A program made the position numbers and the translations under genes. From the NCBI GenBank assembly GCA_005882995.1, contig VBCY01000007.1:17461-56976 (forward strand): a stretch of DNA of 39,516 nt, in the 5' to 3' direction. Below the pieces are notes generated by a model. That model did not search any database, was not told where the DNA came from, and saw only the letters and a list, made by a program, of their open reading frames with translations. The DNA comes from Betaproteobacteria bacterium. GTDB taxonomy: Bacteria; Pseudomonadota; Gammaproteobacteria; Burkholderiales; Casimicrobiaceae. Below are positions 1 to 39,516 of the stretch, one piece after another (position 1 is the first letter of the stretch; each line of letters begins with the position of its first letter).

Positions 1-750
1 TACTACGCGTCATCGGTCGAGATCAAAACACCGACCAAGCGCTTTGCCCAGCCGCAAGGCGGTTACGATCGCGATACTGGAGAGGGCGTCGGGCATCTGT
101 TCAAGTTCGACGCGAAGGGCAGCCTCATCGCTGACATCACGCTCGGTGAGGGTTCCGTCTATCACCCTGGTGGCATCGACTACGACGGCCGCTACATCTG
201 GGTGCCGGTGTCCGAGTACCGCCCGAACAGCCGCGCGATTATCTATCGGGTCGATCCGGAAACGATGAAGGCCGTCGAAGTGTTCCGCTATGGTGATCAC
301 ATCGGTGGCATCGTGCACAACACCGACGACAACACTCTGCATGGAGTCACCTGGGGCTCGCGCCGCTTCTATCGCTGGACGCTCGACAGCCAGGGTGGCG
401 TCAGCAACGCTGGCACGCCGCCCGAACAACTGCGCGTGACCAACCGCGCGCTCTACATCGATTACCAGGACTGCAAGTATCTCGGTCGCCGCGAGATGCT
501 CTGCTCCGGTCTCAACAACTATCAACCCAAGAAGGATGGTCCAAGGTTTAGCCTCGGTGGCTTCGAAATCGTCGACCTTGCAACCAACCTTGCGGTCTAT
601 CAGGTACCGGTTGAACTGTGGACGGAGTCCGGACTGCCGATGACGTACAACCCGATGTGGATCGAACCTACCGCCACCGGCCTGCGCGCCTACTTCATGC
701 CGGAAGACGAGAAGTCAACGCTCTACGTCTATGACATCGACGTGAAATAA
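1..750 (+). CDS. Partial propeller-like protein (DUF6454-like), 5' end outside window
   Basis: The frame is open from base 1 to a TAA at 748-750, giving the last 249 residues; the true start lies to the left. The translation is rich in short beta-strand repeats with aromatic and Gly-Gly turns (YHPGGIDYDGRYIWVPVSEY, then GDHIGGIVHNTDDNTLHGVTWG), as in secreted or periplasmic six-bladed propellers of the SMP-30 / DUF6454 kind. I see no catalytic motif that would assign a reaction. It is convergent with the TRAP permease genes that follow, so it is not in their operon. The family name is from memory and only moderately certain; a sugar-lactonase-like or plain scaffold role are both possible. Confidence 0.6.
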   Translation, partial: YYASSVEIKTPTKRFAQPQGGYDRDTGEGVGHLFKFDAKGSLIADITLGEGSVYHPGGIDYDGRYIWVPVSEYRPNSRAIIYRVDPETMKAVEVFRYGDHIGGIVHNTDDNTLHGVTWGSRRFYRWTLDSQGGVSNAGTPPEQLRVTNRALYIDYQDCKYLGRREMLCSGLNNYQPKKDGPRFSLGGFEIVDLATNLAVYQVPVELWTESGLPMTYNPMWIEPTATGLRAYFMPEDEKSTLYVYDIDVK

Positions 751-777
751 GAGCTCTGAATCGCGGGAGCGCAACCG

Positions 778-2157
778 CTACTCCATCATCGCCGGCAGCG
801 CAGTCGCCAGATCGGGAAAGCGCCATAGTAAAGCTATGGTGAGGAGTTGAATCACGATGAACGGCAGCGCCCCCTTGTAGATGTCACGCGTCGTGACGTC
901 GCGCGGTGCGATCGAGCGCAGGAAGAACAAGGCGAAACCCGACGGCGGCATCAGGAAGCTCGTTTGCACCGTCAGCGCCATCAATGCCGTGATCCAGATC
1001 GGGTGCGCTCCGAGCGCGAGCAGCGGCGGTATGGCAATCGGCACGACCAGCAAGACGATCTCGAGGGCATCGAGAAAAAAGCCGAAGCAGAAAGTGACGG
1101 CGAAAACCGCGATCACTGCGGCCGTGAGCCCTCCCGGCAGAAGGCTCAGCAGCGCGTGCACGGTCTGCACGCCGTTGAGCCCGCGAAAGACCAGGGTGAA
1201 TGTTGACGCACCGGCGAGCAACAGGAACATCATGCCGGTGAGGCGCATGACCATGCGCACCGTCTCCGCCCAGCGCGCCCACGTCAGCTCGCCGCGAACC
1301 CAGGCGTAGATCGTGGCGACAATGGCGCCGAGGGCGGCCGCCTCGACGGTATAGACGCGCCCGGTGACGATCGAGCCCAGGAGCAGCGCAATAAAAGCCA
1401 GGGGCCCGATCACGACGATGAGCACGCGCGACCAGGGAAGTCGTTTGCGCCGCGCTTCCGGCAAGGGAGGACAATGCGCCGGACGCACCAGAGCCACTGC
1501 GATCACGTAGACGAGATAGAGAAGCAGCAGTATTCCCACCGGCGCCAGCATCCCTGCGTAAATATCCTTGATGATGAGTGCGCCGTGCACGTCTTCGCCG
1601 CGCATGATCTGCGCCTCGGCGTTGGCGCCGCGCATGAGATCCGCCAGCACGATCAGAATGATCGATGGCGGCAGCACGGTCCCGAGCGTTCCCGCGCTGC
1701 ATACCACGCCGCTGGCCAGGCTCTTTTTGTAGCCCGCAGACAACATCGCCGGCAACGCGAGCAATCCCAAGGTCAAGACCGACGCTCCGACAGCGCCTGT
1801 CGTCGGCGCCAGCAGCGCGCCCAGAATTACCGTCGAGATCGACAAACCGCCGGCGCGAGATCCGAACAAACCGCTCATCGCTTCCAGCAATTCGGCGGCG
1901 AGCGTCGTGCGCTGCATGATCACTCCCAGATAAACGAACAGGGGAATCGCCTGCAGCAAGTCGTTTTCCATCAGTCCGATCAGCCGTTGCGGCAGCGCGG
2001 TAAGCAGCGGCAGATCGAACGCACCAAGAAAGTGGCCGATCACGGAGAACAACAGGGCGGTGCCGATCAAGGTGAAGCCGACCGGAAAGCCGAAAGGCAA
2101 CAGCAGGAACACGGTCGCGAACATGATGAGACCGAGCCCGGGGATGAGCCAGCTCAC
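778..2157 (-). CDS. TRAP transporter large permease subunit (DctM-type)
   Basis: This 459-residue protein is almost entirely hydrophobic, with about a dozen predicted membrane segments. It carries the family pattern of paired re-entrant regions with Thr/Gly/Pro runs (GALLAPTTGAVGASVLTLG, GTLGTVLPPSIILIVLADLM, QTSFLMPPSGFALFFL). TRAP large subunits form the elevator-type channel that moves organic acids with sodium across the inner membrane. The start is a GTG at 2157 that overlaps the TGA of the upstream dctQ by four bases, so the two are translationally coupled. The usual third partner, a periplasmic DctP protein, is not adjacent. By length and sequence feel it resembles the mannitol/chloroaromatic TRAP group, but the substrate cannot be read from sequence. 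Confidence 0.9.
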   Translation of the reverse strand: MSWLIPGLGLIMFATVFLLLPFGFPVGFTLIGTALLFSVIGHFLGAFDLPLLTALPQRLIGLMENDLLQAIPLFVYLGVIMQRTTLAAELLEAMSGLFGSRAGGLSISTVILGALLAPTTGAVGASVLTLGLLALPAMLSAGYKKSLASGVVCSAGTLGTVLPPSIILIVLADLMRGANAEAQIMRGEDVHGALIIKDIYAGMLAPVGILLLLYLVYVIAVALVRPAHCPPLPEARRKRLPWSRVLIVVIGPLAFIALLLGSIVTGRVYTVEAAALGAIVATIYAWVRGELTWARWAETVRMVMRLTGMMFLLLAGASTFTLVFRGLNGVQTVHALLSLLPGGLTAAVIAVFAVTFCFGFFLDALEIVLLVVPIAIPPLLALGAHPIWITALMALTVQTSFLMPPSGFALFFLRSIAPRDVTTRDIYKGALPFIVIQLLTIALLWRFPDLATALPAMME

Positions 2158-2717
2158 GTTCGCTCTTCGGCTGCTGCGGGTCTTGATTCGTCCGGGTGGG
2201 CGTGGGGATCGGCGAGCTGCGCGATGTCACGCGCGATGTGACCAGCCGCCTGCAACAGCACCAGCGCGCTGAAGGCGATGAGCAGCACTTTGAACAGCCA
2301 ATACCCCGGGGACCAGGTATCGGAAAATTTCTCGAATACTGCCACCGAGCGGACCATGGTGGGCCAGCTGAACCAGAGCAGCATGCCCGCCCACGGCACG
2401 ATGATGCACAGCGTTCCGATCAAGTCGACCAGCGCTTTGGTCCGCACCGACATGCGGTGATAGAACACGTCGAGCCGCACATGGCCATCCCAGCGCAGCG
2501 CGTAGGCAATGCCGATCGCGAACACTGCTGCGTGCGCGATCTGTCCGAAGTCGTTGGCGAGAATATGCCCGGTGCCGAGCAACTCGCGCAGCGGCCATTG
2601 GCCGAACAGCGTTGCGACCACGAATAGAACCAGCCACGCAAAGCTCTGCCCCACGACGTCGACGACGGCATCGGCTGCGCGGGCGAACGCGCGCAGAGCG
2701 CTTGGAAGGGATCGCAT
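2154..2717 (-). CDS. TRAP transporter small permease subunit (DctQ-type)
   Basis: The protein has 187 residues and four predicted membrane helices. The DctQ hallmark is the stretch ALRWDGHVRLDVFYHRMS followed by a long helix pair; the small subunit stabilises the large one in the inner membrane. An ATG at 2717 opens the frame, but the Shine-Dalgarno match before it is poor. Its TGA overlaps the GTG start of dctM. The gene is divergent from the DUF2905 gene starting at 2788, leaving about 70 bases for two promoters. No dctP lies upstream, so this Q-M pair must use a binding protein encoded elsewhere, or it has lost one. Confidence 0.87.
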   Translation of the reverse strand: MRSLPSALRAFARAADAVVDVVGQSFAWLVLFVVATLFGQWPLRELLGTGHILANDFGQIAHAAVFAIGIAYALRWDGHVRLDVFYHRMSVRTKALVDLIGTLCIIVPWAGMLLWFSWPTMVRSVAVFEKFSDTWSPGYWLFKVLLIAFSALVLLQAAGHIARDIAQLADPHAHPDESRPAAAEERT

Positions 2718-2787
2718 GGCGACGCGAGAGCATAGCGCCGCACGCCGCAGCCTGCCAGCGGCGTTACAATAACGTTGTCATGGTCCG

Positions 2788-2994
2788 ATGCTCATGGCGC
2801 GCTTCCTCATAACATTGGGCGTCATCTTCGTGGTCGCCGGCCTCGCTTGGCCGCTGCTCAGCAAGCTGGGACTGGGTCGGCTGCCCGGCGACATTCACAT
2901 CGAGCGCGAGGGCTTTTCCTTTTTCTTTCCGATCACGACCGGACTGATCATCTCCGCGGTCGTCAGTCTCATCTTCTGGCTGCTGCGCAAGTAG
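2788..2994 (+). CDS. DUF2905 family small membrane protein
   Basis: A 68-residue protein made of two membrane helices joined by a conserved loop, GLGRLPGDIHIEREGFSFFFP, which is the signature of DUF2905. The biochemical role of the family is unknown. An ATG at 2788 is used here; a second ATG at 2794 (MARFLITLG) is equally plausible, and neither has a strong ribosome-binding site. A TACAAT that could serve as a -10 box lies at 2765-2770 without a good -35. The next plus-strand gene begins about 100 bases downstream, so it may or may not share a transcript with it. Confidence 0.85.
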   Translation: MLMARFLITLGVIFVVAGLAWPLLSKLGLGRLPGDIHIEREGFSFFFPITTGLIISAVVSLIFWLLRK

Positions 2995-3090
2995 TCCCGC
3001 ACGCCGCAGGCGCGGTGCAGTACACTCGCGTGACTTCGAGCGGCTCGGCTTAGCGTCGCGTACCGCTCACCCGCCAGAGAGGTCGCATTC

Positions 3091-3408
3091 ATGATCGTCG
3101 ATCTGCGTACATACACCATGGTTCCCGGCCGATTGAAGGCATTTCTCGAGCTCTACGAAGCCGAGGGCTTGCCGGTCCAGAAACGACACCAGCCGAATCT
3201 GATCGGCTACTTCGTCACCGAGATCGGCACGCAAAATCAGGTTGTGCATCTCTGGGGCTACGAAAGCCTCGCCGATCGCGAAAAGCGACGCGCCGCGCTG
3301 GACGCCGATCCCGAATGGATCGCCTACCGTAAGAAGAGTGCGGCGCAAGGCAACGTGCAGCATCAGGAGAACAAGATACTACGGTCGGTATCTTTTTCGC
3401 CCCTGTGA
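3091..3408 (+). CDS. NIPSNAP family protein
   Basis: A 105-residue protein starting MIVDLRTYTMVPGRLKAFLELY, the typical opening of NIPSNAP-domain proteins, which adopt a dimeric ferredoxin-like fold. Further family features are VVHLWGYESLADREKRRAAL and the Asp-Pro-x-Trp turn in the second half. A purine-rich GAGAGG lies about nine bases before the ATG. NIPSNAP genes often sit in catabolic or transport clusters, but their reaction is not established. It is 34 bases upstream of a dctP gene on the same strand, so I place it first in the TRAP/SDR/ChrA transcription unit (inference). Confidence 0.88.
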   Translation: MIVDLRTYTMVPGRLKAFLELYEAEGLPVQKRHQPNLIGYFVTEIGTQNQVVHLWGYESLADREKRRAALDADPEWIAYRKKSAAQGNVQHQENKILRSVSFSPL

Positions 3409-3442
3409 CTGCATGCGAAGAAAACCATCGCAGGAGGAAACC

Positions 3443-4441
3443 ATGCCGAAGAGTCTGATTCGAATCGTCTCGTCATGCATCGCCCTCGCCGCGCTCGCGG
3501 TGGCGATCACCGCCCAGGCTCAGGTCAACTTGCGTCTCGGTCATTACGTCACCGAAACGCACCCGATGGGCGCAGCCGCGAAGCAGTTTGCCGACAAAGT
3601 CGCCGCGCGCACCAACGGCGCGGTCAAGGTGCAGATCTTTCCCGCCAATGCGCTCGGAAATCCCGACGAGGTGCTCGAGCAAACCCGCAACGGGGTGATC
3701 GACATGGCATTGCCGACAACCGGCCAGCTCGGCAAATACGACAAGGCGTTCGCCGCGGTGTCGCTGCCGTTCCTCTACGACAATCTCGACCAGGCGCGCA
3801 AGGCGATCGACGGGCCGATGCAGGAATGGCTTTCGGGGCTCGCAGCCAACTCGGGCTTCATGCTGCTCGGCGCCTGGGAGTACGGTTTCCGCAACATGAC
3901 CAATAACGTGCGTCCGATCAACAGTCCGGACGACGTCAAAGGCCTCAAAATTCGCACTCCGCCGGAGATCGAGATCGAGTCGGCGATGCAGGCGCTGGGC
4001 GCCAACGTGCAGAAGATCAACTTCAGCGAACTCTATCTCGCATTGTCGCAGGGCGTTGTCGACGGCGAGGAGAATCCGATCGCGACGATCATCAGCATCA
4101 AGCTGCAGGAGGTCCAGAAGTACCTCGCGATGACCCGGCATGTCTACCAGGCGATCTTCCCGGTGATCAATCCGAAGTCGTGGGCCAAGCTATCCCCCGA
4201 GCAGCAGAGAATCGTCAAGGAAGAGATCGCCGCCGCCGGGGCGAGCGAGCGCGCGATGCTGCAGGCGCAGGAAGATGAGGCCATCGCCAAACTGGAGGCC
4301 GCGGGGATGAAAGTCACTCGGCCGAATCTCGCGCCGTTCCGCGCTCAGATGGCTCCTGCTTACGCCAAGATCTCGGCCTACGCAGGCGAAGCCAACGTCA
4401 GGAAAGTGCAGCAATACGTCGAGCAGGCGCGCGGCAAGTAG
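3443..4441 (+). CDS. TRAP transporter substrate-binding protein DctP
   Basis: This 332-residue periplasmic binding protein begins with a Sec signal peptide (MPKSLIRIVSSCIALAALAVAITAQAQ). The mature part starts VNLRLGHYVTETHPMG, as is usual for DctP proteins. The conserved GLKIRTP segment carries the arginine that in this family salt-bridges the substrate carboxylate. The start was chosen at 3443 because AGGAGG lies five bases before it; the frame itself is open well upstream. It is followed 19 bases later by the large permease, giving gene order P-M-Q. The protein should capture an organic acid and hand it to the permease; the exact ligand is unknown. Confidence 0.93.
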   Translation: MPKSLIRIVSSCIALAALAVAITAQAQVNLRLGHYVTETHPMGAAAKQFADKVAARTNGAVKVQIFPANALGNPDEVLEQTRNGVIDMALPTTGQLGKYDKAFAAVSLPFLYDNLDQARKAIDGPMQEWLSGLAANSGFMLLGAWEYGFRNMTNNVRPINSPDDVKGLKIRTPPEIEIESAMQALGANVQKINFSELYLALSQGVVDGEENPIATIISIKLQEVQKYLAMTRHVYQAIFPVINPKSWAKLSPEQQRIVKEEIAAAGASERAMLQAQEDEAIAKLEAAGMKVTRPNLAPFRAQMAPAYAKISAYAGEANVRKVQQYVEQARGK

Positions 4442-4460
4442 CGCAAGGTCGGGCCGCGTC

Positions 4461-5753
4461 ATGCTGGTGCTGGCGATCTTCGGCGTCCTCGTCCTGCTGA
4501 TCCTGCTGGGCATGCCGATCGCCGTGGCCATGGGGCTCACCGCGATCGGCTTCTTCGTCGGCCTCGACGAGGCTCAGATGCTCGGCGCGACCGCGCAACG
4601 GATGTACGCGGCGGTGACATCGTTCCCGCTGCTGGCGATTCCCTTCTTCCTGCTTGCCGGTAATCTGATGAATACCGGCGGCATGACGACGCGCCTGTTC
4701 GCGTTTGCGCGCGCGTTGCTGGGCCACATCCGCGGCGGGTTGGCGCATGTCAGCGTGCTGGCGTCGATGATCTTCGCCGGCGTCACCGGCGCGGCTCTGG
4801 CTGAGGCGATGGGTTTGGGGAAGATCGAGATCAAGGCGATGGAGGACGGCGGTTTCGATCCAGGATTTGCCGCCGCCGTAACGGCCGCGTCTTCGACCAT
4901 CGGGCCGGTAATCCCGCCTTCGATACCACTGGTCATCTATGGCGCGTTAGCCGAGACATCGGTCGGTGCGCTGTTCCTTGGCGGCTTCATACCCGGCGTG
5001 ATGATGGGTATCGCGATCATGATCATCATTTATGTCATCGCCACCCGCCGTGTCTATCCACGCGAGGCGCGCGCGTCGCTCGCGGTGGTCGGACGCACCC
5101 TTGTCGACGGTTTCGCAGGCCTGCTCGCACCGGTAATCATCATGGGCGGCATCCTCGGCGGTATTTTCACGCCGACCGAGGCCGGCGTTGCGGGATCGCT
5201 GTACGCGTTGCTGGTCGGGGCGTTCGTCTATCGAGAGCTGGATTGGCGGCAGTTACGGCAAATCCTTTGGGAAACCATCGATCAGACGGTTCGCGTGATG
5301 TTCATCATCGCTGCCGCCGGGCTCTTCGGCTGGCTGCTCATTTACCTGCGCGCTCCGGACACCGTCGTCTATGCGATGACCGGACTCGCCTCGGAGCCTT
5401 GGCAGGTGCTGCTCATTCTCAACGTCATCCTGCTGGTCCTCGGCTGCTTCATGGAAGGCATCGCGATCATGCTGCTCACCGTGCCGATGTTCCTGCCACT
5501 GCTCGCCAAGTTCGGTATCAGTCCCCTCCACTTCGGCGTCGTGATGACGTTGAACCTGATGATCGGCCTTCTGACACCCCCCGTAGGGATGGTGCTCTAC
5601 GCCATGGCGACCATTTCCGGAGTGTCCATAGGCCGCCTCGTTCGCGAGCTGGTGCCATTCATCATTGCTCTCGCCGTCGTGCTGTTCCTGATCACCTATG
5701 TCCCGTCTCTCGTGACCTGGTTGCCGTCCAGGTTTTTCCCGGGTGTACGATGA
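4461..5753 (+). CDS. TRAP transporter large permease subunit DctM
   Basis: 430 residues, very hydrophobic from the first residue (MLVLAIFGVLVLLILLGMPIAVAMG). It has the TRAP-large landmarks: FPLLAIPFFLLAGNLMNTGGMT, the ASSTIGPVIPPSIPLVIYG hairpin, and NLMIGLLTPPVGMVLY near the end. It forms the sodium-coupled transport core with the DctP and DctQ proteins encoded on either side. Its final codons overlap the start of dctQ in an ATGA arrangement (5750-5753), which implies coupled translation. It belongs to the classic 430-residue DctM branch, unlike the 459-residue paralogue at 778-2157. Confidence 0.94.
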   Translation: MLVLAIFGVLVLLILLGMPIAVAMGLTAIGFFVGLDEAQMLGATAQRMYAAVTSFPLLAIPFFLLAGNLMNTGGMTTRLFAFARALLGHIRGGLAHVSVLASMIFAGVTGAALAEAMGLGKIEIKAMEDGGFDPGFAAAVTAASSTIGPVIPPSIPLVIYGALAETSVGALFLGGFIPGVMMGIAIMIIIYVIATRRVYPREARASLAVVGRTLVDGFAGLLAPVIIMGGILGGIFTPTEAGVAGSLYALLVGAFVYRELDWRQLRQILWETIDQTVRVMFIIAAAGLFGWLLIYLRAPDTVVYAMTGLASEPWQVLLILNVILLVLGCFMEGIAIMLLTVPMFLPLLAKFGISPLHFGVVMTLNLMIGLLTPPVGMVLYAMATISGVSIGRLVRELVPFIIALAVVLFLITYVPSLVTWLPSRFFPGVR

Positions 5754-6253
5754 GGCGGGTAAGCGAACGCACTGGAACATTGCTTCGCGCATTATGCATG
5801 GCGACCTTCGGCACGATCTGCGTTCTGATGACCGTCGGCGTGGCCAACCGATTTTTGCCGCTGGGCAGCTTCGGCTGGTCGGACGAGATCGTCGAGCTCA
5901 TGCAGGTGTGGACCGTGTTCATCGGCGCAGCGGAGCTGTGGCGCTGCGGCTTGCACTTTCGCGTCGACATCGTGCCGCAGCAGCTCGCCGGAACGTTGAC
6001 CGGCAAGGCGCTCGATATTCTGCTGCTGGCGTGCTCGCTCGTTTTTCTCATCGTCTTCACCTGGCAGGCGTTCACTCTGACGCGCAATGCAATTAACGTC
6101 TCGCCGATCTTCGCGTTGTCGCGCCGCCTCTGGTACGCGCCGATGCCGCTATCCGGTGCGTTAATGATCGTCTTTACACTGTCGAGCCTCGCCGCGGCGA
6201 TTCGCGCCCCGGCGCGGCGCAAGGAGACCGATGAACCCGCAAAGTACCTTTGA
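5750..6253 (+). CDS. TRAP transporter small permease subunit DctQ
   Basis: A 167-residue four-helix membrane protein. The ATG at 5750 overlaps the dctM stop; the frame runs open further upstream, but that part is only a shadow of dctM. The family pattern includes NRFLPLGSFGWSDEIVELMQVWTVFIGAAELWR followed by HFRVDIVP, where the His-x-Arg-x-Asp piece is typical of DctQ. Its 3' end overlaps the next gene, an SDR, by 23 bases, so the dehydrogenase is made from the same message. It completes a full P-M-Q transporter. Confidence 0.9.
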   Translation: MRRVSERTGTLLRALCMATFGTICVLMTVGVANRFLPLGSFGWSDEIVELMQVWTVFIGAAELWRCGLHFRVDIVPQQLAGTLTGKALDILLLACSLVFLIVFTWQAFTLTRNAINVSPIFALSRRLWYAPMPLSGALMIVFTLSSLAAAIRAPARRKETDEPAKYL

Positions 6254-7046
6254 TTACCGCGCATTGTTCGATCTCTCGGCCAAAGTCGCGCTCGTGGTCG
6301 GCGGCGGCTCGGGCATCGGCCAGGCCGGCGCCGAAGGCATGGCCGCCCATGGCGCGCAGCTTGTCGTCGCCGACGTCAATGCGAAGGACGCCGCTGGCGT
6401 CGCTGAGCGCATCCATAAGGCGGGGGGCAAGGCGACCTCACTGCAGATAGACGTGCGAGACACCGCTGCAGTCGATACCATGATCGAGCGCGTCGTACGC
6501 GAGCACGGCAGGATCGACGTGCTGCTGACCACGCCGGCGGTCAATCTTCGCAAGCGCTTCCTCGATTACACCGACGAGGAATTCGACCGTGTGATCGAGT
6601 TGAACCTCAAGGGTACGTTCCGTGTCGCTCGTGCCTACGCCCGCCACATGGTCGAGAAAAAACGCGGCAGCTTGATCCTCATGGCGTCGATACGTGCGCT
6701 CAACGTCGAGCCGGGACAGAGCATCTACGCTTCAACCAAGGCCGGCATCGTGCAGATGACCCGCGGACTCGCTGTCGAACTGGGGCCGCACGGGGTGCGC
6801 GCCAATGCGCTCGCGCCCGGCATCGTGGCCACGCCACTAACCCAGCCGATCACTGCCAACCCCGCGTGGAACGAGGCTTACGCCAGGCGCTGCGCACTCG
6901 GACGGTGGGCCGCGCCGGAGGAAATGGCGGGTCCAATCATCTTCCTGGCATCTGAGGCGAGCAGTTATCTCACGGGAACCACCATCTTCGCCGATGCCGG
7001 ATGGACAGCGATCGACGGCCGCTTCGAGCCGCAGCTCAAGGCATGA
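6231..7046 (+). CDS. Short-chain dehydrogenase/reductase (SDR), NAD(P)-dependent
   Basis: 271 residues with all classical SDR elements: the dinucleotide-binding GGGSGIG at residues 24-30, an Asp at the end of strand 2 (VVADVN) favouring NAD, Asn125 in LNLKGTF, Ser153, and the Tyr166-x-x-x-Lys170 pair in IYASTKAG. The usual NNAG motif after strand 4 is replaced by TTPAVN, which is tolerated in some members. AAGGAG at 6221-6226 sets the ATG at 6231, inside the end of dctQ. Its stop overlaps the first chrA gene by ATGA. Given its place behind a TRAP transporter, it probably oxidises the imported hydroxyacid or a derivative (inference); the substrate is not defined. Confidence 0.92.
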   Translation: MNPQSTFDYRALFDLSAKVALVVGGGSGIGQAGAEGMAAHGAQLVVADVNAKDAAGVAERIHKAGGKATSLQIDVRDTAAVDTMIERVVREHGRIDVLLTTPAVNLRKRFLDYTDEEFDRVIELNLKGTFRVARAYARHMVEKKRGSLILMASIRALNVEPGQSIYASTKAGIVQMTRGLAVELGPHGVRANALAPGIVATPLTQPITANPAWNEAYARRCALGRWAAPEEMAGPIIFLASEASSYLTGTTIFADAGWTAIDGRFEPQLKA

Positions 7047-7609
7047 CAGTAGCCGACCCGTCGCAAGCGGTGGCTCGCGCACAGGTCGGCGCAGGTGACC
7101 TTTTTTTCGGCTTTCTCAAGGTCGGTATCTCGGGCTTTGGAGGCGTGATGCCTTTTGCGCGACGCATGCTCGTCGAAGAGCGCGGCTGGCTTAGCGAACG
7201 TGAATTCACCGAAGTGCTGTCACTGTCGCAGTTTCTGCCCGGCCCCAACATCATCAATGTGTCGATCATCGTCGGCAAGCGTTTTCGAGGCCCGCTCGGC
7301 GCGCTGATCGCCAGCGTCGGATTGATGCTGATGCCGTTCCTCATCGTGCTGGCGATCGCCGCCCTGTACGGGCGTTTCGCAAGCCTCGATGCGGTACGCG
7401 GGGGGACGGCCGCCGTATCATCAGCCGCGACCGGCCTCATCATCGCGATGGGTCTCAAAATGGCACGCCCGCTCGCGGGGAGCGCGTGGCCGCTGCTGAT
7501 CGCGGCCCTGGGCTTCATCGCACTGGGGCTGCTGCGCGTGCCGCTGCTATGGGCACTGCTCGTACTGGCTCCGCTATCAGTGGCGATCGCCTGGCGGACT
7601 CGCCGATGA
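7043..7609 (+). CDS. Chromate transporter ChrA, short form, first half
   Basis: A 188-residue membrane protein with one CHR domain. Landmarks are GFLKVGISGFGGVMPFARR (the Phe-Gly-Gly motif) and LSLSQFLPGPNIINVS (the Pro-Gly-Pro motif), followed by about five hydrophobic segments. Short-chain CHR proteins are encoded as pairs that together equal one long ChrA; this gene and the next (7606) are such a pair. The start ATG overlaps the SDR stop (7043-7046), and its stop overlaps the next start in the same way. The known function of the family is proton-coupled efflux of chromate, with sulfate-analogue specificity; the real substrate here is unproven. Confidence 0.9.
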   Translation: MTVADPSQAVARAQVGAGDLFFGFLKVGISGFGGVMPFARRMLVEERGWLSEREFTEVLSLSQFLPGPNIINVSIIVGKRFRGPLGALIASVGLMLMPFLIVLAIAALYGRFASLDAVRGGTAAVSSAATGLIIAMGLKMARPLAGSAWPLLIAALGFIALGLLRVPLLWALLVLAPLSVAIAWRTRR

Positions 7610-8133
7610 TCCCTCCGGTGCTCATCGAGCTCGTCGAGCAGTTCGGATTGCTGTCCTTTCTCGCCATCGGCGGCGTCAACGCGCTCATTCCCGAAATCCA
7701 TCGCCGGGTCGTCGACGTCTACCAGTGGATGAGCAATGCCGAGTTCGCACAAGCATTCGCCATCTCGCAAGCGTCACCGGGCCCCAACATGCTCATCGTC
7801 AGCGTTATCGGATGGAAGGTCTATGGATTTCTCGGCGCGCTGGTCGCCACGCTCGCCATCTGCGCGCCGTCGTCGGTGCTCACTTTCGCCATCGCTCACG
7901 TCTGGGACCGCTTTCGTGACGCGCCGCTACGCGCGGCGATCCAGCGTGGGCTCGCACCGGTGACGGTCGGCCTGGTGCTGGCCAGCGGCTACGTCCTCGC
8001 CCGCACTGCGGACGAAACCCTGCCAGCGTATGCCATCACAGCGGCAACTGCGGCGCTCGCGCTGATCACCCGAGTGCATCCGCTGTGGTTCCTGATAACC
8101 GCAGCGGCGCTTGGCGCATTCGGCGTCGCCTGA
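7606..8133 (+). CDS. Chromate transporter ChrA, short form, second half
   Basis: 175 residues, the partner of the preceding CHR protein. It keeps the same two landmarks in diverged form: FLAIGGVNALIPEI and AISQASPGPNMLIVSVIGWK. Four to five membrane helices follow. The ATG at 7606 overlaps the previous stop in an ATGA unit, which would secure equal expression of the two halves, as expected if they form a heteromer with opposite topology. Twenty-one bases after its stop the Fpg-like gene begins on the same strand. Confidence 0.9.
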   Translation: MIPPVLIELVEQFGLLSFLAIGGVNALIPEIHRRVVDVYQWMSNAEFAQAFAISQASPGPNMLIVSVIGWKVYGFLGALVATLAICAPSSVLTFAIAHVWDRFRDAPLRAAIQRGLAPVTVGLVLASGYVLARTADETLPAYAITAATAALALITRVHPLWFLITAAALGAFGVA

Positions 8134-8154
8134 CACTCAGCCGTTCTTCGCTCG

Positions 8155-9039
8155 ATGCCCGAGTTGCCCGACGTCGTGGTGTACGTCGAGACGCTGCAAC
8201 GGCGCATCGTCGGTCAAACGCTTGAGCGCATCCGGCTGGTCAATCCATTCGTGTTGCGCAGCGCAGTACCACCCATCGTCGAAGCGCAAGGCAAACGTGT
8301 GCAGGAAGTGCGGCGCTTGGGCAAGCGCATCGTTATCGCACTCGAAGAGGAATTGTTCCTGGTCATCCATCTGATGATCGCGGGGAGGCTGCGCTGGCTC
8401 GACGCCGTGGACAAGCGAGCGCCGCGCATCAGCCTCGCATTGTTTGATTTTCGTCGCGGTACTCTCGCGTTTACCGAAGCGGGAACCAAACGCCGAGCTT
8501 CGCTGCACCTGGTTCGAGGCGACGCGGCGCTGGCTCACTTCGACATGGGCGGACTCGAAGTCGCCAACGCCGATTCCGCCGCATTCCGGAAGCGTCTCGT
8601 ACGCGAGAACCATACGTTGAAGCGCGCCTTGACCGACCCTCGGCTGTTCAGCGGCATCGGCAACGCCTATTCCGACGAGATCCTCCACCGGGCCAAGCTC
8701 TCACCGGTGGCGCTGACGCAAAAGTTGAGTGACGCCGAGAGTGAGAGGTTGTTCACCGCGACGCGTGAAGTGCTCGCCGAGTGGACGGCGCGGCTGCGGG
8801 CCGAGACGGGCGATGGCTTTCCCGATAAAGTCACAGCCTTTCGCCCGCAAATGGCAGTGCACGGTCGCTATGGTGAACCGTGTCCGGTCTGTGGCGCCCC
8901 GGTGCAGCGCATCGTCTACGCGGAAAATGAGACCAATTATTGCGCTCGTTGCCAGACCAACGGCACAATCCTGGCCGATCGCGCGCTATCCCGGTTGCTG
9001 AAGGCGAGCTGGCCTCGTTCGATCGACGAGCTCGGCTAG
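8155..9039 (+). CDS. Fpg/Nei family DNA glycosylase-lyase
   Basis: 294 residues with the N-terminal catalytic MPELPDV (Pro2 as nucleophile, Glu3), Lys57 in RLGKRIVI, Met74 in IHLMIAGR, a helix-two-turn-helix around DPRLFSGIGNAYSDEIL, and a C-terminal zinc finger CPVC...CARC. The family removes oxidised purines and cleaves the abasic strand. Two details differ from E. coli Fpg as aligned by eye: the PRRFG loop that fills the helix is replaced by EAGTKRRASL, and the zinc-finger arginine segment reads ENETNYC. It therefore belongs to an Fpg-like side branch, and its lesion preference may differ. It is the last gene of the TRAP/SDR/ChrA run and ends in a perfect hairpin. Confidence 0.9.
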   Translation: MPELPDVVVYVETLQRRIVGQTLERIRLVNPFVLRSAVPPIVEAQGKRVQEVRRLGKRIVIALEEELFLVIHLMIAGRLRWLDAVDKRAPRISLALFDFRRGTLAFTEAGTKRRASLHLVRGDAALAHFDMGGLEVANADSAAFRKRLVRENHTLKRALTDPRLFSGIGNAYSDEILHRAKLSPVALTQKLSDAESERLFTATREVLAEWTARLRAETGDGFPDKVTAFRPQMAVHGRYGEPCPVCGAPVQRIVYAENETNYCARCQTNGTILADRALSRLLKASWPRSIDELG

Positions 9040-9087
9040 GAGCCTGTCGGGCTTACTGTCGCGTGAGAGCAAGCCCGACAGGCTCCT
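9038..9087. terminator. Perfect 17-bp hairpin at the end of the operon (REP-like or terminator)
   Basis: The arms 9038-9054 and 9071-9087 are exact reverse complements over 17 bases (AGGAGCCTGTCGGGCTT and its complement) around a 16-base loop. The left arm starts inside the TAG stop of the glycosylase gene. There is no T-run after either arm, so it may act as a messenger-end stabiliser or REP-type palindrome rather than a classical Rho-independent terminator. Confidence 0.65.
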
Positions 9088-9166
9088 CGCTGTGGAATAC
9101 GCCCAGCGTCCTGACTGTTGGCCCAAGGCATCCGCGGTACCCCCGCGAGCGCATGGAGCAAAAACG

Positions 9167-9646
9167 ATGAAACGGTGGGCCTTATATCTGGCAATTTGCG
9201 TGGTCGCGGGCGTATCGGGCTTAACGTACGGCGCAGGCGGCGACGGTGGTGGTGGTGGTGGTGGTAGCGGCGATGGCGTCAAGCACGACGCTTCCTATGA
9301 CGCCGGCGTGGCGGCGGTCGAGAAGCAGGACTGGAAGCGCGCCATTGCGTTGTTCCAGAACTCGCTGCGCTGGGATCGATTCAATGCCGACGCTCACAAC
9401 TGGCTGGGCTTTTCTTACCGTAACGCAGGAGACATGAAGCGTGCCTTTGAGGAATACGAAGAAGCGCTGAGGCTCGATCCGCAGCACAAGGGCGCGCACG
9501 AGTATGTCGGCGAAGCCTACGTCATCGCCAACAACATTCCGAAGGCGGAAGAGCATCTTGCCGCGCTGGAAAAGCTTTGCGGCCGCAGCTGCCCCGAGTA
9601 CCACGAGTTGGAGGAGACCATCGAAAAAGCGAAGAAGCGCGGCTGA
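9167..9646 (+). CDS. Secreted TPR-repeat protein with poly-glycine linker
   Basis: 159 residues. The ATG at 9167 is preferred because GGAG lies eight bases before it and because it opens a signal peptide (MKRWALYLAICVVAGVSGLTYG). A Gly-rich linker, GGDG followed by a run of glycines, comes next. Then two to three tetratricopeptide repeats (ASYDAGVAAVEKQDWKRAIA, ADAHNWLGFSYRNAGDMKRA, KGAHEYVGEAYVIANNIPKA) make up the rest, ending with a Cys-x3-Cys and a charged tail. It is probably periplasmic and mediates protein contacts; no enzymatic role is visible. It stands alone between the hairpin at 9038 and an apparently gene-free 266 bases. Confidence 0.85.
   Translation: MKRWALYLAICVVAGVSGLTYGAGGDGGGGGGGSGDGVKHDASYDAGVAAVEKQDWKRAIALFQNSLRWDRFNADAHNWLGFSYRNAGDMKRAFEEYEEALRLDPQHKGAHEYVGEAYVIANNIPKAEEHLAALEKLCGRSCPEYHELEETIEKAKKRG
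9245..9265 (+). repeat. (GGT)7 microsatellite inside the TPR gene
   Basis: Seven uninterrupted GGT triplets code for glycines in the linker just after the signal peptide. Because the unit is a triplet, slippage would only change linker length and would not break the frame. Confidence 0.9.
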
Positions 9647-9912
9647 CCCCGTTTCTTCAGTTCCTTCGCGAGAAGAATTTCATCCGGCCCATTTCGGGCG
9701 CTGAGCTGGCCGCGCTCAAAGCCAGAGTCCGTACCGTCCCTGAAAATGTGAACGTTGGAGACCTCGTCGCAGCCGGCGTCGCCATCGTCGCCAGCCTGCT
9801 GCGACAGCGCCTGTAAGAATTACGCTGTTGCCGGCGTTTCGCCGCTGCGCTTCCCCTGCCCGCGCCAGCCAGCATAGAATATCCCTTTATGGTATTCATC
9901 CACGAGGTGAAC
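9647..9912 (+). other. Intergenic stretch with an open frame lacking a start
   Basis: Between the TPR gene and the next small gene one frame stays open to a TAA ending at 9816 and reads like protein (LREKNFIRPISGAELAALKA, then VGDLVAAGVAIVASLLRQRL). The only ATG in this frame (9577) lies inside the TPR gene, and I see no ribosome-binding site, so I do not call a gene; it could be a remnant. A TAGAAT at 9875-9880 could be the -10 box of the following gene. Confidence 0.3.
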
Positions 9913-10239
9913 ATGAACGCCCGCATCCTGTTTGCCATCGCGCTCGGCGCAACTGCGATGGTGGTCAACGCTCAAGAACCGGCGCCCGTCAATATGCCGA
10001 CGGTGCCGCCGCACAATTGCGTCAAACCTGAATTGCCGGGCGCGAACGCCAACAATGCCCGGATGCGCCAGTTCAACGACAGCTATAAAGCCTATGGCGA
10101 GTGCATCCGCAAGTACATCGAAGGTGCCAAGGCCTTGGCCGACTCCGCGCTGGCCGCCGGCAACAACGCAGTCACCGAATACAACAAGCTGACCGAAGAC
10201 ATCAAGGCGCATAACGAGGCGCTCAACAAGCAGAACTAG
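9913..10239 (+). CDS. Small secreted protein of unknown function
   Basis: 108 residues. The start at 9913 follows a GAGGTG ribosome-binding site and opens a clear signal peptide (MNARILFAIALGATAMVVNAQ). The mature protein has two cysteines (HNCVKP and GECIRK), likely a periplasmic disulfide. A Lys/Ala/Asn-rich helical second half (SYKAYGECIRKYIEGAKALA and beyond) looks like a short coiled coil. I do not recognise the family. It precedes aceK by 76 bases on the same strand, but nothing links the functions. Confidence 0.75.
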   Translation: MNARILFAIALGATAMVVNAQEPAPVNMPTVPPHNCVKPELPGANANNARMRQFNDSYKAYGECIRKYIEGAKALADSALAAGNNAVTEYNKLTEDIKAHNEALNKQN

Positions 10240-10315
10240 GCCCTAATTGTTTGGCTGGGAGGCCGGCGCGACGCGCGGGGACGCTCGAAACCTGCTTGTC
10301 GCAGCGCCGAAGACG

Positions 10316-12091
10316 ATGACGATTACCGCGGGCCCACAGGCAATCGCGCAGGCGACGCTCGACGGCTTCAACCGCCATTACGCGCTGTTCCTCGATTGTG
10401 CGCGCATGGCCAAGCGTCATTTCGAAGCCGGCAACTGGCTCGCGATCGCCCACACTTCGCAGGATCGCATCGACTTCTACGACCGGCGCGTCGCCGAAAC
10501 CGTGTCGCTGCTGGAACGGGATTTCGGATGCGACCAGATCGACGACGCCCGCTGGGAGGAAGTCAAGCGTCACTACATCGTGCTGCTGATCGATCACAAG
10601 CAGCCTGAATGCGCTGAAACCTTCTTCAATTCGGTGTCGTGCAAGATCCTGCATCGCACGTACTTCCACAACCGTTGCCTGTTCGTGCGCCCCGCCATGT
10701 CGACGGAGCACATCGACGCCGATCCTCCCTCGTATCGCTCGTACTACCCGCGTCAACATGGCTTGCGCCACGCGTTGATCGACATCGTGCTCGACTTCCA
10801 GCTCGAACACGGCTTCGCCGACTTTCGACGCGACCTCGCGAACATCCTCGCGGCGTTCCGCAGCCGATTCCCACGGCCGTTCCGGCTCGAAGCCAACCAT
10901 CAGATCCAGGTGCTCTCGAGCCTTTTCTTCCGCAACCGCACCGCATATGTCGTCGGCCGCATCATCAATGGCTTTCAGGTCCTTCCGTTCGTGGTGCCGA
11001 TCAAGCACGACCCGGAGGGCAAGCTCTACGTCGACGCTCTGCTGCTAATCGCGCTGCTGTTCTCGGCCAATCGGGCATATTTTCTGGTCGACATGGAAGT
11101 GCCGTCGGCGTATGTCGCGTTCCTGCGCGCTATCGTTCCGGTGCGTACCGACGCCGAGCTCTACACGATGGTTGGCCTGCAAAAGCAGGGCAAGACGCTC
11201 TTCTTCCGCGATTTCCTGCATCACCTCAAACACTCGACCGACGATTTCATCATCGCTCCCGGCATCAAGGGCCTGGTGATGGCAGTGTTCACGCTGCCGT
11301 CGTTTCCGTACGTGTTCAAAGTGATCTGCGACAGGATCGCGCCGTCGAAGGATACGACGCGCGAAAAGGTCAAGGAAAAATACTTCCTGGTGAAGCACCA
11401 CGATCGCGTGGGGCGCATGGCTGACACGCTCGAATACTCCGACGTCGCATTTCCACGCGAGCGCTTCGCTCCCGAGCTGCTCGCGGAGCTCATGGACCTG
11501 GCGCCGTCGCTGATCGAACAGGACGAGGCTGTGATCATCGTCAAGCATCTCTACATCGAGCGCCGGATGACCCCCCTCAACCTATTTATCGGGACCGCCA
11601 CGCCGGCACAGCGCGAGCGAGCCATGCGCGACTACGGCGACGCATTGAAGCAGCTGGCCGCCGTCAACATCTTCGCCGGCGACCTGCTGTTCAAGAATTT
11701 CGGAGTCACGCGTTACGGCCGCGTCGTCTTTTACGACTACGACGAGATCGAATATCTGACGGCGTGCAACTTCCGCAAGATTCCGCCGGCTCCTCCGGGC
11801 TTTGACGAGATGTCCGAAGACGTGTGGTACCCGGTCTCACCGAACGACGTTTTCCCGGAGGAATTCGCAACGTTTCTGTTGACCGATCCTGGCGTGCGCG
11901 CCGATTTCATCAGCGCACATTCCGATCTGCTGGATGCCGGCTGGTGGCGGGCCCAGCAGCGAAAGCTCGCCACGGGTGAGTTGCCGGAAGTGCTTTCCTA
12001 TCCCGATTCGCTGCGTTTCGGTACTTTCGAAAAAGTCGCAGGAGCGGACGCTGGCCAAGCCGCCATCGCTGCGCGCGGACTTGCGGGTTAG
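10316..12091 (+). CDS. aceK: Isocitrate dehydrogenase kinase/phosphatase AceK
   Basis: 591 residues from the ATG at 10316. An in-frame TTG at 10247 would add 23 residues, but the chosen start puts key residues within one position of E. coli AceK. AceK phosphorylates and dephosphorylates isocitrate dehydrogenase, switching carbon between the Krebs cycle and the glyoxylate bypass. Visible elements are the ATP loop APGIKGLVM (about 314-322), Asp456 and Asn461 in GDLLFKNFG, and Asp474/Asp476 in FYDYDEIEYL, matching E. coli D457, N462, D475 and D477. No isocitrate lyase, malate synthase or icd gene lies nearby, so aceK is detached from the aceBAK layout of enterics. Confidence 0.96.
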   Translation: MTITAGPQAIAQATLDGFNRHYALFLDCARMAKRHFEAGNWLAIAHTSQDRIDFYDRRVAETVSLLERDFGCDQIDDARWEEVKRHYIVLLIDHKQPECAETFFNSVSCKILHRTYFHNRCLFVRPAMSTEHIDADPPSYRSYYPRQHGLRHALIDIVLDFQLEHGFADFRRDLANILAAFRSRFPRPFRLEANHQIQVLSSLFFRNRTAYVVGRIINGFQVLPFVVPIKHDPEGKLYVDALLLIALLFSANRAYFLVDMEVPSAYVAFLRAIVPVRTDAELYTMVGLQKQGKTLFFRDFLHHLKHSTDDFIIAPGIKGLVMAVFTLPSFPYVFKVICDRIAPSKDTTREKVKEKYFLVKHHDRVGRMADTLEYSDVAFPRERFAPELLAELMDLAPSLIEQDEAVIIVKHLYIERRMTPLNLFIGTATPAQRERAMRDYGDALKQLAAVNIFAGDLLFKNFGVTRYGRVVFYDYDEIEYLTACNFRKIPPAPPGFDEMSEDVWYPVSPNDVFPEEFATFLLTDPGVRADFISAHSDLLDAGWWRAQQRKLATGELPEVLSYPDSLRFGTFEKVAGADAGQAAIAARGLAG

Positions 12092-12138
12092 AGCTTGTTG
12101 TTCCCATAGCTGGGTCGACGGATCGTGAGCGCTGCGCG

Positions 12139-12813
12139 CTAGCGTGGCGCCAAGGATTGCGCTTCTTGGATCCGACGAGCGACGTCCTTGGCCTGCGCCG
12201 CAGCCCCGACGTCGCCCTGGCGCGCGGCCTGAGCGTACCAGTCGAGCGCTTTCTTGAGGTTCTGCTCAACGCCGTCGCCGTGCTCGTAGAAGCTGCCAAT
12301 GATGTACTGGGCGGCCGGGTCGCCATTCTCGGCAGCCGATTCATACCATTTCGCGGCAAGCTTCCAATCCTTCGGTGCGCCACGCCCCAGAAAGTATTGA
12401 GTGGCAAGCTCGATCTGCGCCTGTACGTGACCCTGCTGAGCCGCTTTTTCCCACCACGCGGTGGCGGCGGTCAGCGTGCGCGAAACCCCGACCCCGCTCT
12501 CATAGAGCAGCCCGAGGTTGTACTGGGCCTCTGGCATGCCGGCTTCTGCAGCCTTGTTGAGCCATCCCACGCCGCCGTCGAGGTCTTCACCGCCTCCCTC
12601 TCCACGCAGCATCATCATCGCTACGTTGTACTGCGCAAGACGATCGCCATTGCGCGCCGCGCTTTGGTAATAGGCGCGCGCCCCGCCATAGTCACCGCGT
12701 TGATATGCCCTCCAGCCGGCGTCTTCGGCGTGCACCCAGCAAGCAAACAGGAGGCCCGTCATCAACGCTGTCGTGGTCGCGCGCCTGAGAGACGATGGAA
12801 CGCTCAAAGTCAT
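12139..12813 (-). CDS. Sel1-repeat (TPR-like) secreted protein
   Basis: About 224 residues. A GTG at 12816 and an ATG at 12813 are adjacent and either could start it; the ATG is used here. A signal peptide (RRATTTALMTGLLFACWVHAE) is followed by four to five Sel1-like repeats with the pattern A-Q-Y-N-L-G-x-x-Y-x-x-G-x-G-V (for example PEAQYNLGLLYESGVGVS and PAAQYIIGSFYEHGDGVE). Sel1 proteins act as adaptor scaffolds. It is convergent with aceK and divergent from sdaA, hence probably monocistronic. Confidence 0.88.
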   Translation of the reverse strand: MTLSVPSSLRRATTTALMTGLLFACWVHAEDAGWRAYQRGDYGGARAYYQSAARNGDRLAQYNVAMMMLRGEGGGEDLDGGVGWLNKAAEAGMPEAQYNLGLLYESGVGVSRTLTAATAWWEKAAQQGHVQAQIELATQYFLGRGAPKDWKLAAKWYESAAENGDPAAQYIIGSFYEHGDGVEQNLKKALDWYAQAARQGDVGAAAQAKDVARRIQEAQSLAPR

Positions 12814-12881
12814 CACGTGTCGGGGTTACAATGCGACGAGAAGAGTCTAGCACCTGAACGCAACGCGAATCCCATCACGCA

Positions 12882-14196
<1,315 letters not shown>

Positions 14197-14228
14197 GCGG
14201 AGCTCGCGAACACTCTCCGCCTAAGCAG

Positions 14229-14923
<695 letters not shown>

Positions 14924-14927
<4 letters not shown>

Positions 14928-17686
14928 GGGGCCGTCCGAGCGGATGACTCCGACTCGGTCTCCGATTCAACTGTGGGCGGCTCGGCCGCTGGTAACTCGA
15001 AGCGAAACAGGGCACCGCCGCCAGGGCGGTTCATCGCGATGATCGTCCCGCCGTGCGCAACGATGATCGCCTTGCAGATCGCGAGACCGAGCCCCACGCC
15101 GCTTTGCGCCGATTCAGACTTGAGTCGATAAAACTTGTCGAAGAGTCTAGCCTCCTCGCCTGCCGGAATGCCGGGACCTCGGTCGGCGATTTCCACGGCG
15201 ACGCGATTGTCCGTCGCGTCCGCGCTGACGTCGATCGACGTACCGGCTGGTGTGTATTTGGCTGCATTCTCGAGCAGGTTGGCCAGCACTTGCTCGATCA
15301 GGACCGGATCGACATTGATGAGGGGAAGATCGTCGGGCAAGGCGACGTTCACAGGATGACCACTGAGGGGGTCTCCGAGACGCGTCAGCACGCTGCCGAT
15401 GAGCTCTTCGAGCGACGACCACTGGCGCTTGATCTGCGCATTGCCGGATTCGAGACGTGCCATGTCGAGCAGGTTGCTCACCAGCACGCTCATCCGCTGC
15501 GCTTCGTCGTGGATGGTGGCAGCGAGCTCGTGGCGCGCTCCTTCGCTCAACGTGTCCGCACTCTCGGCGAGGCTCGACGAGGCACCGACGAGCACCGCGA
15601 GCGGCGTGCGCAGATCGTGGGAGATCGCGTTGAGCAGCGAATTGCGTAGGCTTTCGGTTTCGGCACGACGCGCGAGGTTTACGCGCTCGGAGGCGAGCTG
15701 GACACGCTCGATCGCCGCGGCGATCTGACCGGCGAAGGTCTCCACGAGGTGGCGCTGCTCGGGGATCATCAGTCGATCCTGCCGCGATGGCAGAACAGCG
15801 AGCACGCCGACGAGCTGGTGCGCAGCGGCGAGCGGCAGGTACAACGCGTCCGCGCCGGGCAGCGTGTGCGTGCCCAGTCCGGCGGCCACACGGTTGGCGT
15901 GCACCCAGCGTGCGACACCCAAGTCCGCGCCGTGAAAGGAGCCATAGATTCCTGGCGCTTTGGGATGAGCAATCGCGCCGGATGCCGTCGGCAACAGCAC
16001 AACCGCCTGCGCTTGGAAAACGGTCGAGACGTGCCGAACGGCGATAGTCGTTACCTCGTCGAGGCTTCCGGCACGTGAAAGCTCGCGGGTCATGGTGTAC
16101 AGCGCCTCGGTGCGTATCTGGCGGTGCTGCGCGACTCGCGCCTGTAGCCGGATGCTGGTCGTGAGGCTGCTGATGAGCAGTCCCACGATCAGCATGACGC
16201 CGAACGTGAACAAGTACTGCGTGTCGGATACGGCGAAGCTGTAATACGGTGGAACGAAAAGAAAATCGAACAGTGCAACCGACAGTACCGACGCCACGAT
16301 GGCGGGCCCGCGTCCCAGGCGATACGCCACCACCAGTACGCCGAGGAGGTAAAGCATCACCAGATTGGTTGCCTCGAAGCGTCCGAACAGGCCCCACGAG
16401 AGAGCGGTTGCAATCAAGCAGACCGCGACCGCCTCAACGTAACCGGGCCAGCGCTGCTTCCGCGATTTAGGCTTGGACTCGTCGATGCCGAGGTACGCCT
16501 TGCTCCGTGAAAGCTGATCGGCAAATCCGGTACGCGAACGCGCCTGATCGATGTCAGCAATGATCTGCAGATCGATGCCGCGCAACCGCTTTGTCAAGGT
16601 ATCGACGACAGAGCCAAAAAGCCAGCGGCGCAGCCCGTGCGTCGACGGCGGGCCGAGCAGCAGCTTGGTCGCATTGTTCTCGCCCGCAAAGTTGATGAGC
16701 TCGTCGGCAACCCGCGGGCCGGAGAGCACGCTCGTCTTGGCGCCCAGCAGCTCGGCGAGCGTCAGGTGAGCCAGGATGCGACTGCGCTGTGCCTGAGGCA
16801 GGCGAAGCAACTGAGGCGTCTCGACATAAACGGCATGCCATGGCGCGTCCAGAGCATCGGCAAGCCGCTTCGCCGCACGCACGTAGTGCTCACCGCGAAG
16901 GCTCGGCCCGATCGCGACGACGATCCGCTCGCCAGCCGCCCAGATCGGAACGATCGCCTTCTCTTCTCGGTATTGACGCATCTGCGCATCGACGCGGTCG
17001 GCCGTCTGCCGCAACGCCAACTCGCGCAGCGCGATCAGGTTTCCCTTTTTGAAGAAGTTGTCGAGCGCACGTTCGATCTGCTGAGGAACGTAAACCTTGC
17101 CTTCGCGCAACCGCTTGAGCAGCTCATCGGCCGAGAGATCAATAAGCTCGACTTCGTCCGCGGTTGCGAAGAATGTATCGGGAAGCGTCTCGCTGACGCG
17201 CACGCCGGTGATCTGGCCGATGACATCGTTCAGGCTTTCGATGTGCTGGACGTTGAGCGTCGTGTAGACGTTGATGCCCGCGCCGAGAAGCTCATCGACG
17301 TCCTGCCAGCGCTTGGGATGACGCGCGCCGGGCGCGTTGGTGTGCGCCAGCTCATCGACGAGAAGGAGTGTCGGTCTTCGTCTGAGCGCTGCGTCGAGAT
17401 CGAATTCGTTGATCGGCGCACCTTGGACATCGAGCATCAGCGGTGGAAGCTGCTCGAGGCCCTCGAGCATTGCAGCGGTTTCGGCGCGGCCGTGCGTCTC
17501 CAGCAACCCGACCACGACGTCGGTGCCGGCGCGACGTAACGCCTGCGTTGCCGCCAGCATCGCAAAAGTCTTGCCGACCCCCGCGGAAGCTCCGAAGAAA
17601 ATCTTCAGACGGCCGCGCTGCTCGCGCATGGCAGCCGCTTTGACCTCGGCGAGCAGTTGGTCCGGGTCGGGACGTTCGCTTTCCAT
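14924..17686 (-). CDS. kdpD: Sensor histidine kinase KdpD
   Basis: 920 residues in the complete KdpD layout. The cytoplasmic KdpD domain has a Walker A-like FFGASAGVGKT near residues 30-40, followed by a universal-stress-protein-like domain (about 255-375). Four short membrane helices of the DUF4118 type lie around 405-500, then a GAF-like region, the dimerisation domain with His690 in AISHDLRTPL, and an ATPase domain (NLLENAAKYTP, DRGPGIP, GVGLGLAICKAI). It senses low potassium or turgor and phosphorylates KdpE. It lies 66 bases downstream of kdpC and overlaps kdpE. No residues appear to be missing. Confidence 0.96.
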
Positions 17687-17752
17687 GGCGCGCCGGTGGT
17701 GTGGCTAGGCTCCCAGGGCGCGTAGTTTAGCGCGTGCTCGAGCGGGGCGCCG

Positions 17753-18331
17753 TCAGCGGATGCCGTCGAGCGCGAGGTTGAGCTCGAGCACATTGACCCG
17801 CGGCTCGCCGAGGAGCCCGAGCGTGCGTCCTTCAGTGTGCTCACCCACCAGAGACATGACGCGGTCAATGGACAGCCCGCGCATGCGGGCGACGCGCGGT
17901 GCCTGGTAGGCCGCGGCTGCGACACTGATATGCGGGTCGAGCCCGCTGCCGGACGCAGTGACGAGGTCGATGGGCACACGAGCCTTGTTGTCCGGGTCGG
18001 CATCACGCAATGCCTTGATGCGATCCTTCACCGCATCGGCCAGGCCGGGATTGCGCGCACCCTGGTTCGAAGCGCCGGAGGAAGCGCCGTTGTACGGCTG
18101 CGGCGACGTGGCCGACGGTCGGCTCCAGAAGTACTTCGGGTCGTCAAATGGCTGGCCGATCAAGCTGGAACCGAGGGTCTTGCCGTTCACGACGATCAGG
18201 CTGCCGTTCGCGGTGCTCGAGAAAGCCACCTGCGCGATTCCAGTCACCACCAGCGGATACACAACACCGGTCAACGCGGTGAGGACCACGAGCATCCGCA
18301 GCGACGGAACGATTTCAGAGAACGCGAACAT
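17753..18331 (-). CDS. kdpC: Potassium-transporting ATPase subunit KdpC
   Basis: 192 residues with one N-terminal membrane helix ([24 protein letters not shown]) and a periplasmic domain carrying the family motifs [30 protein letters not shown] and [12 protein letters not shown]. KdpC stabilises the KdpFABC complex and raises its ATP affinity. It follows kdpB by 15 bases, so it lies in the same message. Confidence 0.95.
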
Positions 18332-18346
18332 CGGTGTTCTCCAGGA

Positions 18347-20431
18347 TCAGGCAAGATGCGCGGCGGCGAGCAGTACGTCGATCAGCTTGATTCCAAAGAA
18401 CGGCAGCAAGATGCCGCCGACGCCGTAGATCAGCATGTTCCGCCGCAGGATCGGCCCGGCGCCGAGGGGACGATATTTCACGCCCTTCAACGCAAGCGGG
18501 ATCAGCGCCGGAATGACCAGCGCGTTGAAAATCACCGCCGAGAGAATCGCGCTGTTCGGCGTGGCGAGATGCATCACATTCAATGTGTCGAGCACCGGAT
18601 AGGTGCTCGCAAACGCCGCCGGGATGATCGCGAAATACTTGGCGACGTCGTTGGCGATCGAGAAGGTGGTCAGCGCGCCGCGGGTCATCAGAAGCTGCTT
18701 GCCGATCTCGACGATCTCGATCAGCTTGGTCGGATTCGAATCGAGATCGACCATGTTGCCGGCTTCTTTCGCCGCCTGCGTGCCGCTGTTCATGACGACT
18801 GCGACGTCGGCCTGCGCGAGCGCCGGCGCGTCGTTGGTCCCGTCGCCTGTCATCGCGACCAGCTTGCCTTCGGCCTGAATGCTCCGGATGAGCTTGAGCT
18901 TGGCTTCGGGATTGATCTCGGCGACGAAGTCGTCTACACCCGCTTCGGCGGCAATCGACGCGGCGGTCAGCTTGTTGTCGCCGGTGACCATGACGGTGCG
19001 GATGCCCATCTTGCGCAGCTCTGCGAAACGCTCCCTGATGTGCGTCTTGACGATGTCCTTGAGCTCGACCACCCCGAGAACGTGGCGCCCTTCGGCCACC
19101 ACCAGCGGCGTCGACCCGCGGCGGGCAACCTCTTCGACGCGGGCGGTGACTTCCGCGTCGATCGCTCTCCCCTGCGGAACGATCCACTCCCTGACTGCAT
19201 CGACCGCTCCCTTGCGGATTTCGCGCCCACGGTGGTTCACGCCGCTCATGCGTGTCTGCGCCGAGAACGGGATGATGGTGAACTGTCCCGGCTCCAGCGC
19301 CGGCGGCATGACGCCCCAGGCGCGTTTGACGTAGGTCACGATGCTCTTGCCCTCGGGCGTTTCATCGCCGAGCGATGCAAGCAGCGTGGCTTCGGCAAGC
19401 TGCTGCGACGTCACGCCCGCCAACGGGTAGATGGCAGACGCCTGCCGGTTGCCGAAGGTGATCGTTCCAGTCTTGTCGAGCAGCAGCACATCGCAATCGC
19501 CGGCCGCCTCCACGGCACGGCCCGACGTCGCGACGACGTTGGCGCGCATCATCCTTCCCATCCCCGCCACGCCGATCGCTGAGAGCAGCCCCCCGATGGT
19601 CGTCGGAATCAGGCACACGAGCAGCGCAACCAGCACGGTGATGGTCACTGGCGTGCCCGCCTTCGCCACCTCGACGCTGTAGAGCGAATACGGGAACAGG
19701 GTCACCGTCGCGAGAAGAAACACCAGCGTCATGGCGACGAGCAGGATGGTGAGCGCGATTTCGTTGGGTGTCTTCTGCCGCTTCGCTCCCTCGACCATGC
19801 TGATCATCCGGTCGAGAAACGCTTCGCCGGGGTTGACATTGATGCGCACGACAAGCCAGTCCGACAGGACACGTGTGCCTCCTGTCACCGTGTCGAAGTC
19901 GCTTCCTGCGGCGCGGATCACCGGCGCGCTTTCGCCCGTGATCGCGGACTCGTCGATCGACGCTGCGCCTTGGATGACTTCACCATCGCCCGGAATCAGA
20001 TCGCCCTGCACCACCAGGACGACGTCGCCCTTGCGCAGGCTCGCGGAGGGCACCGGCGTCTGCGCCGCGGCGCGGTCTGGCTTGGCCAGCTTCTTTGCGG
20101 TGGTTTCCCTGCGCGCGCTCTTGAGCGAAGCGGCCTGCGCCTTGCTGCGGCCCTCCGCGATCGCTTCTGCGAAGTTGGCGAAGAGCAGCGTGACCCAGAG
20201 CCAGAGGGTCACTGCAAGGATAAATGCCGCCGGCGCCTCCCCCTGGCCGAACAGCGCCTGCAGCCACAGGATCGTCGTCAGGATGCTGCCGATATAGACG
20301 ACAAACATCACCGGATTGCGCCATTGGTAGCGCGGCGTGAGCCGTCGGAAGCTGTCGACGAGCGCCGTCTTCATCAGCTCCCCGGTCAAGAACCACGACA
20401 GTGCCGACTGTTTTGCAGTGACGGTCGACAT
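18347..20431 (-). CDS. kdpB: Potassium-transporting ATPase ATP-binding subunit KdpB
   Basis: 694 residues, a P-type ATPase of normal length. Features seen include the actuator loop TGES (Ser168), the phosphorylation site DKTGT with Asp319, the nucleotide-binding region with KGAVDAV, and the hinge motif [19 protein letters not shown]. Membrane segments number about seven. KdpB hydrolyses ATP and drives potassium through KdpA. The serine of TGES is the residue known in E. coli to be phosphorylated for inhibition at high potassium. The gene appears intact, in contrast to kdpA directly upstream. Confidence 0.96.
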
Positions 20432-20459
20432 GGTCGATTCTCTGGGTACTTGTTGACGC

Positions 20460-22215
20460 CTAGCGGGCGGAGTAAAGCAAGAGGTGCTCGACCACGGGGC
20501 CCAGCGCCAGCGCGGGCACGAAGGTGAGCGCGCCCACAGTGATCACCACGCCGATGAGCACGAACACGAACAAAGGTGTGTGGGTCGGCAGCGTGCCCGC
20601 GGACGCTGGCACGCGCTTGGCGGCGGCCAGTGCCCCCGCGAGCGCGAGCACGGGGATTGCCAGCCAGTAGCGCGCAAAAAGCATGCAGATGCCCAGTGCC
20701 GTGTTGTAGAAAGGCGTGTTGGCGTTGATCCCGGCGAACGCGCTCCCGTTGTTGTTGCTCGCCGACGAAAAGGCGTAGAGGATTTCCGAGAAGCCGTGCT
20801 CCCCGGCGTTCGACGCCCCGACCTTGCCGGCGTCGAGCATCACCGCCACCGCCGTCCCGCACAGGACGAACAGCGCCGGCAGCAGGATCGCGATCGACGC
20901 CATCTTGATTTCAAACGCTCCGATCTTTTTGCCCAGATATTCGGGCGTGCGTCCGATCATCAGGCCGGCAATGAACACCGCAACGACAGCGAACATGATC
21001 ATCCCGTAAAGGCCGGAGCCCACGCCGCCGAAGATGAGAATCGTGCATCGAATTGACCGAGCCATTCGACGCGGCCGTGGTCGCGGTCGCCCACAGCGCC
21101 GAGTTGGCGACGCCGAGCCGCACCTCCTTGCCTTCCATGTTACCGCCCGGATTGGTCGCGCTCTGGACCTGATCGGCGCCAAGCTTGGCGAGCAACGGGT
21201 TGCCGTTCCGCTCGATCGAATAGGTGAACGGCAACAACGCCGCAAAAACGATCGTCATCGCTGCCAGCAGCGCCCAGCCCTCCTGCGCGCTGCCGATCAT
21301 GCGACCGAATGTGTAGCAGAGCGCCACGGGGATCGCCAGAATGGCCAGCATCTCCAGGAAATTCGTGAGCGGTGTCGGGTTTTCCAGCGGGTGCGCCGAG
21401 TTGACGTTGTAATAGCCTCCGCCGTTGGTGCCGAGTTGCTTGATCGCGATCTGCGAGGCCACCGGCCCAAGCGCAATAGTTTGCTCGGTCGCGGTCGCTT
21501 TCGCCGTGATTGGGTTGCCTTTTTCATCCTTGCGCGGCTGACCGTCCGAGTTTGTCTTCGGATTGTCGTAAGTGACGGGCTGCGTCAGCGTGGCAGTGGC
21601 GTACTTGTCGAAGGTCTGCGGGATGCCTTGCCAGACCAGCACCAGCGCGAAGACGAGTGAAAGCGGCAGCAGGATGTAGACAGTCGTTCGCGTCAAATCG
21701 ACCCAGAAGTTACCGATGGCCTTGGCCTCCTTGCGCACGAAGCCGCGCACCAGCGCCACCAGCACCGCCATGCCGCTGGCTGCGGACACGAAGTTCTGCA
21801 CCGCGAGCGCGAACATCTGCGTGAGGTAGCTCATGGTGCTCTCGCCACCGTAACCCTGCCAATTGGTATTGGTGATGAAGCTCGTTGCCGTGTTGAATGC
21901 GGAATCGGCGCTCACCGCAGCCATCGTCTGCGGATTGAGCGGGAGCCATTGCTGCAACCGTTGCACGGCGTAGACCACGAGCGCGCCCGCAAGGTTGAAC
22001 CAGAGCATCGTCAGCGCGTAGCGCGTCCAGTGCATGTCCTCGCGCGGATCGATGCCGGCACCTCGATAGATCAGCCGTTCCAGCGGACCGCCGATCCGCT
22101 GTGCGAGCGTCGCACGACCTTCGTAGACCGCTGCCATGTACGCCCCGAGCGGCTTTGCGAGAAGCAGCAGGACGATGAGGTACAGCCCGAGCTGCAGCCA
22201 ACCGGTGATGTTCAC
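20460..22215 (-). pseudogene. kdpA: Potassium-transporting ATPase subunit KdpA, frameshifted
   Basis: From a GTG at 22215 (NITGWLQLGLYLIVLL) the frame runs 393 residues through pore loops TNTNWQGYGGES, LGTNGGGYYNVNS and [11 protein letters not shown]. It then must change frame at 21037-21042 to reach [22 protein letters not shown], the fourth pore loop [13 protein letters not shown] and the stop at 20460. About 18 residues that normally follow SMHDS (a FTPLGGLVP-like stretch ending before IFGG) are missing. As written, the potassium channel subunit would be truncated after the third pore loop and the complex non-functional. Start chosen because GTGA overlaps the kdpF stop. Real lesion or assembly fault are both open. 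Confidence 0.9.
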
Positions 22216-22304
22216 TCGAAGATCTCCGGCTTGAACATCGCGATGAGCAGATAGATGAAGATGCCGAGCGAGGCGAGACCGCTCAACCCGTAGACCCAGT
22301 TCAT
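22212..22304 (-). CDS. kdpF: Potassium-transporting ATPase small subunit KdpF
   Basis: A 30-residue single-helix protein: MNWVYGLSGLASLGIFIYLL, then IAMFKPEIFE. The final Lys-Pro-Glu-x-Phe is the KdpF signature. KdpF is a lipid-like stabilising subunit of the KdpFABC complex. Its TGA overlaps the kdpA GTG start by three bases, so translation is coupled. A purine-rich AGGGAGG lies just before the ATG. Confidence 0.92.
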   Translation of the reverse strand: MNWVYGLSGLASLGIFIYLLIAMFKPEIFE

Positions 22305-22316
22305 GAGCGACCTCCC

Positions 22317-22418
22317 TTATCGCCCGAGCAGATTCGCGCAAAAGCGTATCAACCCTGCCGAAGCGGCGAAGAAGGCAACGATCAGCGCAATAAAGACAAG
22401 GTCGGACACGAAATTCAT
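22317..22418 (-). CDS. Small membrane protein leading the kdp operon
   Basis: 33 residues with a single membrane helix (VSDLVFIALIVAFFAASAGL) and a short tail ending RFCANLLGR. The start at 22418 is supported by GAGGAG six bases before the ATG; an earlier in-frame ATG at 22439 (MSTEEQE) has no such site. It ends 12 bases before kdpF, so it is the first gene of the kdp message. Similar short proteins with a FFA...YxRxCERL-like end are, from memory, often found before kdpF; their function is unknown. It may be a further accessory subunit of the pump. Confidence 0.75.
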   Translation of the reverse strand: MNFVSDLVFIALIVAFFAASAGLIRFCANLLGR

Positions 22419-22633
22419 CTCCTGCTCCTCGGTCGACATGGGTTGCAACAGCATCACCCTAAACCGCCGAGCATCAGGACTTCGTAAAATGCACCGCCCG
22501 TGCGCGTAACGGCCGTATAAAAATGCCGCGTTCCCTGCATTCACGGTGCGGATCAGAGTTGTGCAATGTCTGGCGGTCTCTGTCAGAATGCGAGCCACAC
22601 TAAAGCCAAGCGCTGCAAAAAGCCGAAAGTCAC
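22419..22633. promoter_or_regulatory. Divergent promoter region between kdp and the lipocalin gene
   Basis: About 215 bases separate the kdp leader gene from the lipocalin gene. On the minus strand the dyad-containing stretch TTTATACGGCCGTTACGC (22504-22521) faintly recalls the T-rich KdpE sites of E. coli and includes the palindrome ACGGCCGT (22509-22516). No promoter with both good -35 and -10 boxes could be seen. Assignment to KdpE control is inference. Confidence 0.3.
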
Positions 22634-23203
22634 ATGCATCGTCGCTTCCCGTGGGTGCTGCTCATACTTGCCTGGGCGGTGCCGGCTGCGGCGCTGATCC
22701 CCGCCTCCGGTTTTGATCTCGATCGTTACCTCGGTACCTGGTACGAGATCGCTGCGATTCCGGGATTTCTGCAAAGCCGTTGCGCTCGTGATACTCGCTC
22801 CGAGTACTCGGCGGCGGAAAATGGTGCGATCGCTTCCAAGAGCCGCTGCACGCGCGCGGACGGCAGCGCCGAGGAAAACGAAGGACGCCATCGCGCGCTC
22901 GACCCACAGCTGCCGTCGGTGCTCAAGATCACTTCGGTCCATTTCCTTGGCATCTGGTGGTATCCGTTCGGCCGCGAGTCGATCGTCCTCGCGGTCGGCC
23001 CGGACTACCGCTGGCTGGTCGTGGGTCACCCATCCTTGCGCTACGGTCGCATCCTGTCCCGCCGGCCATCGCTCGATGATGCCGATCTGGCGAAGGCCGC
23101 CGCCGCCTTCGCGGATCAGCACTTTGACTTGTGCATGTTCGTCACCACACCGCAGACCGGCGGCCGTGAGCGCATAACCCGGCTGTGCGAGCTGGTGCAC
23201 TGA
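22634..23203 (+). CDS. Lipocalin family protein (Blc-like)
   Basis: 189 residues: a signal peptide (HRRFPWVLLILAWAVPAAA) and a lipocalin barrel with the first motif YLGTWYEIA (Gly34, Trp36), the second motif region VLAVGPDYRWLVVGHP, and YGRILSRRPSL, all as in bacterial Blc proteins. There is no lipobox, so unlike E. coli Blc it is probably soluble in the periplasm. Four cysteines (Cys50, Cys72 and two near the end) could form disulfides. Blc proteins bind lysophospholipids or fatty acids. It is divergent from kdp and 47 bases upstream of a lipoprotein gene. Confidence 0.9.
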   Translation: MHRRFPWVLLILAWAVPAAALIPASGFDLDRYLGTWYEIAAIPGFLQSRCARDTRSEYSAAENGAIASKSRCTRADGSAEENEGRHRALDPQLPSVLKITSVHFLGIWWYPFGRESIVLAVGPDYRWLVVGHPSLRYGRILSRRPSLDDADLAKAAAAFADQHFDLCMFVTTPQTGGRERITRLCELVH

Positions 23204-23250
23204 GGAGCAATCGGATGGAAGCGCTTTCCAGCTCCTCGAAGGAGAGTCCC

Positions 23251-23592
23251 ATGCCAGGCTCCCGCTGGATGCTGTTGATCACGCTCATGATGACGTGTCT
23301 CGCCGCATGCGAGCACAAACCGACCAAAGAAGAAGAGGAAGCGTCCAAGAACACCTTCGCCTGCAAACAAGCGGGCCAGCGACTGGTGATCCGCTTCGAC
23401 GCGGGAGAAGCTCGAATGCTCACAGCCACAGGCGAGAGAATTACGCTCTACCAGATCCCGACCACGTCGGGCGTGCGCTACAGCAACGGCAACGTCGAGC
23501 TGCGGGGCAAAGGCGAGGACTTGACGCTCGTCGAATTCGGCACGGCAATCAAGCTCGAGGATTGCCAGCCTTATTCGACGCCGAAGTCCTAA
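23251..23592 (+). CDS. Lipoprotein with MliC-type lysozyme-inhibitor domain
   Basis: 113 residues. AAGGAG at 23239-23244 selects the ATG at 23251 rather than the one at 23215. The signal peptide ends in a lipobox (TCLAAC), so the protein should be anchored in the outer membrane. The mature part FACKQAGQRLVIRFDAGEA, ITLYQ, SGVRYSNGNVELRGKGEDL and LEDCQP fits the MliC/PliC pattern, with Cys at both ends for a disulfide and the SGxRY core. MliC proteins inhibit C-type lysozyme. The site is partly buried in a small hairpin (CTCCTcgaAGGAG), which could dampen translation. One base separates its stop from the following gene. Confidence 0.8.
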   Translation: MPGSRWMLLITLMMTCLAACEHKPTKEEEEASKNTFACKQAGQRLVIRFDAGEARMLTATGERITLYQIPTTSGVRYSNGNVELRGKGEDLTLVEFGTAIKLEDCQPYSTPKS

Positions 23593-23593
23593 A

Positions 23594-24502
23594 GTGCGAG
23601 CCGTGAATTCTCCGGTGGGCGTCATCGGCGTCGGAGCGATGGGTTTCGGCGTCGTGCAAAGCCTGCTTCACGCCGGTTTTGCAGTCCGGATACGTGACAT
23701 TCTCGTCGAAGCGGAAGCGGCTGCGGTCGCCGCGGGTGCGATCGCCTGCCCTACACCGTCGCAGTTGGCGCAACAATGCTCCGTCGTCATCCTCCTCGTG
23801 GTCGATGACGTGCAGATCGACACGGTGCTCTTTGGCCAAGACGGCGCCGCTGCAGCGCTTCCCTGGGGTGCAATCGTGATCGTTTCGTCGACGGTTGCGC
23901 CTCAATTCGTGTCGGCGCTCAAACCCAGGCTCGCCTCCTCAGGCCTGCGTCTGATCGACGCGCCGGTGTCCGGCGGTCCGCGACGCGCAACGGACGGCAC
24001 CATGACCATGATGATCTCCGGCGAAGCGCGCGCCGTCGATGAATGCGAGAGCCTATTCGCCGCGATCTCGGCGAAGCGCTTCGTGCTTGGCGAAGAGCCC
24101 GGTGATGCCGCAGCCTACAAGATCCTCAACAACCAGCTCGCCGCTGTGAATCTCGCTGCCGGCGCCGAGGCGATGAGCATCGCGCTGCGTGCCGGCCTCG
24201 ATCCGCGACGCCTGCTCGAAGTGCTGAACGCGAGCTCGGGAGGAAGCTGGATCGTGGGCGACCGCATGCCGCGAGCCTTGACAGGCGATCACACGATCCA
24301 TGCAGCGACCCGAATCCTGAACAAGGATATCGGACTCGCGGTCGACGCGGCATCAGCGTTCGGCCTCCAATCGCCGCTCGCGCTGGCGGCGCGCGAAACT
24401 TTCGTCGCTGCGCTGAAAGCCGGGTTTGGCGAAGCTGACGATGCGACCCTTGTCGCATTCTGCTGCGAACGCGCCGGCGTCAAGCTGCCGACCCAACGTT
24501 AG
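23594..24502 (+). CDS. 3-hydroxyisobutyrate dehydrogenase-family NAD(P) oxidoreductase
   Basis: 302 residues from a GTG at 23594 (a second GTG at 23603 is possible). It has the Rossmann opening GVIGVGAMGFGVV, the substrate-binding block DAPVSGGPRRATDGTM, and the catalytic helix AAYKILNNQLAAVNLAAGAEAM, whose Lys and Asn are the family's active-site pair. The family oxidises beta-hydroxyacids such as 3-hydroxyisobutyrate, tartronate semialdehyde or L-threonate; the helix sequence leans toward the LtnD-like branch. No threonate kinase or aldolase partner is beside it, so I leave it without a symbol. Confidence 0.88.
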   Translation: MRAVNSPVGVIGVGAMGFGVVQSLLHAGFAVRIRDILVEAEAAAVAAGAIACPTPSQLAQQCSVVILLVVDDVQIDTVLFGQDGAAAALPWGAIVIVSSTVAPQFVSALKPRLASSGLRLIDAPVSGGPRRATDGTMTMMISGEARAVDECESLFAAISAKRFVLGEEPGDAAAYKILNNQLAAVNLAAGAEAMSIALRAGLDPRRLLEVLNASSGGSWIVGDRMPRALTGDHTIHAATRILNKDIGLAVDAASAFGLQSPLALAARETFVAALKAGFGEADDATLVAFCCERAGVKLPTQR

Positions 24503-24543
24503 CGCCACGCGTCGAGCTCACTCGGGAAGCGAATCTATCTCGC

Positions 24544-26343
24544 CTACTTGCGCTGCGCGGAGTCGATGTCGATGTACACCCAGGACTGCGAGCGCACCGG
24601 GTGCGGCTTGTAGTTCCTGACCCACGGCTGCATGAGCTGGTCTTCGAACCGGTTCTCGGATAGCCGCCACGGCGCGTAGGCGAGCACCAGCTCGGTCATT
24701 TTGTCGAACAGTCGCGTACGCTCTTGAGAGTCAGGAAGCTTCCGCGCCTGATCGTAGAGTTCGTTGAACGCCGGCAGGTTGAAGCGCGCGTTGTTCTCTC
24801 CGCCCTTATTGGGTCCGTAAAGGAGTTGCATGAAGTTTTCGGCGTCTGGGTAGTCGGCGTACCAACCATCGTAGCGCATCGGGATCTTGCCGAGGCGCGC
24901 CATCTTGCGCAGCTCGGCGACGCGGTCCTTCTTGAACACGATTTTGATTCCGATCGCGTCCATGTTCTTCTTCCACAGCTCGTCGATCTGGCGAAAAAGC
25001 GACGTCGGCGGCGACCAGTACTCAATGACCAGGGACTTGCCATCGGGTGTCTCGCGATAGCCGTCACCGTCACGGTCTTTATAGCCGAAGCGGTCGAGGA
25101 GTGCGCGCGCGGCCGCCGGATCGTAGGTCTGGGCGTTGGGCTTGAACTGCGGGTCGTACCCGGCGATGTCGGGAGGAATGATGCTCTGCGCCGGAACGGC
25201 GCGCCCTTTGCGAATGACGCGGATGTATTCCTCGGTGTTGTACGCCATCCCGATGGCACGGCGCAGCGCGATCTTTTCCGGCGTGTACCCGCCGACCACC
25301 GGATCCTCCATGTCGAAGTAGGTCCACCAAGTCTCCGGGCGACGAAGCAACTCATGCTGTATGCCCCTCGCTGCAAGCCGCGGGCTCAACTGGCCTCCGA
25401 CGATCGCCTCCTCGATGAACTCCGGTGGTAAGCGTTCCAGCATGTCAAGCTCGCGGTTGAGAAACGCGAGCCACTGGGCCTGGCCTTCCTCGATGACGCT
25501 GATTTCGATATGCCCCACCATGGGCAGCCGCTGGCCCTTGAGAGCCGCGGCGATCGGCTGCGATTCCGGGGGAATCGGCCCCGTCGGGGCGTAGCTCCAT
25601 TCACGAAATCCGGGATTGGCATCGAGCACGATCTTGGAACTGCGCTTGTAGTCGCCGAGCTTGAACGGCCCCGTGCCGACGGGATGGGCACCGAAGTCGA
25701 GGCCGTAGGCATCGACAACCTCGCGCGCGACCGCACCGGTGCTCGACACCGCCAGCAAATAAATGAAGCGGGGGTCGGCTTCCTTGAGGTGGATCTTCAA
25801 CGTGTAACGATCGGCGACTTCTATTCCCCGCAATGGCGCGTCGTAGTCGAACTTGCCGGTCTTAGCGGCCCTGCCTTGGCCCTCGCCGGTAGCGAGCAGC
25901 TTGCCTTCGATCAGCCAGGCCCACGGGCTCTTGACCGCCGGATCGAGCACTCGCTTGAGAGCATAGGCGTAGTCAGGTGCGATCAGCTCGCGCGGCTTGC
26001 CGTGGAAGGCAGGGTCCGGCGTGAAAAAGATTCCCTTGCGCAGCTTGCAAATGTAGGTCTTGCCGCCATCCTCCAGCGCCGGCATGGCCTCGAGCGTGCG
26101 AGGGACCAGTTTGACCGGCCTGGCGAGATAATCGTAGGCGAGCATCGGCTCGTAGATGTTATCGATGACGCCGTCCGACGCGCCATCGGAAGCGAACTGC
26201 GGGTCGAAGCTGGTTTCGGCGATTGAGAAGACGACGCGCAGCGTCTTGCTCGCATCGGCAGCAGCCGCCAATGACGCGGGCAGCCATGCCGCGAGCAAAA
26301 GCCATCGTGCGACTCTGCGGGACCCGGGTGCGCGTGCATTCAT
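24544..26343 (-). CDS. ABC transporter substrate-binding protein, family 5 (peptide/nickel type)
   Basis: 599 residues: a signal peptide (RRVARWLLLAAWLPASLAAAA) and a family 5 solute-binding domain. Typical blocks are SFDPQFASDGASDGVIDNIYEPML, VGTGPFKLGDYKR, ALRRAIGMAYN and the C-terminal WVYIDI. A DRDGDGYRE loop, resembling a calcium-binding turn, lies in the second lobe. Members bind oligopeptides, haem, nickel or sugars. No permease or ATPase gene is next to it, so it either shares a transporter encoded elsewhere or serves another role. Convergent with the dehydrogenase at 23594 and divergent from the THX gene. Confidence 0.9.
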   Translation of the reverse strand: MNARAPGSRRVARWLLLAAWLPASLAAAADASKTLRVVFSIAETSFDPQFASDGASDGVIDNIYEPMLAYDYLARPVKLVPRTLEAMPALEDGGKTYICKLRKGIFFTPDPAFHGKPRELIAPDYAYALKRVLDPAVKSPWAWLIEGKLLATGEGQGRAAKTGKFDYDAPLRGIEVADRYTLKIHLKEADPRFIYLLAVSSTGAVAREVVDAYGLDFGAHPVGTGPFKLGDYKRSSKIVLDANPGFREWSYAPTGPIPPESQPIAAALKGQRLPMVGHIEISVIEEGQAQWLAFLNRELDMLERLPPEFIEEAIVGGQLSPRLAARGIQHELLRRPETWWTYFDMEDPVVGGYTPEKIALRRAIGMAYNTEEYIRVIRKGRAVPAQSIIPPDIAGYDPQFKPNAQTYDPAAARALLDRFGYKDRDGDGYRETPDGKSLVIEYWSPPTSLFRQIDELWKKNMDAIGIKIVFKKDRVAELRKMARLGKIPMRYDGWYADYPDAENFMQLLYGPNKGGENNARFNLPAFNELYDQARKLPDSQERTRLFDKMTELVLAYAPWRLSENRFEDQLMQPWVRNYKPHPVRSQSWVYIDIDSAQRK

Positions 26344-26390
26344 TCCTGGCTCACTCCGATCTCGCGTCTATCCTGCGATTGGCCGGCGAC

Positions 26391-26396
26391 TATAAT
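26391..26396 (+). promoter_or_regulatory. TATAAT -10 box before the THX gene
   Basis: A perfect TATAAT lies 34 bases before the THX start. No convincing -35 hexamer is present at 16-18 bases spacing, so the call rests on the -10 match and location. Confidence 0.45.
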
Positions 26397-26429
26397 TGTG
26401 GGTTTGGATTTCAGTCAATCGGGGGCAGG

Positions 26430-26525
26430 ATGGGTAAAGGCGATGTCCGCACACGTCGGGGAAAGATTTTCAACGGCAGCTACGGCAAGAAACGGCCCCA
26501 CAAGAAGCGCCGCAAGAAGTCCTGA
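26430..26525 (+). CDS. 30S ribosomal protein THX (bTHX) family
   Basis: A 31-residue, extremely basic peptide, MGKGDVRTRRGKIFNGSYGK followed by KRPHKKRRKKS. MGKGD-x-R-T-x-R-G-K-I-x-x-G-(S/T)-Y-G is the THX signature. In Thermus this peptide sits in a pocket at the top of the 30S head. GGGGGCAGG precedes the ATG. Its stop codon overlaps the start of the KTSC gene by one base. Such short genes are often missed by annotation pipelines. Confidence 0.88.
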   Translation: MGKGDVRTRRGKIFNGSYGKKRPHKKRRKKS

Positions 26526-26734
26526 TGGAAATGAAACGACTATCCGGCGGCAACCTGCGCGCCGCCGGATATGATGAAAAGAACCGCCGCCTCGTTGTTG
26601 AACTGACGGCGGGGACTTTCGAGTACAGCGGCGTTACCCCAGAGACATGGCGCCGCTTTACCGGCGCCTCGTCGCCGTGGAGCTTTTTTCGCGACAATAT
26701 CGAAGAGGAATACCCCGCCAAGCGAGTACGCTAG
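26525..26734 (+). CDS. KTSC domain protein
   Basis: 69 residues matching the KTSC domain: AAGYDEKNRRLVVELTAGTF, then EYSGVTPETWRRFTGASSPW and SFFRDNIEEEYP. The domain is linked to RNA or nucleotide handling in some fusions, but its role is not established. The ATG overlaps the last base of the THX gene, so the two form a compact two-gene unit with its own terminator. Confidence 0.87.
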   Translation: MEMKRLSGGNLRAAGYDEKNRRLVVELTAGTFEYSGVTPETWRRFTGASSPWSFFRDNIEEEYPAKRVR

Positions 26735-26743
26735 CGGGGTTTT
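26713..26743 (+). terminator. Rho-independent terminator of the THX-KTSC unit
   Basis: CCCCGC (26713-26718) pairs with GCGGGG (26734-26739), with an inner AGCG/CGCT pairing, followed directly by TTTT (26740-26743). The left arm lies inside the end of the KTSC gene. Confidence 0.85.
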
Positions 26744-26750
26744 CGACGCG

Positions 26751-27176
26751 TTACTGGACGCTCAGCCGCTTGCCCACGAGTGAGGGCTTCTTGGCGAGCT
26801 TGAGCTCGAGAACGCCGTTGTCGTACTTCGCCTGGCTCGATGCCTCATCGACTTCGGTCGGGAGTGTGAAGCTGCGATGAACGCTGCCGTAGTAGCGCTC
26901 ACTGCGCAGCACCCGCTCTGCGTCCTTGACGTCCTTTTCCCGTTTGACTTCGGCGCCGAGCGTGACCTGGTTGCCTTCGATGGTGACTTGAATGTCCTTC
27001 TTGTTGACGCCTGGAATTTCCGCGTGGACGATGTAAGACTTGTCGTCTTCGCTCACGTCCATCTTGATGCTGATGGGGGCGTTACGTCCTTCCATCCGAA
27101 CGGGCTGGAAAAAACCGCGGAACAGCTCATCGATGCCGGTGTCTGCAAATGGGTCATAAGGAATTAGCGTTGCCAT
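26751..27176 (-). CDS. Hsp20 / alpha-crystallin family small heat-shock protein
   Basis: 141 residues. The ATG at 27176 is backed by AAAGGAG a few bases upstream; the frame is open for another 19 codons without such support. The alpha-crystallin domain includes IKMDVSEDDKSYIVHAEIPG, VNKKDIQVTIEGNQVTL, SERYYGSVHRSFTLP and AKYDNGVLELKLAKK, the last being the A-x-x-x-N-G-V-L motif. The C-terminal tail lacks a clear I-x-I motif. It acts as an ATP-independent holdase. I saw no CIRCE or ROSE element before it. Confidence 0.93.
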   Translation of the reverse strand: MATLIPYDPFADTGIDELFRGFFQPVRMEGRNAPISIKMDVSEDDKSYIVHAEIPGVNKKDIQVTIEGNQVTLGAEVKREKDVKDAERVLRSERYYGSVHRSFTLPTEVDEASSQAKYDNGVLELKLAKKPSLVGKRLSVQ

Positions 27177-27345
27177 AAGGGTCTCCTTTCTATCATACAA
27201 AGGTTCGGGCGGCCGGCTGTGCCCGCTTGCCACCCCACAGTTACGAGCTTTGTGCTCGGTGACGCGGATTCAAGTCCCCTCCGGGCGCAAAAGCGTGCGA
27301 TGCTTGATCCTCGTCAAAATGAGGCCGGAACAAGGTGAGCGAGCG

Positions 27346-27741
27346 ATGGACCCGCTGACTGACAGCGAGCGCGACGCGCTGAGCCGACGGCTCGCCGCGC
27401 GCCGGGAGGAGCTGCGGGAGGAGGTGCAGACGCAGCTCGCCAAAAGCGAAGATCCGCGCGTGGCGGGCTTCGCCAACGAGCTCGCCGCGACCGAAGACTG
27501 GGTGCTCGCGGATATCCTCGCCGACATGGATATCGCGATGGTCACCCGGGACATCGCCGAGCTGGGTGATGTCGAAGCCGCGCTCGATCGCGTCGCAAGC
27601 GGCAGCTATGGCACCTGCAGCAACTGCGGAGAGCCGATCGGCTGGCCGCGACTCAACGCGCAACCGATTGCGCAACGGTGCATCCGCTGTCAGGAGGCAT
27701 TCGAGGCGTCGCATGGAAAGCAGGGACCGCCGACGCTGTAG
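27346..27741 (+). CDS. DksA/TraR-type zinc-finger protein
   Basis: 131 residues from the ATG at 27346, which has AAGGTGAG six bases before it; an earlier ATG at 27319 is in frame but less well placed. A helical coiled-coil arm (ALSRRLAARREELREEVQTQ) is followed by the C4 zinc finger YGTCSNCGEPIG...QRCIRCQEAFE. DksA-type proteins enter the RNA polymerase secondary channel and modulate initiation together with ppGpp. This short form lacks the usual DxxDxA coiled-coil tip in recognisable shape, although ADILADMDIA is similar in position. It is therefore better seen as a paralogue than the main DksA. Confidence 0.85.
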   Translation: MDPLTDSERDALSRRLAARREELREEVQTQLAKSEDPRVAGFANELAATEDWVLADILADMDIAMVTRDIAELGDVEAALDRVASGSYGTCSNCGEPIGWPRLNAQPIAQRCIRCQEAFEASHGKQGPPTL

Positions 27742-27768
27742 CCGCAGGGCCCGCCCCGGCCCCCCCCG

Positions 27769-29766
27769 TTACCGGCGCCGCACCGGTCCAGGCGGCGCGT
27801 AGCGCTTGATCCAGGCGAAGAACTCCCGGTACCAGAGGCGCGAATTCTGCGGCTTTAGAATCCAATGGTTCTCGTCGGGGAAATAAACCAGCCTGGCAGG
27901 AACATCGCGGGTTCGAAGCGTGTTGTAGTACTGCAGCGCCTGCGTCGCCGGAACGCGATAATCCAGCTCGCCATGGATCACCAGGGTGGGCGTCTTGAAG
28001 CGCTTCGCATAATGATGCGGTGACTGCTTCATCACCTGCGCTGGATTGTCCCAGTGAAAGGCCCCCAGCTCCTTGGCGAAGAAAAGGTAACCGTCAGTGG
28101 CCATCATGCTGACCCAGTCGTAGCAGCCGGCGTGGCAGACATAGGCGCGATAACGATCGGTATGCCCGTTCATGTACGCCACCATGTAGCCGCCATAGCT
28201 GCCGCCGCTCGCGACCAAACGCTGCCGATCGATATAGCCCTGGCGCAGCATGAAATCGGTGGCCGCTTCGACATCGGCGAGCTCTCGCTTGCCGCAGTCG
28301 CGGGTGATCGTTTCCAGCCAGCGCTGCCCGAAGCCCGAGGAGCCGTGGTAGTTGACACCGACCACCACATAGCCATGAGCGGCGAAGAGTTGCATGTTCC
28401 ATCGAAAATGCCAGCCGTCGGTGTTAGCTGCATGCGGACCGCCATGGATCGAATGCAGCAGTGGCCATTTCTTTTTCGGGTCAAAATTGGGCGGATATAC
28501 CACCCACGCCTGGACGGGGTCGCCCTCCCATCCCTTGACCGTGAACTCGCGGCTCGCGCCAATCGCGGCACGGGAAAGGAGCGCCTGGTTCGGCGAATCC
28601 AGCGCCTGCTCACCCGCGCTATCCGGGCCGATAGCGAATAGCGCGGGCGGGTGGGCCGTCGTGGCGCGGTCGAAGACCACGCGCCGGCCATCGCGGGAAA
28701 GCGCAAAGCCGGCGATGCTGCCACCCGCGGCGACGCGGGCGGGCAGCGCGTCGTTGAGTCCCAGGCGATAGAGTCCCTGACGACCTCTGTCTTCGATCAG
28801 CATGAACAGGGATGCGCTGTCAGATGCCCAGGCGAGGCGCGACGTTGCACGGTCGAGCCGCCGCGCCAGCCTTCGGGTGCCTGATCCATTGCGCCGATAC
28901 AGCGTTAGGCGTCCCTGATCGTTGAAGGATCGTCTGACGTTGTACGAATGCCAGACAAGATGCGCTCCATCGGGCGAATAGCGCGGATGCTCGTCGGAAA
29001 AGCCGCTATCAGCGGTCAAAGTACGGTGGCGCCCGGTGGCGACATTCACGGTGACGATATCGACTTCGTTCATCAGGCGCGGCTCATCGGCGAGATCCAC
29101 CGTCAGCGCGAGCTCTTGGCCATCGGGCGAGATGTCGTAATGCTCGGCCGAGGGCTCCCAAGGCTGCAGCGCGACCCCGCTACGCGAGAGAAGATCGCGG
29201 CAGCGGCCGGTAGTCACCTCGCAAGCAAAGATGTGCGGCTCCCGTCCGTCGGCCAGCCAATGGTCCCAGAAGCGATATTCCTTTCGCTCGGAAAGATGCG
29301 CCTTGACCTTGGCATCCTTGCGTTGCCGCTTGCGCTTGGCTTGCGCCTTGTCGCCGTCGAGATCCGGCCAGACCCAGGACACGAAGGCGATGCGCTTCGA
29401 GTCCGGAAACCAGCGCAGCGCGAGCGCGCCAGTGGAGAGAGAACTGAGCCGCCGGGCCTCTCCGCCGTCCGGCGCGATGAGATAGATCTGCGCCTCTTCG
29501 TCGTCCTTGCGTTTGGCGGTGAATGCGATCCACTTGCCGTCGGGTGACCAGACTGGCTCACTATCCTTGTCGCCCGCGGTGAGGCGACGTGCGTGGCCGC
29601 CATCCGAGGGAAAAAGCCAAAGCTCTGTGCGGCCCTCGTTCTTGTCCATGTCGTAGCTGGTGACGGCAGCGCAGGCGGTGCGTCCATCAGGGGAACAGGT
29701 GGGCGAGCCGATGCGTTTGATCGCCCACAGGTCTTCAACACTCAACGGTTTTTTTTGGGTGGGCAT
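27769..29766 (-). CDS. S9 family (prolyl oligopeptidase-type) serine peptidase
   Basis: 665 residues. The N-terminal two thirds hold beta-propeller repeats of the TolB/WD type (PVWSPDGKWIAFTAKR, HYDISPDGQELALT, HPRYSPDGAHLVWHS). The alpha/beta-hydrolase domain starts around VKGWEGDPVQAWVVYPP and has Ser523 in GGSYGGY, Asp602 in GELDYRVP and His634 in DENHW. No signal peptide is present, which suggests the cytoplasm. It belongs to the acylaminoacyl/dipeptidyl branch. It is divergent from the aldo/keto reductase, and the intergenic space carries the MITE. Confidence 0.94.
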   Translation of the reverse strand: MPTQKKPLSVEDLWAIKRIGSPTCSPDGRTACAAVTSYDMDKNEGRTELWLFPSDGGHARRLTAGDKDSEPVWSPDGKWIAFTAKRKDDEEAQIYLIAPDGGEARRLSSLSTGALALRWFPDSKRIAFVSWVWPDLDGDKAQAKRKRQRKDAKVKAHLSERKEYRFWDHWLADGREPHIFACEVTTGRCRDLLSRSGVALQPWEPSAEHYDISPDGQELALTVDLADEPRLMNEVDIVTVNVATGRHRTLTADSGFSDEHPRYSPDGAHLVWHSYNVRRSFNDQGRLTLYRRNGSGTRRLARRLDRATSRLAWASDSASLFMLIEDRGRQGLYRLGLNDALPARVAAGGSIAGFALSRDGRRVVFDRATTAHPPALFAIGPDSAGEQALDSPNQALLSRAAIGASREFTVKGWEGDPVQAWVVYPPNFDPKKKWPLLHSIHGGPHAANTDGWHFRWNMQLFAAHGYVVVGVNYHGSSGFGQRWLETITRDCGKRELADVEAATDFMLRQGYIDRQRLVASGGSYGGYMVAYMNGHTDRYRAYVCHAGCYDWVSMMATDGYLFFAKELGAFHWDNPAQVMKQSPHHYAKRFKTPTLVIHGELDYRVPATQALQYYNTLRTRDVPARLVYFPDENHWILKPQNSRLWYREFFAWIKRYAPPGPVRRR

Positions 29767-30219
29767 GAGATTTCGCCAAGCGCGCTGGACAAAGGGCGCG
29801 ATTGTACGCCGGCGGCCGCCGAAAGGCGCGTTGCGATGCGGTAAAATAGCCTCGGGTTCCGCATTCGCAGCGCCACCGTAGCCGGAGCCTCTGAGGCAAT
29901 TTCCGCACGTGGCGCGTTAGGGAGCCTCTGAATAAGCCCCGCATGGCCGCGACGGAGGCTTTCCGAGATGAGATGCGCGAAGCAAGGCGAAGCCAATAGC
30001 AGGCGCTATTGGCGAGCCGAGCGACAAAGCAGATCGCCCGGAAAGCGCCGTCCCGTCCGGGTTTCGGCGCAATGGCCTCATCTGCTTTGTTGCGCGGCTT
30101 GCGAATAGAATGAACTATTCGCTGCGCCGCGGCGCCTCGCATCTGACCCCATTGCGCCCGAAACGCGGCCCATCTGGGACTTGTTCAGAGGCTCCTTAGC
30201 ACTTCACCCAAGGGTCGCG
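29767..30219. promoter_or_regulatory. 453-base divergent intergenic region, mostly filled by a MITE
   Basis: The space between the S9 peptidase and the aldo/keto reductase holds a TAAAAT (29842-29847) that could be an ancestral plus-strand -10 box. Next comes the TTAG duplication (29917-29920), then the 275-base element to 30195, a second TTAG (30196-30199), and 20 more bases to the reductase ATG. Without the element and one TTAG the TAAAAT would be about 94 bases from the ATG. Confidence 0.5.
29921..30195. mobile_element. 275-bp MITE-like element, IS5-type ends, TTAG target duplication
   Basis: The ends 29921-29940 and 30176-30195 are inverted repeats, 18 of 20 matching, each beginning GGAGCCTCTGAAYAAG. 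Both sides carry the four-base direct repeat TTAG (29917-29920 and 30196-30199), which fits the YTAR target of IS5-family transposases. There is no open frame for a transposase. Inside are further hairpins: GCCAATAG/CTATTGGC around a 6-base loop, and CGAATAG/CTATTCG around a 6-base loop. Each sits at the centre of a longer imperfect inverted repeat. The element must be moved by a transposase encoded elsewhere. Confidence 0.85.
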
Positions 30220-31188
30220 ATGCACTATCGCCGGCTGGGTAATTCCGGTCTCAAGCTAAGCGAACTGTCGTTCGGCTCGTGGGTGACCTACGGCAATCAG
30301 CTGCAAGACGACAGTGCTCGCGAATGCATGGCAGCGGCGCACGATGCCGGCGTCAACTTTTTCGATAACGCGGAGGTCTACGCCAGAGGCGCGTCGGAAA
30401 CCATCATGGGGAACGTGCTGCGCAAAATGGGGTGGCCGCGTTCCTCCTACATCGTATCGACCAAGTTTTTCTGGGGACTGCACGACGGGCCGAATGAAAA
30501 GAGCACACTCAACCGCAAGTACCTCATGCAGGCGATCGACGGCTCGCTCAAGCGCTTGCAGCTTGATCATGTCGACCTCGTTTTCTGCCACCGTGCCGAT
30601 CCCGAGACGCCGATCGAGGAAACGGTGTGGGCCATGCACGACATCATCCGCTCCGGTCGGGCACACTACTGGGGAACCTCGGAATGGAGTGCCGGCGAAA
30701 TCATGGCGGCGTGGCAAATCGCCGACCGCCATCATTTGGCGAAGCCGGTGATGGAACAGCCGCAGTACAATCTGTTGCATCGCGATCGCGTCGAGCGCGA
30801 ATACGCTCGCTTGTATCGCGATATCGGGCTCGGAACGACAACGTGGAGTCCTCTTGCTTCGGGCCTTCTCACCGGAAAATACAACGACGGCGTTCCGGCA
30901 GGGACACGTGCGACGCTGAAGGGTTATGAATGGCTCGCCGAGCGCATCGTCGATCCAGTCCGGATCGCCAAGGTAAGGCAGCTCATGCCGATCGCGGCCG
31001 AGCTGAGCTGCACGCTCGCTCAGCTGGCTCTCGCGTGGTGCGTGCGCCACCCGAATGTCAGCACCGTGATTACCGGTGCCAGCCGTGCCAGTCAGGTCGT
31101 GGAGAACATGAAAGCGCTGGATGTTGTGCCGCGACTCACACCGGATGTGCTGGCAAACATCGATCGAATCGTGGGCGTGCCGAGCTGA
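30220..31188 (+). CDS. Aldo/keto reductase, Kv-beta / YghZ type
   Basis: 322 residues; the ATG at 30220 ([20 protein letters not shown]) fits the family, whereas the in-frame TTG at 30181 lies in the MITE end. The catalytic tetrad is Asp49, Tyr54, Lys82 and His124. The segment STKFFWG...[22 protein letters not shown] and [12 protein letters not shown] closely follow eukaryotic Kv-beta subunits and bacterial YghZ. Such enzymes reduce aldehydes with NADPH and form tetramers. A VIT-type transporter gene follows after 26 bases on the same strand. Confidence 0.93.
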
Positions 31189-31214
31189 CGCTCGTATCTT
31201 AGCGACGGACAGCG

Positions 31215-32252
31215 ATGAGCAACCCTCTCGAGAGCTGGACAGAAGAACAACGTTCCGCGTACCTGTACCGCGCCTGCGCCAAAGCCGAAGCCGGTACTCG
31301 TAACGCGGATCTGTTTACGAGGCTCGCCGGTGAGGCGGAAGCCCAAGCGGCGATCTGGCGTGCGCAGCTCACCGCCAGCGGCAGGCCGGCGCCTCCACCT
31401 TATGCGCCTGACTCCCGCACGCGACTGGTCGCGCGCATGGTGGACCTGGTCGGCCCGCGAGCGCTGCGCGGCGTGCTGGCGGCGATGAAAGTGCGCGGCA
31501 TGGCGGTTTACAGCCGGCGTGAGCCGGGGGGCCATGTCGCTCCGGTTGCCGGCGGCATCGAGCGGCGGCACCGCGGTCTGGGCAGCGGCGGCAATCTGCG
31601 CGCCGCCGTTTTCGGGATCAACGATGGACTGGTATCGAATGCGAGCCTGATCTTCGGGGTTGCAGCTGCAAATCCGGATCCGGCCGTGGTGCTTCTCACT
31701 GGCGTCGCCGGGCTCACCGCGGGCGCCTTTGCCATGGCTGCGGGCGAGTTCGTGTCAGTGCGTTCGCAGCGCGAGCTCTTCGAGTATCAAATCGGCCTTG
31801 AGCGCGCCGAGCTCAAGGAATATCCCGAGGCAGAAGCGCAGGAGCTCGCGCTCATCTACGCCGCTAAGGGACTTCCCACGAGGGAAGCAAACCGCCTCGC
31901 CAAGCAGCTCGTGGCCGACCCTGAGCACGCGCTCGACACGCTCGCTCGAGAAGAGCTGGGTCTCAATCCCGACGAGCTGGGTTCGCCGTGGGGCGCCGCC
32001 AGTGCATCGTTGCTCTCCTTTGCACTCGGCGCAGCGATCCCTCTGCTGCCTTATATCTTTGGCGAGAGCGCGCACGCACTGGCGATCGCGGGATGTTTGA
32101 GCGCGCTTGCGCTGTTCGCGGTCGGGTCGACGCTTTCGCTGTTCACCGGGCGTGGCGCGCTCGTCTCGGGAGCTCGCATGCTTCTGCTCGGCAGTCTCGC
32201 CGCGGCGGTCACCTTTGCCGTGGGCCGTCTGTTCGGGGTGAGCATTGCGTAG
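31215..32252 (+). CDS. VIT1/CCC1-family transporter with N-terminal ferritin-like region
   Basis: 345 residues. Residues 1 to about 105 look like a helical ferritin/rubrerythrin-type region with glutamates (YLYRACAKAEAGTRNADLF, LAGEAEAQAAIW). The second part is a VIT/CCC1 transporter: LRAAVFGINDGLVSNASLIFGVA, GLTAGAFAMAAGEFVSVRSQREL, a cytoplasmic Glu-rich metal-binding helix pair, then three more membrane helices. This architecture is known for bacterial iron or manganese exporters, in which the N-terminal part binds the metal before export. Confidence 0.9.
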   Translation: MSNPLESWTEEQRSAYLYRACAKAEAGTRNADLFTRLAGEAEAQAAIWRAQLTASGRPAPPPYAPDSRTRLVARMVDLVGPRALRGVLAAMKVRGMAVYSRREPGGHVAPVAGGIERRHRGLGSGGNLRAAVFGINDGLVSNASLIFGVAAANPDPAVVLLTGVAGLTAGAFAMAAGEFVSVRSQRELFEYQIGLERAELKEYPEAEAQELALIYAAKGLPTREANRLAKQLVADPEHALDTLAREELGLNPDELGSPWGAASASLLSFALGAAIPLLPYIFGESAHALAIAGCLSALALFAVGSTLSLFTGRGALVSGARMLLLGSLAAAVTFAVGRLFGVSIA

Positions 32253-32344
32253 CGCGAGCCGATGACGCGCCAGTTTTCCGTTGGATAGGCTCGCGCAAGC
32301 TCCGCGGGTTTCCCGGCGATTCACGTGGTAACCCGCGGGCTTGC
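32253..32344. terminator. Two hairpins between convergent VIT and PsiF genes
   Basis: The first pairs CGCGAGCC (32253-32260) with GGCTCGCG (32288-32295). The second pairs 32295-32310 with 32330-32344 over 15 bases with one bulge (GCAAGC-t-CCGCGGGTT). They share base 32295, so they may be alternatives. Neither has a T-run, but the position suits bidirectional termination. Confidence 0.55.
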
Positions 32345-32348
32345 CGCC

Positions 32349-32606
32349 TCACGCCTTCTTGGATAGACAATCCTTCATGAACGTCTTGCGTTCCGCTCCC
32401 TTCTTGCCGCTGGCCTGCTTTGCACAGAGCTTCATCTTCTCCTGCTGCGAAACTTTTACCGGAACGGCCTGAGTGGCGGGTGTATTGGCCGCCGCTTGCG
32501 TGCGCGCGGATTGCGGCTTGGTGGGCGCAGCATCGTCGGCGTGAGCCACAGGCGCGGCGAAACCGATAAGCGCTGCGATGGTCAGTGCGTAGAGCGTCTT
32601 CATCAT
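32349..32606 (-). CDS. PsiF repeat family protein (single repeat)
   Basis: 85 residues: a signal peptide (KTLYALTIAALIGFAAPVAHA), an Ala/Thr/Pro-rich linker, and one PsiF repeat, QEKMKLCAKQASGKKGAERK followed by TFMKDCLS. AGGAG lies close to the adjacent ATG ATG start pair. PsiF was first noted in E. coli as phosphate-starvation inducible; its function is unknown. It has a two-repeat paralogue 254 bases upstream on the same strand. Confidence 0.88.
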   Translation of the reverse strand: MMKTLYALTIAALIGFAAPVAHADDAAPTKPQSARTQAAANTPATQAVPVKVSQQEKMKLCAKQASGKKGAERKTFMKDCLSKKA

Positions 32607-32859
32607 CTTCTCCTGAAGTGATTGGTCGAACGCGGCTTGGGACGGGATTGTCTTTGAAGCCGCATCGCCATTAACGCGGAGAAGACTTCGCAGCGCATCA
32701 GACGCACGGCCGATGCAAAGGGATGTCTAGCTAAGTTTGCGTGAAATGCCGCGCTGCAGGTGGATAAAACAAGGCGGCTGCCGGAAAATCTCCGGCGCCG
32801 CCTTGTCAGTGCGGCCGGGTGGACAGGAGGTCACCCGACCGGGGTCAGCAACTCGATCT
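32607..32859 (-). terminator. Spacer between psiF-type genes with terminator at 32769-32806
   Basis: ACAAGGCGGC (32769-32778) pairs with GCCGCCTTGT (32797-32806), and GCCGG with CCGGC inside. Read on the minus strand the hairpin is followed by TTTTATCC, so it ends the transcript of the upstream PsiF gene at 32860-33213. The remaining bases presumably contain the promoter of the single-repeat gene, but I see no clear boxes. Confidence 0.75.
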
Positions 32860-33213
32860 CTAGGAAGCCTTCATGCATTCGCTGCGGGTCTTGTCGGCAT
32901 CGGCTTTCGCCATGCCCTTGGTCTTCTCGTTGCACATCGCCATCTTGCTCTTCGCAGGCGCGGGCTTCGCGGAGAGACAGGTCTTCATGAACGCTTGGCG
33001 CTCGTCACCCTTCTTGTCTGCCGCCTTTTCATTGCAGGCCTTCATCTTGTCCTGTTGCGAATTTGCCTTGGTGTCGGCGGTGGTCTTGTCCGTTGCAGCG
33101 GTTGTGGCGGCCTTGGTGTCGGGCGTGGCCGCTTTGGTGTCCTTGGTGTCGGCGGCATAAGCGGCCGCGCAGGCGAAAACGCTCACCAGGCTCAAAACCA
33201 GCATTCTTTTCAT
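32860..33213 (-). CDS. PsiF repeat family protein (two repeats)
   Basis: 117 residues from the ATG at 33213, preceded by AAGGAG; the open frame further upstream is not supported. A signal peptide (KRMLVLSLVSVFACAAAYA) is followed by a low-complexity DTK/ATTAA linker. Two PsiF repeats, KMKACNEKAADKKGDERQAF and KMAMCNEKTKGMAKADADKT, each end in a cysteine segment. The pattern of Cys pairs suggests two disulfide hairpins in the periplasm. Function unknown. Confidence 0.88.
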   Translation of the reverse strand: MKRMLVLSLVSVFACAAAYAADTKDTKAATPDTKAATTAATDKTTADTKANSQQDKMKACNEKAADKKGDERQAFMKTCLSAKPAPAKSKMAMCNEKTKGMAKADADKTRSECMKAS

Positions 33214-33426
33214 TGTGGTCTCCTTGCGGATCGGGGGATAGGCGGCAGGGTTTTTCCGGCCAAGTCTACGGCAGGCGCTGGGGCGGAGGCAATGAAATCG
33301 TGGAAAGGGAATCGAAGGCTGTCGCATATTTTGATCATGCAGTGCAGCATCAAGCCTGCTGCATTCGCGGTAGAATAGGCCAAATTTCTGAATTTACGGG
33401 GAAAACACCCCGTGCAGGCCGTTCCA
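33214..33426 (+). promoter_or_regulatory. Upstream region of DAHP synthase with dyad, -10 box and leader hairpin
   Basis: A 7-bp dyad TGCAGCA-N7-TGCTGCA (33343-33363) ends seven bases before a TAGAAT (33371-33376) that could be the -10 box, so a protein bound there would cover the -35 region. In the putative leader ACGGGG pairs with CCCCGT (33396-33413), ending 13 bases before the ATG. Repressor control of aromatic synthesis is an inference. Confidence 0.4.
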
Positions 33427-34548
33427 ATGATCCTCATTCTCGAGCCGAATTCCAGTCCGGAAAGCACCGATTACAAGATCCTCACCGGCCAGTTGGACCG
33501 CCTTTCGGGCATCAGCTATCGGATACACCGGGAGGTGGGCGCTGAAGTGACGCTGACGGAGATTTATCTGATCGGCAACACCGCCGCGCTCAGCATCGAA
33601 CAGATGCAGGTCTTGCCGTGCGTGGAAAAAGTGGTGCGCGTTTCGGAGGCCTATCGCGTGCTGGGCCGCCACAAGCAAGGCGACGACCGGCCCTCCTCGT
33701 TCCAGTACAACGGAGTGAGATTCGGCCAGGACACACTCAACATTTTCGCCGGTTTGTGTGCCGTCGATTCACCGGAGTCGACCGATGCGATGATGCGCGC
33801 GCTCAAGGAACACAATCTCACGTGCACGCGCATGGGAGCCTACAAGCCACGCACCAATCCCTACGCGTTCCAGGGCTTCGGCGCGAAGTGCTTGCCCTAT
33901 GTGTTCGAGCTGGCCGGAAAATACGGCATTCGTGTCATCGCCATGGAAGTCACCCACGAGTCGCACGTCGATGAGGTACGCGCTGCGCTGAAGACCACGG
34001 GCAGTCCAACCGGCGTGATGTTGCAGATCGGCACGAGGAACACCCAGAACTTCGAGCTGCTGAAGCACGTCGGACGACAGCAGGACTTCCCGGTACTCAT
34101 CAAGCGCGGTTTTGGTATCACCCTCGATGAGTCGCTCAACGCGGCCGAGTATCTCGCTTCCGAGGGCAACCGCAAGGTGGTGTTCTGTCTGCGCGGAATG
34201 AAGACCAACATGGGAGATCCGCACCGGAACTTCGTCGACTTTTCGCACGTTCCAGTCGTGAAAAGATTGACCCGCATGCCGGTGTGCATCGACCCGTCGC
34301 ATTCGGTCGGCAGCCGGTCAAGCGCGCCCGACGGCATTCTCGATCTGTTCCACGTCGCTGCGCAGGGTGTCGTGGCTGGCGCCAACATGCTGCTGATCGA
34401 CTTTCATCCGAATCCGACCAAGGCGCTCGTCGACGGCCCGCAGGCGCTGCTTCTGTCCGAGCTGCCGCACTTTCTCGCCGATGTCGCGATCGCCAGGGAA
34501 GCTTATATCAAGCGCGCTGCCCTCGTCGCCGCGCACACGGCTCACTAA
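33427..34548 (+). CDS. 3-deoxy-7-phosphoheptulonate (DAHP) synthase, type I-beta
   Basis: 373 residues. The ATG at 33427 (MILILEPNSS) is preferred over a GTG at 33412. Residues 1 to about 70 form a small ferredoxin-like regulatory domain; the rest is the (beta/alpha)8 barrel. Diagnostic blocks are YKPRTNPYAFQGFG, QIGTRNTQNFELLKHVG, PVLIKRGFG, CIDPSHSVGSRS and FHPNPTKALVDGPQAL. It joins phosphoenolpyruvate and erythrose-4-phosphate as the first step of the shikimate pathway. This is the Thermotoga/Bacillus-like class rather than the E. coli AroF/G/H class, so feedback control would involve the N-terminal domain. It heads a plus-strand run reaching 38502. Confidence 0.92.
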   Translation: MILILEPNSSPESTDYKILTGQLDRLSGISYRIHREVGAEVTLTEIYLIGNTAALSIEQMQVLPCVEKVVRVSEAYRVLGRHKQGDDRPSSFQYNGVRFGQDTLNIFAGLCAVDSPESTDAMMRALKEHNLTCTRMGAYKPRTNPYAFQGFGAKCLPYVFELAGKYGIRVIAMEVTHESHVDEVRAALKTTGSPTGVMLQIGTRNTQNFELLKHVGRQQDFPVLIKRGFGITLDESLNAAEYLASEGNRKVVFCLRGMKTNMGDPHRNFVDFSHVPVVKRLTRMPVCIDPSHSVGSRSSAPDGILDLFHVAAQGVVAGANMLLIDFHPNPTKALVDGPQALLLSELPHFLADVAIAREAYIKRAALVAAHTAH

Positions 34549-34578
34549 ACCGCAGCACGCCGTCTCGAGTCTTTGGCC

Positions 34579-36102
34579 ATGCCGCAGGAGATCGAGCTCA
34601 AGCTTGCTGCGGACCCTGCGACGCTCGCCTCGCTGCCGCAACATCCGGTTCTTGGACCGCTGCTCAATGGCAGCCCAAGGCGCGCGAAGCTCCTTTCGCG
34701 TTATTACGACACTGCAGCGGCGGAGCTGCACGAGGCGGGCGTCGCGCTTCGGCTGCGACGCGATGGCCGCCAGTGGCTGCAGACCGTGAAGGGGCCGGGC
34801 AGCGCCGTTGCAGGTATGCATCAACGCGCCGAATACGAATGGAAGATTGCACATCCTCGGCTCGACTTCCCAAAGCTCGCCACCACGCCGTGGCACAAGA
34901 CATTCGTTGCCGTCAACGGACGCCTGAAGTCGCTTTTCAGCACCGACATTTTGCGCATCTCCCATCCGCTGGCGTTTGCCGACGGGACGCGAGCGACGCT
35001 TTGTCTTGATCGAGGTTTTATCGTCGCCAAAGGCCGCCGTTCGCCGATTTGCGAGCTCGAAATCGAACTCATCGACGGCGATGCCCAACGCTTGCGCGAG
35101 CTGGGGTTGCAGCTGACAACGGATTTGCCGTTGGCTGTGGCCCATCGCAGCAAGGCCGAACGAGGTTACGCGCTCGCAGGAGCGATTCCGCGGCAGCCGG
35201 TCCGAGCCAGGAGGGTGGCTCTACCCGATCATGCGTCGGCGGCAGCGGCGGTCGCCGCCGTAGGCGCCGATTGTCTGGAGCAGATCGGCGCCAATGCCGA
35301 AGCGGTCGCAGATGGCGAGGATTCCGAGTTCGTGCATCAACTGCGCGTCGGCGTGCGCCGTCTGCGCTCGCTCCTGAAGTTCCTCGCCACGCTCATACCG
35401 CCGGAGGAGATCGCGCCGCTTGATGAGGAGCTCTCATGGATCTCTGGGGCGACCGGCGTGGCGCGTGATTGGGATGTCTTCGTGAGCGAGACGCTCGCCT
35501 CGATCACCCCGCAGCTCGAGTCCACGCCGGCACGGCGGGCGCTCGGACAGCTCAAAGCCCGAGCAACGCGGGTGCGCCTCGCTCAGCGCGCCGCGATGCG
35601 CGAAGCCGCGGCTTCCCCGCGACTGGCAAGGCTGCTTCTGGCGCTGGGCGAGCTGTTCGCGAAGCTAGCGAGCGCTCCGCCGAGCGAGGCCGCAGCTTCC
35701 GCGCACGCTGTTGCCGAAAACGAGCTCGGGCGTCGCGACAAGCGGCTCTCCAAACGGGTTCGCGGGATGCGGCACGCTTCGCCAACGCAGCGGCATCGCG
35801 CGCGGATTGCCGCGAAGAAATTGCGCTACGCATCTGAATTCTTCGCGCCGCTGTATTCGAAATCGCGAGCGGCGGACTACATCGACGCACTTGCCAAACT
35901 CCAGGGCGCGCTTGGGACGCTGAACGACCTGGCGACCGCAGGGCGGCTACTGGGCGAAATCGTGCCCAAGGATCCCAGCCGCACTATTGCGGAGGCGGCA
36001 GGGATCGTGCGGGGTTGGATCGCCGCGTCGACCGTGTCCGAGCTCGCGCACGCTGCCAAGGCGCGGCGCGCATTCGCCAAGCTCAAGCCATTTTGGAGCT
36101 AG
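34579..36102 (+). CDS. CYTH-CHAD domain protein (putative inorganic triphosphatase)
   Basis: 507 residues from the ATG at 34579. The N-terminal CYTH domain carries the metal-binding EIELK (residues 4-8), SRYYDTAAAELHEAGVALRLRR and the later ELEIELIDGD. The C-terminal CHAD domain has the two His/Lys/Arg-rich repeats HQLRVGVRRLRSLLKF and HRARIAAKKLRYASEFF. CYTH enzymes of this kind hydrolyse tripolyphosphate, as E. coli YgiF does, and CHAD domains bind polyphosphate. It follows the DAHP synthase after 30 bases. Confidence 0.92.
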   Translation: MPQEIELKLAADPATLASLPQHPVLGPLLNGSPRRAKLLSRYYDTAAAELHEAGVALRLRRDGRQWLQTVKGPGSAVAGMHQRAEYEWKIAHPRLDFPKLATTPWHKTFVAVNGRLKSLFSTDILRISHPLAFADGTRATLCLDRGFIVAKGRRSPICELEIELIDGDAQRLRELGLQLTTDLPLAVAHRSKAERGYALAGAIPRQPVRARRVALPDHASAAAAVAAVGADCLEQIGANAEAVADGEDSEFVHQLRVGVRRLRSLLKFLATLIPPEEIAPLDEELSWISGATGVARDWDVFVSETLASITPQLESTPARRALGQLKARATRVRLAQRAAMREAAASPRLARLLLALGELFAKLASAPPSEAAASAHAVAENELGRRDKRLSKRVRGMRHASPTQRHRARIAAKKLRYASEFFAPLYSKSRAADYIDALAKLQGALGTLNDLATAGRLLGEIVPKDPSRTIAEAAGIVRGWIAASTVSELAHAAKARRAFAKLKPFWS

Positions 36103-36106
36103 GAAG

Positions 36107-36142
36107 ATGCTCGAACGGCTGGAGCAGGCATTGAAGCGATGA
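36107..36142 (+). CDS. 11-codon mini-ORF coupled to the yheT-like gene
   Basis: An ATG four bases after the CHAD stop opens the frame MLERLEQALKR, and its TGA (36140-36142) overlaps the next ATG as ATGA. An AGGA just before it could serve as ribosome-binding site. It could be a coupling leader that reloads ribosomes; it may equally be chance. Confidence 0.3.
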   Translation: MLERLEQALKR

Positions 36143-37113
36143 GCGCCAAAGACCGCGGCTATCGGGCGCCACCCTGGCTGCCCGGTGGGCACGCGCAAAC
36201 GATTTATGCCTCGCTGTTGCCGCGTCCCGAAGTGCGGTACAGGCGCGAGCGATTTGAAACGCCGGACGGGGATTTCGTCGATTTCGACTGGCTGGAAACC
36301 GGTGCCACCCATGCGCCTCTGGTGGTTCTTTTCCATGGACTGGAGGGCGACTCGTCGTCACATTATTCCCGCGCGCTGATGCTTAAAGTCAAGACGATGG
36401 GCTGGCAGGGTGTGGTGCCGCATTTCCGGGGCTGCAGCGGTGAGCCCAATCGCCTGCCGCGGGCCTATCACTCCGGAGATTATTCCGAAGTGGAATGGAT
36501 GCTCTCGACCATCCACGCGCGAATGCCGCATGCGACGATATTTGCTGCCGGCGTATCTCTTGGTGGAAGCGCGTTGCTGAACTGGATAGGACGCGAATCG
36601 ACACAAGCGGCCGCGATCCTGACTGCGGCCGCTGCAGTGTCGACTCCGCTCGATCTCTCAGCCGCTGGCTTTGCGATCGGACAAGGTCTCAACCGCATCT
36701 ACTCGCGCCACTTTTTGGGTACGCTCGTGCCGAAGGCGATGGCGATGGCTCGCCGGTTTCCAGGGACGCTCGACGAGCTGATGATTCGCCGTGTCGGATC
36801 GATGTATGCATTCGATGAGATGGTGACCGCGCCGCTGCACGGTTTCTCGGGCGCCGAAGATTACTGGTCGCGTGCCAGCAGCAAGCCATGGCTCAAGGAC
36901 ATCCGTTTGCCGACGCTGGTGCTTAACGCAAAGAACGATCCTTTCATCCCAGCGAACTCTTTGCCGGGGCCGAAGGAAGTCGGGCCCGGCGTGCTGCTGG
37001 AACAGCCCGCGCACGGAGGCCACGGCGGCTTTCCCGCCGCCCCTTTCCCCGGCCGCTTGGATTGGCTGCCTGCGCGGCTGGTATCATTCTTTTCATCCTT
37101 CGAAGGAGAGTAG
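36139..37113 (+). CDS. YheT-type alpha/beta hydrolase
   Basis: 324 residues. Family features are PPWLPGGHAQTIYASLL near the start, the oxyanion region VVLFHGLEGDSSSHY, HFRGCSGEPNRLPRAYHSGD, nucleophile Ser140 in AAGVSLGGSALLN, the Asp in LNAKNDPFIP and the His in HGGHGGF. The YheT/ABHD1-3 family consists of esterases or lipases without a settled substrate in bacteria. Its stop lies six bases before the GTG of the following mutase gene. Confidence 0.92.
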   Translation: MSAKDRGYRAPPWLPGGHAQTIYASLLPRPEVRYRRERFETPDGDFVDFDWLETGATHAPLVVLFHGLEGDSSSHYSRALMLKVKTMGWQGVVPHFRGCSGEPNRLPRAYHSGDYSEVEWMLSTIHARMPHATIFAAGVSLGGSALLNWIGRESTQAAAILTAAAAVSTPLDLSAAGFAIGQGLNRIYSRHFLGTLVPKAMAMARRFPGTLDELMIRRVGSMYAFDEMVTAPLHGFSGAEDYWSRASSKPWLKDIRLPTLVLNAKNDPFIPANSLPGPKEVGPGVLLEQPAHGGHGGFPAAPFPGRLDWLPARLVSFFSSFEGE

Positions 37114-37119
37114 CGCATC

Positions 37120-38502
37120 GTGCAAGCCGTCGCATTGAGCAACGAGATCTTCAAGGCCTACGACATACGCGGCATCGTCGGCAAGACGCTGACCGCGCCG
37201 GTGGTGCGGGCCATTGGACAGGCGCTGGGCACGCTGGCACTGGAGCGCCGCCGCGACACCCTGGTCGTCGGCCGGGATGGAAGACTCTCGGGCCCCGAGC
37301 TTTGCGCTGCACTTGCCGAAGGCATCCGCTCGAGCGGGGCCAACGTCATCGACATCGGCATGGTGACAACCCCGATGTCGTACTTCGCTGCGCAGCATCT
37401 CGGCACCCAATGCAGCACCATGGTCACCGGCAGCCACAATCCGCCTGACTACAACGGCCTCAAGATGGTGATCGCCGGTGCAACGCTGGCAGGCGATGAA
37501 ATCCAGACGATCAAGGCACGCATCGAAGCAGGCACACTTCGTAGCGGCGCCGGCAGCGCGCGGGCCGAGGACATCGGCCGAGCATACATCGATCGCATCG
37601 CCGGTGATGTCAAGCTCGCACGACCGCTGAAGATCGCCGTCGATTGCGGCAACGGCGTGGCAGGAGCCTACGCACCGTCGCTCTACCGGGGGCTTGGCTG
37701 CACGGTGACGGAGCTCTTCTGCGATGTCGATGGGCATTTCCCGCACCATCATCCCGATCCGTCGCAACCCAAGAACCTTCAGGATCTGATCCGCTGTCTG
37801 CAAAGCACGGACAACGAGCTCGGTTTCGCCTTCGACGGCGACGGCGATCGCCTGGGTGTGGTCACCCGCAGCGGATCCATCATCTACCCAGATCGGCAGC
37901 TGATGCTGTTCGCCGCCGACGTCCTCTCGCGCAATCCCGGCGCAACGGTGATCTACGACGTCAAATCGACCCGCAACTTGAAGCCGTGGATCGAGCGTCA
38001 CGGCGGAGAGCCACTGCTGTGGAAGACGGGCCATTCGCTGATCAAGGCGAAGATGAAAGAAACGGGAGCGCTGCTCGCGGGCGAGATGAGCGGCCACACG
38101 TTTTTCGGCGAACGCTGGTACGGCTTCGACGACGGCCTCTACGCGGGAGCGCGGCTCCTGGAAATCCTTTCACGCCATGCCGATCCTTCCGCGCAACTCA
38201 GCGCCTTGCCGGACAGCGTGAGCACGCCGGAGCTCAACGTTTCCTGTCCCGATGCATCGCCGCACGCGCTTATCGACAAGCTGGCTGCGACCGCTCGCTT
38301 CCCGGGTGCCGATGACGTGATCCGCATCGACGGACTGCGAGTGGAATATCCGGACGGCTTCGGACTCGCCCGCGCTTCCAACACGACGCCGGTGATCGTG
38401 CTTCGTTTCGAAGCCGATGATGAGCCTGCGCTCAAGCGCATCCAGGGCGAGTTCAGGCGCGTTTTCAGCGAGTCGATGCCGGGTCGCGTGCTGCCGTTCT
38501 GA
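37120..38502 (+). CDS. Phosphomannomutase/phosphoglucomutase (AlgC/ManB type)
   Basis: 460 residues starting at a GTG, with GAAGGAG at 37102-37108. All four domains of the alpha-D-phosphohexomutase family are visible: FKAYDIRGIVG, the phosphoserine loop TGSHNPP with Ser105, the metal loop DGDGDRLG, the sugar loop GEMSGHTFF and the C-terminal phosphate-binding RASNTTP. Length and motifs match Pseudomonas AlgC. It interconverts mannose or glucose 6- and 1-phosphates for surface polysaccharide precursors. Confidence 0.94.
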   Translation: MQAVALSNEIFKAYDIRGIVGKTLTAPVVRAIGQALGTLALERRRDTLVVGRDGRLSGPELCAALAEGIRSSGANVIDIGMVTTPMSYFAAQHLGTQCSTMVTGSHNPPDYNGLKMVIAGATLAGDEIQTIKARIEAGTLRSGAGSARAEDIGRAYIDRIAGDVKLARPLKIAVDCGNGVAGAYAPSLYRGLGCTVTELFCDVDGHFPHHHPDPSQPKNLQDLIRCLQSTDNELGFAFDGDGDRLGVVTRSGSIIYPDRQLMLFAADVLSRNPGATVIYDVKSTRNLKPWIERHGGEPLLWKTGHSLIKAKMKETGALLAGEMSGHTFFGERWYGFDDGLYAGARLLEILSRHADPSAQLSALPDSVSTPELNVSCPDASPHALIDKLAATARFPGADDVIRIDGLRVEYPDGFGLARASNTTPVIVLRFEADDEPALKRIQGEFRRVFSESMPGRVLPF

Positions 38503-38547
38503 TGGCGATCGTCTATTCGACCAGCAGCGACGGCGTCGACTGAAAAG

Positions 38548-38592
38548 CGCTTAAGGCCGAGCTCGCCGCCGACCACTGGCAGAGCCTTAGCG
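38548..38592 (-). terminator. Hairpin with T-run ending the Mpo1-like gene
   Basis: CGCTTAAGGC (38548-38557) pairs with GCCTTAGCG (38584-38592) with one bulge. Read on the minus strand it is followed by CTTTTC, consistent with termination of the gene ending at 38599. The loop is long, so the call is tentative. Confidence 0.45.
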
Positions 38593-38598
38593 AATCCG

Positions 38599-39024
38599 CT
38601 AATAGGCGATTCCCCATCTGCGGTACAAGTCTCCAAGCACCCACGCCGGGCCGACCAGCAGCGATCGGACGTCCTCGAAAAACGCGGGCTTGCGGCCTTC
38701 GATGGCGTGGCCGATGAACTGCCCGATCCATGCGATCACGAACACCGCGATCGAAACCATCAACACTCGTTCCTGCAACAGCATCAGCGAATAGATCATC
38801 GCCGCGAGCATCAGCAGCATCCCCAACGCGATACGACGAGACAGCCACACGTAGAACGCCATCGCCATCGCGACGACCGCATAGGTCAGCAACGGCGATG
38901 CCCACCACAGGATCCCCAGCGCGCTCCACACAATGAGCGGCACGCAGACCCAGTGAATCGCCTTGTTGGTCCGGTTGCGGTGGAACTCACCGTAACGAGC
39001 AAAAAGCCGGTCGACGGAACGCAT
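38599..39024 (-). CDS. Mpo1-like (DUF962) integral membrane protein
   Basis: 141 residues with four membrane helices. It carries the two histidine motifs of the family: YGEFHRNRTNKAIHWVCVP near the N-terminus and IGQFIGHAIEGRKPAF near the C-terminus. Yeast Mpo1 with the same motifs is an iron-dependent dioxygenase that alpha-oxidises 2-hydroxy fatty acids; the bacterial role is not known. It is divergent from the TAXI gene and convergent with the mutase. Confidence 0.9.
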   Translation of the reverse strand: MRSVDRLFARYGEFHRNRTNKAIHWVCVPLIVWSALGILWWASPLLTYAVVAMAMAFYVWLSRRIALGMLLMLAAMIYSLMLLQERVLMVSIAVFVIAWIGQFIGHAIEGRKPAFFEDVRSLLVGPAWVLGDLYRRWGIAY

Positions 39025-39276
39025 CTATTGAGAATTACGCAACTAAAGTGACGTTTGACCCTCACCCGCATTGCAACCGATGTCACACAGTTAGGAAACG
39101 CTCAATAGCTAGCGCGTTGCACGATGTGACACGATACGATCGATGTTGACACGGCGATGCCCGAACGTCCATGGGTGTCCGGTACGGCTGCACCGCTGAG
39201 CTATAATCGATCGCAAGACCGTCGCGCGAGGCGGCACGCGGAACGGCAGGCGATCACAACTTGAATCGGAGGACCT
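39025..39276 (+). promoter_or_regulatory. Promoter region of the TAXI-type gene with repeated CGATGT-GACA motifs
   Basis: A perfect TATAAT lies at 39202-39207, 70 bases before the start codon, without a convincing -35. Upstream are three related motifs: CGATGTCACA (39078-39087), CGATGTGACA (39122-39131) and CGATGTTGACA (39141-39151). The last two are 19 bases apart and both continue with CG. They may be operator half-sites (inference). Confidence 0.4.
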
Positions 39277-39516
39277 ATGCGCAAGTCTTTCCCAATGATC
39301 GTCTGCTGCAGCCTGGCGGTTTGCGCGGCATCCGCGCTCGCCGCAGATCAGTTCGTCAACGTGCTCACCGGCGGAACCAGCGGCGTTTACTATCCGCTCG
39401 GCGTCGCGCTCGCCAACAACATCGGCAAAGCGATGCCAGGTGTCAAGACCTCGGTGCAGGCGACCAAGGCATCTGTCGAGAATCTCAACTTGCTGCAGGC
39501 GGGCCGCGGCGAAATC
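39277..39516 (+). CDS. TAXI-family TRAP transporter solute-binding protein, 3' end outside window
   Basis: The first 80 residues of a gene cut by the window edge. GGAGG lies four bases before the ATG. A signal peptide (RKSFPMIVCCSLAVCAASALA) is followed by VNVLTGGTSGVYYPLGVALA, the opening typical of TAXI proteins, and SVQATKASVENLNLLQAG. TAXI proteins feed fused TRAP permeases and bind glutamate-like or dicarboxylic ligands. Its permease should lie just to the right. Confidence 0.9.
   Translation, partial: MRKSFPMIVCCSLAVCAASALAADQFVNVLTGGTSGVYYPLGVALANNIGKAMPGVKTSVQATKASVENLNLLQAGRGEI

Follow-up and report, generated by a model that had tools for sequence, protein, structure and literature searches.

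KdpFABC, a pump in which a channel and a P-type ATPase form a chimera, has been studied intensively, and its list of subunits is treated as closed. The locus described here raises the question of whether that list is complete. In a 39,516-nucleotide stretch of DNA from a betaproteobacterium of the Casimicrobiaceae (contig VBCY01000007.1; hereafter the window), a short open reading frame (ORF) precedes kdpF. The original prediction took it to be an unannotated membrane protein of 33 residues that leads the kdp operon and could be another structural or regulatory subunit of the pump. We asked whether this ORF is a gene, how it relates to KdpF and what its product might do.

The ORF before kdpF

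Translation of positions 22317-22418 of the minus strand gave MNFVSDLVFIALIVAFFAASAGLIRFCANLLGR, 33 residues with zero internal stops, as predicted. The purine run GAGGAGCAGGAG at 22430-22419 resembles a Shine-Dalgarno sequence, in keeping with the ribosome-binding site proposed for the ORF. The spacing was also correct: exactly 12 bases separate the peptide stop, which ends at 22317, from the kdpF ATG, which begins at 22304. The 19-residue stretch of highest hydrophobicity averages 2.42 on the Kyte-Doolittle scale, as expected of the single helix that had been called. The peptide gene and the kdp operon around it are listed in Table 1.

Table 1. Features of the kdp locus in the window
Feature	Position	Strand	Details and basis
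Small membrane-peptide gene	22317..22418	minus	33 aa from ATG 22418; stop TAA 22319-22317; translation, family conservation, dN/dS
Alternative, perhaps true, extent of this gene from GTG 22409	22317..22409	minus	30 aa, MSDLVF...; suggested by the position of Asp in relatives
Shine-Dalgarno-like purine run before the peptide gene	22419..22430	minus	sequence
Shine-Dalgarno-like GGGAGG of kdpF, within the 12-base spacer	22311..22316	minus	sequence
kdpF	22212..22304	minus	30 aa; Pfam PF09604 28.5 bits, passes cut-off of 21.2
kdpA	20460..22215	minus	GTG 22215 overlaps kdpF stop; PF03814 in two pieces, two frames
kdpB	18347..20431	minus	NCBIfam TIGR01497 1054.5 bits, over cut-off
kdpC	17753..18331	minus	NCBIfam NF001454 262.9 bits, over cut-off
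kdpD-like sensor kinase	14924..17686	minus	NCBIfam NF007793 1028.9 bits, under cut-off of 1123
kdpE-like response regulator	14229..14927	minus	NCBIfam NF007820 318.9 bits, just under cut-off of 325

When the window peptide was compared with Pfam and NCBIfam, every model scored below its own cut-off. Between 21800 and 23300, Rfam gave no regulatory RNA match up to E 1, and a scan of the peptide region for promoters and terminators found nothing. The profile of the peptide family, which includes the window peptide itself, located one place in the 5.29 Mb genome, the window site (E 4.4e-11).

The window's KdpF scores under the NCBIfam TIGR02115 cut-off (21.4 versus 26.85). Its kdpA frame is broken near 21010-21038 (minus), where the PF03814 pieces fall in different frames, and about 20 conserved residues between 'MHDS' and 'FGGVGSG' of the KdpA consensus are absent. 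The break may mean that kdpA is truly a pseudogene, or it may stem from faulty assembly of the genome, which is in 639 contigs. A divergent gene at 22634-23203 (plus) adjoins the operon and matches the outer-membrane lipoprotein Blc weakly (42.6 bits, cut-off 267); by eye, a genome of the same bacterial family (G003) has a similar neighbouring gene, on the minus strand.

Distribution of the peptide and selection on it

The ORF is conserved in the window's own bacterial family. KdpA is present in 12 of 64 genomes of that family, each of which carries the peptide a short distance upstream of kdpA. Ten were found by peptide search at E<=1 (G000, G003, G009, G017, G022, G024, G045, G048, G049 and G063), some through weak matches (E up to 0.9) that were then read by eye. 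The search missed the other two (G013 and G030), in which the peptide is plain by eye directly before kdpF. One further genome (G023) has no KdpA match, but a contig of it ends within the operon and shows the peptide (E 0.0315), kdpF and the beginning of kdpA. Identity to the window peptide is 62% and 59% for its two nearest relatives, both of which lie directly before kdpF. We dismissed matches in five genomes without KdpA (G002, G005, G040, G046 and G061; E 0.11-0.72) as chance.

To look further afield, we took the best 80 of 587 candidates from a scan for KdpA, a choice biased towards KdpA proteins near the query. Three of these named loci (L051, L095 and L113) had no usable upstream DNA and were dropped. 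With a profile built from the window's family alone, 55 of the remaining 77 contained the peptide at E<0.01; after profile iteration 70 did, and KdpF was present in all 77. Since E-values after iteration are not independent of the training hits, controls were run with the iterated profile: at E<0.01 it matched 0 of the 11,011 further ORFs in these loci and nothing in 20 mononucleotide shuffles. A lack of conservation in relatives, which would have spoken against the original prediction, was thus not seen: the peptide occurs in 12 of 12 kdpA-bearing genomes of the family and in 70 of 77 named loci.

By record title, the positives span Beta-, Gamma- and Deltaproteobacteria, Magnetococcales, Planctomycetota, Chloroflexi, Acidobacteria, Nitrospirae, Myxococcales, Candidatus Binatia, Bacteroidetes and Ignavibacteriae, and titles of metagenome-assembled genomes may be wrong in single cases. 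Positive plasmid records came from Mycetohabitans, Azospirillum, Novosphingobium, Streptomyces, Rhizobium etli, Thalassospira, Deinococcus radiodurans and Nonomuraea; an Acetobacter plasmid record gave a weak match (E 0.038). Distant members are 17-48% identical to the window peptide, a level at which the ease of aligning hydrophobic helices calls for caution.

We also surveyed 398 genomes drawn evenly from the window's phylum, Pseudomonadota, 136 of which contain KdpA. Upstream DNA from 135 of these, the window's own genome excluded, yielded 136 regions that had played no part in training the profile; they do not include the loci of three KdpA matches that were small or partial (G220:C59, G385:C14 and G244:C140). 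The peptide was present at E<0.01 in 76 regions, and a whole-genome search recovered it from one that had been wrongly cut, giving 77. Eleven more regions hold well-placed matches (E 0.016-0.98) that look right by eye, so that the count ranges from 77 to 88 of 136. The profile search did not find the peptide in the other 48-59 regions, and three families (coded f16, f18 and f19) lack it so far as surveyed.

When the same 398 genomes were searched in full, with at most 20 candidates scored per genome, the 64 strongest matches listed (E<=1.25e-3, a limit chosen after the list was seen) all lay beside kdp genes. In 63 cases KdpA followed on the same strand, with the match 116-381 nt upstream of it; the remaining match (G208), close to the end of a contig, immediately preceded a kdpF-like ORF. 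Only three of the next 17 listed matches (E 1.7e-3 to 8.5e-3) were beside KdpA. Because the strongest matches adjoin kdp genes without exception, the family is tied to kdp and is not a general hydrophobic peptide. It very likely belongs with the Kdp pump.

One Myxococcales genome (G465, the source of named locus L080) gave a second strong match within a long open frame. We considered a fusion protein and rejected it: the match belongs to a separate second kdp operon, in which the peptide precedes a kdpF-like ORF (L269, G465:C42:156500-160000). Among seven genomes searched for the peptide in this comparison, G466 had no match and G461 had a weak second match (E 0.0032).

Profile searches of named records did not find the peptide in E. 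coli K-12, Sinorhizobium meliloti pSymA, Halobacterium or Comamonas antarctica, in three Bacillota (Lactiplantibacillus plantarum, Enterococcus raffinosus and Staphylococcus epidermidis), or in the named loci of Ideonella, Rhodococcus and Deinococcus sp. D7000. Together with the survey regions that lack it, these absences indicate that the Kdp pump can do without the peptide. On a FastTree phylogeny of 134 KdpA sequences (L092, L150 and L157 left out), presence or absence of the peptide in 129 labelled rows, 17 of them without it, requires at least 10 changes, or 7 when only well-supported branches are counted. Five doubtful rows were unlabelled, and two were labelled positive on a weak match (L128, E 0.038) or by eye (L024). 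Ten changes are fewer than in any of 500 label shuffles (mean 16.2). The peptide is passed on with the pump and has been repeatedly lost or gained.

To measure selection, we used Nei-Gojobori counting with Jukes-Cantor correction, pooling pairs, which are not independent, and bootstrapping codons. The ratio dN/dS was 0.17 in ten Bradyrhizobium-like copies (bootstrap upper bound 0.34), 0.18 in ten Rhizobiaceae-like copies (0.32) and 0.20 in five Burkholderia-like copies (0.51); the first two clade labels are our own, drawn from the sequences and the group codes. When the same DNA was read in the other two frames, ratios in these three clades were 1.2-2.8. For comparison, kdpF gave 0.17 in the Bradyrhizobium-like set and 0.07 in the Burkholderia-like set. 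The peptide gene is protein-coding and under purifying selection, and a ratio near one, which would have spoken against the original prediction, was seen in none of the three clades.

Further sets lay outside the frame-controlled comparison. The set made up of the window and the three relatives nearest to it gave dN 0.36 and dS 1.43, a ratio of about 0.25 near saturation; a second set from the same bacterial family gave dN 0.41 and dS 1.20. Three Janthinobacterium rows, two sharing one peptide sequence, were the least clear (dN 0.14, dS 0.31, about 0.45), and the Pandoraea set consisted of two identical rows. Taking conservation and selection together, we regard the peptide gene as real with near certainty.

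Family features and possible roles

Members of the family are 26-58 residues long (median 31). Most have 26-35 residues; long C-terminal tails, up to 58 residues in total, occur in Cupriavidus (L063), Ralstonia (L105) and two other loci (L182 and L213). An aromatic residue occupies positions 4-6 in 63 of the 70 members from the named loci, and 41 of these 70 end in a Cys-x-x-Leu-like motif. With starts picked by a simple rule, Asp is residue 2 in 56 members and residue 3 in 10, or 66 of 70 together.

The position of this Asp bears on the choice of start codon for the window peptide. Translation from ATG 22418 places Asp at residue 6, and translation from GTG 22409, in the same frame, gives MSDLVF..., the family pattern; purine-rich DNA lies at a workable distance from both. 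Because Asp is at residue 2 or 3 in nearly all relatives, the 30-residue form appears slightly more likely. Read from this GTG, the window peptide conforms to the family pattern, and it also adjoins kdpF and kdpA as other members do. The predicted ORF of 33 residues is open from its ATG, and the true protein is perhaps three residues shorter.

The net charge of the first five residues is zero or negative in all 70 members. After residue 22 the charge averages +0.87 and is positive in 48. By the positive-inside rule, a non-positive N terminus and a basic C-terminal tail suggest an N-out, C-in topology.

Gene order varies. In 50 of 70 loci the peptide stop overlaps the kdpF start by four bases; the window, with its 12-base gap, is among the exceptions. 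Other arrangements were read from matches that are each weak (E 1.8e-4 to 0.42): kdpF comes first, then the peptide and kdpA, in G048, G145 and G259; in G304 the peptide follows the end of kdpB (by eye) and precedes kdpA, with kdpF further upstream; and the order in D. radiodurans is kdpB, peptide, kdpF, kdpA. An initial reading of G048 and G304 as having the peptide without KdpF was wrong, as KdpF is further upstream in both.

We consider it fairly probable, judging from sequence comparisons, that the peptide is an accessory single-helix subunit or an assembly factor of the Kdp pump. It would be an inner-membrane peptide made together with the pump, its negatively charged N terminus facing outside and its basic tail facing the cytoplasm. 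Since the gene stays beside kdpA or kdpF even when kdpB is elsewhere, the helix may pack on the membrane part of KdpA/KdpF. Its role there could be to aid assembly of the pump, to stabilize it or to tune it, the part that KdpF plays in E. coli, a species in which the second peptide would have been lost or never present.

A broader form of this proposal, for which we see the chances as evenly balanced, is that, a few lineages aside, most Kdp pumps are encoded by five genes and have a second single-helix subunit, which lies in the membrane against KdpA/KdpF and stabilizes or tunes the intersubunit potassium path. Such a subunit would have been missed because the pump whose structure and biochemistry were studied is that of E. 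coli, in which the peptide is absent. Relatives of KdpA in the PDB (E<=1e-10) comprise 25 entries. These hold three sequences, each 557 residues long, as is E. coli KdpA, and a solved complex from a species that carries the peptide gene was not found among them. We take these sequences to be from E. coli, which fits the titles of the structure papers, and E. coli K-12 is presumably the source of the solved Kdp structures. More than half of the surveyed operons encode this conserved peptide, which E. coli lacks; if it is a subunit, the pump that has been studied would be a reduced form.

The main rival, which we judge unlikely, is a regulatory membrane peptide that is made with the pump and has another target; it might inhibit or degrade the pump when potassium returns, or give feedback to KdpD. 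Small regulatory membrane peptides such as MgtR, SgrT and MgrB are known, the window has a kdpD-like gene, and patchy presence might suit a tuning role. Against a link to KdpD, an annotated KdpD adjoins kdpF in the S. epidermidis record, where the peptide is absent, and E. coli, which has KdpD, also lacks the peptide. The order variants, in which the peptide keeps to kdpA or kdpF, may likewise argue against a regulator.

It is improbable that the ORF is a translational leader that sets kdpF translation by coupling and whose peptide has no job of its own. The four-base overlap with kdpF is what such a leader would show, but the amino acid sequence is under purifying selection, the transmembrane pattern is kept across phyla, and the region contains no Rfam family up to E 1. 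The gene is also found, in weak matches, after kdpF or after kdpB, where it could not lead kdpF; because it keeps to kdpA/kdpF without always being first, a mere leader is hard to uphold.

A divergent duplicate of KdpF with the same job is a comparably slim prospect. KdpF (PF09604, TIGR02115), a subunit of KdpFABC of about 30 residues, shares with the peptide its operon, its size class, its single transmembrane helix and its production with the pump. However, HHalign aligned the two families over only 5 columns with a probability of 2.9%, and neither PF09604 nor TIGR02115 matched the window peptide at E<=10. The Tyr-Leu and Ala-Leu pairs that KdpF keeps, and its Glu close to the end, are absent from the peptide. 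Moreover, the two co-occur in 70 of 70 loci and so are found together, not as substitutes. The profile comparison and the co-occurrence both uphold the original prediction that the peptide is distinct from KdpF; by sequence, it is not KdpF.

Finally, the ORF is very short, and a mechanical ORF finder lists many of like length, but conservation, the controls and dN/dS make a chance ORF without function hardly credible.

Known small proteins and annotation records

None of the Pfam and NCBIfam models matched more than two of the 38 members of the peptide alignment at E<=0.1, and a PDB profile search returned nothing better than E 0.071. With the PsaM models (TIGR03053 / PF07465), the window peptide scored 16.8 bits versus a cut-off of 22.85 and 13.4 versus 21.1, and PsaM matched 1 of 38 members at E<=0.1. 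Matches to PsaM, BcsF, SecE and other families were weak and confined in each case to one or two members of the 38, with a best E of 0.00095; we attribute them to the chance likeness of hydrophobic helices.

A possible precedent comes from Clostridium acetobutylicum, in which Treuner-Lange et al. are said to have noted, in 1997, two small hydrophobic ORFs before kdpA. The position of the first, OrfZ/KdpZ, would match that of the peptide, and the two are likened by position alone; in contrast, the three Bacillota records we examined lack the peptide family. The old report may be prior art for the peptide. The operon name kdpZYABCXDE appears in a later article (PMC5401905). That name aside, the literature we searched, mostly titles and abstracts, yielded no second small gene before kdpF. 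As far as the available text goes, an unannotated kdpF in Caulobacter (PMC8552747) is not this peptide gene, and the main text of a D. radiodurans small-peptide survey has 'kdp' once, in a general list (PMC9650054).

The closest functional analogies are CydX and AcrZ, short membrane proteins that join the large complexes of cytochrome bd oxidase and AcrB, respectively. These belong to different complexes, and the likeness to the peptide is one of working principle. Small membrane proteins of this type are reported to be hard to find by annotation (PMC4325964, PMC7267776).

The peptide family is widespread and so far without a family model, and a gene can remain so across many phyla because it is only about 30 codons long. 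The remark that genes this short are easily overlooked proved apt, as the gene is seldom annotated in public records. For the Rhizobium copy, 53 of the best 60 of 164 rows have no feature there, five records are unannotated and two list a 'hypothetical protein'; this count draws on an incomplete gene table for plasmids and includes three weak matches (E 3-8) among the 60. RefSeq annotates the peptide sporadically, once under a misnomer: WP_191287747.1 of Mycetohabitans rhizoxinica, a family member of 34 residues (profile E 1e-10) that overlaps KdpF by 4 bases, is named 'potassium ABC transporter ATPase', which is wrong because 34 residues cannot be an ABC ATPase. The label 'unannotated' therefore fits most records, with this entry and the two hypothetical proteins as exceptions. 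Gene tables can also miss KdpF-like small ORFs: such ORFs lie directly before kdpA on a L. plantarum plasmid (L123, 877-972) and in a second locus (L124, 858-938), and both are missing from the gene tables of their records.
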